A stretch of DNA of 64,000 bases from Leptolyngbya sp. NIES-3755 (GTDB lineage: Bacteria > Cyanobacteriota > Cyanobacteriia > Leptolyngbyales > Leptolyngbyaceae), in assembly GCA_001548435.1 (NCBI GenBank), contig AP017308.1, positions 5,589,030-5,653,029 of the forward strand, given 5' to 3'. The stretch's first letter is position 1. Every line of letters begins with the position of its first letter. The position numbers and the translations under genes were made by a program. The notes below the pieces were generated by a model. The model worked only from the letters and a program-made list of their open reading frames with translations. It did no database searches and was not told where the DNA came from. Shown in pieces: positions 1 through 64,000 of this stretch.

Positions 1-1
1 A

Positions 2-625
2 GTTGGGACGATCGGCGCGTTCACTCAGTTGAAATCACGGATTCCCGATCGTAAAGCGCTTTTCGATATTGGCTTGGTTGGCGCATTTTTGGGATTGACG
101 ATCAGTATTCCAATCCTCGCTTGGGGATTGGTACAGTCGAGCGTAGTGGCGTTACCGAGTCAAGGCGGACTCTTCAACTTTCAGGCACTTGATCCAAGAT
201 TTTCGATTCTGTTAGCGATTTTTGGCAAGTTAGCGATCGGGCGTGAGTTGACTCCTGATGCTGCGATCCGATTACATCCAACTGCGATCGCGGGTTGGGT
301 TGGGGTCTTATTTACAGCGTTTAATTTAATGCCGATCGGTCAATTAGATGGCGGTCGCATGATTCACGCAGTCTTTGGGCGAAGAATCGGAGCCAGAATC
401 GGACGAATTTCGCGATTTTTACTTTTGGGATTTGCGATCGTATATCCGCATTTATTACTCTGGGCATTTTTATTACTATTATTGCCAGCATTGAATGAAC
501 CGACATTGAATGATGTGCTTGAAGTTGATTCATTCCGCGATATTGTGGGGTTGATGGCGTTGGTAATTCTGATTATTCTTGTGTTGCCTGCTCCGAAGTT
601 TTTAACGACTGCCTTGGGAATGTAA
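2..625 (+). CDS. Site-2 protease family protein (M50), C-terminal part, cut by window start
   Basis: This is the C-terminal 207 codons of an intramembrane zinc metalloprotease; the frame is open to the left edge, so the start and the HExxH motif lie outside. The visible part has several hydrophobic spans and the second family motif, FNLMPIGQLDGG, whose Asp is the third zinc ligand in S2P proteases. The arrangement resembles the large cyanobacterial and chloroplast EGY-type proteases. The family cleaves membrane proteins inside the bilayer. The stop codon directly abuts the ATG of the next gene, which suggests one transcript. Confidence 0.85.
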   Translation, partial: VGTIGAFTQLKSRIPDRKALFDIGLVGAFLGLTISIPILAWGLVQSSVVALPSQGGLFNFQALDPRFSILLAIFGKLAIGRELTPDAAIRLHPTAIAGWVGVLFTAFNLMPIGQLDGGRMIHAVFGRRIGARIGRISRFLLLGFAIVYPHLLLWAFLLLLLPALNEPTLNDVLEVDSFRDIVGLMALVILIILVLPAPKFLTTALGM

Positions 626-1876
626 ATGGACGGAAAAGCGCTTTGTCGATCTGCTTTATCGCTGTTGATTTATCGTGATGTGCTGAATGATGAAATTGCA
701 CGATCGTTTCTCACGGTTTTACAGAATCTCGATCGTCCTGAAATTGCGATCGCATCCTACAGCGAATGGTTTTCAGGATTAGCAAAACTCCGTCAGGGTT
801 GGCGCGACTATCTATTAACAAGAATTCTGTCTTCAGAAAATTCATTTACTCAACAAATTCATCAAGGCAATATTCCAACCGAATTAATAGAAGCCGTTAA
901 GCATGATCTAAGAATTCTGCAACAAATTTATCAATGTGGAAGCCAACAGATTCGCGAATTACTGAATCAAAACACTGTTACTTGGTGCGACCATATTGAT
1001 AATCAAAAAAGTGACTCAAGACAACTCGAAATCCAGCAAATTCAGAAACAGTTAGAATCACTTGAAGATTGGTCGATCGCACTTCCAGATCTAATCAATT
1101 TCTACCGTCGATTTGGAACAGGCATTTTTGCAGAATATCGTGCATTTCGTTGGCAGAATGGGGGCTTGAATGCGATCGCAACTCCTGATCCAATCCAAAC
1201 CGATGCGCTCGTCGGCTACGAAACTCAGCGCGATACGTTGCTAAAAAATACTGAATTCATACTCGCTGGCTTGCCTGCGCTCCACATTTTGCTTTACGGA
1301 AGTCGCGGCTCAGGAAAATCATCGCTCGTCAAATCACTGCTTGGAAAATATGAAAATTTGCGTTTAATCGAGGTCCCAAAATCAGAATTAAATGCGTTAC
1401 CTGCGATCGTAGAACAGTTGCGAAATCTACCTCAGAAATTCGTGATTTTCGTGGATGACTTGTCTTTTGAAGAGGATGACGATGCCTACAAAGCGCTAAA
1501 GGTCGTTCTGGAAGGCAATTTAACCGCACGACCGCCAAACGTTGTCGTCTATGCCACCTCAAATCGACGGCACTTAATTCGAGAATTTTTTGACGATCGC
1601 CCGCGTCCCCGTGATGCTGATGAAGTTCACCATTGGGACACCGTACAAGAGAAATTATCGTTTAGCGATCGCTTCGGTTTAACCCTAACTTTCGAGCCTG
1701 CCGACCAACCGACTTATCTCAAAATCGTTCACCATTTAGCCGATCAAGCTCAGATCGACCTCGATTCCAAAGATTTAGAATTTCGAGCATTACAATGGGC
1801 AACTCGGCATAATGGTCGATCGGGCAGAACAGCACGCCAATTTATCGACTTTCTCAAAGCTGAACTTCTTTCCTAA
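626..1876 (+). CDS. DUF815-family AAA-like ATPase
   Basis: A 416-aa cytoplasmic protein. A helical N-terminal half (about 1-190) is followed by a P-loop NTPase domain with Walker A GSRGSGKSS at 225-233 and a Walker B-like FVIFVDDLSF. The order and the acidic stretch after Walker B match the DUF815 family of predicted AAA-like ATPases. Its cellular role is not established. It starts immediately after the protease stop, and its own stop overlaps the ATG of the thioesterase gene, so the three genes look translationally coupled. Confidence 0.85.
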   Translation: MDGKALCRSALSLLIYRDVLNDEIARSFLTVLQNLDRPEIAIASYSEWFSGLAKLRQGWRDYLLTRILSSENSFTQQIHQGNIPTELIEAVKHDLRILQQIYQCGSQQIRELLNQNTVTWCDHIDNQKSDSRQLEIQQIQKQLESLEDWSIALPDLINFYRRFGTGIFAEYRAFRWQNGGLNAIATPDPIQTDALVGYETQRDTLLKNTEFILAGLPALHILLYGSRGSGKSSLVKSLLGKYENLRLIEVPKSELNALPAIVEQLRNLPQKFVIFVDDLSFEEDDDAYKALKVVLEGNLTARPPNVVVYATSNRRHLIREFFDDRPRPRDADEVHHWDTVQEKLSFSDRFGLTLTFEPADQPTYLKIVHHLADQAQIDLDSKDLEFRALQWATRHNGRSGRTARQFIDFLKAELLS

Positions 1877-2268
1877 TGGCATTTATTTATTCTCGATCGA
1901 TTCACTTCTCCGATACCGATGCAGCCGGGGTCGTTTATTTCGCCAACGTTCTCAGGTTCTGCCACGATGCCTATGAAGCCTCTCTAGTCGCCCGTGGAAT
2001 TGATTTACGATCGTTCTTTTCCGGTCAAGACTTCGCGGTTCCAGTCGTTCATGCCGAAGTTGATTTTTTCAAGCCGATGTTTTGTGGGGATCAAATCACG
2101 ATCGCGCTCACTCCAACCTTACTGAAACCCAGCGAATTCGAGATTTCCTATCAGTTGGCTTCAAATCATGCGATCGCGAAAGCGTTAACCCGTCATGTCT
2201 GTATCGATGTTGGGACTCGATCGCGCCAAGACCTTCCCCCAGTTCTACTTGACTGGCTCAACAACTAG
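1876..2268 (+). CDS. 1,4-dihydroxy-2-naphthoyl-CoA thioesterase (hotdog fold)
   Basis: A 130-aa single hotdog-fold thioesterase. The N-terminus has the 4-hydroxybenzoyl-CoA thioesterase-type signature FSDTDAAGVVYFANVL, whose Asp is the family catalytic residue. In cyanobacteria this family hydrolyses DHNA-CoA to DHNA in phylloquinone (vitamin K1) synthesis, the photosystem I quinone. The length is normal. The ATG overlaps the stop of the DUF815 gene (TAATG). A general acyl-CoA thioesterase is the alternative, since sequence alone does not fix the substrate. Confidence 0.8.
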   Translation: MAFIYSRSIHFSDTDAAGVVYFANVLRFCHDAYEASLVARGIDLRSFFSGQDFAVPVVHAEVDFFKPMFCGDQITIALTPTLLKPSEFEISYQLASNHAIAKALTRHVCIDVGTRSRQDLPPVLLDWLNN

Positions 2269-2324
2269 CGATTCAGTCTACAATCGATACGCTCTGGCTC
2301 AAGGTCAGACCCATTCTCGCTAAC

Positions 2325-3095
2325 ATGGTCGATATGGAACAAGAAGTTATTACCCTACTTTCAAGTCGCGAAATCGAAAAAATGCGTCGAGCCGGAAAAC
2401 TCGCAGCGCAGTTATTGACTCACCTAGACGCATTCGTTAAACCAGGTGTTTCCACCTTAGAACTGAACGATGAAGCCGAACGTTGGACACAAGCACATGG
2501 AGCAAAAAGCGCTCCTCTCGGCTACAACGGCTTTCCAAAATCGATTTGTACGAGCGTGAATGAGTGCGTTTGTCACGGAATTCCCAATGCCAAACAGATT
2601 CTCAAAGATGGCGACATTATCAACATTGATGTCACTCTCATTGTCGATGGTTATCATGGCGATACCTCGAAAATGTACTTCGTGAGAGAACCTTCTCCGT
2701 TGGCAAAACGCTTAGTCGAAGTCACCGATAAATGCCGTCAATTGGGCATGGACGAGGTAAAACCGGGCGCGAGAATTGGCGATATCGGTGCAGCGATTCA
2801 AGAATATGCGGAATCTCAAGGCTTCTCAGTTGTGCAAGATTTCGTCGGGCATGGAATCAGTCACATTTTCCATACGGCTCCTCAGATTCCGCACTACGGC
2901 AAACGAGGAACCGGGAAAAAATTGCGCCCCGGAATGGTCTTTACGATCGAGCCAATGATCAACGAGGGAACCTGGGAAGTCGAAGTCATGCCCGACAAAT
3001 GGACGGCTCTGACCAAGGATCGCAAGCTCTCGGCTCAATGTGAACATACGATCGCGGTTACTCCCACAGGTTACGAAATTCTGACCCAAGCCTAA
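2325..3095 (+). CDS. map: Type I methionine aminopeptidase
   Basis: A 256-aa MetAP that removes the initiator Met from nascent proteins in the cytosol. All five metal ligands are visible: D102, D113, H176, E209 and E240, with the substrate-binding His at 84 in CVCHGIPN. There is no N-terminal zinc-finger extension. An in-frame ATG at 2334 is an equally good start and would shorten the protein by three residues. It follows the thioesterase by 56 bases in the same direction and may share its promoter. Confidence 0.95.
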   Translation: MVDMEQEVITLLSSREIEKMRRAGKLAAQLLTHLDAFVKPGVSTLELNDEAERWTQAHGAKSAPLGYNGFPKSICTSVNECVCHGIPNAKQILKDGDIINIDVTLIVDGYHGDTSKMYFVREPSPLAKRLVEVTDKCRQLGMDEVKPGARIGDIGAAIQEYAESQGFSVVQDFVGHGISHIFHTAPQIPHYGKRGTGKKLRPGMVFTIEPMINEGTWEVEVMPDKWTALTKDRKLSAQCEHTIAVTPTGYEILTQA

Positions 3096-3125
3096 AACAA
3101 AACCCCGATGCTCAACACACCGGGG
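3094..3125 (-). terminator. Putative intrinsic terminator of the pilT gene
   Basis: On the minus strand, arms of a 5-bp GC stem (CCCCG at 3103-3107 and CGGGG at 3121-3125 on the plus strand) are followed by a T-rich tail TTTTGTTTT (plus-strand AAAACAAAA, 3094-3102). It lies just past the pilT stop, between the convergent map and pilT genes. The loop is long (13 nt), so strength is uncertain. Confidence 0.5.
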
Positions 3126-3149
3126 CGACTCGTACATCTTTCAAAAACT

Positions 3150-4577
3150 TTAAACTCGACCGCGCAGCATTTGAGCCATTTCGTTCTGCTTCGGTGACAT
3201 TTCGAGCGCGACTTCTTCAGTGATTTGACCTTGCTCGTACAGTTTGTAGAGCGACTGGTTCATCGTACACATTCCATCAAATCCACATCGCGGAATGATC
3301 GCCTCGATCTCATCCAGTTCACCTTTGCGAATGTAGTCCCGAATCGCATCGGTGTTAATCAGAATGTCATGGAATGCTGCCCGTTTGCCGTCTGTAGTCC
3401 GACACAAGCCCTGAGCAATCACCGCGACCAAAGATTCCGCTAGTGCAACTCGCATGGTTGCCTGTTCGCTCGGTTGATATAGACTGAGAACCCGTTCGAT
3501 CGTTTTCACCGCACTGTTGGTGTGCAGGGTTCCCATCACTAAGTGACCTGTTTGCGCTGCTTTGAGTGCCGTATTCACGGTTTCTTTATCCCGCATTTCA
3601 CCGACCAGGATGATGTCTGGATCTTCACGGAGAGCAGCTTTCAGAGCATTGTCAAATTTGCGAGTGTGCATTCCAACTTCGCGGTGCTTGATCAACGCTT
3701 TGCGGCTTTTGTGAATAAACTCGATCGGGTCTTCGATCGTAATAATATTCTTCGGCATTTCTTTGTTGATGTAATCAATCATCGCTGCCATCGTGGTCGA
3801 TTTCCCTGATCCCGTTGGACCTGTAATCAGAATCAAGCCCTTGTGATAGTGACAGACATCTCTAAACACCGCGGGTAGGTTTAGCTGCTCCATCGTCAGA
3901 ATTTTCAGCGGGATCAAACGCAGAACCATTGCAGGTCCGTACAGCGACCCAAAGATATTGATCCGAACCCGCGCAAATTCGTACTGAGTTGCACCGTCAA
4001 AATCCAGCGTTTCTTCAAACTGGCTGATTTCCTCTTCGGTGAGGACTTCGCGTAACCAACTCATGAAAGTAGCGTGATCGGTTTCGCCCCATTCGGTCGT
4101 TTCAATTTCACCTCGGTTCCGATAGCGCGGCACTTCACCCACACCCAAATGCACATCCGAGAAGCCTTTATCAAACGCAGTCCGGATAATCTGCTCTAAA
4201 GTCGGTGCATTGCCAGAACGACGGGCTGCACTCGGTGTTGCCGGGGGCGTTGTCGGGCGATGTCCCATTGTCGGCGGCGGTGTCGCTCCCGTCGGAGTTC
4301 CCAAAGGCGCAGAGGGTGAACTTGCGGGGATTGAAGCCGGTGTTGCCGGAGCAGTTGCAGGACGAGTTGCAGCAGGCATCGCAAACGTTTCGGTCACGGC
4401 AGTCTGATTCAGATTGGAAGCAGGTTCTGTGGCTTCTGTCATTGGATTTCCAGGCATCGTCCGCATGGCAGGAGGCGGAGCAGGAGGAGTTCTGGGCGCG
4501 GGCGGCGGAGCGGCGGGACGAGGAGCAGTCGATTCGGTGAACTGTGCGATCGAGGAACGCTGTGTGTCTGGTGTCAT
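3150..4577 (-). CDS. pilT: PilT-family twitching motility ATPase with Pro-rich N-terminal extension
   Basis: A 475-aa secretion ATPase of the PilT/GspE superfamily that powers type IV pilus retraction at the cytoplasmic membrane. The first ~130 residues are Pro/Ala/Thr-rich and low complexity, as in some cyanobacterial paralogues. Then come a PAS-like N-domain and the RecA-like core with Walker A GPTGSGKST (about residue 253), an Asp box (ITIEDPIEF), Walker B (DIILVGEMRD) and a His box (GTLHTNSA). The start is the ATG at 4577; an upstream in-frame ATG at 4691 would add 38 residues with no family support. It could be the second PilT paralogue rather than the main retraction motor. Confidence 0.85.
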   Translation of the reverse strand: MTPDTQRSSIAQFTESTAPRPAAPPPAPRTPPAPPPAMRTMPGNPMTEATEPASNLNQTAVTETFAMPAATRPATAPATPASIPASSPSAPLGTPTGATPPPTMGHRPTTPPATPSAARRSGNAPTLEQIIRTAFDKGFSDVHLGVGEVPRYRNRGEIETTEWGETDHATFMSWLREVLTEEEISQFEETLDFDGATQYEFARVRINIFGSLYGPAMVLRLIPLKILTMEQLNLPAVFRDVCHYHKGLILITGPTGSGKSTTMAAMIDYINKEMPKNIITIEDPIEFIHKSRKALIKHREVGMHTRKFDNALKAALREDPDIILVGEMRDKETVNTALKAAQTGHLVMGTLHTNSAVKTIERVLSLYQPSEQATMRVALAESLVAVIAQGLCRTTDGKRAAFHDILINTDAIRDYIRKGELDEIEAIIPRCGFDGMCTMNQSLYKLYEQGQITEEVALEMSPKQNEMAQMLRGRV

Positions 4578-4747
4578 ATCCCTAAGTTGATAAAATCCCT
4601 GAGCAGTGAACGAATGTGGGGCGATTTTTAGGGGAAATTGGAAAATCTTTACGGTTTGAACCTTGGCACAAAGATGCCAGACCCCTAACATGAATTAAGC
4701 TTTCCCAGATGTCACGGGTGAGTATCAACAGGGGATGGTGGGCGATT

Positions 4748-4945
4748 ATGAGTGGGTCTGAGCGGTGGTATGTAGTGAAACGTCCAAATGCCCAGTGTCA
4801 AATTCTGACCGAGGATGAGTTGGAAAAAATTCAAACGACGAGTCCCTCTGAGACGGTGGAACATTGGGGTCCATTCACCTCAGAGGGAGAAGCGATCGCA
4901 CGTCGCGTCGGGTTGATTCGATCGGGCAAATGTCAGCCGAGTTAG
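4748..4945 (+). CDS. Small hypothetical protein (65 aa)
   Basis: I do not recognise the family. The protein starts MSGSERWYVVKRPN and is charged and soluble, with no signal peptide or membrane span; it looks like a compact alpha/beta domain. An upstream in-frame ATG at 4709 would give 78 aa, but the stretch from 4748 looks more protein-like. Its stop overlaps the stop of the convergent ctp gene by four bases. Clean codon use and the tight tail-to-tail fit support a real gene. Confidence 0.6.
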   Translation: MSGSERWYVVKRPNAQCQILTEDELEKIQTTSPSETVEHWGPFTSEGEAIARRVGLIRSGKCQPS

Positions 4946-6219
4946 TTCTTAGCCCGGTTGCCTTGTTTCGAGGTAATCACTTGTCCCAAAACCTGCATGG
5001 CTCGGACAAACTGCGGGTCACTGTTCGTGCCAACTTTGTCGCGCTCTTGCTGAAGGAGTTTACGCTGCGGTTCGGTCAGTTCTACGACGACATCGGGATC
5101 AATGCCATGTTTGTTGATGTCGCGTCCACTTGGCGTGAGATATTTCGCGATCGTCACTGCCATTCCCGATCCATCCCCAAGGCTACGAACGGATTGGACT
5201 AAGCCTTTTCCGAAGGTTTTCGTTCCGACGATCGTGCCGCGTTTGTTGTCTTGGATTGCTCCAGAGAGAATTTCGCTGGCACTGGCTGATCCGCCATCGA
5301 CGAGAACGACTAACGGTTTATTGGTCAAAGCGCGGTTATTGGCTTCTTCTTTATCTGAAACGCCTTGTCGATCGACGGTCGAAACGATTCCACCTTTGGC
5401 AAGCCACATCCGAGCAATATCGACGCTGGCATAAAGCAAGCCACCGGGATTCGATCGCAGATCTAAAACGTATCCGGTAACGTTCTCTTTCTCCATCTTT
5501 TGAATCGCTTCTCGCATTTCTGGAGCGGCATTCGCGCTGAATTGAACCAGGCGAATGTAACCAATCTTGCCTTGTGGAGATTGCTGCACACTGGCACGAA
5601 CCGGATGAATCTCAATCTTGGCACGGGTGAGGTTGAATTCTAATTGCTGCGTACCCCGCTGAACGGTGAGACGGACTTGACTATTGACGGGACCGCGAAT
5701 CAGCGTCACAGCCTTATTCACGTCCATTCCTTCGGTGCTCTTGCCATCGATTTGAGTAATGATGTCTTTGGCAACGATCCCAGCAGAAGAAGCGGGACTT
5801 CCTTCGATCGGGGAAATGACCGTCAATTTCTTCGTTTTCTCATCCGCTGCAAGTTGGATGCCAACGCCAGTCAATTCACCGGACGTATCGATCTGCATAT
5901 TGCGGAACTCATCCGGGTCCATAAAGCGCGTATAGGGATCGCCCAGACGCTTCAGCATTTCCCGAATCGACTTATAAGCCTCTTGCTTATCGCGGTAGTT
6001 GCGATTGAGATATTGAGCACGAATGGCTTTCCAATCGACTTGGTTGAAGGTGGCATCGACGTAATTGCGATCGATCACCTGCCAAACTTCATCGACTAGC
6101 TCTTTGGGACTGTCCCGAAAGAACGCTTGCCCTTTATTCAGATGAATTCCGGCTCCGGTGATGGTTACTGCGGTCACGGCGGCAGCCGTCGCACCTAGAA
6201 CAAGCGCTCGTTTTGTCAT
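4942..6219 (-). CDS. Carboxyl-terminal processing protease (S41, PDZ)
   Basis: A 425-aa exported serine protease. An N-terminal hydrophobic segment (about 4-25) is a signal peptide or anchor. A PDZ domain spans about 105-190, then the S41 catalytic domain with nucleophile S313 in GGSASASEI and general base K338 in TFGKGLVQ. Cyanobacteria carry several Ctp paralogues; CtpA matures the D1 protein of photosystem II in the lumen, while CtpB and CtpC have other or unclear roles. I cannot assign the paralogue from sequence alone. It is monocistronic or first in its unit, divergent from nothing nearby and convergent with the small gene at 4748. Confidence 0.9.
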   Translation of the reverse strand: MTKRALVLGATAAAVTAVTITGAGIHLNKGQAFFRDSPKELVDEVWQVIDRNYVDATFNQVDWKAIRAQYLNRNYRDKQEAYKSIREMLKRLGDPYTRFMDPDEFRNMQIDTSGELTGVGIQLAADEKTKKLTVISPIEGSPASSAGIVAKDIITQIDGKSTEGMDVNKAVTLIRGPVNSQVRLTVQRGTQQLEFNLTRAKIEIHPVRASVQQSPQGKIGYIRLVQFSANAAPEMREAIQKMEKENVTGYVLDLRSNPGGLLYASVDIARMWLAKGGIVSTVDRQGVSDKEEANNRALTNKPLVVLVDGGSASASEILSGAIQDNKRGTIVGTKTFGKGLVQSVRSLGDGSGMAVTIAKYLTPSGRDINKHGIDPDVVVELTEPQRKLLQQERDKVGTNSDPQFVRAMQVLGQVITSKQGNRAKN

Positions 6220-6417
6220 GGCTATACCTGCTTAAATTCTGGAAAAGTGACAAAAAGGTTATGCCCAATTTAACACAGGCATTTAGAGGCAATCCGTAAT
6301 AATTGTCCAGTTTTCTGAATCAAGTTTTGTAGACGCAGTCAAAAACCAGTAAAGATTTGTGTCTAGGGTTAAGTTGTGAAGCATCTCTAGTGGGCAAAAA
6401 CCTCACAACTCAACGAT

Positions 6418-7638
6418 TCATTTGGGATCAATCCACTTGCCATCAGATTTGATCAAATTAATCAGTTCGATCACACCTTTATCTTCTGGGACTTTCTTGA
6501 TCTCGTCTCGTCCGCGATACAAAGAAATGTATCCTGCCTGTTTGCCAACATACCCGTAATCCGCATCTGCCATTTCGCCAGGTCCGTTCACGATGCAGCC
6601 CATGACCGCAATATTTAAGCCTGTTAAATGGCTCGTTGCTTCACGGACTTTTTGCAGCACTTCTTCGAGATTGAACAAGGTGCGACCACAAGACGGACAA
6701 GCCACATATTCGACCATGGTGCGGCGTAATCCCAAGGCTTGCAGAATGCCATAACAAACCGGAATTTCTTTTTCTGGAGCTTCGGTCAAAGAAACGCGAA
6801 TCGTATCGCCAATTCCCTCAGCCAGAAGCGTTCCAATTCCAGCGGTTGATTTGATCCGACCGTATTCGCCATCTCCCGCCTCAGTCACACCCAAATGCAG
6901 CGGATAAGCCATTCCTAGCTCATTCATGCGCTTCACCATGAGGCGATTTGCTGCCAACATGACTGGAACTTTTGAGGCTTTTAATGAGAGTTCAATATTG
7001 TAAAAATTGAGCGATTCACAGATACGAATGAATTCCAAAGCCGATTCCACCATCCCTTCTGGAGTGTCGCCATACGTGAACAGCATTCGTTCCGCCAGCG
7101 ATCCATGATTTACACCGATTCTCATCGATTTATTTTGGTCCCGTAGAGAGATCACCAAAGGCTCAAGCGTTTCGCGGATCTTTTCACCGATCGCATCAAA
7201 TTCTGCTTGGGTATATTCAGTCGTTTTCGCTTTTTCAAAAACGTACAAACCTGGATTAATTCGCACGTTATCAACGTATTTCGATACTTCCAGCGCGATC
7301 TTCATGCCATTGTGATGAACATCTGCAACGAGAGGAACGGGCTGATAGGTTTTATAAAGTCGATCGCGAATTTCTTCCATCGCTTTCGCGTGCGCCATAC
7401 TCGGAACCGTGACGCGCACAATTTCACAACCAATTTCATGCAGACGACGAATCGCCGCAACTGAACCTTCAATGTCGAGCGTATCTTCGTTGATCATCGA
7501 CTGAACCGCAACGGGATGATCACTACCGATCGAGATGCTACCGACAGGAACGGAACGAGTTTTGCGACGATGAATCGTGGTGTCAGTGGAGTACTGAGTC
7601 GAAGTAGCCGATACGATCGGGGTGGGCAAAGTTTGCAT
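6418..7638 (-). CDS. ispG: 4-hydroxy-3-methylbut-2-enyl diphosphate synthase
   Basis: A 406-aa 4Fe-4S enzyme of the MEP isoprenoid pathway. It converts 2-C-methylerythritol cyclodiphosphate to HMBPP, feeding carotenoid, chlorophyll phytyl and quinone synthesis. The TIM-barrel begins around [10 protein letters not shown] and the cluster Cys are in CPSCGR and GCIVNGPGE near the C-terminus. I place the start at 7638 (MQTLPTP) rather than the upstream ATG at 7665. A strong hairpin with a T-run ending at 7664 lies across the upstream option and looks like the terminator of the gene before it. Confidence 0.95.
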
Positions 7639-7663
7639 AGCGCGGTGGTAATAGCTCGATAGC

Positions 7664-7702
7664 AAAAAAGACAGAATCCTACAACTAGGAGTTTCTGTCT
7701 TT
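7664..7702 (-). terminator. Intrinsic terminator upstream of ispG
   Basis: Read on the minus strand, a long hairpin (arms 7693-7702 and 7667-7676, continued by TCCTA/TAGGA inner pairs around a CAAC loop, with a small bulge) is followed by six T (plus-strand A, 7664-7669). It would end the transcript of the 62-aa gene at 7749-7937 and separate it from ispG. Confidence 0.75.
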
Positions 7703-7748
7703 CAGATTGCCATAGAACTGGACGCTTTGACCGATTTTTCGCGTCTTG

Positions 7749-7937
7749 TTAGCCCCGACACAATCGAGATTCCTGTTTGACCGAGCCTGCCATTGCTGCA
7801 TATTGCAGAGTCATAAAGGCGCGGAGATCTTCTCGATCGTAGTCTGAGGCAAGCAGTAACCGTAACTGATTTTCGGCTTCGATCGAGAGAAGTCCGGTTG
7901 TGAGCGCTTGTTGAACTACTTCGCGTATTCTTGCCAT
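7749..7937 (-). CDS. Small conserved-type hypothetical protein (62 aa)
   Basis: A short, mostly helical, acidic protein (starts MARIREVVQQALTTG). It resembles small cyanobacterial proteins of unknown function with a Gln/Leu-rich helix and a DYDREDLRAF segment. No signal peptide, membrane span or catalytic motif is visible. It is followed by a well-formed terminator, which supports it as a separate transcription unit. No function is assigned. Confidence 0.6.
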   Translation of the reverse strand: MARIREVVQQALTTGLLSIEAENQLRLLLASDYDREDLRAFMTLQYAAMAGSVKQESRLCRG

Positions 7938-8313
7938 ATCAACACCCCATCAGCCACAAAGGAACAGATATCAATAGAAACGAACTCTGGACTTGATGCA
8001 ATTCCTAAAAATTGCGCGTTCGAGCGATGACTTGCAGAGCCAGACGAAAACCAATGGATGAAATCTTAGAGGAATTCCTCTGGAAAAAACGGTATCGATG
8101 TGAACAAGTTTTAAATTTGCACGATCGCTCTAGCCCACAGTAGTGCTGGACTTGGTGCAAAGCGACGGATATAAAATTGAAAGGTTCCCGCAGTTGAGAA
8201 AAGATCTCTTATCGTATTACTGGTTTCAATTGCTTCAATGTTGCTCCGGAAAAATGAGATAAATTCACGTTTCTTCAAAGTGTCGCGCTTTTTCTCGTGG
8301 AAGCAATGTAACT
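7938..8313. other. 376-base intergenic region
   Basis: No convincing gene. It holds a perfect 14-bp palindrome (AGAGGAATTCCTCT, 8068-8081) and a 29-codon plus-strand reading frame at 8054-8143 that overlaps the palindrome. That frame is protein-like in composition but too short to support. The promoter of the 62-aa gene should lie near 7940-8000. Confidence 0.4.
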
Positions 8314-9159
8314 TTAGTGACTTTTGGAGGATGGCAATTCTAACGCGATCGCGCCTAAGTTACCTTTGCGAAAATCGGTCAAAATTTGTCTCGCGGTTCG
8401 TTCGACATCGCCTTTATAGTTCTGCTCTGCCAGAGTTTTGAGATAGCTTTCTCCGGTGAGGGTGTCGATCGCGAGTCCATATCTCGATTCCAATGCGGCT
8501 GAGGAGCCTTGCAATAAATCAATCAGAGATGCTGCAACTCGTTGATTGTCGTAAGCTGCTTCTCCGATATCGTCGCAAATGGCTAATTTAATCGCGGCTT
8601 CTTGATTCGTGAGTTTGTTCGGCAGCACTCCAGGAGCATCGAGCAATTCAATTTGATCGGAAATTCTCACCCATCTAAGTTGGCGTGTCACACCTGCGCG
8701 ACGGGCACTTTCAACCACACGCCGTTTCAGTAACCGATTGATCAACGCAGATTTGCCGACGTTTGGGAATCCGATCACAACGGCTCGAACAGGACGAATG
8801 AGCATTCCACGATCGAGCCGACGCTGGTTCATTTTCGCGCCTGCGATTTGAGTGGCTTTCGCGATCGCTTCAATTCCCTTTCCATGCTGAGCATCCGTAA
8901 ACAGTGGCTCTTCTCCCCGTTCTTCAAACCATTGAATCCACTGCTCTTTAGCTTTCTGTGGAATCATATCAACTCGATTCATCACCAAAATCCGCCCCTT
9001 CTCCCCGATCCATTGATCGACCTGTGGATGATGAGTTGATAACGGAATTCGTGCATCCCGAACCTCCAGCACAACATCAACGCGCTTGAGTTGTTCTAAG
9101 AGCGCTCTTTCGGCTTTGGCAATGTGACCGGGATACCACTGGATCGGGGGAGAAGACAT
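8314..9159 (-). CDS. ylqF: Ribosome biogenesis GTPase YlqF/RbgA
   Basis: A 281-aa circularly permuted GTPase. The G4 motif (NRVDMIP) comes first, then G1 FPNVGKSALINRL and G3 DAPG, followed by a helical C-terminal RNA-binding domain. The family acts in late assembly of the 50S subunit. I chose the ATG at 9159 (MSSPPIQWYPGH) because WYPGHIAKAER is the conserved N-terminus; the longer frame from 9273 only overlaps the upstream gene. Five bases separate it from the Uma2 gene, so the two and the stress-protein gene probably form one operon. Confidence 0.92.
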   Translation of the reverse strand: MSSPPIQWYPGHIAKAERALLEQLKRVDVVLEVRDARIPLSTHHPQVDQWIGEKGRILVMNRVDMIPQKAKEQWIQWFEERGEEPLFTDAQHGKGIEAIAKATQIAGAKMNQRRLDRGMLIRPVRAVVIGFPNVGKSALINRLLKRRVVESARRAGVTRQLRWVRISDQIELLDAPGVLPNKLTNQEAAIKLAICDDIGEAAYDNQRVAASLIDLLQGSSAALESRYGLAIDTLTGESYLKTLAEQNYKGDVERTARQILTDFRKGNLGAIALELPSSKSH

Positions 9160-9163
9160 GAAG

Positions 9164-9748
9164 TTAATTCTCGAAAAGTTGGGCGGGAGTGAGTTGAAGT
9201 TGGGGGAACTGGGGAGAAGTGATTGTGCGATCGCCTTGGAACGAATCGACCTCGATGTATTCATCTCCTGCAAGTGTCAGAACAGTGACGGATTGATTTT
9301 CGCGATCGATCAGCCAATATTCAAGAATGCCACGTTTGGCGTATTGGGCACGTTTTCGGATGAGGTCTCGATCTCGATTGGCTTTTCCAGGACTTAGCAC
9401 TTCGGCAACGAGTTGAGGCGGCGGTGCATCGATCAGCACTGTCAGTCGTTTCTGAGTCAGACTGAGATGAACTGGATCGAGAATCACGAGGTCTGGATAA
9501 CGGTTCGCTGCATCCTTACGCTCAAGTACCGGAACCTGAATCTCGCAGGTATGCGGACGAATCAGTCGGGGTGGTATTCCTGCTTCCGCCAATTTCAGAA
9601 AAAGGAGATTAGGAATAAAATCATTCGGTTCCGATTCTGGTGGCAAAGCGAATAACTCTCCGTCGATTAGTTCATAGCGATTGTCCGTACCGTCATCAAA
9701 TTCCAGGTACTCTTCAAACGTGGCGAATTTGGGTTTGGCTTGAGTCAT
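9164..9748 (-). CDS. Uma2 family (DUF820) putative endonuclease
   Basis: A 194-aa protein of the Uma2 family, hugely expanded in cyanobacteria, with a PD-(D/E)xK restriction-nuclease-like fold. The N-terminal FEEYLEFDDGTDNRYELIDG block is typical, as are DLVILD in the middle and EVLSPGKANRD further on. The C-terminal half carries YWLIDRENQSV. The biological role of these proteins is unknown. It sits between the stress protein and ylqF with 4-5 base gaps. It appears intact, unlike the decayed copy at 53535. Confidence 0.88.
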   Translation of the reverse strand: MTQAKPKFATFEEYLEFDDGTDNRYELIDGELFALPPESEPNDFIPNLLFLKLAEAGIPPRLIRPHTCEIQVPVLERKDAANRYPDLVILDPVHLSLTQKRLTVLIDAPPPQLVAEVLSPGKANRDRDLIRKRAQYAKRGILEYWLIDRENQSVTVLTLAGDEYIEVDSFQGDRTITSPQFPQLQLTPAQLFEN

Positions 9749-9752
9749 GGCG

Positions 9753-10151
9753 CTATGGAATCACAAGGACGGGACAAGGAGCAAGGCTAATCACTCGATT
9801 GGTGACGCTATCGGATGCGCCTTCGGTCGTGAGTCCGAGACCCCGACATCCCATAATAATCAAATCGGCTTCTACTTCGTCGGCAACATCGCAAATGGTA
9901 AAAGCAGGTTTGCCTTCACGCTCGATCGCATCAGCTTCGATTCCTTGATCTGAGAACAGCGATCGAGCATTTTCCAATAAATTCGCCACCGCATCCGGAG
10001 AAGACATCGCATCGGGCTGATCGGCAGTCGATTCCACCACAGACAGCAAAATCAATCGGCTTTGATGAATTTTGACGACATCTGCAACGGTTTCGACGGC
10101 TTGACGAGACTCGCGGCTTTCATCGATCGGAAACAACACAGTTTTAAACAT
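9753..10151 (-). CDS. Universal stress protein (UspA family)
   Basis: A 132-aa single-domain Usp starting MFKTVLFPIDESRESRQA. The C-terminal block from GCRGLG to the final CPVLVIP fits the ATP-binding Usp signature, although spacing in the G-2x-G-9x motif is approximate. These proteins form dimers in the cytosol and respond to stress or energy status. It is the first gene of a probable three-gene leftward operon with Uma2 and ylqF, and diverges from pgk across about 110 bases that must hold both promoters. Confidence 0.9.
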   Translation of the reverse strand: MFKTVLFPIDESRESRQAVETVADVVKIHQSRLILLSVVESTADQPDAMSSPDAVANLLENARSLFSDQGIEADAIEREGKPAFTICDVADEVEADLIIMGCRGLGLTTEGASDSVTNRVISLAPCPVLVIP

Positions 10152-10263
10152 GATTCAAACATCGGAACTTCTTCTATCAGCATTGCAGAAACTTCGATCG
10201 TAGGTGTCCCGATTAATGGAAAAATAAGAAATAGGTAGAAAGACTCATTTAGGAGCCAAGATC

Positions 10264-11469
10264 GTGCCGAAGAAGAGTGTTAATGATTTATCGTCCGCTG
10301 ATTTGCAGGGTAAGCGAGTTTTAGTCCGGGCAGATTTTAACGTGCCTGTGGATGAACAAGGCAATATTACCGACGACACGAGAATTCGAGCAGCATTGCC
10401 CACGATCGAAGCGCTCACGTCCAAAGGGGCAAAAGTGATTTTGTCGAGTCACTTTGGTCGCCCCAAAAATGGTCCCGAAGATAAATATCGGTTAACTCCG
10501 GTGGGCAACCGTCTTTCCGAATTGCTCGGTAAGCCCGTGGTCAAAACCGATGATTGTATTGGGGATGATGTAAAGGCGAAAGTGGATGCCATGCAGCCCG
10601 GAGATGTGTTGCTGCTGGAAAACGTTCGATTCTACAAAGAAGAAGAAAAGAACGATCCGGCATTTGCTGAGAAACTGGCATCGATCGCTGATTTGTACGT
10701 GAATGATGCGTTTGGAACCGCTCACCGCGCCCATGCTTCGACCGAAGGCGTAACCAAATTCCTTAAGCCTTCAGTGGCAGGATTGCTGATCGAGAAAGAA
10801 CTGCAATATCTACAAAGCGCGATCGAGAATCCTCAGCGTCCGTTAGCAGCGATCGTCGGTGGCTCGAAAGTTTCCAGCAAAATTGGTGTGATCGAAACGC
10901 TGCTCGATAAAGTAGACAAACTGCTGATCGGCGGCGGAATGGTCTTCACTTTCTACAAAGCGCGGGGTTTGGCAGTCGGTAAATCGCTGGTTGAAGAAGA
11001 CAAGCTGGAACTGGCGAAAACTTTGGAAGCGAAAGCGAAAGAAAAAGGCGTTGAACTGTTGTTGCCGACTGATGTTGTGGTTGCGGATAACTTTGCGCCC
11101 GATGCCAATACTCAAACTGTGAGCGTCGAGAACATTCCTGATGGTTGGATGGGACTAGATATCGGTCCCGATTCCGTGAAGACCTTCCAAGCGGCTCTGG
11201 AACAGTGCAAGAGCGTGATTTGGAATGGTCCAATGGGCGTGTTTGAAATGGACAAGTTTGCTAAGGGAACCGAAGCGATCGCGCATACTTTGGCAGAACT
11301 CACCCCGAAAGGAACCACGACGATTATCGGTGGTGGCGATTCGGTTGCAGCCGTTGAAAAGGTCGGTGTCGCAAGTCAAATGAGCCACATCTCGACGGGT
11401 GGTGGTGCGAGTTTGGAATTGCTCGAAGGTAAAGAGCTTCCAGGAATTGCAGCGCTTGATGAAGCGTAA
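10264..11469 (+). CDS. pgk: Phosphoglycerate kinase
   Basis: A 401-aa full-length PGK of glycolysis and the Calvin cycle, interconverting 1,3-bisphosphoglycerate and 3-phosphoglycerate with ADP/ATP. The N-domain substrate block [13 protein letters not shown] and the C-domain nucleotide motif [11 protein letters not shown] are present. It starts with GTG at 10264, preceded by TTAGGAG with good spacing. A strong terminator follows directly, so it is probably monocistronic. Confidence 0.97.
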
Positions 11470-11487
11470 GATTGTTTGAATCTTAGA

Positions 11488-11532
11488 AATAACCCGCTTT
11501 GCAGAATTGGTTGCGAGGCGGGTTATTTTTTC
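11488..11532 (+). terminator. Intrinsic terminator of pgk
   Basis: A perfect 10-bp stem (AATAACCCGC at 11488-11497 with GCGGGTTATT at 11518-11527) is followed by a T-run at 11526-11531, 18 bases past the pgk stop. Confidence 0.9.
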
Positions 11533-11644
11533 AATTCTGAGGGGTGTTGGGTTGCTGTTGAAGTTGTTGGACTTCTTCGATCGATAATCCTGTTCCACGA
11601 GCGATAATTTCGGCAGATACGCCTTCTTGTAATAATAGGAAAAA
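11531..11644 (-). pseudogene. C-terminal remnant of an Rpn-type (PD-(D/E)xK) recombination-promoting nuclease
   Basis: A 37-codon minus-strand frame ends with the sequence LSIEEVQQLQ preceded by EGVSAEIIARGTG. This is the usual C-terminal helix pair of the Rpn/transposase-like nucleases common in cyanobacteria (an EG-I-S-x-E-x-I-A-x-x-T-G-L-S-x-E-E-V-x-x-L pattern). An in-frame TGA at 11645-11647 closes it upstream and no nuclease domain follows, so only the tail is left. The assignment rests on this short pattern. Its stop codon overlaps the end of the pgk terminator. Confidence 0.55.
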
Positions 11645-11659
11645 TCATAATCGTTGAAC

Positions 11660-12448
11660 TTAGGAGCATTTGATTACAAGAAGCTTATCAACAATCTCTA
11701 TAGATTGAATCTTGTTAAGAACTCTAGAAATTCGCAGATATACGAACGGATCGCATTTCATTTCAGGATTGTCATTTGGGAAATTTGTAGCGCCCATTAG
11801 ATGAAATAAAAAATTTGATATACCAAAGCCTGAACCCATATCTTCAGAAGAAAGTAAATCAGTAGACTTTAAAATCTGATATACAGGATTATTTCTAAAA
11901 AGCTCTTCAACATCTTCGCCATTCCATTCAATGCACTTTCGTGTTGCTTGATATTCCGAATCTACTTTTGTGAATGTAATCTCTAAAGTTTCAGATCTAA
12001 TCGCATCTTTACCCTCGAAGGCAGGATAGCTAATTCTTTTTCGCACGATAGCGGCCTCCTGTATATCAAAATGGAAGAATTCATTTGCATACTTCGGAAC
12101 AATTAAAGGATAAAAAAGAGATTTAGGATTGATCCTATATTTGTGTATGGGCACTCCTTTTAAATGAATATTATTAATGTCATCACTGTTAAGTCGAAGT
12201 TCTGCGCTTCCTAACTCTACAACTTGTTCCATAAACGTTTCTACTTTATGAAAAGAGGCGATATATGCAGCAGTAGAAGTATTATGGACTGGAAAATCCT
12301 GCAATCTTTTTGGCAAAGGTAAGTTCTTTTCTAACGCCTGTCGCAGCAAATAGTTTGAGATTATTTCTTTAGCGTTGAGTGCTAGGCATATTACTACCAC
12401 TACTGCAAGAAGTAGGTGTGTGTGAAAGACCTCTAGAACTAAACTCAT
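11660..12448 (-). CDS. Unknown membrane-anchored protein (262 aa)
   Basis: Not recognised. An N-terminal hydrophobic segment at about 8-25 (LLLAVVVVICLAL) is probably a single membrane anchor. About 235 mostly soluble residues follow, with mixed alpha/beta character and no obvious catalytic motif. The DNA is AT-richer than the neighbours and poor in CGATCG sites, which suggests acquisition. It lies directly upstream of the Rpn nuclease remnant, where the nuclease body should be, so it may have replaced that gene. The start at 12448 gives a plausible anchor; nothing else decides it. Confidence 0.6.
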   Translation of the reverse strand: MSLVLEVFHTHLLLAVVVVICLALNAKEIISNYLLRQALEKNLPLPKRLQDFPVHNTSTAAYIASFHKVETFMEQVVELGSAELRLNSDDINNIHLKGVPIHKYRINPKSLFYPLIVPKYANEFFHFDIQEAAIVRKRISYPAFEGKDAIRSETLEITFTKVDSEYQATRKCIEWNGEDVEELFRNNPVYQILKSTDLLSSEDMGSGFGISNFLFHLMGATNFPNDNPEMKCDPFVYLRISRVLNKIQSIEIVDKLLVIKCS

Positions 12449-12647
12449 AACGACCGTGGTTTATGGAAGGATTGGATAATACGCAGAGCAAGGTCGCCAC
12501 AGTTGCGAATCTTCTGAAATCCTACCCTGTTCGACCCTAACCCCAAACACCAAAAGACGATCGCACTTTGCCTAACTCGGTCGGTGGCGTTAGAACAAAT
12601 GACCGAAAGCGCGATCGTCAAAAAGAATTTTCTTATCGTTTCCAAAC

Positions 12648-12818
12648 TTAGTCGCGTTGTCCTTGAGACTCGCAGCTTTGCATCAGACAGCGCTCAAGCA
12701 GTTCGACGCGGTAATGATACCAATAGCGACGCGGGTTGAGAATCAGCGGGTAGGCAAGATGGAAAAGTGGCTGATTGAGATATTGCCACATGGGAAAACG
12801 AGGTTTGACTGTAAACAT
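12648..12818 (-). CDS. Small protein, 56 aa, below usual gene-calling length
   Basis: A minus-strand frame from ATG at 12818 to TAA at 12648-12650. The protein starts MFTVKPRFPMWQYL, is rich in aromatic and basic residues (RRYWYHYRVELLERC) and ends in a Cys/Gln-rich tail. Composition and codon use look coding, and no overlapping frame does better. A stop codon a few codons upstream in frame fixes the start region. I do not know a function; it could be a small cyanobacterial membrane-associated or stress-related protein. Confidence 0.5.
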   Translation of the reverse strand: MFTVKPRFPMWQYLNQPLFHLAYPLILNPRRYWYHYRVELLERCLMQSCESQGQRD

Positions 12819-12966
12819 GAGGAGCCATCATTTTGAAGTATCAGGTGAGGGCAACGTTGGAACATCGTCCTCATTGCCGACTCCAAGATGACAAATTTGA
12901 TCCCATACCTTCCTGGTAAGGATTGCGGAATCTGTGAAAGCGATCGCGCTTCTAATTTCAGTGATC

Positions 12967-14127
12967 TTATTGAGAAGTTTTCGACTGCAATAGGGTCTGT
13001 AACGATTTTCCTAAATATTCATACTGTTGAAGGGTGTTGTATAACTGTGCAGAAATCCGAATCAATCGCTGCGGGGGATTGGGGAAAGGCACGATCGGGA
13101 CTTCGATGTTGAATTTCTCGTATAAAGCATCTTGAAGCTCGATGTATGAGCCATCAGGTAACGGAATTGTGGCAAGTGAGCCGATCATTTCTTCGGGGCA
13201 AGGGGGCGCGGCGTTGAGTAATTCACAGAGAAGATTTCGAGCGGCGATCGCTTTTGATCGATTACTTGCTCTCAGTTCTGCCCAACCGCCCGGAAGCAGC
13301 GAATTCATGAACTCGATCGCGCTTGGGACGGTTAGATAAGCGGTCGGGTCATCGGTTCCCATCCAATCGAATTCAAGCTGGAATCTGGAGCGATCGCGTC
13401 TTGGAGAATTCGCACCGTGGCTAATCGTAAGCGGTCGAATTTCGGCTTGCTTCTCTTTTTTCACATACAGAAAAGCGGCTCCTTTCGGGGCACACATCCA
13501 TTTGTGACACGTTGAGGCGTAATAGGTAGCTCCGAGTTGGGAAAGGTTCAAATCGACCATTCCAGGGGCATGAGCGCCATCGATTAGGGTGTCGATTCCG
13601 CGATCGGATAAGGCTTGGACGATTTGAGCGATCGGAAAAACCATTCCGGTCTGGCTCACCACATGATCGATTAAAGCGAGTGTTGTTCGATCGCTAATTT
13701 TTTCCAGAATTGCTTCGGTCACTTGATTGGGAGAATCGATCGGAAAAGGCACATCAGCGACGACAACTTTGGCTCCCGATCGTTCTGCTACAAAATCGAG
13801 TGCATTTCGACAGGCGTTGTATTCCTGGTTCGTGGTGAGAAGTTCATCGGATGGGGAAAAAGAAAGCGATCGTAAAACTGCATTTACGCCCGTGGTTGCA
13901 TTCGGCACAAAAACTAATTCTTCAACGCTTGCGCCCACAAATGCAGCTAATGATTCTCGTGCTCGATCAAGTAATGGCTCAAATTCTCGTCCCAAAAATC
14001 GGAGCGGTTGTCGTTCTAATCTCGATCGAAATTCTTGCTGAACTTCTAAGACTGGAATCGGACAAGCTCCAAAAGAGCCGTGATTTAGAAACGTGCAATC
14101 TGGGTCAAGTGACCAGAATCTTTTCAT
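12967..14127 (-). CDS. PLP-dependent class V aminotransferase (isopenicillin-N epimerase-like)
   Basis: A 386-aa fold-type I PLP enzyme. The N-terminus carries FLNHGSFGACP, typical of the isopenicillin-N epimerase-like branch. PLP contacts include the NATTGVNA block and the Asp/His of IDGAHAPGM. The Schiff-base Lys lies in STCHKWMCAPKG. Relatives include epimerases, cysteine desulfurase-like and ergothioneine-type C-S lyases, so the substrate cannot be given. It is in the cytosol. It ends 10 bases before tRNA-Asn on the same strand. Confidence 0.88.
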   Translation of the reverse strand: MKRFWSLDPDCTFLNHGSFGACPIPVLEVQQEFRSRLERQPLRFLGREFEPLLDRARESLAAFVGASVEELVFVPNATTGVNAVLRSLSFSPSDELLTTNQEYNACRNALDFVAERSGAKVVVADVPFPIDSPNQVTEAILEKISDRTTLALIDHVVSQTGMVFPIAQIVQALSDRGIDTLIDGAHAPGMVDLNLSQLGATYYASTCHKWMCAPKGAAFLYVKKEKQAEIRPLTISHGANSPRRDRSRFQLEFDWMGTDDPTAYLTVPSAIEFMNSLLPGGWAELRASNRSKAIAARNLLCELLNAAPPCPEEMIGSLATIPLPDGSYIELQDALYEKFNIEVPIVPFPNPPQRLIRISAQLYNTLQQYEYLGKSLQTLLQSKTSQ

Positions 14128-14137
14128 TTTAGTTAAA

Positions 14138-14209
<72 letters not shown>

Positions 14210-14341
14210 TTGCGCTCGTTTGCGAATTCGATAATAACAAGAAAGTACAAAACTTTGCAAGTTATTTTTCAAAATTCCTCAAATCGCCAATCGGACAGCG
14301 GGATATGGTCAAATGAAAAAGCCGCGATCGAGGCAGATCTC

Positions 14342-14896
14342 ATGGTATCAGAAGCCCCATTGATTCACCGTTTGCTGAAAATTTCTCGTGCGATCGACCG
14401 ATTTAATGAAATCATCGGACGTTTAACCCTATGGCTCGTGTTGCTGATGGTGGCACTCGGAGTTTGGAATGTGATTGGACGATATGTCGGAAAAGCGATC
14501 GGGCAAAATCTCACCTCAAATTCTTTGATCGAAGGTCAATGGTATGTGTTCGATTTGGTGTTTTTGCTCGGAGCCGCTTACACGCTGAAACATGATGAAC
14601 ACGTTCGAGTCGATGTGTTCTACAGTCGGTGGAATCGGAAAACGAAAGCACTGGCGGATTTTTTGGGAACGATCTTTTTTCTGATTCCGTTTTGTGTGCT
14701 GGTGATTTATTTTTCGTGGGGCACGATCGTGGAATCTTGGATCACGAGGGAAGTTTCACCTGATCCGGGCGGATTGGCACGATACCCAATTAAGACCATG
14801 ATTATCGTCAGTTTTGCGCTGCTGATTGTTCAAGGAATTTCAGAACTGATCAAGAACTGGGCGATTTTTCGTGGACATCTACAGGAGCGCGAATAA
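14342..14896 (+). CDS. TRAP transporter small permease subunit (DctQ type)
   Basis: A 184-aa inner-membrane protein with four hydrophobic spans (around residues 28-48, 73-90, 110-130 and 148-165). The pattern GVWNVIGRY and the loop HDEHVRVDVFY are typical of DctQ. It pairs with the large permease for sodium-driven uptake of organic anions. Start chosen at ATG 14342 (MVSEAPL); the frame extends back to 14210, but that part overlaps the tRNA region and is not family-like. It overlaps the dctM start by one base. Confidence 0.88.
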   Translation: MVSEAPLIHRLLKISRAIDRFNEIIGRLTLWLVLLMVALGVWNVIGRYVGKAIGQNLTSNSLIEGQWYVFDLVFLLGAAYTLKHDEHVRVDVFYSRWNRKTKALADFLGTIFFLIPFCVLVIYFSWGTIVESWITREVSPDPGGLARYPIKTMIIVSFALLIVQGISELIKNWAIFRGHLQERE

Positions 14897-16263
14897 TGGA
14901 TTTCTGGAATCAGTACGAAATTGTTTTCGACTCAGAATGGCTCGGTCCAATGATGTTTCTGGGGGCGCTCGTTCTGTTGTCGTTTGGGTATCCGGTGGCG
15001 TTTGCACTGGGGGGAGTATCGATCGTATTTGCAATCATCGGCATCGTTTTAGGCGTGTTTGACCCGGTGTTCCTCACAGCCATGCCGCAACGAATCTTCG
15101 GTACGATGTCGAACTATACGCTGCTAGCGATTCCGTATTTTATTTTTATGGGATCGATGTTAGAGCGATCGGGTATTGCAGAACGATTACTCGAAACTGT
15201 GGGAATCTTGCTCGGTAAACTTCGAGGCGGATTAGCGTTGGCGGTCGTATTAGTGGGCGCATTGTTGGCGGCAACGACGGGCGTAGTAGCGGCAACCGTT
15301 GTGGCAATGGGATTGATATCACTTCCGATCATGCTCAGATATGGGTACAACAAAGAATTGGCAACAGGAGTGATCGCAGCATCGGGAACGCTAGGACAGA
15401 TTATTCCGCCAAGTGTGGTGCTGGTGGTATTGGGCGATCAGTTGGGGGTTTCGGTTGGGGATTTGTTCGTGGGATCGGTGATTCCAGGATTGATGATGGC
15501 GGGTGCGTTTGCGCTGCATGTTTTGATTTCGGCTTGGATTCGTCCGGATATTGCGCCCGCATTGCCTGAACAGGTGCGAAAAGAGTTTGGCGGTAAAGGA
15601 TTTCTTGGGCGTGTCTTTAATGCGATCGTGCCTCCTTTAGTTCTCATTCTGCTCGTTCTTGGTAGTATCTTCTTCGGATATGCGACACCGACCGAAGCGG
15701 GCGCAGTTGGAAGTTTAGGCGCGATCGTACTTGCTGGATTGAATCGGAAATTAAGTTGGGAATCGATCAAAGGCGTGTGTGATGTGACGCTCAGAAATAC
15801 GGCGATGGTCGTGTTTATTTTGTTTGGCTCGACTGCGTTTAGTTTGGTGTTTCGGGGATTGGATGGCGATCGCTTTGTATTCGATGCGTTGACAAACTTA
15901 CCTGGCGAAGAAGTCGGATTTTTGTTTGTCAGTATGTTCGTCGTGTTTTTGCTCGGATTCTTTATCGATTTCTTTGAGATTTGCTTTATCGTGATTCCGC
16001 TGTTTGTGCCTGTAGCACGTCAGTTAAATCTCGATCTGGTCTGGTATGGCGTAGTTTTGGGCGCGAATTTGCAAACTTCGTTTTTGACTCCTCCGTTTGG
16101 ATTTGCATTGTTTTATCTTCGGAGTGTTGCGCCTGAAGGAGTGACGACTGCCAACATCTACAAAGGAGTAATTCCGTTTATTTTGCTGCAATTGTTGGTG
16201 TTGATTTTGATCATCGTCTTTCCGGGAATTGTCAGCTTCTTGCCGTCGATCGCTAAAACATGA
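14896..16263 (+). CDS. TRAP transporter large permease subunit (DctM type)
   Basis: A 455-aa polytopic membrane protein with about 12 hydrophobic spans, the transport channel of a TRAP system. Typical landmarks are the SGTLGQIIPPSVVLVV block and PTEAGAVGSLGA. It is coupled to the DctQ gene by TAATG overlap. The periplasmic DctP/TAXI binding protein, usually beside these genes, is not in the window, so the substrate is unknown. The stop overlaps a possible start of the next gene at 16260 (ATGA). Confidence 0.92.
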   Translation: MDFWNQYEIVFDSEWLGPMMFLGALVLLSFGYPVAFALGGVSIVFAIIGIVLGVFDPVFLTAMPQRIFGTMSNYTLLAIPYFIFMGSMLERSGIAERLLETVGILLGKLRGGLALAVVLVGALLAATTGVVAATVVAMGLISLPIMLRYGYNKELATGVIAASGTLGQIIPPSVVLVVLGDQLGVSVGDLFVGSVIPGLMMAGAFALHVLISAWIRPDIAPALPEQVRKEFGGKGFLGRVFNAIVPPLVLILLVLGSIFFGYATPTEAGAVGSLGAIVLAGLNRKLSWESIKGVCDVTLRNTAMVVFILFGSTAFSLVFRGLDGDRFVFDALTNLPGEEVGFLFVSMFVVFLLGFFIDFFEICFIVIPLFVPVARQLNLDLVWYGVVLGANLQTSFLTPPFGFALFYLRSVAPEGVTTANIYKGVIPFILLQLLVLILIIVFPGIVSFLPSIAKT

Positions 16264-16298
16264 GACTGTTAAGTTTAGTAGCATTCCGGTCAGTAATA

Positions 16299-17075
16299 AT
16301 GTATCTCACTTGGCTTGATAGTAATTCCTGGCTGATTGAATTAGCAGACAAGCGAATCCTGCTCGATCCCTGGCTGGTTGGCGAATTGTTCGGCGGTATT
16401 GGCTGGTTATTTAAAGGAAAACGATCGAGCGATCGCACAATTCCCGAAAATATCGATCTAATCCTGCTCTCTCAAGGCATCGAGGATCACGCACATCCCG
16501 AAACATTAAAACGGCTCGATCGTTCAATTCCAGTTGTTGCTTCTCCGAGTGCTGCAAAGGTCGTACAAGAAATTGGTTTCACATCGATCGCAGCTTTGAA
16601 GCATGGGGAAAGTTATACGATCGATCAATCGATTCAAATTCAAGCCACACTCGGATCGCCACTAGGACCGGGCACACAAGAAAACGGCTATTTGCTCACA
16701 GAATTACCGTCAGGCGTAACGCTTTACTATGAACCACATGGGAATCATCCTTCAGTGTTGCCGAATCCGATCGATGTTGTAATTACACCGCTGATTGATT
16801 TGGCGTTACCTTTAGTCGGTCCAATCATTAAAGGCACTGAAAGCGCGTTAGATCTGGCGAAACAAGTTCAACCGCAAGTGATTCTCCCAACCGCAGCAGG
16901 TGGAGACATTGAATTTGAAGGAATTTTGATTCCATTGCTTAAAGCGATCGGGACAACGGATGAGTTTCGATCGAAACTCGCTCAAGCCAATTTGAATACT
17001 CAAGTGATTGAGCCGAAGCCCGGAGAACGGTTTGAAATTTCTGTACAGGCATCCGCGATCGCAAATTCGCTTTAA
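16299..17075 (+). CDS. MBL-fold hydrolase-like protein with altered metal site
   Basis: A 258-aa metallo-beta-lactamase-fold protein beginning MYLTWLDSNSWLIE. The position of the HxHxDH zinc motif reads LLSQGIEDHAHPETL, so the first two His are Gln and Ile while the Asp-His pair is kept. A later H-GNHPS segment may supply another ligand. The fold looks complete, so this may be a one-metal or non-hydrolytic member; related proteins occur in cyanobacteria and chloroplasts. An upstream in-frame ATG at 16260, overlapping the dctM stop, is possible. Confidence 0.75.
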   Translation: MYLTWLDSNSWLIELADKRILLDPWLVGELFGGIGWLFKGKRSSDRTIPENIDLILLSQGIEDHAHPETLKRLDRSIPVVASPSAAKVVQEIGFTSIAALKHGESYTIDQSIQIQATLGSPLGPGTQENGYLLTELPSGVTLYYEPHGNHPSVLPNPIDVVITPLIDLALPLVGPIIKGTESALDLAKQVQPQVILPTAAGGDIEFEGILIPLLKAIGTTDEFRSKLAQANLNTQVIEPKPGERFEISVQASAIANSL

Positions 17076-17148
17076 TCGTTCATGTTGCTTTCTATTGCTT
17101 AAAGTTACGATTTACGATCATCAAATTACAATTTTCTGAATCCGTTTA

Positions 17149-17200
17149 GCCCTCCGAATGTGTGTGTTATCGTTCGTGAAACTGTATCCACTCGGAGGGC
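17149..17200 (+). promoter_or_regulatory. Inverted repeat that can sequester the ribosome binding site
   Basis: A 9-bp perfect stem, GCCCTCCGA (17149-17157) with TCGGAGGGC (17192-17200). The right arm contains the GGAGG Shine-Dalgarno sequence of the gene starting at 17205, so the hairpin would mask initiation. No riboswitch class is recognised in the 34-nt loop. Confidence 0.55.
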
Positions 17201-17204
17201 AGTC

Positions 17205-17516
17205 ATGAGCTATTTCCAAGAAGCGAAAGCTCACTTTATTGCATCCCATCAACATCCGATCAATCAAGCACTGCATCATCTAACCAATATGCTTGCGATC
17301 GCTGCTGTCATTCTTCTATTTATTGACTGGCGATTGACGATCGTATGTTTAGTACTAACTCAAGTATTTGCCTTGGGTGGTCATGCTGTGTTTGAAAAAA
17401 ACGAACCTGCATTTGTTAAATATCCTGGTATTACAATTCTCGCTTCTTTATCTTGGTCGTTTGATCATTGGTTTGGATTTCGAGAACTCTTGCAACGCTT
17501 CAACGCTCACTCATAA
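17205..17516 (+). CDS. Mpo1-like (DUF962) membrane protein
   Basis: A 103-aa protein with two or three hydrophobic spans (about 26-45, 47-63, 77-92). The His pattern HQHPINQALHHLTN near the N-terminus and GGHAVFEKNEPA in the middle match the Mpo1-like family, whose yeast member is an iron-dependent 2-hydroxy fatty acid dioxygenase. The His/Glu pairs are the presumed iron ligands. ATG 17205 follows GGAGG at the right distance; the longer frame from 17160 runs through the hairpin and is rejected. Confidence 0.82.
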   Translation: MSYFQEAKAHFIASHQHPINQALHHLTNMLAIAAVILLFIDWRLTIVCLVLTQVFALGGHAVFEKNEPAFVKYPGITILASLSWSFDHWFGFRELLQRFNAHS

Positions 17517-17539
17517 CATTCACTTTGGAGATATCGTTT

Positions 17540-18934
17540 ATGTATAACGGCATATTTGTGATTGATGCTGATGCTCATAAATTGGAGAATCCGCTGATCA
17601 TTCGCGATTATATTGAACCGGAATATCGCGATCGTGTGAGTCTGATCGTGGATAATCTCGGTGATCAACGAATGCGAATCGTCGATTTCAATCCTGCAAC
17701 TGGACAAAATGATTTAGTGCGCCTGTTTCCGCAACCTCAAGGGTTAGGCAAAGGGGGATTCCGGAATTTGCACCCGGAAACAACGCTGGGAGCCGCATTC
17801 AACCGGATTCGCCTCGAACACATGGATCAAGAAGGCGTTGATGTACAGGTGATTTTTGGCACTTGGAATCTGAGTTTTGGGAGTTATCTCGATCGAGATT
17901 TAGCGGTTGCACTCTGCAAAGCGTACAACAATTACATTGCGGATGATTGTCGTGGGTATGATGGACGACTGAAAGCGATCGGAGTTCTGCCGATTCAAGA
18001 TGTCGAAGAATCCGTGAAAGAAATGCGTCGCTGTGTGGAAGAACTAGGACTCATTGGGGTAGCCGTTCCGCCGAATATTGCGATCCCACATCCGAAAGCA
18101 CCCGAAGCTTTCCCTGAAATTCGCACTTGCAAAACGATCTCGCATCCCGATTTCGATCCGATTATCCGAACTGCGGTTGAACTAGATATTGCACTTGGAA
18201 TCCACGGCGGTCCTGGTTCGTACATGGTCGGTGGCTTATCTGATCACACTGAGACGTTTGTTTTAAGTCATATCTTCGTGCAGCGCAATCAGCAACAATT
18301 AGCTCTGGCTCGAATGGTGTTTGATGGCGTGTTTGAGCGTTATCCAACTTTGCGGGTTGGATTCCTTGAAGGGGGCTGTGGATGGCTTCCTGATTTGGCT
18401 CATGCGTTCCATGAACATTGGGAAAAACGGATTCGCGACTTTGACCCGAAACACCCGTATCGTCCATCTGCGATCGAGTTCACGAAACTCATGATTCAAG
18501 AACGCGGCGCACATAACAGTAGCAGCATTGTTACTCAAGCGAAAAACCTCTTCGATTTACTGTGGACGAAACAGCACGATCCAAGCAAAATCGACGATTC
18601 CAGCTTGTACGAGCATTTCGATCTCAAACATCGTGATCCGATGGATTATTTCGATCGCGGTCAGATCTTTACCTCATTTGAATCGGATGATCCGGCTCCT
18701 GCTTACTTGCCGATGGCAATGGGCGAAATGGGTAAGCGATTGGCTTGCTTCTCTGGGGATTACGGGCACTGGGATGGAGTCTTGCGCGACTGTGTGCGAT
18801 CGGCAGCAGAAGTAGCAGACTACGATCGCGATCACTTAGAACTGCTCTTGAGCGGAAATGCTTTGGCATTGTATGGCGATCGACTGAAAAACTCACTGCC
18901 TCAGTCCTCGAACTTGGTTGGAGCAGCGGTTTAA
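17540..18934 (+). CDS. Amidohydrolase family protein (PF04909-type)
   Basis: A 464-aa TIM-barrel metal hydrolase of the amidohydrolase 2 branch, relatives of which include decarboxylases and hydratases of aromatic acids. It starts MYNGIFVIDADAH, with DADAH in place of the DxHxH metal motif. Further ligands are likely in GIHGGPG and at SGDYGHWDG near residue 410. Start ATG 17540 follows CTTTGGAG. It lies 24 bases past the Mpo1-like gene, in the same direction as the TRAP genes, so a shared catabolic role is possible but only inferred. Confidence 0.82.
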   Translation: MYNGIFVIDADAHKLENPLIIRDYIEPEYRDRVSLIVDNLGDQRMRIVDFNPATGQNDLVRLFPQPQGLGKGGFRNLHPETTLGAAFNRIRLEHMDQEGVDVQVIFGTWNLSFGSYLDRDLAVALCKAYNNYIADDCRGYDGRLKAIGVLPIQDVEESVKEMRRCVEELGLIGVAVPPNIAIPHPKAPEAFPEIRTCKTISHPDFDPIIRTAVELDIALGIHGGPGSYMVGGLSDHTETFVLSHIFVQRNQQQLALARMVFDGVFERYPTLRVGFLEGGCGWLPDLAHAFHEHWEKRIRDFDPKHPYRPSAIEFTKLMIQERGAHNSSSIVTQAKNLFDLLWTKQHDPSKIDDSSLYEHFDLKHRDPMDYFDRGQIFTSFESDDPAPAYLPMAMGEMGKRLACFSGDYGHWDGVLRDCVRSAAEVADYDRDHLELLLSGNALALYGDRLKNSLPQSSNLVGAAV

Positions 18935-18937
18935 ATC

Positions 18938-18975
18938 GAAAAATGGCGTAGAGGTGATAGTAATCTCTACGCCAT
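18938..18975 (-). terminator. Terminator hairpin between amidohydrolase and psiE genes
   Basis: An 11-bp perfect stem (ATGGCGTAGAG 18943-18953 with CTCTACGCCAT 18965-18975) sits between the convergent genes. On the minus strand it is followed by five T (plus-strand A, 18938-18942), which suits the psiE transcript; it may also stop the plus-strand transcript. Confidence 0.75.
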
Positions 18976-18994
18976 CCAAATTTCTACTCAGCGA

Positions 18995-19525
18995 TCAATG
19001 TCCATTCAGCGAGATATGTTCAAAATCTTTCTCCTGATGCTGCGCTGAAAAACGCTTCTCTGGGTCAATTCCCTTAAACGTCGGCGGCAACCAGACTCGG
19101 ACAATCAGCAAAAACGCTAACGCCATCAAAAACGAACAGGTCGCGAGAACTTGAGTCCAATGTACTTCCAAAATTCCTCGCACCAGCACTTCCCGTAAAA
19201 CCGAAACGATCGCGACTTCGACCGCAACCCCGATCGAGATTCGCTGCTCTTGTAAATAGATAATCAATAACCGAAACAATTCAACCAGAATCAGCAGAAA
19301 TAAGATATCCGCCGTGACTTCATGAAAGTGCAGCGGAGGAAACAGAGAAATGAACATGGCACGTAACTGGATCACCATTACGCAGAACAATCCAATACAT
19401 AACGAGACAACGATCAGATCTTGAACCGTCTCTAATGCCTTGACGACATGATTTCGGCTGAAATTTGCAGACCATCGATCAGTTTCAGTCATAGGTGTAA
19501 ACGATGGCTTAATCGAATCCTGCAT
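18995..19525 (-). CDS. PsiE-family phosphate-starvation-inducible membrane protein
   Basis: A 176-aa protein with a 30-residue cytoplasmic N-terminus and four hydrophobic spans (about 36-58, 75-93, 99-115, 125-148). The loop after the first span and the VLREVLVRGILE segment between the third and fourth are typical of PsiE. In Escherichia coli psiE is induced by phosphate starvation; its molecular role is unknown. It is convergent with the amidohydrolase and shares the hairpin between them. Confidence 0.85.
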   Translation of the reverse strand: MQDSIKPSFTPMTETDRWSANFSRNHVVKALETVQDLIVVSLCIGLFCVMVIQLRAMFISLFPPLHFHEVTADILFLLILVELFRLLIIYLQEQRISIGVAVEVAIVSVLREVLVRGILEVHWTQVLATCSFLMALAFLLIVRVWLPPTFKGIDPEKRFSAQHQEKDFEHISLNGH

Positions 19526-19685
19526 TTCGTACTCCTTAATGTGAGACTGATTCCTATTTAAGTTGAGTGAAGTTTATATTTCAAGAGACTTTACATCAGA
19601 GTGCTTTATCAATTCCATCAAGGATTGATGTCTCATTTTCAAGAAAACTGTTACAGTAAGTCTGCATTTAGAAACGGCGATCGAT

Positions 19686-20816
19686 ATGACTAGAGCAGGC
19701 GTGGGGATTCGCACCGCACAAGCGCGATCAGAACGCATGACCGGACAAATTCACGTCTATGACGGTGCAGGCAAAGGGAAGTCTCAGGCTGCATTGGGCG
19801 TGGTGTTGCGCTCGATCGGGCTAGGGATTCAAACCTTTTCTCAAACACGAGTTTTACTTCTAAGATTTCTCAAGGGTCCCGGACGCACGTATGACGAGGA
19901 TGCGTCGATTCAAGCGCTGCAACGGGCGTTTCCTCACTTAATCGATCAAGTTCGCACCGGACGGGGAGAATTCTTTGGAGCCGATGAGATTACGAAGTTC
20001 GATCGACAAGAAGCTCAACGCGGATGGGATGTTGCGAAGGGCGCGATCGCATCAGGACTATATTCCGTCGTCGTGATGGATGAATTGAACCCGGTGCTTG
20101 ACCTTGGATTGCTTCCGGTTGATGACGTAGTGAGAACGCTGAAACACAAACCCGATCACATGGAAGTGATTGTTACAGGTCGGGCTGCACCGCAAGCTTT
20201 AATTGATATTGCCAATCTGCATTCTGAAATGAAACCGCATTACCATGTGGCGAAAGAAGAAGGGATTGCAGGGATTGAGATTTATACAGGTGCAGGGAAA
20301 GGAAAATCGACGAGCGCATTAGGAAAAGCACTCCAAGCGATCGGGAAAGGAATCAGCCAAGATAAGTCGCATCGAGTATTAATCATGCAATGGCTTAAAG
20401 GTGGAAGTGGTTACACCGAAGATGCCGCGATTAATGCACTTAGACAAAGCTATCCGAGTTTGGTGGATCATCAGCGATCGGGCAGAGATGCGATCGTATG
20501 GCGCGGTCAACAGCAAGAATTAGATTATGTCGAGGCGGAACGCGGTTGGGAAATTGCACGAGCCGCGATCGCATCGGGACTGTATAAAACAATCATTTTG
20601 GATGAATTAAATCCAACAGTTGATCTAGAACTATTACCCGAAGAGCCGATCGTACAAGCCTTATTAAGAAAGCCTCGCGATACAGAGATTGTGATTACTG
20701 GACGCTGTAAGAATCCGCCTGCTTACTTTGATTTAGCAACGGTTCACTCGGAGATGGTCTGTCATAAGCATTACGCAGAGAAAGGAATTGATCTCAAACG
20801 TGGGGTTGATTTTTAA
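19686..20816 (+). CDS. Tandem-duplicated CobA/BtuR-like P-loop protein
   Basis: A 376-aa cytosolic protein made of two similar halves. Each has a P-loop GAGKGKS (about residues 28-34 and 202-208), a middle block ending ...RGW(D/E)(V/I)A(K)-A-IASGLY, and a Walker B-like DELNP. This is the cob(I)yrinic acid a,c-diamide adenosyltransferase (CobA/BtuR) fold, usually a single ~190-aa domain acting in B12 synthesis. The P-loop Ser replaces the usual Thr. A start at ATG 19737 (MTGQIHVYDG) is also possible. Because both halves keep the nucleotide motifs, it may be a fused dimer; the true reaction is uncertain. Confidence 0.75.
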   Translation: MTRAGVGIRTAQARSERMTGQIHVYDGAGKGKSQAALGVVLRSIGLGIQTFSQTRVLLLRFLKGPGRTYDEDASIQALQRAFPHLIDQVRTGRGEFFGADEITKFDRQEAQRGWDVAKGAIASGLYSVVVMDELNPVLDLGLLPVDDVVRTLKHKPDHMEVIVTGRAAPQALIDIANLHSEMKPHYHVAKEEGIAGIEIYTGAGKGKSTSALGKALQAIGKGISQDKSHRVLIMQWLKGGSGYTEDAAINALRQSYPSLVDHQRSGRDAIVWRGQQQELDYVEAERGWEIARAAIASGLYKTIILDELNPTVDLELLPEEPIVQALLRKPRDTEIVITGRCKNPPAYFDLATVHSEMVCHKHYAEKGIDLKRGVDF

Positions 20817-20878
20817 GTGATGCGATCGTATGGCGTGCTGATAGGATGGAAAAGCTGAAAAGATAGGGGAGCGCCGAT

Positions 20879-21319
20879 ATGACTCGCGCAATTATGGAAA
20901 CGGACAAAGGCACAATCCATTTAGAACTATTCGATAAGGATGCGCCGAATACCGTCAAGAACTTTGTAGATTTAGCGAATAAAGGATTTTACGATGGTTT
21001 AGCATTCCATCGCGTGATTCCGAATTTTATGGTGCAAGGCGGTTGTCCCAATACTCGCGAAGGTGCAAGCGGAATGCCTGGAACGGGTGGACCTGGATAT
21101 AAGATCAATTGCGAAATCAATCCGAATAAGCATCAAGCAGGATCGCTCTCGATGGCTCATGCAGGACGGAATACAGGTGGAAGCCAGTTTTTTATCTGCC
21201 ATTCTGCACAGCCGCATCTGGATGGAGTACATACGGTGTTTGGTAAGACTGAAGATATGAATGTCGTGAATGCGATTCGCGGAAACGATCGTATTTTGTC
21301 GGTGAAAATCGAAGCTTAG
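20879..21319 (+). CDS. Peptidyl-prolyl cis-trans isomerase, cyclophilin type
   Basis: A 146-aa single-domain cytosolic cyclophilin, close to the bacterial PpiB type, that speeds proline isomerisation during folding. It shows [13 protein letters not shown] with the catalytic Arg, then [13 protein letters not shown] and the LDGVHTVFG block. There is no signal peptide. It starts with ATG after GGGGAGCG and lies 62 bases after the CobA-like gene. Confidence 0.95.
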
Positions 21320-21342
21320 AGAACGGTATAAAAAGCGTTCTC
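21319..21342 (+). terminator. Weak terminator-like hairpin after the cyclophilin gene
   Basis: A 7-bp stem (GAGAACG 21319-21325, CGTTCTC 21336-21342) begins at the stop codon. It lacks a T-run, so termination is uncertain. The rest of 21343-21557 has only a CGATCG-based inverted repeat (21345-21354 with 21389-21398) and no gene. Confidence 0.4.
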
Positions 21343-21557
21343 ACGTCGATCGCAGATTTGCCCATGAATAGAATTCCGAGGCGGGTTGTGCGATCGACCT
21401 CTTTGTTCTAATCATTTAATTTCACTTGTTAAACGATCGCAGTTTGAGGGTCATCACGATCTGGCAACAGGACACCGGTGCAAATGGGGTTCGGTTCGTG
21501 ACATTGTATCCCGACAAGTCTGAAGAGAATGATTCGGTGCAGGAGGCTTAGAGGAGG

Positions 21558-21803
21558 ATGGATACGTTATTTCATTGGGTTGTTTTGCTGCGGGATGTGC
21601 CGACTGCTGATGTTAAAGCGGGAGATCGTGCGGTGATTGTAGATTTACTCTCTCCGGCTTCGACGGAACAAAAAGCGGGCTACACGATCGAGGTGTTTCG
21701 GCAGGGGGAAACGGTGGATGTGGTGTCGGTTCCAGTGTCCTGGGTGAGGGTTTTGCCGGAAACTTGGGGACAGCGAGAAATTTCGATGATCGAGGTGAGT
21801 TGA
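21558..21803 (+). CDS. DUF4926-like small protein (81 aa)
   Basis: A small beta-rich protein. The layout (VLLRDVPTADVKAGDRAVIVDLL, shortened here to key residues: LRDVP, V-K-x-G-D-x-A-x-I-V, then Y-x-I-E-V-F and W-V-R-V-L-P) resembles DUF4926 domain proteins often found next to toxin-antitoxin or cyanobacterial accessory genes. No function is known. The start ATG follows TAGAGGAGG at 21550-21556. The 260 bases downstream hold no supported gene. Confidence 0.6.
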   Translation: MDTLFHWVVLLRDVPTADVKAGDRAVIVDLLSPASTEQKAGYTIEVFRQGETVDVVSVPVSWVRVLPETWGQREISMIEVS

Positions 21804-22064
21804 GAAGCGTTGAGTGATAACGCGATCGCAATCGTTGATGAAGCGATCGCATTTCTCTCCACTGCAATCGTTTTTCTTTGCAAACGCTCACTCTTGATCG
21901 AACGATCGACAACTGCGCTTATCAACGATCAAGAACAGTCTCAGAATTTTCCGAATCAGCGATCAACGGTTTGGCTTTGCGGAGTCAAACGAATGGAGGG
22001 GTTGCTTGTTGCGCTCTCAAAGATAGCAGCGTGAAGAGTTCGGCAAAGTGAGTGACCTGAAAAC

Positions 22065-22346
22065 TTAGCCAAGCAATCGACGAAGTTGTTTATAGACTTC
22101 ATCATCATTGCGTTTTCCCACCAAAATGATCTCAACTAAATCTTCTTCTGGATCGAAACGGTAGACAATTCTGTATTCACCAGAGTCAACCCGATAATAT
22201 CCTGCATAGCCCTTAAGCTCTTTGCTATCTGTAGGTAGAGGATCGAGGTTTAAAGTGAGAACTTTCTTGGCAATTTGAGCGGTAATTTTAGGCTGAAGTC
22301 CCTTGATGAATTCTAAAACGGCTTCAAGACCATCGAGTTTTGCCAT
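22065..22346 (-). CDS. RelE/ParE-family toxin
   Basis: A 93-aa protein of the RelE/ParE superfamily. The core GYYRVDSGEYRIVYRF, followed by EIILVGKRNDDEVY, is the family signature, with Arg in the second strand and the basic C-terminal helix. RelE members are ribosome-dependent mRNA endonucleases; ParE members poison gyrase. It lies 6 bases downstream of its antitoxin gene, the usual order for this type II module. Confidence 0.9.
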   Translation of the reverse strand: MAKLDGLEAVLEFIKGLQPKITAQIAKKVLTLNLDPLPTDSKELKGYAGYYRVDSGEYRIVYRFDPEEDLVEIILVGKRNDDEVYKQLRRLLG

Positions 22347-22352
22347 CGGTAT

Positions 22353-22631
22353 TTATGAGTTGCTTTCGTCTAATTGGGCGAGGTGTTGAAGTTCGGCGAC
22401 GAAAGCCTCGGTTCCTACCATAGACGAGTTTTGTAGCGCGAGTTGTGCTAGTTGTCCGAGGGCATGATCTTCAAGTTCGGTTAATCGATCGATGAGTTGC
22501 TGATAGTTTTGAACGGATAGCACGACATGACTGGGCTGAGATTGGTTCAGCAAGATGACGGGTTCATGAGTGGCAGAGGTGAGGACATCTTGCGATCGCT
22601 CTTGCATTTCTTCGATCGAGAATTGCTGCAT
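22353..22631 (-). CDS. Phd/YefM-family antitoxin
   Basis: A 92-aa antitoxin. The N-terminal half, with PVILLNQSQPSHVVLSVQNY, matches the Phd/YefM DNA-binding fold, and the acidic helical C-terminus should wrap the toxin. Such antitoxins bind their own promoter and repress the operon, more tightly with toxin bound. It is the first gene of the pair, and the promoter should lie at 22632-22760. Confidence 0.9.
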   Translation of the reverse strand: MQQFSIEEMQERSQDVLTSATHEPVILLNQSQPSHVVLSVQNYQQLIDRLTELEDHALGQLAQLALQNSSMVGTEAFVAELQHLAQLDESNS

Positions 22632-22763
22632 GGGTATAAATGATTGAGAATCGATGTAATTATTTTAGTTGCTTGGTCTTGTTCTAGCTTTTCATTTTGT
22701 TGTGTTTGATGTTAGGAATGCGATCGACAAAACATCTCTCATCAGGATCGATCTTTTTACCTA

Positions 22764-24896
22764 TTAACGATCGAGCAACCGTCTCAGAATTTTCCGCAGC
22801 AAAGAGCGAATTTTCCGCCACAGTCGCACAATGAACGGCGATGTCTGCCGAGATGGTGAAACACCCTGCCTCGCCTGACGAATACTTGCTAACCATTGAC
22901 GAGTACTAACTGTATCAGGATGATCAGATCCTAAAATCTTCTCGCGCATTGCTAAGGCACGAGCTAATAAAGGTTCTGCTTCCGTCACTCGACCCTGCTC
23001 ACAGTAAAACGATCCCAAGTTGTTAAGACTTTGCGCTACCGCCCGATGATCGCCTTCAAACATTCGTTGTCTCATTTCCAAAGACCGTACATAGAGCAAT
23101 TCCGCTTCATTCAATCGTTCTTGGTTGCGGTAGAGTTCTGCTAAATGATTGAGACTACTTGCTACAGCGGGATGGTCGCTCTTAAACAATCGTTGTCGCA
23201 TCTCCAGCGATTGCATGCAGAGTGGTTCTGCTTCACTCAATCGTCCTTGCACTTTGTAGAGAAACGCTAAGGTGTTGAGACTGCTCGCCACAGCAGGATG
23301 GTCGCTCTCAAACAATCGTTGTTGCATTTCTAGTGACTGCACATAGAGCAGTTCTGCTTCACCCAATCGTCCTTGCGCTCGATAGAGAGATGCCAAATGG
23401 TTAAGACTGTGTGATGTGTCGAGATGATCGCCTTCAAACAACCGTTGTCGCATTTCTAGTGATCGCATATAGAGTGGTTCCGCCTCGCTTAATCGTCTTT
23501 GTAATCTATACAATCCAGCCAGATGATCGAGACTACGTGCTACAGCCGAATGATCGCTTTCAAAGCGGAACTCAGTAACATTCAGACATTTTGCGTACCA
23601 TTCTTCTGCTTGGCGATAAAGTCCCTGTCCTTCAAAAAATCGAGCCAGCGCATCAAACGAGCAGGTTAAATCTCTTCCTTCCAATCCCTCCGTGTACTGT
23701 TCCGCAACTTCTTGAATATGCGATCGTACTCCTTCAAACCCGTTAATATCTTTCGTCGTTGGGTTGTATGGCATTGTTTTCGCGATCGCAGTCATCCCTT
23801 CCACAAACGCCGATCGAAAAAGCGCCTCTCCTGCTTCCCGAACAGCGATCGCTTCTTCCTCTTTCAAATATTGCCTAACCAACGGATGTAACCGACACCA
23901 TCCCGGAGAATCCTGCTCAAACTGCACCAGCGAGGCATTCTCTAATCGCGCCTTCAATCCCCCCAATTCATACGCCTCTCCTTCCACCCGTTGCATCACC
24001 CATTCCACCGAATCCCACTGAATCCAATCCAGCGCAAAATAACTCAACAGCCGCGCCACCTGCCGCGCTTCCGGCTCCAGCGTTTCCCACGTCAAATCAA
24101 ACGCCGCCTTCACCCCTCTCGCCGCCACCAAATCATCCTCATCCGATCGCACAAATGCTGGGTCTTGCATCCCTTTTTCCTGCAAACTCCCGATCACCTG
24201 TGCCAACGTCCGATATCGATCGCGCCGCACATAACACCCGACCAACTCAATCCCCAACGGCAAATATCCCAACGCCGCACACAGCCGATCCGCAGTCTCT
24301 CGATCGCGCTCCACTCGCCCCTCACCTTCCAAAGATGCAAGCAGCGATCGCGCTTCATCCGGTTCCAACACATCCAGCGGAATCGTCACCTCTTTCGGCA
24401 AAAGATCCTGCTTTCTCGTCGTCACCAAAACCCGGAATCGCTCCTCTGTCGGCAGCATCGATCGCGCTTTCGCCCAGTCGGACACATCATCGATCACGAC
24501 TAAAACCTGTCCATCCGGCTGCCAATGTCGCCAACACCAAAGCGCGATCGCATTCGTCTCGCTCAATTGCTCTTTTGCTTTGTCCAATCCCTTCAGGTGC
24601 AGGTCAAATTCCGCCTTCAGAATCACCTGAGTCGCCAAATCTCCCGTTTGTCCATTCAGCCAGCACACGCCCCCCGGAAATTTCGTCAGATTCCGCCTCG
24701 CATACTGCACCGCAAGCTGAGTTTTTCCCAATCCGCCCATTCCCGCTACCGCCGAAATCACAGCACGATCAAACGTTTGGAAAATTTCATCCAATCGTGA
24801 AAGTTCGATCGTCCGTCCAACGAAATTCGGATTCGATCGATACGGAATGTCATAGAGCGGCGTTACTTTGTCGGAGCCGGAAGCCGACGAATCCTT
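22764..24896 (-). CDS. STAND (NB-ARC) ATPase with TPR repeats, reading frame without a normal start
   Basis: The frame open from 24896 encodes 710 residues but holds no ATG or GTG before the nucleotide-binding domain; the first usable codon is TTG at 24794. The conserved run PYRSNPNFVGR, a normal lead-in to NB-ARC, lies upstream of that TTG. Walker A is GMGGLGKTQ and Walker B VLVVIDDV. A winged-helix-like region follows, then about six 42-residue TPRs of kinesin-light-chain type (A-x-S-L-N-x-L-A-x-L-Y ... EAEPLY), several nearly identical. The C-terminus is strongly basic. STAND proteins are signal-sensing switches, some in defence. The 5' end overlaps the gene at 24863 in another frame, so the two were probably one gene. 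Confidence 0.75.
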   Translation of the reverse strand, partial: KDSSASGSDKVTPLYDIPYRSNPNFVGRTIELSRLDEIFQTFDRAVISAVAGMGGLGKTQLAVQYARRNLTKFPGGVCWLNGQTGDLATQVILKAEFDLHLKGLDKAKEQLSETNAIALWCWRHWQPDGQVLVVIDDVSDWAKARSMLPTEERFRVLVTTRKQDLLPKEVTIPLDVLEPDEARSLLASLEGEGRVERDRETADRLCAALGYLPLGIELVGCYVRRDRYRTLAQVIGSLQEKGMQDPAFVRSDEDDLVAARGVKAAFDLTWETLEPEARQVARLLSYFALDWIQWDSVEWVMQRVEGEAYELGGLKARLENASLVQFEQDSPGWCRLHPLVRQYLKEEEAIAVREAGEALFRSAFVEGMTAIAKTMPYNPTTKDINGFEGVRSHIQEVAEQYTEGLEGRDLTCSFDALARFFEGQGLYRQAEEWYAKCLNVTEFRFESDHSAVARSLDHLAGLYRLQRRLSEAEPLYMRSLEMRQRLFEGDHLDTSHSLNHLASLYRAQGRLGEAELLYVQSLEMQQRLFESDHPAVASSLNTLAFLYKVQGRLSEAEPLCMQSLEMRQRLFKSDHPAVASSLNHLAELYRNQERLNEAELLYVRSLEMRQRMFEGDHRAVAQSLNNLGSFYCEQGRVTEAEPLLARALAMREKILGSDHPDTVSTRQWLASIRQARQGVSPSRQTSPFIVRLWRKIRSLLRKILRRLLDR

Positions 24897-25354
24897 TCAA
24901 TCCTTGCCGTGGTGGTGATTGTAATGTTTCCGGTGTTTTGAATGACTTCCGCTTTTGGGTCATTTACTTGCAATCCTTGTCCACCGTAGATATTTTGAAT
25001 GTTTTTCCCTTCAATTCTGCCAATGTTGATGATTTGTTCTGCAATCTGCCGCACCTGAGCCGCAAACTCCTCGTCCTCAACCATTGCCACATTCAAATAA
25101 GCCCCAACATTCTTCAAGGCTTGCTCATCGCCGCTTTCTGCTAATGCGATCGCTTGTTCCGCCTTTGCATTTCCCTGAAATTTTTTGACAACGATCGCTT
25201 TCAGTTCCCCTGCTTTTTTCAATCCTGCTTCAAGTGTCTTCTCACCGAGCTTACCCACGATCGATTCGATAAACTTCTTTCCAGGTTCAGACTGCGCGAA
25301 ATGACTCAAGAAGGCAAACGCGGCAATACCGAGAGCGCTCAATGGATCAGTCAT
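24863..25354 (-). CDS. N-terminal part of a cyanobacterial NB-ARC protein (163 aa)
   Basis: Starts at ATG 25354 (MTDPLSALGIAAFAFLSHF) after removal of a longer frame from 25489 that is not conserved-looking. It has a hydrophobic N-terminal helix, a Lys-rich helical region and a C-terminal beta-rich tail with NIQNIYGGQGL and NTGNITITTTARIE. I recall this combination as the N-terminal region of cyanobacterial NB-ARC/TPR proteins. It stops at TAA 24863-24865, about 30 bases into the other frame of the STAND gene. It may be a separate adaptor subunit or the product of a frameshift. Confidence 0.7.
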   Translation of the reverse strand: MTDPLSALGIAAFAFLSHFAQSEPGKKFIESIVGKLGEKTLEAGLKKAGELKAIVVKKFQGNAKAEQAIALAESGDEQALKNVGAYLNVAMVEDEEFAAQVRQIAEQIINIGRIEGKNIQNIYGGQGLQVNDPKAEVIQNTGNITITTTARIERIRRLPAPTK

Positions 25355-25530
25355 AAGAATTTTTTGAGGAGGGGACTGTATCTTTTCTACTCCAAGAATG
25401 AAACTTGTTCCGCAAAATATCAACGTTTCTGTGGAAAGTGAAACCAATTCAGTGAAAAGTGCGATCGTTTCATCTTTGAGGGAGAACATTTCATCTTGAA
25501 CTGCGATCGTTCTAGCTCAAACATGCACTT

Positions 25531-26220
25531 TCAAACTCTGCCGTATCTAGCGATCGCATTGGCTCCCGGTTCGTCTTGATTCGTGATCCATGCCCAAATC
25601 TGATCTCCGTGGGAAAAGTGCCACCATTCATTCCAGTGACGCTTAAATCCTGCGGAGATCATGCTTTTAGCTAGAATTTCTCGATGTCGATGATAGGGTA
25701 AATCGGAATTCTCAAAATGATTCGGAAACGATCTCTCTGAGATTTCATCAATTTCTGAACCCATGTCGATCGTATTTCCAGTTTCATCCAGCAATGAAAT
25801 GTCGATCGCGGCTCCGGTACTATGTGGCGGCGGAGTTGCTGGATCTAAATTTGGCATTGCCCAGAATTGATAAACTTGTTGCTGAAATTCTTCTCTCTGC
25901 GTCTCAGATAGTGTGTCTAAATCGAGTCCATTTGCGTTGACTAATTCTTTCAGCGTGTAATCCACCATAAATTGCTGAACTGCTACCGGACGATACGCAT
26001 CAAAGATTTGAATCTTCCAACCGGGTTGCAGTTTTTGAAGATGAGAATCCGCTATGAGTAAGCGATCGAGAATTCCCTGTCTCACAAAAAACGGCGATCG
26101 ATCTCCATAAGGTGCGCCCAATTTTGTGTATGGATGAGGAATCACTCGTGCGAATTGTTCGGGAAGTTCAACTAACGGCTCATGACATTCAGCGATCGCA
26201 ATTCTTTGATACGGTTTCAT
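25531..26220 (-). CDS. M15 metallopeptidase, D-Ala-D-Ala dipeptidase (VanX-like)
   Basis: A 229-aa zinc peptidase. The motifs are FDAYRPVAVQQ, HSTGAAIDISLLD (His and Asp zinc ligands) and EWWHFSHGD (catalytic Glu and third ligand His). The family hydrolyses D-Ala-D-Ala in peptidoglycan recycling; in resistance clusters it is VanX, but there is no VanH or VanA here, so a cell wall turnover role is more likely. No signal peptide is seen. Its ATG overlaps the stop of yidD by one base. Confidence 0.9.
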   Translation of the reverse strand: MKPYQRIAIAECHEPLVELPEQFARVIPHPYTKLGAPYGDRSPFFVRQGILDRLLIADSHLQKLQPGWKIQIFDAYRPVAVQQFMVDYTLKELVNANGLDLDTLSETQREEFQQQVYQFWAMPNLDPATPPPHSTGAAIDISLLDETGNTIDMGSEIDEISERSFPNHFENSDLPYHRHREILAKSMISAGFKRHWNEWWHFSHGDQIWAWITNQDEPGANAIARYGRV

Positions 26221-26438
26221 TATTTTTTCTCTGGAACAGGATCGTAACCACCGGGATTAAAAGGGTGACAGCGACAGATTCGACGGGCACTGAGCCAGCT
26301 ACCTTTGAGTGCGCCGTGAGTTTCTAAAGCCTCGATCGCATATTGCGAACAAGTGGGATGAAACCGACAACTCGGCATTAATAGCGGTGAAATTGCTACT
26401 CGATAAGCTTTGACGAGTCCAATTAGTAGAACTTTCAT
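26220..26438 (-). CDS. yidD: Membrane protein insertion efficiency factor YidD
   Basis: A 72-aa protein with the full family pattern: a hydrophobic N-terminus ([13 protein letters not shown]), [17 protein letters not shown] with its three Cys, and [18 protein letters not shown]. YidD associates with the inner membrane and helps YidC/Sec insertion. The start at 26438 is used; the frame runs on to 26537 without resemblance to the family. It is the first gene of the pair with the dipeptidase and diverges from the large cluster starting at 26555. Confidence 0.95.
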
Positions 26439-26554
26439 ACAGAGAACAATCGTAGATAGTTCGATCGTAAACGAAAAACTCCCCGTCTGGGTACTGCCTT
26501 TGCCCGATCGCGAATTACACCATAGAAACAAAGCCACGCATCGAGGAGAGCTTT

Positions 26555-29089
26555 GTGTTTACCAACATTCGCGATCGTAAAACTCTTCAACTCTCGCAAG
26601 CTATCTCAGCAACGGACATTGTAGCCTCTCGAATTCCATTGGATCAGGTGAAATGGATCAATCCCGATTTAGCCTCTAAGATTGCAATGATTCGAGAACC
26701 GATCAATGGAGTTCCACGCAATCAAATTACTGTTCCGATTAGCTTAGATGGAACGGTTAGCGATGAGGTTCTGTTTGAAGCTCCAATGGGTGGAACGAAG
26801 TACTATTTGCCGCGATATCGAGTGTCTGAGCGCAATCAACAAATTCAGATGCTGATGGCAGAAAGTCCTCAAGGATGGAGCTTAACGATTCATCTTGAAA
26901 AATATCCAGCTCCAGTGATTCAGGAACAGGCTCGATCGGCTCAAGAGTTGAATCATTCTATCAGTGTGATTTTGCAGCATCGCCTTGATCCGAATGATCC
27001 AAATGCTGGACAAAAAGAGCTAATTTTTCAGGAAATTACACCGGAACCCGAAGGGATTAAAGCTGTTTTGCAACTGTCCTCATTGGCAGAACACAGTTTG
27101 GTTTATCAAACTTTGACGAATACGGCTTATGCTGCGTTGTTAACGGTTCGTCGATCGACAAAAATTGCCCTTCCACTTTCTCAAACTGCGACTTCGATCG
27201 TGTCTTCTGGAACGGGGACGATTCGCGGAACCTGGTTATTTAACCTGGATACGGGAGCAGAAGGAACTACAGGCGACATCTGGTGGCAGCAAGAAACCGA
27301 TGTGTTGCGAAAAATGACTCCACAGGGCAGCGCTCAGATTGTGAGCTTGGGAAGGCGCGATTTTGATGCGATTACTGTCGATCAACTGCGATCGCTCTCT
27401 TATAGTACTGCTCCGATCGATGGCTCTGTTGTGATTTGGCGAAAACGGTTGCCGACTGATGTTGTCGATCGAATTGATAGAGTTACAAAACCTAAAGGAG
27501 GCATTGATCCGGGAAGGGTTAGTCCGAAAAACGAGCTTCTTCCGATCAATGTTGTAGGTCGAAGTCCTGTTGAGCGGATTAATCGAATTCCGGTCGATCA
27601 AATTCTGGTGAAGCGTCCACCGATTGTTATTTCTGATGATCCTGCACCAAATCGCACAAATAATCTGACAAACGGAAGTGTTTTTGCAGTCAGAACGAAC
27701 AATGGTAACTTTGCCAAAGTTCAAGTGATTGAGTATGGCTACAACATCACAATTCAGTGGGTCACGTATCGTCCACCTGTTGAACCTCAGTTTCGCGAAA
27801 CTACACGAGTGCTAGATGTTCAGAGTGAATACCGTCCGTTTGTTTTTCCTCCAAGCTTATACCCTTATATCTATCGAAATGTAACCGATAACAATACTAG
27901 CTTTAAGCTTGATTTTCGTCAGTCGAATGGTTTTAGCTACTATCAAGATCCGGCTGAACGGCATGTGTTTTACTATCTACCGGATAGCTTCAAACTGGTG
28001 CGCCGCCCAGAGAGTCCACATTATCCCATGCTATCAATGGAGTTTCAGCCGATCGAAGGCTCTGAAGAGATGCAAGTGTCGATCGAGTTCTGGGCTTATC
28101 CTCATGTGAATCCGGCTCGATTGGTAGCAGCAGCAAGAGATCTAGAGCAATATATTCCCCAACCTTCACCGGGTGTTGAATTTAAGCCGCTAGTGACTGA
28201 AACTTCTCCTCAGTTGTTCTTGGGACTGCCAAAAGAAGATGGTTCACTGGACTATCGAGAGCGATCGGATGTTTTAGTCGAGATGCGGAGCGGTTTTCGC
28301 GATTCTTGTACACTCTCAATGAAAGCCTTTCAGAAGATTTACAATGCTTTATTTACCTCCACACAACTGTTTCAAGGACAAGTAAAAGTTAGCTTACCGA
28401 ACAGTAAGATCGAGGTGATTCCGTTCATTGCTCAAGTCGATGATATGGTCGGTGAAATCTTCGATATAACTCAGTTGATCGACATTACCACCGGAACGAT
28501 TCAAGTCACTTTGAAGAATGCGATCGAGAGTCCCATCCGGATCAATTCTCTCTCTGCCAGAATCAATACAAACCTGCAAGTTCAAGCTCCGATCACAGGT
28601 TCTGCTTATCCAATTGACCTTGCTCCAGGTGCATCAATCAATCTAACCGTGAATAGTTCAATTCCGCTTGGCGATGGTTCTCTCGCTGTTTTCGATTTGA
28701 GTGGTGTGGATGTAATTGCCGATCGAGAAGCAATCTGGAATTCAATTGTCCAGCTCGACTCGACTGCAACATACAAGCGCAAACTGGAAGTAAGAACTGT
28801 GAATGTTATTTTTGGCGATCGTATTGCAGCAATCAGTATTGATCTCAAATCGGGTACTTCTGTCACGTTCTTGCGCGATGCAACTCCGGATCGATTGATT
28901 GTACAAGCGGATCTGATTACACCTGTTCGAGATTGGATTTTGAACACGGTCGATACGGGAAGTTACAACTATCGATCGCAAGTGATCCTCAGCAATGGAA
29001 CCAGTGTGGAAGATACAGCAGGACAATGGCGATCGGAAAGTCGAGAACCCTTGTGGATTACGGCTGAGAAGCTGCCACCGATAGTTTAG
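26555..29089 (+). CDS. Large unknown protein, first gene of the paralogous cluster (844 aa)
   Basis: No family recognised. GTG start after GAGGAGAG. No signal peptide or membrane span. Residues 464-640 hold a copy of the domain shared with the next five genes: [17 protein letters not shown], then a beta/alpha block and a second half with a helix ([15 protein letters not shown]) and strands. A weaker copy may lie at the N-terminus (about 80-210, [13 protein letters not shown]). The C-terminal ~250 residues are beta-rich and end in the module Y-N-Y-R-S-x-V-x-x-x-x-G also seen in the following genes. Its stop is six bases before the next start, with AGGAGGT between. Probably a structural protein; function unknown. 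Confidence 0.75.
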
Positions 29090-29095
29090 GAGGTC

Positions 29096-30829
29096 ATGAT
29101 GTCGTTTCAAGGACTTCCAGACTTTCAGAAACCGCTGCAATTCGAGCAGGGTTGGGTGTTGTATCCGTATGAAAATGCGGGAGATTGCTTCGTATTACCG
29201 AATGCGATCGACATTGGAAACACGAACGATAAACCTGATTTCAGTCTCATCCTAGTTCGCGGTCAGAATCCAATCCTGCCCCCAAAACCACATGGACTCT
29301 TAGAGTTTCGATTGCAGCCCCATTATCCATTCACTGAAGCGCTAGAGGCTATCAGAACTAAGATATCGGATGGAACGATTCAGCCTGTGATTTTCAGAGC
29401 AGGATTTCTGAGATTGTACGCAGATGAAGCTCCAGATGATCTTAAAGTCCCAATTCCACTCGCTTGGAATGGTTTAACCAGTGCGCGATATGGGTTATCG
29501 GTTTCGGATTTAACTGCGATCGAACTCAAAGGCGCATTGATGGAGAACATTCTCAAACTAATGGCGCGGGCTGAAATGGAGATGGTTGGTGTTGCACCGC
29601 GTTTACCGATTCGAGTTCGATTTGATCCAGCCGTATTGTCCGATCGTTTATTAGGCAACTCTCAGCAGATTGCTTGCGAAGATATTACAACTTTCTTCCG
29701 AGACAATCTAAATCTGCTTGAAATCATTGGAGATAGTTCAAATCCCCAACTTGCGGAAACAATGACCGATTGGGTTCGTGCTCACTTCGGAACATTTATT
29801 TCTTCTCCGAACAATGATGGTCGAGCTTACATTGAACTGAATCCCGTTAGCTCTGGTCGCTATGAATGGGATTTGTCTCAACCCTTGCAGGCTTATCGAA
29901 CCGTGATTTTAACGCTTGATCCGTTAGCTTCTGCACGTCGAATTGTTCAGGAGCAAGGATTGAGCGCAGTGTTTCAAGAGGCGATCGTACCTGCGATCCC
30001 AACCGGATCTTGGTCGATCGATGTTTCGGCAAATTTGCCCGATCGTAGACCTGGAGTACTCTCAATTAGTGTCTGTCTCAAAGCGGCTCCAGTTCTTCCC
30101 TATCGTCCTCAAGCGCGAGTCATTTCCTCTGAGCTGATTCCGCCCAATGATTCAGCAAAGTTACTTCTCAGGCTTTCTCCGAATGAACAGCCGAACTATA
30201 CCTTTTCAACCACGGTCGTTATTCAAGATGTGAATGGGATTCAGCAATTAAACAGTGAAGACTTTGCACATAAGGGCGATCGCTTATACATTCGTCCCGA
30301 TCAGTTCCCGGTGAACTTCATCATGATTGATATTGCCCGATCGCTGTTATCGGTTGCGAAAGTCCAAGGTATTTGTCGTTGGCAAGATAGTGAAAAATCG
30401 AATGCACAATGGTTTGATCTCGATGGTGAGCTTGCATTAGCACTTCCAAAGACTGCGACAAATCCAACCCTGGAACTAACAGCTCAATCTCTCGATAGTT
30501 CTCAGACCCTTAAAATCGCTCCATTTCCCGCCAAGAACTGTCAAATCGGTCTCCACTCCTTTCGAGAGTATGGAGCGCATCAGGTCAGGATTGAATGCGA
30601 CTTTAGCGGCGATTTGAAAGTTTATGCGATCGAGCTAATCCCCGAAGATTCTTCCGAAATCAGCGTATTGTTCTTCACGCCTGCTGAGCCTGTCAAAGTT
30701 TGGGGTTGGTTTGCAAAGTCCCCGTTCAAAGCTGGATATCGCTATCGTCCGCGCCATGAGCCTACTGCCGAATGGTCAGCGGTGCAGTCTCCATTTGTTC
30801 CACTCAAAATTCGAGGTGATTTAATATGA
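29096..30829 (+). CDS. Unknown protein, paralogous cluster member 2 (577 aa)
   Basis: Not recognised from databases I know. Residues 20-205 look like a version of the shared N-terminal domain: KPDFSLILVRG, GLLEFRLQPHYPF, then YGLSVSDLTAIELKGALMEN and a strand IRVRFDPAVL that aligns with the domain of the D, E and F genes. The rest is beta-rich. No signal peptide. Its stop overlaps the next ATG (ATGA at 30826), so translation is probably coupled. A second ATG follows the first, so the start could be 29099. Confidence 0.7.
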   Translation: MMSFQGLPDFQKPLQFEQGWVLYPYENAGDCFVLPNAIDIGNTNDKPDFSLILVRGQNPILPPKPHGLLEFRLQPHYPFTEALEAIRTKISDGTIQPVIFRAGFLRLYADEAPDDLKVPIPLAWNGLTSARYGLSVSDLTAIELKGALMENILKLMARAEMEMVGVAPRLPIRVRFDPAVLSDRLLGNSQQIACEDITTFFRDNLNLLEIIGDSSNPQLAETMTDWVRAHFGTFISSPNNDGRAYIELNPVSSGRYEWDLSQPLQAYRTVILTLDPLASARRIVQEQGLSAVFQEAIVPAIPTGSWSIDVSANLPDRRPGVLSISVCLKAAPVLPYRPQARVISSELIPPNDSAKLLLRLSPNEQPNYTFSTTVVIQDVNGIQQLNSEDFAHKGDRLYIRPDQFPVNFIMIDIARSLLSVAKVQGICRWQDSEKSNAQWFDLDGELALALPKTATNPTLELTAQSLDSSQTLKIAPFPAKNCQIGLHSFREYGAHQVRIECDFSGDLKVYAIELIPEDSSEISVLFFTPAEPVKVWGWFAKSPFKAGYRYRPRHEPTAEWSAVQSPFVPLKIRGDLI

Positions 30830-31356
30830 AGGACATTGAATATTATGTCGATCGCTCTGATCCGACTCGGTTTTACTACATTCCGGGTACTCCCAGATCT
30901 CAAGAAACGCCTCAAGGTCATCCTGCGGCATCCATGATTGTGCTGGATCAGGTTGCGATGTTGCAGCTCAGCAGTGAGTGGAGTGTTCGGAGTGAGGAAT
31001 TGGAAGAATTGGAAAGCGCGATCGCAAAACAATTCGATCTAGAAACCGTTTCTCTACAGCCTGCTCCATTGTCTATTGAATCGGTCACACTCTCGCTGAG
31101 AACAAATAAGGGTGATTATGAGGTTCTTAGTGAGAGTGAATCATCAGGCTATCCACCTCACACAGCGGTCTTTAGTGTGCAGCTTGAAGGCGAACAGAAA
31201 GCACAAGCGATCGCAGCTTTTAATGGTCGAAAAGAGCAGTTGATCATCACTTACAAAGCAGTTTCAAGAGCATCCATCATTGAGCGAACTACAGATGTAA
31301 GTACCTGGTTTGGTTGTGGAAGTGGAATGAACTATGTACAAGTGCTCACAGTTTAA
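30826..31356 (+). CDS. Short stand-alone member of the shared-domain family (176 aa)
   Basis: Opens MKDIEYYVDRSDPTRFYYIPG, giving the D-x-x-DP-x-x-F-Y-Y-x-P motif of its neighbours, and later has TAVFSVQLEGEQKAQAIAAF plus ITYKAV (quoted in part), matching the second block. It appears to be just the N-terminal domain without the repeat modules. It overlaps the previous gene by four bases. It may be a partner or cap of the longer proteins. Two Cys-free, soluble; no signal peptide. Confidence 0.65.
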   Translation: MKDIEYYVDRSDPTRFYYIPGTPRSQETPQGHPAASMIVLDQVAMLQLSSEWSVRSEELEELESAIAKQFDLETVSLQPAPLSIESVTLSLRTNKGDYEVLSESESSGYPPHTAVFSVQLEGEQKAQAIAAFNGRKEQLIITYKAVSRASIIERTTDVSTWFGCGSGMNYVQVLTV

Positions 31357-31437
31357 ACATTCCCCGATCGGCTACTCTCATTTACCGCTTTGATTTCGCA
31401 GAATTGACATAGATACGCAACATCAGGATTAACAATC

Positions 31438-33672
31438 ATGCTACAAATTGAAAAAGTTCAAGTCATCGAAGGCATCACAGTTTATGGTGACGAAGACCCT
31501 ACATTGTTCTACCTCGTCCCTGACCTGCCTCGATTTCGGTTGAATGATGATGGTCGCCCATCGTTTAGCTTCTACAAATATCGTCTGCCTATCGATCGGG
31601 CAGACCAAACCAAAGGCGGCGGTTTCTTAGTGTGTGATGTTGAGTTCAGCGTTCCCGAAGATAAGAAGCAGCTTATTGTCAAAAAGCTTCAAGAACAAGT
31701 CGATCAACTGTTTCCAAGCAGCAATCCAAAGCCTCAAGTTAAGATTGGATCAATTACTTACACCAAAGGAACTGCAAAGCTCAATGTCGAAAGCATCAGC
31801 GATAAGTTTGTTGAAACGGTTTTCAACCCTGGAAAACCCTCGCTCTACGGGCGTAATATCACTCCGTTTACAGTTGAACTAACAGATCTTGGTGCAACCT
31901 TCTTTGAGCAAGCCCTACAAAACAAAGGTGGATTTGTTCAAGTTGCTTATGATCTCTACTGCGTAGTGAAACTGCCTGCGATTACGGCTCGAATCTGGTT
32001 TGATTCCAGCAAGTTCCAAAGCTTTGTTGAAGACTTCACCAAACGCGAACAATCTCAAGGTGCATTTGGTACGATTTGGCGCTGGTTATTTGGTGGCTCA
32101 AATCGTAACAGAACGATCATCAACAAGACTGTCACCGAGTATGCAAGTCAGTATCAATGGGGCGGCGTTGAAATTGACTTCAAAGACTTCAAAACCTCGG
32201 ATGATGTCAAGCAAAAAATCCGTGATTGGGCAATGAATTCGTTAGCAGAAGCTATCAAGAATTCTAACGAGGACAAGTTGCAGCCGTTCACCGAAGAACA
32301 GAAGAAAATTCCTGACAATGCAACTGATTTTCATCTGCGATTGAGTCAGTACAAGTTCAATAGCTTCAATACTTCCTACAAGGAAAGTCAAGCCGTAGAA
32401 TGGAATATGGCTCCTCAAGGAATGTTGCAGCCGATTACTACTTTGCTCGATAAAGACGGTAAGCCGCTGAAATGGGAAGACTATGCAACGACTGTCGATC
32501 TAGATGATCCGTTCTTCAAGACTCTGCAAGTTACGACTCGCGTGAATGCTGACTTCAAAGACTTGCCGCTCGATAGTGTAGAAGTTCACTTAGACTATCA
32601 GGAAGGTACAGTTCATCAGATTGATGAGTTTAGCTTTAACAATCCTGACAAGATTGAAAAGTTCAAGTCGTTCATCGAAAATGGCAAATGGCTTTACAAG
32701 TATTGGTATCAGGTGAACTATAAGAACCAAAGCCGTGCTTACAAGTCGCAAGAAGCGACAACCGATGAGAAGTTTCTAACAATCAACGTGGGTGAGACTG
32801 GGATTTTAGCGATCGACATTCTCCCCGGCGATCTGAACTGGAATCAAGTCACTCAAGCTCAAGTGAAACTCGCGTATGATGCCTCAGAAGGCGGTGTGGG
32901 TCAAATTGAGCGCGAATATTTACTCGACAAGAGCAATCCAAAAGCAGACCTGAGAGAAGTGGTATTCGCGCCTGTGAAAACGCCGTATCGCTATACGGTG
33001 AAGTACTTTATGGCGGATGGCAAAGAGTACCAAGTGACTGAGAAAACTTCTCGATCGCCACAACTCTACATCAATGATCCGTTCAATGCCACGAAGACGG
33101 TGAGCTTACGAGCAGCGGGCGATCTCGATAAAGATATTCAAACGATCTTTGTCGATGTCAAATACATTGATGCCAAGAATGAGTACATCAAATCTACGAC
33201 CGTTGCCCTGAGCAAATCTCAGCCGTTCTTTGACTGGACATTTCCAGCGATCGACGAATCTGGCGGAACAATCGTCTACAAAGGTACAATCCAGCTTAAG
33301 AATGGTCAGGTCGAGGAGATTCCCGAAACTGAGACGACTGACAGCACGATTATGGTCGGTCGCAAGGTCGAGGATATGCTGAATGTGAAAGTGGTTCCGG
33401 TCGGAATTGACTTTAACAAGGTAATGCTAGTGGTTGTATCCCTGAGCTATGAAGACCTCAAGAATGACATCATTGCACGAACGGATTTAACCTTCGATGC
33501 GAGTGCAAAAACGCCTCAAACTTGGTCTGTACCGCTGAAAGACAAGCACCTGAATAAGTATAGCTGGAATGCGGTCTTCTACATGGCGGATGGTTCGGAA
33601 CGCAAGCTGAACGCAACGCCTCAATTGTCTGATTCACTCACATTGGCGCTTCGGATGCCTGTTGGTGTGTAG
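31438..33672 (+). CDS. Unknown protein, paralogous cluster member 4 (744 aa)
   Basis: Residues 1-230 carry the shared domain: ITVYGDEDPTLFYLVPDLPRF, FSFYKYRLP, GGGFLVCDVEFSV, then TPFTVELTDLGATFFEQAL and a strand ITARIWFD. Residues about 330-744 are successive ~95-aa beta modules, each ending in a pattern like W-S-V-P-L-K-D...Y-S-W-N-x-V-F-Y-M-A-D-G. A motif TVDLDDPFFKTLQV joins the two parts and recurs in the next two genes. No signal peptide or membrane span. An 81-base gap precedes it, and a hairpin follows. Function unknown; repeated modules suggest an elongated structural protein. Confidence 0.75.
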   Translation: MLQIEKVQVIEGITVYGDEDPTLFYLVPDLPRFRLNDDGRPSFSFYKYRLPIDRADQTKGGGFLVCDVEFSVPEDKKQLIVKKLQEQVDQLFPSSNPKPQVKIGSITYTKGTAKLNVESISDKFVETVFNPGKPSLYGRNITPFTVELTDLGATFFEQALQNKGGFVQVAYDLYCVVKLPAITARIWFDSSKFQSFVEDFTKREQSQGAFGTIWRWLFGGSNRNRTIINKTVTEYASQYQWGGVEIDFKDFKTSDDVKQKIRDWAMNSLAEAIKNSNEDKLQPFTEEQKKIPDNATDFHLRLSQYKFNSFNTSYKESQAVEWNMAPQGMLQPITTLLDKDGKPLKWEDYATTVDLDDPFFKTLQVTTRVNADFKDLPLDSVEVHLDYQEGTVHQIDEFSFNNPDKIEKFKSFIENGKWLYKYWYQVNYKNQSRAYKSQEATTDEKFLTINVGETGILAIDILPGDLNWNQVTQAQVKLAYDASEGGVGQIEREYLLDKSNPKADLREVVFAPVKTPYRYTVKYFMADGKEYQVTEKTSRSPQLYINDPFNATKTVSLRAAGDLDKDIQTIFVDVKYIDAKNEYIKSTTVALSKSQPFFDWTFPAIDESGGTIVYKGTIQLKNGQVEEIPETETTDSTIMVGRKVEDMLNVKVVPVGIDFNKVMLVVVSLSYEDLKNDIIARTDLTFDASAKTPQTWSVPLKDKHLNKYSWNAVFYMADGSERKLNATPQLSDSLTLALRMPVGV

Positions 33673-33685
33673 TTCGATGTTTAAC

Positions 33686-33718
33686 TGAGATCCGATCTTG
33701 TTGAGAGATTGGATCTCA
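33686..33718 (+). promoter_or_regulatory. Intercistronic hairpin
   Basis: A 13-bp inverted repeat with one mismatch (33686-33698 with 33706-33718, 7-nt loop) lies 14 bases past one stop codon and 27 before the next ATG. There is no T-run, so it looks more like an RNA-processing or stability element than a terminator. Confidence 0.5.
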
Positions 33719-33744
33719 CTCCTCCACAAGTTAAGGAAACAACT

Positions 33745-36006
33745 ATGCTGTACCTCAATCCGCCTTATCACATCATTGAAGGCGTTTCTCTCTTCAGCGA
33801 TCATGCTGATCCACTGCAATATTACTATCTGCCATTGATGCCAAAGTTGACCGCGATCGAGGATAAAACCACAGGTCAAAAAATTCCCCAGATTCAACTG
33901 ATCAAGTATCGCGGCAAGGCAGGTAACGGCGGTTTTCTGAACTTTGATGTCAACATTGGCATTGAAGAAGAAGCACTGGAAAAGATTCGTCAAAAGCTCA
34001 AACAAGTTGCAAATCTATCTCAAACTCCGCGCCTTGCCCCCGTTCCCTTAGTGGATGGTACTGTACGGCTCTTATTACTGGGTAAGCAAACAGGCGATAC
34101 ATCAAATCCGAGTAGTTCTCCTCAGTTTGTCCTCAAGATTGATCAAGCTGCGAAACCTTCTTTGTATGGAAGTAATCAAGCTGCTTTTTCCGTTGCGCTA
34201 GATCAATATGGTGTAACAGTGATGGAGAAAGCGCTACAAGGTGAAATGTCTCCGATCGGGATTGTTTACTCGCTCGATTACCTGGCGCTTCGTCCTGCTT
34301 ATTCGGTCAAGCTTAGCGTCGATTGGGATCGAGTTCAGAAGCATTTAGATGAGCACTTTGGGATTGATGCACTGTTTGTGTCGATCGACATTGATAAAGC
34401 CGTCGATGAACTGATCGAAAGTCGTGTGATCGTGATTGAAGCAGATACGTTTGTTCCAGAAGGCGAAGACGAAAGTGCGGTTCTGGGACGACGCGATCAA
34501 GCGGTGAATGAAGTTCGCGATATGATCACCGATGCGTTTTTCAAACCGAGCATTGATCCCGTGAAAGAGGAAAAAGATGGCTGGGATAAAGCGCTCTATG
34601 TTGCCGATCGCGTTTCTCGAATTGCAACCACAGGCGGATGGTCTTCGGGCGGAACGTTCTCGTATAAGAAATTAGACTATACGCGCATCGATCGTAAATC
34701 TCTCGATGTCAATATCAGCGAGCGCACGACTGTTAAACGAAGTATCTATCCGCAAGGTCATTTGAGCGGATTAACTCGAACGATCGCTCAACAAGGATTA
34801 GACTTAAAAAACTTTATTTTGTCTGTCGATCTAGATGATCCTTGGTTTGAGCGTCGTCGTTTAGCAGTGATTTCTCGCGGCAACTTTGAGGAAGATTCGA
34901 TTAGTTCGATCAATGTTCGATTGAACTATGGAAGTTCGCCTACGAATGTACTATTAGAGTCTTCTAATGCTCGGACTCAACTCGATTGGGCAAGCATTGT
35001 CAACAATTCGGTGATGCAGCGGGATATTACAACTCAGTACAAAGTCACGTTCAAAGGGATTGATGGGAATGAAAGACCGATCGCGGTTGAATCGACTCCA
35101 ACCATTTTTGATGGTGATAGCTTAGAAATCAATCCGCGTGAACTTTATTCGCTGGTTCATATCCCGATCGTAGCTCTAAGCTTTCCCTGGGATCGCTATC
35201 CGCAAGTTGAGGTACATCTGAAATACACCGATGAAAAGAACGGGATTCGGATGGATGATAGTTTCTTGCTCGATCAGTCGCACAGTGAGCAGACTTGGAA
35301 AATGTTTGTTCGCGATCCACAGCAAACGCAATTTCAGTACAAGCTGATTTATCGTGCAGCGAACAATCGCGATATTGAAACGCCGTTCTTAGATGGAATT
35401 GATGAACGAATTACGTTGCGCGATCCAAGACCGAATAAGCGATCACTAACCATTGCTTCAAGCTTAGATTGGAATTTAGTCGATCGAGCTTTTGTAGATT
35501 TGACTTACGATGATGCAAAGAATGATGTGATTGTCGAACAATCGTTTGAGTTCAACAAAGAAGATAGTGGTTCTAAAACTTTCAAAGTTGATCTCGTGAA
35601 TTCAGACTATCGCACGATCGCATATCAAGTCACTTTGTTATTCAAAGGCGGTCGAACCCTAGAAATTCCGCCTTCTGTGACCAACGATCGACGAATTATT
35701 CTCCGCACTGATATGCAAGGTCATCGCATCATCACGGTTCAACCGAAGAAGACAGACTTTGCAGCGAAACGATTGGCAGAAATTCAAGTCGAACTGAACT
35801 ATGAAGATGAAGATAATGGCTTGAGTTTTTCAGATCTGTTCACCTTTGAATCGAACAACGATCGAGCCACATTCGAGTTTGACTATTCCGATCAGCAAAA
35901 GACAGCCTACCGCTACCGCATCACGTATCGCTATCTGAATGGCTTGTCTCGATCGATTGATTGGATGACGACTAATACTGATTTGCTCCTTTTACCCGTT
36001 GCATAG
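33745..36006 (+). CDS. Unknown protein, paralogous cluster member 5 (753 aa)
   Basis: Start ATG 33745 (MLYLNPPYHIIEG) follows AAGGAA; the frame is open to 33709 but that part overlaps the hairpin zone. The shared domain spans about 10-220: SLFSDHADPLQYYYLPLMPKL, GGFLNFDVNIGI, PSLYGSNQAAFSVALDQYG and a strand AYSVKLSVDWD. The joint LSVDLDDPWFERR and several ~95-aa beta modules follow, as in the gene before (for example TWKMFVRDPQQTQFQYKLIY). It is clearly a paralogue of the flanking genes. No signal peptide. The gap to the next gene is only four bases. Confidence 0.75.
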   Translation: MLYLNPPYHIIEGVSLFSDHADPLQYYYLPLMPKLTAIEDKTTGQKIPQIQLIKYRGKAGNGGFLNFDVNIGIEEEALEKIRQKLKQVANLSQTPRLAPVPLVDGTVRLLLLGKQTGDTSNPSSSPQFVLKIDQAAKPSLYGSNQAAFSVALDQYGVTVMEKALQGEMSPIGIVYSLDYLALRPAYSVKLSVDWDRVQKHLDEHFGIDALFVSIDIDKAVDELIESRVIVIEADTFVPEGEDESAVLGRRDQAVNEVRDMITDAFFKPSIDPVKEEKDGWDKALYVADRVSRIATTGGWSSGGTFSYKKLDYTRIDRKSLDVNISERTTVKRSIYPQGHLSGLTRTIAQQGLDLKNFILSVDLDDPWFERRRLAVISRGNFEEDSISSINVRLNYGSSPTNVLLESSNARTQLDWASIVNNSVMQRDITTQYKVTFKGIDGNERPIAVESTPTIFDGDSLEINPRELYSLVHIPIVALSFPWDRYPQVEVHLKYTDEKNGIRMDDSFLLDQSHSEQTWKMFVRDPQQTQFQYKLIYRAANNRDIETPFLDGIDERITLRDPRPNKRSLTIASSLDWNLVDRAFVDLTYDDAKNDVIVEQSFEFNKEDSGSKTFKVDLVNSDYRTIAYQVTLLFKGGRTLEIPPSVTNDRRIILRTDMQGHRIITVQPKKTDFAAKRLAEIQVELNYEDEDNGLSFSDLFTFESNNDRATFEFDYSDQQKTAYRYRITYRYLNGLSRSIDWMTTNTDLLLLPVA

Positions 36007-36010
36007 AACT

Positions 36011-38833
36011 ATGCTGTTACTTGGAACTAAAACTTTAACGATCGAGAATACGACGATCTTTGCTGATCACGCTGATCCGAATCAATTCTGGTATTTGCCT
36101 CGTCCCGTCAAATTTGCCCGTAGAGGCGTTGATAAACGTGCCAGTTTTACTTTCATCAAATATAAGCCCGCAGCGGTCGCGGGAGGGGCAAAAGGCGGCG
36201 GATATTTGATGTTCGATGTGGATTTGCAGTTAGATCCTGCTGTAGAGCAGAAAATCCTGGGGAAACTAAGAGCGATCGCACCCGATCGACCTAAACTTTC
36301 TGCGGTGTCATTCGATGAAGGAACGGTCGCCTGTGTTGCTCTCAACTTACAAGGTTCTGGAGGGACAACAGCACCAGATGGAACCTTCAAAGCCGTTGAA
36401 AAGATTCTCGGTGCAACCGTTCCTTCTCTTGATGCTACGAATTCAGCAACTTTTAGCTTAACGTTGAGCCAAGAAGGAGCAACTATCTTAGAGCAAGCAT
36501 TCGAGCAAGGAACGACACCCGTTGGCGTTCTCTATAATCTCAAATACACAGGAATGCGCCCTGCTCTAGAGGTTAAAATCACCGCAGATCTCAAGCGAGT
36601 TTACAATCACTTCAGTGCAGCTTTAAGCGGACAGTACTACTTTGTTAAAGTGGGAATCGAAGCTGCATTTGAAAGCTTGGTACAAAATGGTGCGATCAAA
36701 ATCGAGGTGATCAACTATTCCAGTGCAGACGATCGAGCCGAAAAAGAGAAATGGGCACTCGATTTCTTCAAAGAGAATTTGCTCAAAGAATGGTTTGAAC
36801 CAACTTTAACACCGGGTCAACTCAAAGGCGGTCAAGTTACCCCTCCTGAACTGCCCAATCGTCCTGATCCATCTCCGAACACTCCACCAACCGAGAACAC
36901 TCCACCGACGGAAAATCCAACTCCTTCTTCAGTTCGCCAACCTGCAACGCTCGAAATTACCAATCGCGATCCGAATCCTTCACCGGATGGATACTTGATC
37001 GAACATACGCCCTCTTCAAGCGGAACGGCTGAAACCCTTACCATTCGGGGTGATAATCCAACCGTGAAAGTAAATGGCGAAGTACGATCGCTTGATGCGA
37101 ACAATCAGTTGACGATCGACATTGCCGACAATACCAACGCGAATATCATTGTCGAATGTCCTGCCACAACCACAGATGAGACTTTCCATCTCTTCTTTGA
37201 CTATGACAAACCTCGCGAATCCGGTTGGTCTACCAGTTCAAAAACCTATCTGAATTATCTGAACAATACCCCAAATCCACCTGATACAGAGTTTTCAAAC
37301 ACAACATCACGCCAAGGAATTACCGACGCGCCAGGATTACACATTTCCGGTGATGGCAACCAACTCAAAGATTGGGTACGTACCCGACTTGCAGTTCCCA
37401 AGGATGTCACAATCAAAGCTCATGCCAGCTTCGAGAATGATGATTCACCATTAAAACAAACCTTTAATCTCAAGCTTTCTCAGCGGCGCTTACAAGTTGC
37501 AAAAGGTCTAATCCTACCGCTTGTCACCAGCACAACCGAGAACGCTTTCGGACATACACGAGCGAGAGATGCCCAACCTCAAAGAGTCGGAGATTTTCGC
37601 GATCGCGTTGCCGAAATCACCGGAAAAGTGATCTCTACATCTGCCGCAAAGATCGAAGCTAAACTTTCCCGTCCTGCTCCCACTGTTACCCCAACTCCGA
37701 CTCCAACCCCGACTCCAACCCCGACTCCAACGCCCGCACCCAAACCAGAACCGACTGCGGGAGATCCAGCGATCGCACTAAAGCTCAAGTTCATTCACCA
37801 AGAGGAGCAAAAAACAGTCACCCTACAGTACAATCGCTCTGAAGCAGTCCAGCGAACTTATGCGCCTCAAGGTTTGATTGGATTGTTGCTGAATGATTTA
37901 GCAGACAAGCGCAAACACTTTGTAGAAATCGATTTAGATGATCCATTCTTCCGAGTCTTCGCTGTTCAGTTAGATGGCTCGATCGACTTTGAACGAATCG
38001 GCTTAAAATCGGCTCAAGTTGCGATCGACTATGGCAATCCAAACAATGCGATCGAGCATAAACACGCTGATTTTGTGTTTGAACCGAATGAACCGACTGA
38101 GCAAAAATTCGAGGTGTTCATGAACTCGACTGCTGATACTTTCTACAAGTACAGTGTTCAGTATCATTTTGATCCAGGTTCAGACTGGGAAGGACGCGCT
38201 TACTCTTATGAGATTCCTGCAATTCCTACGGACGATCGGACTCTTGCGATCAATCCATTTGAACACTTGGGATTCTTAGAAGCGCGTGTGGTTCCGAATC
38301 GAATTGATTGGGGTGTGATTGATTCGATTGATGCAATCTTGTCTTATCAAAGCCCGACAGGATGGAACAAGACTAAGACGTTCACATTTACGTCTGCATC
38401 ATCGGCTCAGAGTTGGAAGCTGCGACTCGATGATCCAAATGCTCGATCGTACAATTATCGATTCGTCTATCATCTCAAAGACGGAACCAAGCAAGAATCC
38501 GAGTTAGCTCCAACTGAAACAACTGCGATCGCACTTAATGACCCGTTTGAAGGCGCATTGGATATTCAGTTCATTCCTCTGTTCGCTCCAGGTTCACTTC
38601 GGATGATGTTCATTGATGTGAAATACAACGATCCAGTCAATCTCTACAACCGTGAAGAGCGATTGGAACTATCGGGAACATCAACTGCGCCAGTTCTATT
38701 ACGTCTCTCGCTCAAAGATCGAACCAAGCGATCGTTCCAATATCGACTTACGATCGTAAAAGACAACCAACTCCGACAGAGTGCATTTATTTCAACTGAA
38801 GAAACCTTAATCGGCATCTCTGATAATATCTAG
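36011..38833 (+). CDS. Unknown protein, paralogous cluster member 6, with Pro-rich linkers and OmpA-like segment (940 aa)
   Basis: Start ATG 36011. Residues 10-235 are the shared domain (TIFADHADPNQFWYLPRPVKF, GGGYLMFDVDLQL, SATFSLTLSQEGATILEQAF). An insert of about 330 residues follows, absent from the paralogues: a Pro/Thr/Asn-rich linker, a beta domain, then a stretch (about 455-540) with LKLSQRRLQVAKGL and GHTRARDAQPQR...DRVAEI that resembles an OmpA-like peptidoglycan-binding domain. A (PT)n linker comes next at 561-580. The family joint VEIDLDDPFFRVF and beta modules return at about 640-940. If the OmpA-like reading is right, this member may touch the cell wall. A terminator follows. 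Confidence 0.72.
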   Translation: MLLLGTKTLTIENTTIFADHADPNQFWYLPRPVKFARRGVDKRASFTFIKYKPAAVAGGAKGGGYLMFDVDLQLDPAVEQKILGKLRAIAPDRPKLSAVSFDEGTVACVALNLQGSGGTTAPDGTFKAVEKILGATVPSLDATNSATFSLTLSQEGATILEQAFEQGTTPVGVLYNLKYTGMRPALEVKITADLKRVYNHFSAALSGQYYFVKVGIEAAFESLVQNGAIKIEVINYSSADDRAEKEKWALDFFKENLLKEWFEPTLTPGQLKGGQVTPPELPNRPDPSPNTPPTENTPPTENPTPSSVRQPATLEITNRDPNPSPDGYLIEHTPSSSGTAETLTIRGDNPTVKVNGEVRSLDANNQLTIDIADNTNANIIVECPATTTDETFHLFFDYDKPRESGWSTSSKTYLNYLNNTPNPPDTEFSNTTSRQGITDAPGLHISGDGNQLKDWVRTRLAVPKDVTIKAHASFENDDSPLKQTFNLKLSQRRLQVAKGLILPLVTSTTENAFGHTRARDAQPQRVGDFRDRVAEITGKVISTSAAKIEAKLSRPAPTVTPTPTPTPTPTPTPTPAPKPEPTAGDPAIALKLKFIHQEEQKTVTLQYNRSEAVQRTYAPQGLIGLLLNDLADKRKHFVEIDLDDPFFRVFAVQLDGSIDFERIGLKSAQVAIDYGNPNNAIEHKHADFVFEPNEPTEQKFEVFMNSTADTFYKYSVQYHFDPGSDWEGRAYSYEIPAIPTDDRTLAINPFEHLGFLEARVVPNRIDWGVIDSIDAILSYQSPTGWNKTKTFTFTSASSAQSWKLRLDDPNARSYNYRFVYHLKDGTKQESELAPTETTAIALNDPFEGALDIQFIPLFAPGSLRMMFIDVKYNDPVNLYNREERLELSGTSTAPVLLRLSLKDRTKRSFQYRLTIVKDNQLRQSAFISTEETLIGISDNI
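37691..37738 (+). repeat. 12-bp tandem repeat coding Pro-Thr linker
   Basis: Four copies of a 12-bp unit (CCAACYCCGACT, last copy degenerate) code a Pro-Thr run at residues 561-576 of the protein that contains it. It is a flexible linker and a likely site of length variation. Confidence 0.85.
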
Positions 38834-38839
38834 CCAATT

Positions 38840-38882
38840 TTGCCGTAGTTCTTGTCAATGAGGAACTGCGGCAATTTTTTTC
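38840..38882 (+). terminator. Intrinsic terminator after the six-gene cluster
   Basis: Arms 38840-38853 and 38861-38874 form a 14-bp stem with two G-T pairs and a short loop, followed by eight T. It separates the six-gene cluster from the baseplate genes, so these need their own promoter in 38883-38958. An inverted repeat ACTGAGA/TCTCAGT lies there at 38914-38942. Confidence 0.88.
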
Positions 38883-38958
38883 GTCAAGACTCGACTTTTG
38901 GCGAATACTTCAGACTGAGATCCTTGGGTAGAGTGTCTCAGTTAGTCGATCGTGTCTC

Positions 38959-39435
38959 ATGTCAGATTTACCCCAAACTATGACCGAGCAAGCTTTCCTT
39001 GGAAAAGGGTGGAGCTTTCCGATTTGCATTAATGTTCAAGGCAATGTCCAGCTTAGTAGTGGAGACCGCAGCATCGAGGAATCGATTTGGTTGATTTTGA
39101 GTACGAATGTGGGCGAACGGGTTGGTCGTCCAGAGTTTGGCTCTACGTTGTCTGAATTGACCTTTGCTCCGTTGAATTCGGACACATTAGTTTTGATGTG
39201 TGTTGCAGTCGAAGAAGCATTGGAACAATGGGAGCCTCGAATTGAAATTGAGAATGTGCAAGCTGAACCTGATCCGATCAATGGACGGGTGGATATTCTG
39301 ATTGACTATTCTGTGCTGGAAAACTATGAGCCGAGGAGCTTGGTGTATCCGTTCTATCTTCAAGGAGAGCAAGACGAAGGAGAAGACTTAGAAACGGAAG
39401 GGATGGGAGGATTTCAGGCTTTGCAAGATTGGTGA
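38959..39435 (+). CDS. GPW/gp25-like baseplate protein
   Basis: A 158-aa protein with the gp25-like fold of contractile-tail baseplates (phage T4 gp25, T6SS TssE, eCIS homologues). The key block is GRPEFGSTLSELTFAP, with the family Glu-Phe-Gly, preceded by EESIWLILSTNVGER. The domain is about 20-125; the C-terminal 30 residues are acidic. gp25 clamps the first sheath layer onto the inner baseplate. It is the first gene after the terminator and starts the baseplate operon. Confidence 0.92.
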   Translation: MSDLPQTMTEQAFLGKGWSFPICINVQGNVQLSSGDRSIEESIWLILSTNVGERVGRPEFGSTLSELTFAPLNSDTLVLMCVAVEEALEQWEPRIEIENVQAEPDPINGRVDILIDYSVLENYEPRSLVYPFYLQGEQDEGEDLETEGMGGFQALQDW

Positions 39436-39470
39436 ACTTATATTAGTAAATCCTAATCAATGGCTCTATG

Positions 39471-40037
39471 ATGGACTTTTTACCTCAGTTACCCAAATCT
39501 GACTTAGACGATCGCAGTTTTCAAGATCTAGTCGATGAAGCCCTACTTAGAATTCCCCGCTATTGCCCGGAGTGGACGAACTTCAATCCGAGTGATCCGG
39601 GTGTAACCATGATTGAGTTGTTTGCTTGGATGACCGAGCAAATGCTTCAACGATTCAATCAAGTTCCCCGTCGAAACTATGTTGCCTTTTTAGAACTATT
39701 AGGGGTGCGGCTCCAGCCTCCGATGCCTGCCCGAACGGATTTAACTTTCTATCTCAATACCAATTTATCTGAACCGTATACAATTGCTCAAAACACTGAA
39801 GTTGCAACACTCAGAACAGAAGCGGAATCTGCGATCGTATTCAGTACCGATCAAGATTTAACGATCGATGTTCCGATGCTGCGACATTTCCTTACCGCAG
39901 AAACAGTAGAAGATCAGCCTGCAAACTTACGCGATTGTTTCACGAATCGTTGGATACAAACATCAGACGGAGCTTGGTCGGGTGCAGAACAATGTTTATT
40001 CGCAGAACAGCCACAACCCGGAAATTGTTTCTATCTA
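39471..40037 (+). pseudogene. Baseplate assembly protein (TIGR02243-like), 5' part cut by an insertion sequence
   Basis: Encodes the first 189 residues, beginning MDFLPQLPKSDLDDRSF; the region NPSDPGVTMIELFAWMTEQM is the hallmark of gpJ-like/TIGR02243 baseplate proteins of eCIS-type tails. The frame reads into an IS element at 40038 and ends five codons inside it (stop at 40059-40061). Joining CTA at 40035 to GTG at 40887 gives one continuous frame of about 726 residues, the length expected for the family. ATG 39468 is three bases upstream. Confidence 0.9.
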
Positions 40038-40884
40038 GAGGGTGTTATGCACTTTTGTTAAACTGGAGGCATGAGTAGAAAGCCTTATCCCACAGATGTC
40101 AGCGACGAAGAATGGGTATTTGTCGCACCATACTTAACATTGATGAGCGAAGATGCACCGCAGCGCGAACACAGTCTGAGAGAAGTGTTTAACGGTTTAC
40201 GATACGTGGCGAGAAGCGGAGGAGCGTGGCGACTAATGCCGCATGACTTGCCGCCGTGGGCAGCGGTGTACCAACAAACGCAGCGGTGGATGAAAGCAGG
40301 GGTGTTTGAAACGATGGTACATGACCTGCGCGAATTGTTACGGCTTCTGTCTGGACGCAACGAGCAACCGAGTGCCGTGATTCTAGATAGTCGCACCTTA
40401 CAGTCTACGCTTGAGAGCGGACATCGAGCAGGGTACGACGGCGGGAAACGCAAGAAAGGCAGCAAAGTCCATATTGCGGTGGACACATTAGGGCAACTGT
40501 TAGCGTTGCACGTCACGCCTGCGAACGAGCAAGACCGTCACCAAGTCCAAGTTCTGGTTGAGCAAGTGCAACAAGTCACCGGAGACAACATAGAAGTGGC
40601 GTTTGTTGATCAAGCTTATACCGGAGAACCAGCGGCACAAGCGGCAGAACAGCAAGGAGTTCGATTGGAAGTCGTGAAACTGCCGGAAGCCAAGAAGGGC
40701 TTCGTGCTGCTTCCTCGTCGGTGGGTGGTCGAGCGTAGTTTTGGCTGGATGTCCCGGTTTCGGCGGTTAGTGCGAGATTATGAGCGTCTAGCTGAAACTT
40801 TAGCAGGGTTTCACCTGGTCGCGTTTGCGATGTTGATGGTCAAACAGTTTGTTGAACTTCGCTTTCAAAGTTCATAACACCCTC
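40038..40884 (+). mobile_element. IS5-family insertion sequence (IS427/IS1031-like), 847 bp
   Basis: Terminal inverted repeats GAGGGTGTTATG (40038-40049) and CATAACACCCTC (40873-40884) are perfect over 12 bp. The target duplication is TA (40036-40037 and 40885-40886); it could also be read as CTAG, because the repeat ends overlap a CTAG. It carries one intact transposase gene. The element sits inside the baseplate gene. Confidence 0.95.
40071..40877 (+). CDS. IS5-family transposase
   Basis: A single uninterrupted 268-aa DDE transposase, whereas many IS427-group elements need a frameshift. The N-terminal DUF4096-like half (SDEEWVFVAPYL, LREVFNGLRYVARSG) is followed by the catalytic triad: Asp in AVILDSRTLQS, Asp in VAFVDQAYTG and Glu in VVERSFGWM. 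The RBS is CTGGAGG at 40063-40068. An intact gene and perfect ends suggest a recent, possibly still mobile insertion. Confidence 0.95.
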   Translation: MSRKPYPTDVSDEEWVFVAPYLTLMSEDAPQREHSLREVFNGLRYVARSGGAWRLMPHDLPPWAAVYQQTQRWMKAGVFETMVHDLRELLRLLSGRNEQPSAVILDSRTLQSTLESGHRAGYDGGKRKKGSKVHIAVDTLGQLLALHVTPANEQDRHQVQVLVEQVQQVTGDNIEVAFVDQAYTGEPAAQAAEQQGVRLEVVKLPEAKKGFVLLPRRWVVERSFGWMSRFRRLVRDYERLAETLAGFHLVAFAMLMVKQFVELRFQSS

Positions 40885-40886
40885 TA

Positions 40887-42500
40887 GTGTTTGACCCGCG
40901 AGAATCATTAAGCGGCAATGTGGTTTCAATTACGGTTCGAGGAGAAGCAGCAACTTCAACCGGGATCAATCCGCATGTTCCGCCACGTCGGTGGGAAGCT
41001 TGGAATGGCGAAGCTTGGGAACCGATTTTGCGAACTGAAGAAGACGATCGTACTCAGGGATTTAGCTTTAGTGATTTGAGCCAGCAACGCCCGAATACAG
41101 TTCAAACCGCAGATGTTGTACTTCATTTACCAAAGCAATTTCCAGTCTCACAGTTCCAATCTTATCGAGGACATTGGTTACGCTGTGTCTGTGTTTCGAC
41201 CAATGGCGAACAGCCTGATTATCGTCGATCGCCGCAAGTTTTAGGACTGTCGGTACAATCGATCGGGGGAACGATTTCTGCTAGTCAATGTTCTCGAATT
41301 GAAGATGAAATTTTAGGAACCAGTGACGGAACTGCGGGGCAAACGTTTCAATTGTTCGGTGCTCCGGTTTTAAGTCGAACTGAAGGCGAATATTTACAAG
41401 TGATTCCGCCGAACAGTTTGCCGCAGACTTGGCAAGAAGTCCCTGATTTTTCGGCTTCTGATGCTCACGATCGACATTATGTGATTGATTCTTTAACCGG
41501 AGCGGTGCAGTTTGGTCCCTTAGTTCGAGAACCGATGCAACTGCGCCAAGAAATGCACGATCGTAATCAGATTCAATCTCAGAAGCGCGGAACAGCGGTC
41601 ACTTCACCAACTGAACTAGAAACTTTAGAACGTCAGTATGGAGCAATTCCACCACGCGGATCAACGATTCGGATGCTGTCTTATCGGACAGGTGGTGGAC
41701 AGCAGGGGAATGTTCAGCGGGAAATGTTACGAGTGTTGAAAACAGCAGTTCCCTTTGTCGCATCCGTGATTAATCATGAGCCTGCACAAAATGGGACGGA
41801 TGCGGAATCGTTAGAACATGCAGCAATTCGAGTTCCGAAATTACTACGATCGAACAATCGAGCCGTCACTCCCGAAGACTTTGAAACGCTGACTTTACAA
41901 GCAGGTGGAGTTGCCCGCTGTCGATGTTTGCCTGCAAGTCACAATCAAGAAGCAGGAACGGTTCGATTGTTGATCGTGCCGAAAGTGAATTTAAACTCGA
42001 TCGATGATAGTTCAGGGATTCATCCTGATCAACTGGTCATTCGTTCAAGCTTGAGAGAGCAAATCTTAGCTTATCTGAATGAGCGAAAGCTATTAGGTGT
42101 GCAAATCCAACTTGATACGCCTGAATATGTTGGGGTCTCAGTTCGAGTTGAAGTGGGAGTTGATCCGGTTTATAGCAATCCTCAAGCACGAGAAACGATT
42201 TTGCGACAATTACGATCGTCGTTATACCGCTTCTTAAATCCAGTGATCGGAGGCTTAGATGGCATGGGTTGGGAATTTGGACGACCGTTGTATCCGTCCG
42301 ACATTGTGGCATTGTTCCAGCAAGTTCAAGGAGTGCGATATTTGGGAGCAGTGCAGCTATTTGAACTAAGATATCAAGCAACAGGATGGGTTCGGAATCC
42401 TTCCCCGCAATCTGTGATTAATCCGGGAGCATTGGGACTAATTTGCTCTTGGAACGATCGACAACTTCGCGCCAATCATTCTATTAATTTGATTGCCTAA
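40887..42500 (+). pseudogene. Baseplate assembly protein (TIGR02243-like), 3' part after the insertion sequence
   Basis: Encodes the remaining 537 residues, beginning at GTG 40887 right after the target duplication. It contains the beta-rich middle and the YRTGGGQQGNV block, RVPKLLRSNNRAVTPEDFE and a C-terminal half (VRLLIVPKVN, SSLYRFLNP, GWEFGRPLYPSDI) typical of gpJ-like baseplate wedge proteins. The frame is otherwise intact. It could be expressed only from a promoter in the IS or by GTG initiation; such a half is unlikely to assemble. The stop is two bases before the next gene. Confidence 0.9.
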
Positions 42501-42502
42501 CT

Positions 42503-43492
42503 ATGCTGCAAACGTTTTCCAATCGATTGTTGCGGGTTCAACTGCTTGCAATGAAGGTGATGGAAGCAACACCATCCACCGAAACAAGTGGGTTTAACTT
42601 AACATTGCATCCAGGAGAACCCACAGAACTGTTAGTGCAATTAGAAAACCTGGGAACTCGATCGCTATTTATTGATCTGCGACTAGAAAGTAATTGTCCT
42701 GCTTCATGGCATCAAGTCGGAGTCGAGGGACAAGAACTATTACCAGGACGCAGAATGGATGCGGTTCTGTATTTTCAGATTCCGAGTGATTTTTTTGAGA
42801 ATCAAACGGCATTGCGATCGGGCGAAACATTGACGATCGACTATCAAGGTCAAGTCGTTGTCGCTTATCACGAGGCAGAGCAAACCGAGCCAGAAATTGA
42901 ATATGCAGCACTAAATCTCTTTGTTCGTCCGCAAAGTCAGTATTCGCAATTTCTACCAACGGTTTATCGAGAAGTTGATTTTATCAATCGATTCCTCAAG
43001 ATCTTTGAGCAAGCGTTTGAACCAGTTGTGAATGCCAGTGATACCTTCTGGGCATATCTCAATCCAAACACTGCACCTCAAGCTTTACTGCCCTTTTTAG
43101 CGCATTGGGTAGATTGGCGACTTGATCCGCGTTGGAGTGTCGCACAGCAGCGTCGATTGATTCAGAATGCGATCGAGATCTATCGCTGGCGGGGAACTCG
43201 ACGCGGTTTAAGGCTTTTCCTACATCTATACACAAATCTTCCGATCGATGATCATCTCAGCCACGAATCGGATAAACATATTTGCATTGAAGAAGCAACT
43301 TACAAAGCTTTCCATCTCGGAACAGTTGCACTCGGTCAAGACACTGCACTCGGTCGGGGTCGTCCCTATCATTTCATTGTTCGATTGCGAAAGCCCTCAG
43401 AGATGCAGATCGATGAGAACTTGATTCGCTACATCATCGAGCAAGAAAAGCCTGCGTTTTGTACTTATGAATTGTCGATCGTAGAAGGTTAA
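42503..43492 (+). CDS. Phage tail protein (TIGR02242-like, gpI/Afp12-type)
   Basis: A 329-aa protein. The N-terminal ~150 residues form a beta-rich domain. The C-terminal half has the family landmarks SQFLPTVYRE, FLAHWVDWRLDPRW and RRLIQNAIEIYRWRGTRRGL, as in tail proteins that bridge the baseplate in eCIS and P2-like tails. It ends with a conserved-looking EKPAFCTYEL. It follows the baseplate gene by two bases. No signal peptide. Confidence 0.9.
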   Translation: MLQTFSNRLLRVQLLAMKVMEATPSTETSGFNLTLHPGEPTELLVQLENLGTRSLFIDLRLESNCPASWHQVGVEGQELLPGRRMDAVLYFQIPSDFFENQTALRSGETLTIDYQGQVVVAYHEAEQTEPEIEYAALNLFVRPQSQYSQFLPTVYREVDFINRFLKIFEQAFEPVVNASDTFWAYLNPNTAPQALLPFLAHWVDWRLDPRWSVAQQRRLIQNAIEIYRWRGTRRGLRLFLHLYTNLPIDDHLSHESDKHICIEEATYKAFHLGTVALGQDTALGRGRPYHFIVRLRKPSEMQIDENLIRYIIEQEKPAFCTYELSIVEG

Positions 43493-43496
43493 TCTG

Positions 43497-44810
43497 ATGA
43501 CATTAGTTCCCTCACTCCAACCCTTTGAGCGCTTACAAGTTTCGGATGGATTGTTGATCAATGCCGATCGCTGGAGACACGCGCATGACTATCACCGCAA
43601 GCGCCAGAATGTTCTGTACCAATCGCTGAATCAGGCGGGAATTGTTTGGGGATTGGGAGTTTGTCCGATCGACGCGCCAGCAGAAGTGACTTCACAGTAT
43701 CGAGATGGACGCTGGATTCAGATTCAACCGGGACTCGCGATCGATGCGTTGGGAAATCCGATCGTAGTTCCAGAAGCGATCGATTTTCGGATTTCTTCTG
43801 AGCCATTCAATGATCAACCTCTGCTCGTCTATGTTGTTATTAGCTATGTTGATCCCGATCAGCTTTATCGTCCTTCTGGCTTAGAATTGGTTGCAGAATC
43901 CTTCCGAATTGATGAGAAGAATCATTTACCGGATGCTCTCGAAATTGAGCTTTGTCGAATCGAATTACAGCCAGGAATTGAAAGAATCGAAACTGCAACT
44001 TCAGTGCTATTTCCTCAGAGCAATAGTCTGGATTTAAGACATCGCGTTTCAGCACAATCCAAAGCGAAAGAAAGTGTCCAAGTTGCAACACTGAATCAAT
44101 TGAAAATTCATGATCGATTAAAATCATTAGCTCGATCGAGTCAAGGACTTTATCCGAACTTACAGATTAATGTTTGCCAACTCGAAACAAACTGGAATCA
44201 GCAACAACTTGTCGTTCTATCTTCATCCGCGCTTTCGTTCACGGCATCACAGTTAGAGCCGATTCGACAGTATGTTCAGCAAGGTGGAACGATATTGATT
44301 GAAAGTCCGATCGAGGATACAAGATTCAGAGAAATGCTACTGGTGCAGCAACAATTAGAAAACGCGATCGCAGAACTCGACACCAAACTGTATTCTCCGA
44401 ACTCCAGAATGAACACATCGGACACGGAATCTTTGAGTCGATCGCTTTCTTCCGAACTGGAAGCAATTAATAGTGCAGTTCAAGCTCTCGCACAATCCAC
44501 GATTCAACCGTATCAAGAGTTTGCACAGTCCCTAGACACCACTCTAATTCCTTGGAATCAGCTTCAAAACGGTCATTTATTGCTCTCAAAACCATTTCTG
44601 TTTAGCGCACTTCCCACAGTTAAACATCAACCGATTCAGCTTTGGGCAGGAGATGGACTGATTGTAATGTTTGGTGAGTTATCAACGGCTTGGCAGAATA
44701 GCGATCGTACTTTATCAAGGGAAACCATTCGATCGGCTCAAGAATTCGGCATCAATCTACTTCACTATGCTTGGGTAAGACATCATCTCATGCAATTACA
44801 GCAATCCTGA
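43497..44810 (+). CDS. DUF4159-like protein of the baseplate operon (437 aa)
   Basis: Two parts. The N-terminal ~200 residues, with QVSDGLLINADRWRHAHDY, resemble proteins that follow TIGR02242 genes in cyanobacterial tail-like clusters. Residues about 200-430 look like a DUF4159/GATase-like domain: VLSSSALSF, RQYVQQGGTILIES, a helical insert and a final LLHYAWVRHH. No catalytic Cys or Ser is evident. Function unknown; the position suggests an accessory of the baseplate. It starts four bases after the tail protein gene. Confidence 0.72.
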   Translation: MTLVPSLQPFERLQVSDGLLINADRWRHAHDYHRKRQNVLYQSLNQAGIVWGLGVCPIDAPAEVTSQYRDGRWIQIQPGLAIDALGNPIVVPEAIDFRISSEPFNDQPLLVYVVISYVDPDQLYRPSGLELVAESFRIDEKNHLPDALEIELCRIELQPGIERIETATSVLFPQSNSLDLRHRVSAQSKAKESVQVATLNQLKIHDRLKSLARSSQGLYPNLQINVCQLETNWNQQQLVVLSSSALSFTASQLEPIRQYVQQGGTILIESPIEDTRFREMLLVQQQLENAIAELDTKLYSPNSRMNTSDTESLSRSLSSELEAINSAVQALAQSTIQPYQEFAQSLDTTLIPWNQLQNGHLLLSKPFLFSALPTVKHQPIQLWAGDGLIVMFGELSTAWQNSDRTLSRETIRSAQEFGINLLHYAWVRHHLMQLQQS

Positions 44811-44900
44811 TATCAATCATCGAAGTTCGACCTTTGGCTACTACTGCTCGATCGAGAATCCTTCTAAACTTGCGATGATTTTCCTCATTCTTTAGCCGCT

Positions 44901-46259
44901 ATGCCATCGATTTCGATCCGACAAGCGCTACCCATTTTAATCATCACGCCGTTTCTGATTGCGACTGGAATCACCGCAGCCATTCAGCTAGAAGGGAATC
45001 GCCGCGTGATGACTGATTTTGCCAAACAATTAACCAATCGTGCTGGACAACAAATCGATAATCGAATTCTGTCTTATCTACAGCGTCCTCAAGTCGTCAA
45101 TCAAACACTAAATAACAGCGATCGTAGTTCGCTTGCAAGTCTAAGTAACTTATCTCGACTAGAAGATTTTTTTTGGCAACAAACCCAAGACGCAAGCTCC
45201 TTAATCTATCCCTCTTATGGTGATGAGCAAGGGAACTTTGTTGGCGTAGAAATGATAGCTAAAGAAGAAATTGCTGCTTATATCAAAGATGCGTCCACTG
45301 GAACTAAGCGAGATGTTTATCGATTAGACAAACAGGGAAATCGCACAGAGAAAATTGAATCGATCGACTATGATCCGCGTACTCGCCCCTGGTACATTGG
45401 CGCAAAAGAATCTGGAAAAGCAGCCTGGAGTCCAATCTATGTCTCCAAATCGGGTGTGATGATGATTGCGGCAACCACTCCGATTTACAATACGGCTCAA
45501 CAACTTCAAGGAGTGCTCGCCTATAACTTGCCACTCTCAGAACTCAGTGATTTACTTCGCACTACAAATCTCAGTCGCACCGGGCAAATGTTTGTTCTGG
45601 AGCGAGACGGAACACTGGTTGCGACCTCTTCAGGAGTGCCGATCGTAGAACGCGATGGAAAACTTCAGCGGCTCTCTATCTCACAGAGCGATAATCCGTT
45701 GATCAAAACAACCTCACAAGAACTATCAAAGCGACTGGGCGAATTTCAGCAAGTAAAGTCTTCACAGTTTATTGAATTCGAGTTCAACGGTCAAACCCAA
45801 TTTGCTGAGGTTGAGCCGATTCAAGATGAACGGGGGATCGATTGGTTGTTGGTGATGGTTGTACCCGAATCTGACTTTATGGGTTCAATCGAAGCAAATA
45901 CTCGATCGAGCTTAATGATTGCTTTTGCTCTTGCTGGATTAGCATCACTGCTCGGTTTAACGACTGCACGATGGATCATTCGACCGATCGAGAAAATTAT
46001 TCAAACCGCTCAAGATATTGAAGCTCAGCGATTTGACACGCAGCGACTAGAAGAAGTGAAAACGCGATCGGATGAAATTGGACAGTTGGCGCGAGTGTTT
46101 GAACAAATGACAGACATTGTTTATGCACGAGAGCGACAGTTACAAACTCAGCTTAAAGACTTACAGAACCAATCGAATCAGGCGCAAGGGGAAGCAACTG
46201 AAGAACAATATTTTCAGCAACTTCTGGAAAGAGCAAAAGCAGTGAGAGGAGCAAAGTAA
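44901..46259 (+). CDS. Cache-HAMP sensor without output domain (452 aa)
   Basis: A membrane receptor. Span one is at about 7-27, a double-Cache extracytoplasmic domain at about 30-320 (RTRPWYIGAKESGKAAW, then GVMMIAATTPIY), span two at about 335-355 and a HAMP domain after it (IRPIEKIIQTAQDIEAQR). It ends in a coiled coil; there is no kinase, cyclase or methyl-accepting domain. It may signal by direct contact with the operon products. Start ATG 44901, 90 bases after the DUF4159-like gene. Confidence 0.85.
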   Translation: MPSISIRQALPILIITPFLIATGITAAIQLEGNRRVMTDFAKQLTNRAGQQIDNRILSYLQRPQVVNQTLNNSDRSSLASLSNLSRLEDFFWQQTQDASSLIYPSYGDEQGNFVGVEMIAKEEIAAYIKDASTGTKRDVYRLDKQGNRTEKIESIDYDPRTRPWYIGAKESGKAAWSPIYVSKSGVMMIAATTPIYNTAQQLQGVLAYNLPLSELSDLLRTTNLSRTGQMFVLERDGTLVATSSGVPIVERDGKLQRLSISQSDNPLIKTTSQELSKRLGEFQQVKSSQFIEFEFNGQTQFAEVEPIQDERGIDWLLVMVVPESDFMGSIEANTRSSLMIAFALAGLASLLGLTTARWIIRPIEKIIQTAQDIEAQRFDTQRLEEVKTRSDEIGQLARVFEQMTDIVYARERQLQTQLKDLQNQSNQAQGEATEEQYFQQLLERAKAVRGAK

Positions 46260-46260
46260 A

Positions 46261-48411
46261 ATGCAGTCGGTGATCTCAACAACGGTTTCACACAAAGAAC
46301 TGACCCTAAAACCCGGACACACTCCCGCTGTGTTTGAAGTGATGGTTGTGAATACCAGCGATCGCTTTGCTACTTTCCAGATTGAATTGCTTGCACCCGG
46401 AGCCGATCCCACTTCAAAACGTCGATGGTATGAGCTTGCACCCGATGTCGCTACAAAGAAACCACCCGGAGATCGATCGTGCTTTCGAGTCACAATTTTT
46501 GATACTCCTGTGCCCGGATTTGCTGGCATTGTGAACCTAACGATTCGTACCTTCTCAGTTGAATTAGGGGAAGATCGCAAGCTGATTCGATTAGCGATCG
46601 AGCAAAGCGCAGAAGTGCCCCTGAGATTAGAGCTACCTGTTAAGCAATTTCAACTTCATCCGACTGATTCTGCAACCATTCCAGTTCGCATCAAGAACCC
46701 AGGACAAAATCCAGCAGAAGCAAAAATTTCGATTGTAGGACTCCCAAATGAATGGTTAACAACTCCCGATACTCAAGGAATTCGGATTAATCCTGGAGCT
46801 ACGATCGAGATTGAATTTACAGCAGTTCTACCAGATTTGATTGCTGCAAAGAGTCATACTTATCCATTTACGATTCAGGCAGAGACTCATCAAGGTTCAC
46901 GCTCTGACTGTTCTGGCACGTTAGAAGTCTTACCGATGGGCTGGATGGACTTTTCCTGTTCCCCGATCGCGCTTTCTATGCCACCGAAGAACGCATCCTT
47001 TAAGCAATGGTGGTCAGATATTGGGACTTACACGCTGCACTTTGCAAATGAAAGTAATGTCGTGCAGCAAATGAGCGTTGAGATTCAAAGTGAGCATCAA
47101 GATGGCTGTGTGTTCCAAGTGTTTCCTGATCAACCCGTTTTACAACCGGGGGAACAATTACCGATCGCATTAACGGTTCAAACTTGTCGTCCTTGGCTCG
47201 GTTGGGAGCAGCAACAGTTGTTTCAAGTTAAAGCGATCGATTCTGATCCTCGTTTAGATGTTCGGAATGATACTCAGATTGTTAAGTTGAGAATTCAGCC
47301 AAAGCTTCCTTTGTGGGTGCAAGCTGCATTGTTCATCGTATTGCTCTATGTTCTATGGGCATTATCGTGGTTGAATCCGGGCAATCCTTGGTTTGGACAT
47401 AGTGCAGCGGTCAATTCTATTCGATTCAATGGAACTGCGGCTGAGATTGTCAGTGCTGCGAATGAGCCTCGAATTCTACGCTGGAGTACTTCAGGATTTA
47501 GAAATCCGTTAGCAAATCAGAATCTAGGTACAGTAGGCAAAACGGGTGATGGGAAAGCGGCTCGTGTTGTTCGTTATCGTCCAGTAGATAACAATTGGAT
47601 TGCAGCAGGTTTAGAAACTGGAGAGATACAACTCTGGAATTTAGCTCGAAACCAGCCACCTTTAATTCTGGGGCAGCAAGCAGGCGATCGAGTGATGGAT
47701 CTGGCGTTTTCTCGCGATTCTCAGTACCTCTACAGCGCTCATGGCAGCGGGAAAGTTCAGGTCTGGGAAATGCACTATCCGGGTGTTGAAGCGAATCAAG
47801 CAAAACAGTCTGCCTTAGTCTCAGAAAAACAATTCGATTTCGCGATTTATAGTATTGCGATCGTGGGCGATCGAGAACAATATCTTGCCATCGCTGGACG
47901 GTACAATCGCTTTGTTTTATGGAACTTAGAAACTGATCAAGTTACTTCAGTCAACTATCCGCGTTTAGGGGGACAGAGCGATTATATCACTGCGATCGCT
48001 CATGCAGAAAATCGACCGAATTTAGTGGCGCTATCCGACAATCAAGGATTTCTTTCTCTCTGGAATTTGCAAGGCTGTCTAGAGGGCGGACAATGTGAAT
48101 TGCTAGAAGAGTGGCAAGATGGACATCAAACCAAGCCTGTACGATCGATAGCTCTGAGCGAACAAGGATGTTATCTAGCGAGTGCAGGTGCAGATGGGAA
48201 AGTCATGCTTTGGAACCTAACTAAAGAAGGAAAACGATCAACACAATTTATCAATGGTCGTCAGATTGAGAAGATGTCAACCGCTTTCAACAGTGTAGAT
48301 GTCACTTTAGTCAATCAAGACCTCTTGATCGCGAGTGGAAACGACGATCGACAAGTTCGAGTGAGTAAAGCAGAACGAACTTCGGCTGCAATGTGTGATC
48401 AACTGAATTAA
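46261..48411 (+). CDS. Ig-like (NEW3-type) plus WD40 single-span protein (716 aa)
   Basis: The N-terminal ~345 residues are Ig-like domains of the NEW3/COG1470 kind (TLKPGHTPAVFEVMVVN, TIPVRIKNPGQNPAEAKI). A single membrane span at about 352-372 follows (WVQAALFIVLLYVLWAL). The C-terminal ~340 residues are WD40-type repeats (GEIQLWNLAR, GKVQVWEM, GKVMLWNLT). No signal peptide. The start is one base after the stop of the sensor gene, so the two are coupled. It could anchor the baseplate to a membrane; which side each domain faces is not shown by the sequence. Confidence 0.8.
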   Translation: MQSVISTTVSHKELTLKPGHTPAVFEVMVVNTSDRFATFQIELLAPGADPTSKRRWYELAPDVATKKPPGDRSCFRVTIFDTPVPGFAGIVNLTIRTFSVELGEDRKLIRLAIEQSAEVPLRLELPVKQFQLHPTDSATIPVRIKNPGQNPAEAKISIVGLPNEWLTTPDTQGIRINPGATIEIEFTAVLPDLIAAKSHTYPFTIQAETHQGSRSDCSGTLEVLPMGWMDFSCSPIALSMPPKNASFKQWWSDIGTYTLHFANESNVVQQMSVEIQSEHQDGCVFQVFPDQPVLQPGEQLPIALTVQTCRPWLGWEQQQLFQVKAIDSDPRLDVRNDTQIVKLRIQPKLPLWVQAALFIVLLYVLWALSWLNPGNPWFGHSAAVNSIRFNGTAAEIVSAANEPRILRWSTSGFRNPLANQNLGTVGKTGDGKAARVVRYRPVDNNWIAAGLETGEIQLWNLARNQPPLILGQQAGDRVMDLAFSRDSQYLYSAHGSGKVQVWEMHYPGVEANQAKQSALVSEKQFDFAIYSIAIVGDREQYLAIAGRYNRFVLWNLETDQVTSVNYPRLGGQSDYITAIAHAENRPNLVALSDNQGFLSLWNLQGCLEGGQCELLEEWQDGHQTKPVRSIALSEQGCYLASAGADGKVMLWNLTKEGKRSTQFINGRQIEKMSTAFNSVDVTLVNQDLLIASGNDDRQVRVSKAERTSAAMCDQLN

Positions 48412-48426
48412 TATACCCTAACGCTT

Positions 48427-51075
48427 ATGACTTCTCACCTTGTTCCATCCAATACGCTGCAAACTTATCGTGCGATCGCGGATCAAACTGCGGCTCTCTA
48501 TCTATTACCTGATTCTCAACAGCTATTATTAGCTTGGCTAAATCAGCAAGAATCTGCCAGTTTAGAAGAGATTGCAGCACATTTGGGACAGTCAGAAGAA
48601 ATCACTGGAACGATTGTCGATCGCTTAATTGAGCAAGGATTTATTGAAGCGATCGGGATCTCTCCATTTGAATCACGGAATCGGATCGAAACTCAAGGCT
48701 CAGCAATCAGTCCGCTCTCGATTATTGTCAGTCCTTCGAGTCATTATGCGATCGCGGCTGGTTCCACATTCGATTTGAGCGTTACGGTGTTCAATCGTGG
48801 AAATGAAAATGCGATCGTAGATGTATTCATTGATGAAACCGCTCAAGCACTTCGGCAATGGTGTGTTTCCCCGTCAGAACGATTAGCATTAGGCGCGGGA
48901 GAGAGTAATGAAGTCATCTTTACTTTCCACATCCCGATTCAAATTCTGCCTGCAACGTATTCTTATCAATTAGTGATTGATGCACCGCAGCACTATCCAG
49001 AAGATACACCGATTCAATTTACAAAAACGCTGCAAATTCTCCCGCCGACTGGAACAATCACACAAGCGAATGATCCGACCTTTGCGCTAAAGCCTGCAAC
49101 AACATCAAGTAAGCCTGCGATCGTACAACCAGGCGGTACATTAGATATTCGTATTGAAGTTTTTAACCGTAGCGATCGAGTCGATCAGTTCTATCTCAGT
49201 TGTTCAGATCTGCAAAAAGATTGGTACGCGATTCACTATCCTGAGAACTTAGAAGGGTTTGGATTAATTACCTCGAATCATGGACTGCGGCTGAATCCGA
49301 ATACAAAAGGCGAAATTTTGCTCTCGATTACACCTGCGATCGACACACCCGCAGGACGATATTCACCGACGATCGAGCTAATCTCGACAAATAATTCAGC
49401 CCTAAATCTACTCGATGTGATTCACTTTGAGATTGCACCGATTCATCTCTTAAATGCAGAACTGCACACGCTAGTTGGAAAGGTTCGGAATCTATCGGGA
49501 GTCTACCAAGTCAAACTATTAAACTCTGGAAATACAGCCCGAAAGATTGCTCTCAATGCTCGAAGCTTAGATGAGGATGAAGCAGAACTGTATCACTACC
49601 GCTGGGATGATACTTCTGTCATTGAACTATCACCCAAGCAAACCCAAACGATCGGGCTACAAGTCAAGCCACAGAAATGGTGGAAACGCCCGCTCATTGG
49701 TTCAGGAAGAACTTCAAACTTTGCGATCGTTCTCGAAGATGCGCGACAGCTTCCTTTACCTCCTGATCCACTTCAAGGCACGATCGTTTGGAAAGCAAGA
49801 CCTTTCTGGCAATTGTTACTGTTACTTCTGACCGCAGGAGGCGCGATCGCAGCCTTAATTTTTGCGATCTGGTTTGTCTTCTTCAAGCCAAATGCCGCTC
49901 CTAAGATTACTTTATTCACTGCATCAGAACTCTCCTACAGTGAAGCAAAAGGTAATCCGATTCGACTCAATTGGCAGATTAGCAATCCGCAGCGAATTGA
50001 ACGCTTACAACTTCTAGGACGTGCTCAAGGAAATCTGATTGTTCTGAGTGAACCTGTAACGTATGATTTTAGTCGTGGCATTCCTAAACAATTAGAGCCG
50101 TATTGTACGATCGCTGAAACGCTAACGTGCCGTAATGTTCCAACCGATGCCCGAAGAGCAGGCGACTATGTGTTTGAACTCCAGGCTACACTGAAAAATC
50201 AGCAATCTTTTGTTTCTAAGAGTACGGACACGATTCAAATTCAGCCGATCGTACCGCCAAAAATTCAAGAATTCAGTGCAGTTGTAGCGCGATCGAATGC
50301 GGATGAAAAACAGCCTGTTATCCTACAACGCTGGAAGATCAATCAAGCGGATCAACTCGGTGAACTACGGCTAATTGGTCGTGCGCCCGATGGTAGCGTC
50401 ACGAGTCCATTGATGCAGTTTAATTTTGCTCAAGGGATTCCTCGATCGCTGCAACCGTTCTGTACCTTAACTCAAGAATTGGTCTGTCAAAATCTTGCAC
50501 TTCCAATTTCTAAGTTTGGCAATCAAGTGTTCGAGTTAACTGTGATTCCCAAAAACGGCACAGAACCTTCGGATAGTAAAAAGACAGATACATTATCGAT
50601 CGAGCCTGCTCCACCAAAAATTCTCTCGTTCCAGATCAATGGACAAGATGCTCGACCGAAGTATCTTTTACCGATCGATCCGGATCAGCCGCTTAGAGAA
50701 ATTACACTCGCTTGGGAAATCGAACCCGCAGAAGGTATCAAGGTTGAACTGCTTCCAACTCCCGGAACTGTTCCGCTAAAAGGTTCGCTACGTTATCCAA
50801 TCAGTCCAACCACTGGAAAAACCACGCTCACGCTACAAGTTACGAATGCGAGTGGAAAAACCATTACGAGATCGATCGAGCTTGAGTTCTTTAATCCCGA
50901 CCCAAATAATCCGACTGTTCCACCAACGGTATTAATTCCGCCACCTGCACCCACGAATACTCCTCCCATTGCTCCTCCTGCAATCCCACTCACGCCCCCT
51001 GCTGCTCGTTCTCCCCAACTCCCGATCGATTCCTCGAATCCCGCTCCATCCAATGTTCCGCCCCGGTTTAACTAG
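48427..51075 (+). CDS. Winged-helix-like, Ig-like single-span protein (882 aa)
   Basis: Residues about 20-85 look like a winged-helix domain (LLLAWLNQQESASLEEIAAH, TIVDRLIEQGFIEAI). Two Ig/NEW3-like domains follow (about 95-225 and 230-450), then one membrane span (about 460-487). The distal part holds two similar ~115-aa beta domains in tandem (LNWQISNPQRIERLQLLGRA matched by RWKINQADQLGELRLIGRA), a third partial copy, and a Pro-rich tail. It is the second anchored protein of the operon. The winged helix suggests DNA or protein binding, unproven. Confidence 0.75.
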   Translation: MTSHLVPSNTLQTYRAIADQTAALYLLPDSQQLLLAWLNQQESASLEEIAAHLGQSEEITGTIVDRLIEQGFIEAIGISPFESRNRIETQGSAISPLSIIVSPSSHYAIAAGSTFDLSVTVFNRGNENAIVDVFIDETAQALRQWCVSPSERLALGAGESNEVIFTFHIPIQILPATYSYQLVIDAPQHYPEDTPIQFTKTLQILPPTGTITQANDPTFALKPATTSSKPAIVQPGGTLDIRIEVFNRSDRVDQFYLSCSDLQKDWYAIHYPENLEGFGLITSNHGLRLNPNTKGEILLSITPAIDTPAGRYSPTIELISTNNSALNLLDVIHFEIAPIHLLNAELHTLVGKVRNLSGVYQVKLLNSGNTARKIALNARSLDEDEAELYHYRWDDTSVIELSPKQTQTIGLQVKPQKWWKRPLIGSGRTSNFAIVLEDARQLPLPPDPLQGTIVWKARPFWQLLLLLLTAGGAIAALIFAIWFVFFKPNAAPKITLFTASELSYSEAKGNPIRLNWQISNPQRIERLQLLGRAQGNLIVLSEPVTYDFSRGIPKQLEPYCTIAETLTCRNVPTDARRAGDYVFELQATLKNQQSFVSKSTDTIQIQPIVPPKIQEFSAVVARSNADEKQPVILQRWKINQADQLGELRLIGRAPDGSVTSPLMQFNFAQGIPRSLQPFCTLTQELVCQNLALPISKFGNQVFELTVIPKNGTEPSDSKKTDTLSIEPAPPKILSFQINGQDARPKYLLPIDPDQPLREITLAWEIEPAEGIKVELLPTPGTVPLKGSLRYPISPTTGKTTLTLQVTNASGKTITRSIELEFFNPDPNNPTVPPTVLIPPPAPTNTPPIAPPAIPLTPPAARSPQLPIDSSNPAPSNVPPRFN

Positions 51076-51077
51076 CC

Positions 51078-52580
51078 ATGAAGCGTTTCCTCTTCGCGTT
51101 TCTGAGTCCCTGGATCGCACTCCAAGCGACTGCCACATCAATCACCTCCGAAACATTAACTCAGCGTTGTATTGATTCCATTCAGCAAAAGAACTATCGA
51201 GATGCGATCGCACTTTGCAAACAAGCACTGCAACTGAATCAAGCTTGGGGACGATTCAATCCTGTCACGGCATGGTCAAATCAAGCGATCGCGCTTACAT
51301 ATTTGGGAGACTATCCAACCGTTCGTGCTGTCTGCAATCCGGTTTCTGTCGCCTGTATCAATCGAGCGCGATCGCAAAATTATACTGCTGCTCTAGATGC
51401 TTATAATCATGCGATCGCAATCAATCCAAAAGATGCAACTCTCTGGACGAATCACGGATTGGTTTTAGCAAAACTGAATCGATTTGAAGAAGCGCTAACT
51501 TCCTATGATTGGGCACTAAAACTGAATCCAGAGGATTCTTTAACTTTAGTGGGGCGATGTGCTGCACTGAATAAAATTGGTCGATCGAGTGATGCTTTAA
51601 CTGTCTGTGATCAGGCTTTAATTGGGAATGGACGTTGGGGGGAGAGTAGTGCTGCGGAAGCCTGGAACCAGAGAGCAGTTGCGATCGCTTCCCAATCTCC
51701 TGAACCAAGCAAACTAGATGAAGCATTATCTTCTATCGATCGGGGTTTAGTTCTCAAGCCTCAAGATCCGAACCTCTGGAGTAATCGAGGCGCAATTTTG
51801 TGGAGAGCAAAGCGCTATTCTGATGCGTTGATTGCATTCGATCGTTCATTAGCAATCCAACCCGAATCCGCACAGACTTGGTTCAACAAAGGTACAGTTC
51901 TCAAAACATTGGGAAGATACCGAGAAGCGCTATCTGCATTCGATCGAGCAATAACCGGAGAAATTAGCTTAAATCAGGATGCAGCATGGCTCGACTTATG
52001 GACGAATCGCAGTGTTGTACTGTGGAAGCTCGATCGATATTCGGAAGCATTAGAAGCAGCACAACGAGCGACGACGCTTGCACCAAAATCAGTTCGGGCT
52101 TGGTACAATCAAGGACTCGCTTTCTCTGCTCTAAAACGCCACCGAGAAGCAAATGAAGCTTACACAAAAGCAACAGAGTTAGATCCCGATAATGTGACTT
52201 TGTTGCAACTTCAAGCACAAACATTACAAGCTTTGGGAAGACAGCAAGAGGCATTGAATGTAGTCGATCGAATTCTTGCTCTAAATCCAACTGCGATCGA
52301 GACTTGGTATCAAAAAGGGTTACTGCTCAAATCACTACAGCGCGACGATGAAGCTTTGACTGCATTCACACAAACCCTAAAATTAGATTCTCGACACATC
52401 AATGCGCTGATTGAACAAGGGAACTTACTGCGAAAGATGAATCGATTAGAAGATGCCTCGATCGCATTTGAAAGCGTACTAAAGATTGATGCAACCAATA
52501 AAACTGCTCAAGCTGCAAGAACAAAATTAAGACAACAACTTGCACAACAGAAAAAGGAAGCTCAACAAAGCGCAAATTAA
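51078..52580 (+). CDS. TPR-repeat protein (500 aa)
   Basis: An N-terminal hydrophobic stretch (MKRFLFAFLSPWIALQA) is probably a signal peptide, so the protein may be exported. From about residue 95 to 490 there are ten or so 34-residue TPRs (A-L-x-x-Y-D-x-A-L-x-L-N-P pattern, for example FNKGTVLKTLGRYREALSAF). The C-terminus is Gln/Lys-rich. TPR scaffolds hold protein complexes. It starts two bases after the previous stop and is the last gene of the operon. Confidence 0.85.
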   Translation: MKRFLFAFLSPWIALQATATSITSETLTQRCIDSIQQKNYRDAIALCKQALQLNQAWGRFNPVTAWSNQAIALTYLGDYPTVRAVCNPVSVACINRARSQNYTAALDAYNHAIAINPKDATLWTNHGLVLAKLNRFEEALTSYDWALKLNPEDSLTLVGRCAALNKIGRSSDALTVCDQALIGNGRWGESSAAEAWNQRAVAIASQSPEPSKLDEALSSIDRGLVLKPQDPNLWSNRGAILWRAKRYSDALIAFDRSLAIQPESAQTWFNKGTVLKTLGRYREALSAFDRAITGEISLNQDAAWLDLWTNRSVVLWKLDRYSEALEAAQRATTLAPKSVRAWYNQGLAFSALKRHREANEAYTKATELDPDNVTLLQLQAQTLQALGRQQEALNVVDRILALNPTAIETWYQKGLLLKSLQRDDEALTAFTQTLKLDSRHINALIEQGNLLRKMNRLEDASIAFESVLKIDATNKTAQAARTKLRQQLAQQKKEAQQSAN

Positions 52581-52584
52581 CTTC

Positions 52585-53478
52585 TTATGATGAATAGGTT
52601 TGCGTCTTTATTTGCTTGAGTGTCGTTAAAAGCATTTCTCGAATCGGGAGCAGATTCTTATAAAGTTGCATTCCAGGCGAAAGGTGCTTAATCACTGATG
52701 AAAGCGCGATCGCACTTTCTGGATAGTCCTGCAATATCATGAACGGATACCGATAAGTCCGAATCGTAAACAAGACCCAGCCCGATTGTTCTAATCGTCT
52801 CAAAGTCTGCCGCTCTACTCGAATCCAGAGATTTTCTGGTGTAAGTTCGATTGGTGCTGGATTAGAATGACTCAGATGACCCAGATAGAGTTCTGGTGTT
52901 TCAACAATGCTCCAATTCAAGCGGAACACCGGTCGATCGACTTTTAATCGATCGAACAATCGATCGACCGGATTTCCCAATTGCTCTGGATAGTCTGGAA
53001 CAGGCTGATGAATTTGGATCATGGGATTACCAAGCTTTTCCAACAATCGCCACCGCAGCGGAAAACAAAGAGATGCAGCCGCAAGAATATATCCCCGATC
53101 GCTCGGTTGCATCAAACAAAAATCTTCCTGAACTAACCGACCTGCTAAATCTAAAGGTTCAAATTCATCAATGTTCCAAGTTTGATTAGTCGCTTTCACG
53201 GTAATAGTTTGAGGAGTACGATCGTACAATTCTGGAAACTGCTGCAATAAATGTTCTAACAATAAATCGCGAACTTCCTGCTGTGCGATCTGTGTATTCG
53301 GCAAACTTGCAAATACTTCCGAATGAATGCTTTCTAGCAGTTCTGTCTTTCGCTGCACATAAGAACTCAACTGATCATCAATCTCGATCCAATCTTCAGG
53401 TTTTAGTGGCTTTAAACCGAGAGCTAAAGTTCGATCGCCCTCTGCAAACGGAAGATAGATGCGCGGTGAGTTCTTCAT
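52585..53478 (-). CDS. DUF3445 heme-dependent oxidative N-demethylase-like protein
   Basis: A 297-aa protein of the DUF3445 family, whose best-known member is a heme/PAS-like alpha subunit of dimethylamine-type N-demethylase. The start IYLPFAEGDRTLALGLKPL and the block SDRGYILAAASLCFPLRWRLLEKL agree, as do IHQPVPDY and the C-terminal VERQTLRRLEQSGWVLFTIRTY. The gene converges on the TPR gene with a 4-base gap. It is not part of the baseplate operon. Confidence 0.85.
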   Translation of the reverse strand: MKNSPRIYLPFAEGDRTLALGLKPLKPEDWIEIDDQLSSYVQRKTELLESIHSEVFASLPNTQIAQQEVRDLLLEHLLQQFPELYDRTPQTITVKATNQTWNIDEFEPLDLAGRLVQEDFCLMQPSDRGYILAAASLCFPLRWRLLEKLGNPMIQIHQPVPDYPEQLGNPVDRLFDRLKVDRPVFRLNWSIVETPELYLGHLSHSNPAPIELTPENLWIRVERQTLRRLEQSGWVLFTIRTYRYPFMILQDYPESAIALSSVIKHLSPGMQLYKNLLPIREMLLTTLKQIKTQTYSS

Positions 53479-53534
53479 ATCAAAAAACCACGATCGACTA
53501 CACTTAAGAATATCTTCGTTGTCGAGCCACTGCT

Positions 53535-53809
53535 ATGACTTCGTATTCTCCAATTGATTTGTATTTCCCGGACAGCGACGGTCAACCGATGGCAGATAAC
53601 ACCGAGCAATTTAACTTGAACTTATATCGCAAACACTGACCCTTTATCGACCCGATGGAGAGCGCTTTCTCAGTCCAATTGAATTAAGGCAACGCGGGGA
53701 TCAAGAACGCCAACGTGCTGAACAAGAACGCCAACGCGCCAACCGACTCGCCGATTATCTACGATCGATTGGAGTCGATCCCGATCAAATTCCCGACGAA
53801 GACTTGTAG
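53535..53809 (+). pseudogene. Decayed Uma2-family nuclease gene
   Basis: The start (MTSYSPIDLYFPDSDGQPM, to about ADNTEQF) is a normal Uma2 N-terminus and the end (YRPDGERFLSPIEL, a Gln/Arg-rich coiled coil, then YLRSIGVDPDQIP) a normal C-terminus. The nuclease core between them is missing. A stop (TGA at 53637-53639) follows the N-terminal part, and the C-terminal part continues in another frame. An internal deletion of several hundred bases explains it. Confidence 0.75.
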
Positions 53810-53860
53810 ATCCCCCAGACCTCGTACAATGAGGATTCATCAAATTTCCTCACAAGCTTT

Positions 53861-55372
53861 ATGTCTGGTGACTACCTAGAGCGGATTCTAAATGCCCGTG
53901 TGTATGATGTTGCTCAAGAAACGCCGCTCGAATTTGCGCCCAATCTTTCGGCTCGTCTGAACAATCGAGTGCTGCTAAAACGCGAGGATATGCAGTCGGT
54001 GTTCTCGTTCAAGCTGCGGGGGGCGTATAACAAGATGGCACAGCTTTCTCCTGAAGTTCTCGCGCAAGGTGTGATTGCGGCTTCGGCTGGAAATCATGCT
54101 CAAGGAGTCGCGCTCGGTGCGAAACGGTTGGGGACAACGGCAATGATTGTGATGCCTGTAACGACACCGCAGGTAAAAATTAATGCAGTTCGATCGCGGG
54201 GCGGTCAAGTCGTTTTACACGGCGATACGTATGATGATGCCTATGCTCATGCACGACAGCTAGAAGCAGAAAAAGGTCTCACGTTTGTTCATCCATTCGA
54301 TGATCCGGATGTGATCGCGGGACAAGGCACGATCGGAATGGAAATTTTGCGGCAATATCAACAACCGATTCATGCTGTGTTTGTCGCGATCGGCGGTGGC
54401 GGTTTAATCTCTGGAATTGCGGCTTACATCAAGCGACTGCGACCAGAGACGAAAATTATCGGAGTCGAGCCAGTTGATGCGGATGCGATGACTCGATCGC
54501 TAAAAGCTGGACAAAGAATCAGACTTCCAAATGTCGGCTTATTCGCAGATGGCGTAGCAGTTCGAGAAGTGGGAGAAGAAACGTTTCGACTCTGCCAACA
54601 GTATGTGGATGAAATGATTCTGGTCGATACAGATGATACTTGTGCCGCAATCAAGGATGTATTTGAAGATACACGATCGATTCTTGAACCCGCTGGCGCA
54701 TTAGCGATCGCAGCAATCAAAGCCTACGTAGAACGCGAACAAATCACCGATCAGACTTTGATTGGAATTGCTTGCGGCGCGAATATGAACTTCGATCGCT
54801 TAAGATTCGTGGCAGAACGAGCAGAACTCGGAGAACGACGAGAAGCCATTTTTGCAGTCACCATTCCCGAAGAGCGCGGCAGTTTGCGGAAATTTTGTGA
54901 TTTGCTAGGACGGCGAAATATCACCGAATTCAACTATCGAATCGCGGATGAAACCATTGCTCATATTTTTGTGGGAATGCAAGTCTCTGGGCGAGCGGAT
55001 GCCGCTCAAATGGTCAAAACGTTCGAGGAGAACGGCTTTAAGACGATCGATCTAACCGATGATGAATTTGCCAAACTCCATTTACGGCACATGGTGGGCG
55101 GTCGATCGTCATTAGCGGAAAATGAAGTCCTTTATCGGTTTGAATTTCCCGAACGTCCGGGAGCCTTGATCAAATTCCTCACCTCGATGCGTCCCGATTG
55201 GAATATCAGCTTGTTTCACTATCGAAATCATGGAGCCGACTACGGGCGAATCGTATTGGGAATTCAAGTGCCACCCGATGAAATGGATGACTGGCAAGCA
55301 TTTTTAGACTCGATCGACTATCGCTATTGGGACGAAAACCAAAATCCCGCCTACAAACTCTTTTTGGCATGA
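53861..55372 (+). CDS. ilvA: Threonine ammonia-lyase, biosynthetic
   Basis: A 503-aa PLP enzyme making 2-oxobutanoate from threonine, the first step of isoleucine synthesis. The catalytic Lys is in SFKLRGAYNKM, the phosphate loop is GGGGLISGI, and the C-terminal ~170 residues are two ACT-like regulatory domains (TIPEERGSLRKF, FPERPGALIKF), which in this enzyme bind isoleucine or valine. Full length. It stands alone before ppa and after the Uma2 remnant. Confidence 0.95.
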   Translation: MSGDYLERILNARVYDVAQETPLEFAPNLSARLNNRVLLKREDMQSVFSFKLRGAYNKMAQLSPEVLAQGVIAASAGNHAQGVALGAKRLGTTAMIVMPVTTPQVKINAVRSRGGQVVLHGDTYDDAYAHARQLEAEKGLTFVHPFDDPDVIAGQGTIGMEILRQYQQPIHAVFVAIGGGGLISGIAAYIKRLRPETKIIGVEPVDADAMTRSLKAGQRIRLPNVGLFADGVAVREVGEETFRLCQQYVDEMILVDTDDTCAAIKDVFEDTRSILEPAGALAIAAIKAYVEREQITDQTLIGIACGANMNFDRLRFVAERAELGERREAIFAVTIPEERGSLRKFCDLLGRRNITEFNYRIADETIAHIFVGMQVSGRADAAQMVKTFEENGFKTIDLTDDEFAKLHLRHMVGGRSSLAENEVLYRFEFPERPGALIKFLTSMRPDWNISLFHYRNHGADYGRIVLGIQVPPDEMDDWQAFLDSIDYRYWDENQNPAYKLFLA

Positions 55373-55421
55373 ACTCCCCTACAATGCAGAATGGTGAAAA
55401 TGTTTAGCTTGGAGAACCGCT

Positions 55422-55931
55422 GTGGATTTATCACGCATTCCTGCCCAACCCAAACCGGGCTTGATCAACGTCCTGATCGAAATTCCCGCAGGCAGCAAGA
55501 ACAAATACGAATTTGACAAAGATCTGAATGCTTTTGCGCTCGATCGTGTTCTGTATGCCTCGGTGATGTATCCGTTCGATTATGGCTTCGTGCCGAACAC
55601 CTTAGCGGATGATGGCGATCCACTGGATGGCATGGTGATCATGGATCAGCCTACTTTTCCTGGATGTGTGATCGCGGCTCGTCCGATCGGCATGTTGGAA
55701 ATGATTGATGGCGGCGATCGTGATGAAAAAATCCTCTGCGTTCCTGACAAAGATCCCCGCTATACAAACGTTAAATCACTCAGTGACATTGCTTCTCACC
55801 GTTTAGATGAAGTCGCAGAGTTCTTCAGAACCTACAAAAATCTGGAGAAGAAAGTGACTGAAATCCTCGGCTGGCAGGATGTGGACAAAGTGCTGCCGCT
55901 TGTGGAACAGTGCATCAAAGCCGCGAACTAA
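55422..55931 (+). CDS. ppa: Inorganic pyrophosphatase (family I)
   Basis: A 169-aa soluble pyrophosphatase that drives biosynthetic reactions by hydrolysing PPi. It has [20 protein letters not shown], containing the metal-binding Asp cluster, and the downstream DKDPRY block. It starts with GTG at 55422 (GTGGATTTATC). A terminator follows the stop by 26 bases. Confidence 0.95.
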
Positions 55932-55957
55932 TCTCAGTAAAATTACAGGCATCCTAC

Positions 55958-55988
55958 AGGCTTGGGAAGATTCCTGAGCCTTTTTTTA
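55958..55988 (+). terminator. Intrinsic terminator of ppa
   Basis: A 10-bp stem with two G-T pairs (AGGCTTGGGA 55958-55967 and TCCTGAGCCT 55972-55981) and a 4-nt loop is followed by seven T. Confidence 0.9.
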
Positions 55989-55998
55989 TTGTGAGCTT

Positions 55999-56004
55999 TA
56001 TAAT
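55999..56004 (+). promoter_or_regulatory. Possible -10 box (TATAAT)
   Basis: A perfect TATAAT right after the ppa terminator, about 7 bases before the structured region starting near 56011. No good -35 is seen at the usual distance, so it is only a candidate promoter. Confidence 0.45.
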
Positions 56005-56010
56005 TCGATT

Positions 56011-56160
56011 CAGCTTGGTATCCGCCCGAACCCAGTGGGTAGCCTAAACAGAGGGAGATTGCTCCCACCGTCTTCGGACGGCATCACTGCACACAGCTTG
56101 TGATCATAGGCACTCTAGAGAATGAATTCGCTCTCGTTGGGTTTTACGCACAAGCGCTTG
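56011..56160 (+). ncRNA. Putative structured RNA upstream of the MBL gene
   Basis: About 150 nt with no supported coding frame and several predicted pairings read by eye. Long-range stems GCTTG/CAAGC (56013-56017 with 56152-56156) and AACCCA/TGGGTT (56029-56034 with 56139-56144) enclose GCCTA/TAGGC. Local hairpins GGGAG-ATTG-CTCCC and CCGTC-TTCG-GACGG (a UUCG tetraloop) lie inside. It could be a small RNA or a leader of the gene at 56181. I do not recognise a class; 6S RNA was considered. Confidence 0.4.
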
Positions 56161-56180
56161 AAGCAACTCTGAATCCAGCA

Positions 56181-57026
56181 ATGACCCACTCTTCCGATTT
56201 CTTCATTCACTTTTGGGGCGTTCGAGGGAGCATTCCTGTCCCCGGCAATGAAACCGTCCGCTATGGTGGCAATACGTCCTGTATCGAAATGCGTGTGGGT
56301 GGAAAACGCCTGATTTTCGATGGGGGAACGGGGCTACGGGTGCTCGGAAAATCCATGCTCAAGCAAATGCCCGTTGAAGCGCACATGTTCTTTTCGCACT
56401 CGCACTGGGATCACATCCAAGGCTTTCCCTTCTTCATTCCTGCCTTCGTTCCTGGCAATTGTTTTCACATCTATGGCGCGATCGCTCCCAACGGCGCATC
56501 GATGCAAAAACGCCTCAGTGATCAAATGCACCATCCGAATTTTCCTGTTCCGATGCAAATCATGAAGTCGGATATGAAGTTTACCGATGTCATCGTAGGC
56601 GATGTGATCGAACTCGATAATATTCGGATTGAAACAGGACCTTTGAATCATCCTAATTCTGCGATCGGGTATCGAGTGACTCATAACGGAAAGACCGTCG
56701 TATATGCCACTGATACCGAACACTATCCCGATCGTATCGATGAAGATCTCGTCCATCTAGCGCGGGATGCGGATGTTCTGATTTACGATGCCTGCTATAC
56801 CGACGAAGAATATTATGACGAGAAATCGCCCAAAATTGGCTGGGGGCATTCAACTTGGCAAGAAGCGTTAAAAGTCGTCGATGCGGCACGAGTCAAAAAA
56901 GCAGTGATGTTCCATCACGATCCGAATCACGACGATGATTTTTTGGATGGAATTGAAGCGGAAGTCCGATCGGTCTTTCCAAACAGCTTACTAGCACGTG
57001 AAGGCATGATCCTGCCCGTTGAGTAG
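56181..57026 (+). CDS. MBL-fold metal-dependent hydrolase
   Basis: A 281-aa protein of the metallo-beta-lactamase superfamily beginning MTHSSDFFIHFWGVRGSIPV, typical of the cyclic-phosphodiesterase-like branch. All ligands are present: FFSHSHWDHIQG (HxHxDH), a later His in GPLNHPN, Asp in VYATDTEH and a final His in FHHDPNHDDDF. Substrate unknown. The start is ATG 56181; the frame back to 56100 runs through the structured region and is rejected. Confidence 0.88.
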   Translation: MTHSSDFFIHFWGVRGSIPVPGNETVRYGGNTSCIEMRVGGKRLIFDGGTGLRVLGKSMLKQMPVEAHMFFSHSHWDHIQGFPFFIPAFVPGNCFHIYGAIAPNGASMQKRLSDQMHHPNFPVPMQIMKSDMKFTDVIVGDVIELDNIRIETGPLNHPNSAIGYRVTHNGKTVVYATDTEHYPDRIDEDLVHLARDADVLIYDACYTDEEYYDEKSPKIGWGHSTWQEALKVVDAARVKKAVMFHHDPNHDDDFLDGIEAEVRSVFPNSLLAREGMILPVE

Positions 57027-57107
57027 ATTGAAATCTATCATTTGAGGCATGAAACGCTCTGCACTACGCCGTAAGATAGAGCCGAATATTGAATTGCCTC
57101 ACTGAAT

Positions 57108-57884
57108 ATGAACGAGCGCGGCTTTAAGCGAGATTGGTTCCCACTCTTATTGGGTGCGGTCCTATTGCTGTTGGCTCACTATGCCGCCTTGTTGTTTCGG
57201 ATTCATCCCAGTATTTCACTTTGGTTTCCACCGTCGGGAGTTGCAATCACGCTTGCCGTTTGGTTTGGAATGCCTGCTGCGATCGTCACAGGATTGGTTT
57301 CTACGCTCGTTGCACCAATTTGGGGAAGTCATGGCTGGCTGCAATGGGTGGGATTAACTGATGCAGTGGAACCCTTGGTTGCGTGGTGGTTTTATCGGAA
57401 ATTTTGGCAGCGATCTCCTGGATTGGGACGGCTGAAAGATATCAGTGCGTTTATTCTGAGTGCGCCTGTGTTTGCTTGTGCGAGTTCTGCGATCGTCGGA
57501 AGTCTCGTTTTAGCGATCGTCGGCAGAATGTCTTGGGCAAAAGTTGCGAGTGCAATGCCGCAATGGTGGTTAGGGAACGCGATCGGAACAATGGTGATTG
57601 CACCGATCGCGCTTTTGACTTTGACTCCGACTTTGCAGCGATGGAACTGGCTTCCGGGTGAACCTTCAACGGGTTCACCATCTCTGAAATCCTCACGGGT
57701 TAGAAATGAAGCAATTGCGATCGCGGCTCTGAGTATTGGAACTGCGATTTTGAGTGTTTCACATACGAGTCAGTATGGTCTAGCGTTTCAACAATTGGCG
57801 TTCCTTAATTTGTGCCGATTCTTTGGGCAGCATTGCGATTTGGAGCGGTGGGAGGTGCAGGAACCGCTACCTTTTGTGTCCTAG
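57108..57884 (+). CDS. MASE1 sensor part of a frameshifted hybrid histidine kinase
   Basis: A 258-aa frame with eight hydrophobic spans and the MASE1 landmarks [16 protein letters not shown] and [14 protein letters not shown]. It is the membrane sensor domain of the kinase encoded by the next frame. At about 57811 it shifts: the last ~24 residues ([14 protein letters not shown] and on) are out of frame noise before the stop at 57882-57884. One missing T in CCTTAATTTGTGCC would keep the original frame into the next part. Confidence 0.8.
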
Positions 57885-59368
57885 CCGCGTTATTGAGCTA
57901 CCTAGTGAAGTATCCGGATGCGCTGAGATTGCCAGAGTTTCCGATTGATCCAGGGGTGCTCACGGTTCATAAACTGAGTTTGTTGACGCAGTGTGTCATC
58001 GGATTGTTCATCGGAACAGCGGTGACGCAACAGACGCAAATTCAGGTAAAGTTGGCAATTTCTCAGATTCAACTCGCAGAGTATCAAGAGCGATCGCGTT
58101 TAACGGAGATTCTTGAACAAACAAATGTTCAATTAGAGCAAGCCAATCACGAAAAAGATGAACTGTTATCACGAGAACAAACGGCACGAGAACAAGCCGA
58201 AACTGCGAACCGAATTAAAGACGAATTTTTAGCGATCGTGTCTCATGAACTCCGAACGCCACTGAATCCGATTCTTGGCTGGTCAAGGCTTTTACGCGAT
58301 GGAAAGCTCGATGAAACGGCAACTCAAAAGGCTTTAGAAACAATCGATCGCAATGCTAAACTTCAATCGCAATTAATCGAAGATTTGCTGGATGTCTCTC
58401 GAATTCTACGCGGCAAGCTCGTTCTACGTGAGATTGAGTTGGACATTGGATTGGTGATTCGATCGTCGATCGAGACAGTGCGATTATCAGCAGAAGCGAA
58501 ATCAATCAATCTTACGTTTATTCAACCAAACTCCGATTCCAGAATTTTAGTTCATGGTGATCCAAATCGATTACAGCAAGTGATGGTTAATCTGCTCACG
58601 AATGCGATTAAATTCACGCCACCAGAGGGACAAGTTACGATCGTTCTAGAGCATTCTTCAAAGTCCGCCAAGATTAGCGTCATCGATACTGGAAAAGGGA
58701 TTCATCCAGACTTTTTGCCGTATGTGTTTGAGCGATTCCGTCAAGAAGATAGTGGCACGACTCGGCACTTTGGTGGGTTGGGATTGGGACTCGCGATCGT
58801 CAGTCATTTAGTCGAACTGCATCACGGCAAAATTGAAGCGCAAAGTGAAGGAGTCGATCGAGGTGCGAGTTTTATCGTCACTTTACCGATCTTGCAATCT
58901 GAATCAGAAATGTTTGTTCCTGAAACCATTCCAACGATTTTACAAACCAGAGTTCTTAATGGCAAAAGCGTTCTAGTGGTGGAAGATGATGCGGATGCGC
59001 GGGAATTGTTGAAATACATTTTGGAATCAGAACAAGCAACGGTTTTCTTAACTAGCTCGGCTCAGGACGCGATCGCTCATCTTCAAGAAGCAATTCCAGA
59101 TTTGATCATTAGCGATGTCAGTATGCCAGATATTGATGGATATCGCTTTATTCAGCAGGTTCGCAAACTGGAGACAGAGCGAATTCCCGCGATCGCGTTA
59201 ACAGCAAATGCGAGAGAAGAAGATCGACTGAGTGCGATCGCGGCGGGTTTTGATGCTCATGTGTCGAAGCCGATCGTGTTGGAGACGTTACTAGCAGAGA
59301 TTGAGAAACAATTTCAGACAGCTCTTTCGATGGATAGAGATTCTGTCCCACGGCAGCCGCTACCTTAG
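57812..59368 (+). CDS. Histidine kinase-receiver part of the same frameshifted gene
   Basis: Begins at GTG 57812 ([14 protein letters not shown]), the last MASE1 helix pair. A coiled coil at about 90-140 leads to the HisKA domain ([19 protein letters not shown], His near 147), the HATPase domain ([42 protein letters not shown]) and a C-terminal receiver ([13 protein letters not shown], phospho-acceptor in [11 protein letters not shown], Lys in VSKPI). This is a complete MASE1-HK-REC protein of about 752 residues once the frame is joined. A truncated soluble form from 57812 could still be made. Confidence 0.85.
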
Positions 59369-59403
59369 CGAGTAAATGATTCAGGTAGGACACAAGGCTG
59401 ACT

Positions 59404-59811
59404 ATGAACTGGAATCAAATCTTGGAGCGATACACGGCAGGCGATCGAGATTTTCACGGAATGGATTTCGCTCAGGCAAAATTGAGCAATGCAGATTTGG
59501 AAGATGTGAATTTGTCGGACAGTGATCTCAGTCGATCGTCATTGGGAAGAGCGAACTTGAGACACGCGAATTTGAGTGGTGCAAATTTACACGGAGCCGA
59601 TCTTTGTCATGCCGATTTACAGGGTGCGGATTTGCGGGGTGCGGATTTGAGAGGGGCGCTGTTGTTGAGGGCGAATTTGACAGGTGCAAATCTGGAGAAT
59701 GCGGACTTAAGATGGGCATCGTTGACCGAGGCAAGTCCGATCGATTTGGATTTAAGCCATTCTCAAGTCGATCGAACGATTTTGCCGAAAGGATTTTGCT
59801 CGAACGGTTAG
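59404..59811 (+). CDS. Pentapeptide-repeat protein (135 aa)
   Basis: From residue about 20 to 120 nearly every fifth position follows A(D/N)LXX (LSGANLHGADLCHADLQG and similar). Such proteins form right-handed quadrilateral beta helices; roles range from gyrase protection to unknown, and they are numerous in cyanobacteria. No signal peptide. Its stop overlaps the stop of the convergent dacB gene. Confidence 0.92.
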   Translation: MNWNQILERYTAGDRDFHGMDFAQAKLSNADLEDVNLSDSDLSRSSLGRANLRHANLSGANLHGADLCHADLQGADLRGADLRGALLLRANLTGANLENADLRWASLTEASPIDLDLSHSQVDRTILPKGFCSNG

Positions 59812-61265
59812 CACGATCGCAGTCTGGCTAGTAATTCGACAATTTCATCGATCGCATTTCGCTGTACAGGAGCCGAATCTGGAGCCTGATTAATCATGAT
59901 GCTGAATGCGATCGATTCATAATTCGGCGGATCAATGTATCCTGATAGCGCTGTGACTCCGGTTAGCGTTCCGGTTTTCGCTCGTGTAATTCCTCTTGCT
60001 GGACTATTCTGAAATCGACTTTGTAACGTTCCACTCATGCCCGCGATCGAGAGTGATTCTCGAAAATCGTTTCCATTCGGCTGTCGTAGAATTGCTTCTA
60101 GAATTTGCACTAATGCTGTTGGAGTTGTCCAATTCTGTCTAGATAAGCCTGAACCATCTGACAAAACAATTTCAGTTTTAGCGGTTCCAAGTTTACTTAA
60201 TTCAGTGATCAAAGATGTAATACTTTGTTCTAATACAGTACGCTCTGTGGAATTTGAATTTTGTGCACCCAGCGTTCTCAAAAGTACTTCTGCGTAAAGA
60301 TTATTACTGAATTGATTCGCTTGCTTTAGTAATTCACTTAGCGGGGGAGAATCAATCTTTGCAATTTCACTACCGTTCGATGAAGCGGGTTGCTCACTTA
60401 CACTCGATCGAGTCACGGCAATTCCTGCGGCGTTTAGCGATCGAACAAATTTTCGCAAAAATCGTTCTCCCGGATTCGGAACTGCAATTCCATAAGATGC
60501 AGGTGCAGACCCGACTCGCAACTGTCCACCAATCTTTAAAATCGGTTGGCTTAAATCGCGCCCAACTGCGATCGATTCTTCAGCTTTCGCATCAACGGTT
60601 CGCGATCGATTCTCAATTCTCCAGAAACTTCCCTCGATCGGATCGTCCCATACCACTTTGAGCGGTTGCCCCAAGGCTTGCGGTACCAGTCTAAAGTTCA
60701 AACTATTCTCATTCAAAATCAAACTACTGACTGGAACCGCGTAAGTTTCTGGAATATCCCCCACTGCCCAATCTGGATTTAATGCCTCGCGCCCAAAGTA
60801 GCTATCTTCGACAATTAATTCTGAAATTCGCTGAATTCCACGCTGCTTTAATTGTTGCGCCAAATCTTGCAACTGTCGATCGCTAAAACTCGGATCGCCC
60901 CGTCCAACGAGTCTCACCCGCCATCCATTTGGTGATTCTATTCCATACACCGAAGTCCGAATTCGATAGTTAGAACCGAGACGTTGTAGTGCCGCCGCAG
61001 TCGTTAGGATTTTCACATTAGAAGCAGGAATAAAAAAGCGATCGGCATCTCGACTAAAGAGCGTTTGCCGCGATCGCAACGTTTGAACCAAGACACCGAA
61101 ACGCGATCGAGCAAAATTTGGACGATTCACGATCGCTTCAATCTGTGGCGCTAAATCTCTTGAACAAATTGGCGCAGCAGGATTGGCGCGAGCACTTGAC
61201 GCGAAAACTGCGATCGAAACTAGACTAATTAGACTTGCAGCAGAGCGGGTAAATAAAGCGGTCAT
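59808..61265 (-). CDS. dacB: D-alanyl-D-alanine carboxypeptidase/endopeptidase, PBP4 type (S13)
   Basis: A 485-aa periplasmic peptidase trimming peptidoglycan cross-links. A signal peptide (MTALFTRSAASLISLVSIAVF to ...SSARA) is followed by the SxxK motif in FIPASNVKILTTAAAL, a long insert domain, the SNN motif in QFSNNLYAEV, and KTG in TKTGTLTGVTAL. Full length. Its 5' end at 61265 lies head to head with the next gene, with the promoter region inside the following 110 bases. Confidence 0.92.
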   Translation of the reverse strand: MTALFTRSAASLISLVSIAVFASSARANPAAPICSRDLAPQIEAIVNRPNFARSRFGVLVQTLRSRQTLFSRDADRFFIPASNVKILTTAAALQRLGSNYRIRTSVYGIESPNGWRVRLVGRGDPSFSDRQLQDLAQQLKQRGIQRISELIVEDSYFGREALNPDWAVGDIPETYAVPVSSLILNENSLNFRLVPQALGQPLKVVWDDPIEGSFWRIENRSRTVDAKAEESIAVGRDLSQPILKIGGQLRVGSAPASYGIAVPNPGERFLRKFVRSLNAAGIAVTRSSVSEQPASSNGSEIAKIDSPPLSELLKQANQFSNNLYAEVLLRTLGAQNSNSTERTVLEQSITSLITELSKLGTAKTEIVLSDGSGLSRQNWTTPTALVQILEAILRQPNGNDFRESLSIAGMSGTLQSRFQNSPARGITRAKTGTLTGVTALSGYIDPPNYESIAFSIMINQAPDSAPVQRNAIDEIVELLARLRSC

Positions 61266-61380
61266 GGAAAGTTCTCAGAAACTATGCACCGTCAGATCGA
61301 GAACAAATCCTACTTTAGAGAGGACAGATGATTCTCTTTCATCACTAGAATTGAATCACAATCTTTCCAGAGTGATCATT

Positions 61381-62061
61381 ATGGTGCAAGAACGTAATTC
61401 AACGCCTCGGAAAGTTCAAGAGCCGGATCTCGATCGTCGCAGTGATCCCCGCCCGATTCCGCCTGCCATGAACAACAATGCCGGGACTCCAATGACCGAT
61501 ATTGCTTCAGGTTTGGCGTTATTGCTCTCGGTTATCGCATTTTTTCTCAGTTGTTACGCTGCAATTCAAGCCAGTAGCATCCGTCGGCAATTAGAACCTG
61601 CTCGACCCGCACCCCAGTCAAATTCGTCCAACCAGCCTGAAAGTCGTCCGTTTGCCCCCTTGATCGCTCAAAATCGATTTCAAGAAGTGAAACCTGGTCT
61701 ATATCGTCAACCCACCGAAGATGAAACAGGCGAGGTCGAACTGGTTTCTGCACGACGAATTGAACGATCGGGAAATTCTAACTTTGCCCGAATTGATTTG
61801 AGAATTCGTCGTCTCGATCGACCCGTGCAGGGACTAACCGAAATCGATTTACCGAGTACGATCGCGCTCAACTCTCGCACGAATGAACGATACACCACGA
61901 TCGAAGCCCAAACGCCTCAAGACCGCTTTATCAATCTGGCGAGTCTCAATCCAGGATCGAGCGTGAATGCGTCTGTGATCGTGCGTGTCCCGGAAAACCT
62001 CGATCGAATTGATCTTGATATTCCGAATGTCCGTGTCTTTCGCAATGTGCCGATCGGCTAG
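61381..62061 (+). CDS. Unknown membrane-anchored protein (226 aa)
   Basis: Start ATG 61381 (MVQERNSTPRKVQEP); the frame is open upstream into the dacB promoter and the shorter start is preferred. One hydrophobic span at about 43-60 (GLALLLSVIAFFLSCYA), preceded by a charged cytoplasmic N-terminus. The C-terminal ~140 residues form a beta-rich extracytoplasmic domain (LRIRRLDRPVQGL, VIVRVPENLDRIDLDI). Not recognised; similar layouts occur in conserved cyanobacterial proteins. Confidence 0.65.
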   Translation: MVQERNSTPRKVQEPDLDRRSDPRPIPPAMNNNAGTPMTDIASGLALLLSVIAFFLSCYAAIQASSIRRQLEPARPAPQSNSSNQPESRPFAPLIAQNRFQEVKPGLYRQPTEDETGEVELVSARRIERSGNSNFARIDLRIRRLDRPVQGLTEIDLPSTIALNSRTNERYTTIEAQTPQDRFINLASLNPGSSVNASVIVRVPENLDRIDLDIPNVRVFRNVPIG

Positions 62062-62120
62062 AGAATCAACCGTTTGGATGGGGAATGCTGGAACTGATTC
62101 AGTGAACTCCAACAGACGAT

Positions 62121-63050
62121 ATGAAAAAAATTCTCAGCATTGATGGCGGCGGTATTCGGGGAATGATTCCAGCGTTAGTCTTGGCAGAGATCGAAATGTC
62201 GATCGGGAAGCCGATTTCAGAGATTTTTGATCTCGTGGCTGGCACTTCAACCGGTGGAATTCTTGCCTTGGGACTCAGCAAAGACAACGGACAAGGCAAT
62301 CCCCGATATTCTGCTAAAGAATTAGTCGAACTCTACGAACGCGAAGGAGAAAAGATTTTCCCTAGATCCCTCTGTCGCACTATCACGACAGCGATGGGGA
62401 TGATCGACGAAAAATATCCGAGAGAAGGAATCGATTCGGTCTTGAGCAACTATTTTGGCACTGATCCGCTCGGTTCTTGTCTCACCAAAACGCTGATTAC
62501 GTCTTATGACATTGAACAGCGGGAACCGTTCTTTTTCAAAAGCTGGAGAGAAGAACATCGATCGATCAAAATGCTGAATGTAGCTCGATCGACTTCTGCG
62601 GCTCCGACGTATTTTGAGCCTGTTCAGGTTGAAGTGAGCAATCAAATCAAGACGCTGATTGATGGGGGTGTGTTTATGAATACGCCTTGTGTTTCTGCGT
62701 ATGCTGAAGCGTTAAGAATCTTCCCCGATGAGCGAGAATTTCTGGTCGTCTCCTTGGGAACTGGGGAGCAAACTCGGACGATTCGGTATGAGCAGGCGAA
62801 AGATTGGGGCACGATCGAGTGGCTGCGTCCGCTGTTAAGCTGCGTGTTCGATGGCGTGTCCGATGCTGCGGATTATCAAATGAAACAGCTTTTGGAAGGG
62901 AATTATTATCGATTCCAGACAAAGCTCGAAACGGCGCTCGATGAAATGGATAATGCGACTCCGGAGAATATCGTGGATTTGAAGACCGAGGCAGCAATTT
63001 TATTGAAGCGCGATCGCGAAAATCTGATGCGATTGTGCGAGATTCTGTAA
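62121..63050 (+). CDS. Patatin-like phospholipase
   Basis: A 309-aa lipid acyl hydrolase with a Ser-Asp dyad. Oxyanion hole DGGGIRGMIPALVL at the start, nucleophile in AGTSTGGILALG, and the Asp in LIDGGVFMNTP. It is cytoplasmic by sequence. Stand-alone patatins in bacteria act in lipid turnover; in CBASS systems they are effectors, but no nucleotide cyclase gene is next to it, so that is not suggested here. Confidence 0.92.
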   Translation: MKKILSIDGGGIRGMIPALVLAEIEMSIGKPISEIFDLVAGTSTGGILALGLSKDNGQGNPRYSAKELVELYEREGEKIFPRSLCRTITTAMGMIDEKYPREGIDSVLSNYFGTDPLGSCLTKTLITSYDIEQREPFFFKSWREEHRSIKMLNVARSTSAAPTYFEPVQVEVSNQIKTLIDGGVFMNTPCVSAYAEALRIFPDEREFLVVSLGTGEQTRTIRYEQAKDWGTIEWLRPLLSCVFDGVSDAADYQMKQLLEGNYYRFQTKLETALDEMDNATPENIVDLKTEAAILLKRDRENLMRLCEIL

Positions 63051-63061
63051 ATCGAAATGGG

Positions 63062-63102
63062 TAGAGACGCGACGAGGTGTAGAGATTCTAATCGCGTCTC
63101 TA
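63062..63102. repeat. Palindromic repeat/terminator of the GTAGAGACGCG type
   Basis: A perfect 11-bp inverted repeat (TAGAGACGCGA 63062-63072, TCGCGTCTCTA 63092-63102) between the convergent patatin and APC genes. Sequences of this form recur as intergenic palindromes in many cyanobacterial genomes and may stop transcription from both sides. No T-run. Confidence 0.65.
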
Positions 63103-63109
63103 TCTAGCT

Positions 63110-64000
63110 TTACAGATAATATCGCACCGTTGTCACCACCCGACTTTTCTTCGTTCGCAACGCCGCTTTCAAAAATAATGTCGTTTGGTTATGTAACAAC
63201 GCTTCCCACCAGCGACGTGGTACAAATGCCGGAATGATCACCGTTGATAAGACTCCTGGGTGCTGAGCTTCATACCGCCCCACGAAGTCCAGAATCGGAG
63301 TGACCACCGATCGATAAGGCGAATCCAAAATCACCAATTCAATATCCGATTCCATTTGATTCCATCGATCGCGGAATTTCTTCAAATCGGTTGTTCCCAC
63401 ATCCACATGCACCGCGACAATTTCATCGGCAATACTCCGTGCATAATCTAACGCTTCAATAGTTCCGCGATGCAATTGTCCAACAATCACGATCGCTGGA
63501 TGTGTCACGACTTCTCCCCGCGCTCTGGGAATATGACTCCGAGGCGGCAAATTCTGAATCGTTAATCGATCGGCAACGTGTTGATAATGCCGTCGAATCG
63601 CGATAAACAATGTCACGACTAATGGCACTGTGAACACGACGACCCAAGCACCGAGCGCGAATTTTGTCCAAATCACCACCGCAAGCACGATCGTCGTTGC
63701 GATTGTACCCAGTCCATTCAAAAGAGCACTTGCTCTCCAGCCTCGCTCTTTGCCCTTGAACCAATGCACGACCATTCCAGCTTGCGACAGTGTGAATGAA
63801 GTGAATACCCCAACCGCATACAGAGGAATGATTGCTGTGGTATTGCCTTTGAACACGACAAGTAGAATCGCAGCGCAAATACTTAAGAGCAGGATGCCGT
63901 TCGAGTAAACTAATCGATCGCCTAACAGTGCCAACTGTCTCGGCAAGAATCCATCTCGCGCTAAGAAATAGCACAGTCTAGGAAAATCTGCATAGCTCGT
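63110..64000 (-). CDS. APC-family permease with UspA-like C-terminal domain, cut by window end
   Basis: The C-terminal 296 codons of an amino acid/polyamine permease; the frame is open to the right edge. The first visible residues TSYADFPRLCYFLARDGF are conserved in bacterial APC permeases. Four more hydrophobic spans follow, then a soluble ~130-residue Usp-like domain (AIVIVGQLHRGTIEALDYAR, IVAVHVDVGTTDLKKF) at about 160-290. Members of this architecture are often annotated as amino acid or potassium permeases; the substrate is not evident. Confidence 0.88.
   Translation of the reverse strand, partial: TSYADFPRLCYFLARDGFLPRQLALLGDRLVYSNGILLLSICAAILLVVFKGNTTAIIPLYAVGVFTSFTLSQAGMVVHWFKGKERGWRASALLNGLGTIATTIVLAVVIWTKFALGAWVVVFTVPLVVTLFIAIRRHYQHVADRLTIQNLPPRSHIPRARGEVVTHPAIVIVGQLHRGTIEALDYARSIADEIVAVHVDVGTTDLKKFRDRWNQMESDIELVILDSPYRSVVTPILDFVGRYEAQHPGVLSTVIIPAFVPRRWWEALLHNQTTLFLKAALRTKKSRVVTTVRYYL

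Follow-up and report, generated by a model that had tools for sequence, protein, structure and literature searches.

A probable scar of a lost panD gene, carrying a predicted promoter, between ppa and an MBL-fold hydrolase gene in Leptolyngbya sp. NIES-3755

The stretch 56005–56180 of the window, by which we mean the whole 64,000-nucleotide piece of Leptolyngbya sp. NIES-3755 DNA that was analysed, lies between ppa and the gene of an MBL-fold hydrolase, both on the plus strand (Table 1). What does this intergenic region do, and where did it come from? The original prediction saw a possible structured RNA here, either a leader controlling the MBL gene or an independent RNA. A comparison with related loci points to another origin. 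With a probability of roughly 0.6, the stretch is the scar of a panD gene that was lost from between ppa and MBL, and it now provides the promoter and 5′ UTR of the MBL gene. panD is a vitamin B5 gene and encodes aspartate decarboxylase (L-aspartate 1-decarboxylase).

Table 1. Genes, signals and leader features around the ppa–MBL interval, in window coordinates
Feature	Position	Strand	Basis
ppa, inorganic pyrophosphatase	55422–55931	+	PF00719, 196.7 bits; GTG start in ORF list
ppa intrinsic terminator, 10-bp stem then T run	55958–55981	+	terminator scan
TATAAT, possible genus-specific sigma-A −10 (P1) without −35	55999–56004	+	6/6 columns invariant in 7 congeners
−35-like TTGGTA of the conserved element (P2)	56015–56020	+	comparison of loci
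P2 core TGGGTAGCCTAA: GGG (56037–56039) and −10-like TAGCCT (56040–56045)	56036–56047	+	corresponds to panD active-site codons V-G-S-I
Putative MBL 5′ UTR / panD scar	56048–56180	+	no terminator; genome without panD; panD here in relatives
Small leader hairpin 1, GGGAG/CTCCC, core GGGA/TCCC	56053–56066	+	alignment of genus
Small leader hairpin 2, CCGTC-UUCG-GACGG, core CCGT/ACGG, loop variable	56068–56081	+	alignment of genus
Genus-conserved stretch before MBL ATG	56148–56180	+	17/33 columns invariant
MBL-fold metallo-hydrolase, RNase Z-like superfamily	56181–57026	+	PF12706, 82.7 bits

All the letters and pairings named in the original prediction are present, including the TATAAT, the ppa terminator and both hairpins. 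The ppa terminator leaves the MBL gene in need of a transcription start of its own. Downstream of it, a terminator scan found no terminator-like site on the plus strand from 55981 to 56300, so that RNA made here would continue into MBL as its 5′ UTR, and the suggestion that the region is a leader of the MBL gene is borne out as a reading. The same scan speaks against an independent small RNA of about 150–190 nt. Such an RNA could draw on the TATAAT that follows the ppa terminator and on a possible closing stem in the window (GATTCAG at 56007 with CTGAATC at 56169), yet with no plus-strand terminator in that range, pairings that are not kept in relatives and no match in Rfam, we regard it as highly improbable.

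The MBL protein has weak PDB matches to RNase Z, and its scores against RNase Z models lie far below their cut-offs. In three relatives (G002, G005 and G007) the frame upstream of the MBL ATG is open for just 9–10 codons (290/291 aa versus the 281-aa match), which fits the earlier view that the stretch holds no coding frame. An upstream MBL start inside the stretch, at GTG 56100, was rejected, the frame being closed 9–10 codons ahead of the ATG in the same three genomes. In another relative (L009, G014) the MBL gene is hit in two segments that lie in different reading frames, which could reflect a frameshift or an error in sequencing. Further downstream in the window, a MASE1 open reading frame (57108–57884) overlaps, in another frame, the open reading frame at 57812–59368 with HisKA, HATPase and receiver domains; the two resemble a single sensor kinase gene broken by a frameshift.

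The case for a structured RNA had been built on nested long-range pairings, namely GCTTG (56013) with CAAGC (56151), AACCCA (56029) with TGGGTT (56138) and GCCTA (56042) with TAGGC (56107). These pairings exist in the window, but they are not clearly above chance and are broken in sister species without covariation. Across the seven orthologous sequences of the genus, the three helices are paired in 89%, 71% and 63% of alignment cells, and three of the 26 pairs originally proposed carry two-sided changes versus 2.9 in shuffles, in a shallow set of seven sequences from one genus whose hairpin cores are invariant. The stretch folds with a minimum free energy of −54.3, compared with −48.1 on average for its shuffled versions (z −1.52). 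Of the 200 shuffles, 18 do equally well, and of 100 stretches of 176 nt taken at even spacing from the window, 15 reach a score this low. The seven orthologous regions, the window's included, have fold z values of −1.38 to +0.38. A search with 4227 Rfam families gave none at the gathering score and none at E values up to 10 on the stretch. A conserved fold is not upheld, with covariation no higher than in shuffles and folding energy near the shuffled level.

The two tight hairpins fared better. Both are present in the window and persist in the genus, but the exact UUCG tetraloop with five pairs occurs in the window sequence only; in each of the other six, either the loop differs or the fifth pair is missing. 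Core pairs of hairpin 1 are kept in 96% of cells with letters, with no compensatory change, and in hairpin 2 all eight core stem columns are invariant, against none of the six loop columns. The persistence of these two small hairpins may indicate a modest role for structure in the leader.

A stronger version of this idea is a structured, cis-acting MBL leader that would start after the TATAAT at 55999 and in which the hairpins or a GCTTGTG/CACAAGC helix would control translation or stability of MBL. It could account for the invariant TATAAT in 7/7 congeners, for the fixed stem and hypervariable loop of hairpin 2, for the helix 56096–56102/56149–56155, which is kept in 92% of cells with G–U variants included, and for a pairing of TGGGT with the ACCCA of the MBL start, present in 7/7 congeners. 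Taken as a set, the four helices (two hairpins, the long helix and TGGGT/ACCCA) are paired in 93.8% of cells, a level reached by 7 of 500 shuffles (mean 92.1). RNAalifold reports a kept two-sided change in 4/30 pairs (seven sequences, one genus), and invariant columns are more frequent in the mid-leader (29/100) than at four-fold sites (21/165; p 0.002). Against this reading, the RNAalifold covariation term on the seven-sequence alignment is unfavourable (+0.55), and in the four-helix set a two-sided change is seen at one pair, where shuffles give 0.7. The fold z values and the Rfam result given above weigh against it as well, and leader length counted from the conserved motif described below varies from 44 to 375 nt between genera. 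The TGGGT/ACCCA pairing, in which the GGGTA of that motif would meet the MBL start, was rejected as a general mechanism, since G048 and G011 begin with ATGATTAA and cannot form it. We consider control of MBL by a structured leader unlikely.

A different pattern of conservation emerges across the family. Of the 42 family genomes searched, three (G003, G043 and G052) yielded no orthologous MBL locus at threshold, and the analysis covered 39 ppa–MBL loci. Loci without an intact panD have a common remnant, TTGGTA-N15-TGGGTAGC(A/C/T)TA(A/G), which lies on the MBL strand (window 56015–56047) and 61–392 nt ahead of the MBL start. The 12-mer TGGGTAGC[ACT]TAA occurs with at most one mismatch in 23 of the 26 loci without an intact panD (15 exact, 8 with one mismatch), a set that includes G015, where panD is merely frameshifted. 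At one mismatch to the TAA form it is absent from the remaining three (G008, G042 and G021), and on the opposite strand it is found in 0/26. The chance of a match per shuffled interval, with only base composition kept, is 0.2% for the 26 loci and 0.004 for a slightly looser pattern in a 21-locus panel; as the motif was discovered in these same loci, this probability is a guide and not a formal test.

The 21-locus panel was chosen for having the motif and omits G015 (frameshifted panD), G041 (one mismatch), G008, G042 and G021. Its shared block consists of a TTGSTA-like hexamer, 15 nt, TGGG, TAGC(A/C/T)T and A, so that in this motif-selected panel GGG is followed by xAxxxT upstream of MBL and on its strand. 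The first hexamer was not a selection criterion. In all 12 loci of groups g1, g3, g5 and g8 it reads TTGGTA, CTGGTA or CTGCTA, with positions 2, 3, 5 and 6 invariant and a fixed 15-nt gap to TGGG.

The element is locus-specific. The pattern TTGSTRN19TAGCHTAR has one match in the genome studied here, the one at this locus, and 45 in the 42 genomes, where all 11 matches with TGGG before TAGC lie at the ppa–MBL position. Among 80 loci of MBL homologues, some with under 800 nt of upstream sequence, the motif was found within 800 nt upstream at up to one mismatch only in L031, L032, L034 and L039, which are G007, G009, G054 and G016 again and not other families. A regulon was rejected: TGGGTAGCHTAR has 127 matches in the 42 genomes versus 170 for a backward control pattern.

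Conservation of this kind does not single out a promoter, and a site bound by a protein or an element acting at the RNA level would give the same picture. As a transcription-factor binding site, and not a promoter core, the 33-nt element would be a direct repeat of TTGGTA and TGGGTA at a distance of 21 bp. Its repeat-like look and helical spacing agree with this, as does the conservation of G and C where a sigma-A −10 would not require them. Yet in the 21-locus panel the first half varies (CTGCTA, TTGCTG, TTGGGA, TGACAA), whereas the second hardly changes, in part through the selection of loci; there is no surplus of sites elsewhere in the genomes and no known factor was matched. A factor site is quite unlikely in our view. 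NtcA-type and other operators, compared by eye alone, did not fit the element.

Relatives that still carry panD suggest where the element came from. The panD family PF02261 scores above the Pfam cut-off in 14/42 family genomes, and in each of the 13 family loci with an intact panD the gene lies between ppa and MBL, as does the frameshifted copy in G015. Outside the family, 18 of 61 panD loci have ppa before and MBL after the gene, and 17 have ppa only, within the stretch examined. As the order ppa–panD–MBL also occurs outside the family, panD was probably ancestral at this place. The genome studied here, which is 99.99% complete, has 0 matches to PF02261, none even at E values up to 10. It has panC and lacks panD; it also encodes a PLP decarboxylase akin to diaminobutyrate decarboxylase and PanP, scoring under the cut-off of each, as a candidate alternative source of beta-alanine.

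At the position of the core, panD of relatives reads GTG GGT AGC ATA AG, the codons for V-G-S-I, which we take to lie around the panD autocleavage site. The exact 12-mer coincides with these codons in 4/13 intact panD genes (G017, G046, G012 and G022). The other nine panD carriers are without it, so that the 12-mer is not needed everywhere for MBL expression.

Several loci appear to capture the decay of the gene. Debris of panD without an intact gene was detected in seven genomes (six of genus g4 and G008; best E 5e-11 to 6e-5). In G015 (L154) a frameshift breaks an otherwise well-conserved panD into two parts and leaves the motif intact, apparently a fresh loss; the MBL gene of the same locus (L016) also matches in two frames. 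On an unrooted tree of Ppa and MBL from the 39 loci, built by a quick method, panD presence changes three times and the motif five times, with G015 counted as panD-bearing and G041 as without the motif. Combined with the broader distribution of panD, this tree suggests separate losses, the unrooted counts themselves being unable to tell gain from loss.

The sequence upstream of the core was compared with the panD profile at 25 offsets. In g4 and in g3, g5 and g8, the fit is best exactly at the anchor. In the window's genus the mean z is 0.9 and 4/24 other offsets fit the profile better, as do 2/24 in the outer three loci; nhmmer with the panD profile gave no hit in the window's genus. For this genus and the outer three loci, synteny and the sister clades weakly suggest descent from panD.

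The end of the stretch bears on the history of the MBL start. At 56148–56180 the window reads ..ALEATLNPA in frame before the MBL ATG, set by eye beside the MSELEST.. of panD carriers, in which the N-terminal MBL extension MSELES.. overlaps the panD stop codon. This segment looks like a remnant of the MBL N-terminal extension, and the start codon has apparently shifted to an internal ATG.

Within the genus, 8/11 core columns are invariant versus 21/165 four-fold sites (p 3e-5). The P2 core is not uniquely conserved there: the TATAAT, the stem of hairpin 2 (8/8) and the segment before the MBL ATG form other invariant blocks, and 64/176 columns of the whole stretch are invariant. A further trace comes from codon choice. 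In the motif, isoleucine is encoded by ATA in 5/13 family panD genes versus 1/51 outside the family, kinship being uncorrected, and the sole outside case (G029) likewise has the order ppa–panD–MBL. This count used 61 outside panD loci, part of those listed, of which 5 had no match and the other 56 had valine (5) or isoleucine (51) at this position. ATA accounts for 44/591 isoleucine codons in the outside-family panD genes. With kinship uncorrected, the rare ATA is consistent with a constraint acting on this codon at the DNA level in this lineage, and a promoter inside panD may explain it.

From these comparisons we predict that the motif at 56015–56047 is the MBL promoter, with a −35-like TTGSTA, GGG and a −10 of the form TAxxxT. 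The element would then be a promoter, a known kind of object, with an unusual history. A promoter able to drive the downstream MBL gene would have arisen inside panD; panD would later have decayed, while the motif stayed under selection and most of the remainder eroded. RNA polymerase would start near 56052 from P2 and produce a leader of ~128 nt that runs into MBL. In the window's genus a second start, from the TATAAT at 55999, is possible and would fall near 56011. A consensus scan for a sigma-70 promoter (TTGACA, 16–18 nt, TATAAT) found none, the TATAAT at 55999 having no −35.

The most speculative step is recognition by a sigma factor of the SigF/SigJ type, which would read GGG followed by xAxxxT. 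The genome encodes at least two SigF-family sigma factors; two of its proteins score over the threshold of the SigF model NF005644. The hexamer TAGCCT bears little resemblance to TATAAT or to the J-Box aAtacT, the TTGGTA–TAGCCT gap of 19 is long, and the element matches neither of the published consensuses, aAtacT and TAGGC with GGTAA. As both the hexamer and the −35 are off the published consensuses, the sigma assignment is the weakest step. The fuller proposal, that the MBL promoter evolved within the V-G-S-I codons of panD, was kept through two or three separate panD losses and is a group 3 sigma promoter, is tentative, and we put it at somewhat below even odds.

If the promoter reading is true, a candidate riboregulator is replaced by a testable predicted promoter whose start is predicted to within a few bases. 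The loci would further form a natural series, from intact panD with the motif through frameshifted panD and debris with the motif to the motif alone, in which a regulatory site embedded in a coding sequence survives the loss of that gene. The case also carries a caution, namely that invariant blocks in the remains of a lost gene may pass for RNA structure. At the level of titles and abstracts, the literature showed no mention of panD loss or of a promoter here.

Compared with known systems, the stretch resembles 6S RNA and similar cyanobacterial structured RNAs in length and intergenic place, but differs in having no Rfam match even at E 10. It shares with panD (PF02261) the place between ppa and MBL, a core that equals the V-G-S-I codons and flanks that are alignable in g4 and in g3, g5 and g8, whereas the window has no panD coding capacity left.

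Among promoters, those of SigF in Synechocystis are described with TAGGC and a −12 GGTAA and those of SigB in B. subtilis with GGGTAT (PMC2758279). The element resembles them in its GGGTA at −10/−12 and in a −35-like hexamer 16 nt upstream, but it has TTGGTA instead of TAGGC, and the next base is G and not A or T. SigJ J-Box promoters of Nostoc are reported as GGGaAtacT (PMC6495340), and the element shares with them a GGG immediately followed by a hexamer whose second base is A and whose sixth is T. It differs in having TAGC(A/C/T)T in place of aAtacT and in being a single locus without a regulon. Whereas the −35 regions of J-Box promoters are weak and AT-rich, the element has a conserved TTGSTA-like hexamer, TTGGTA in the window.
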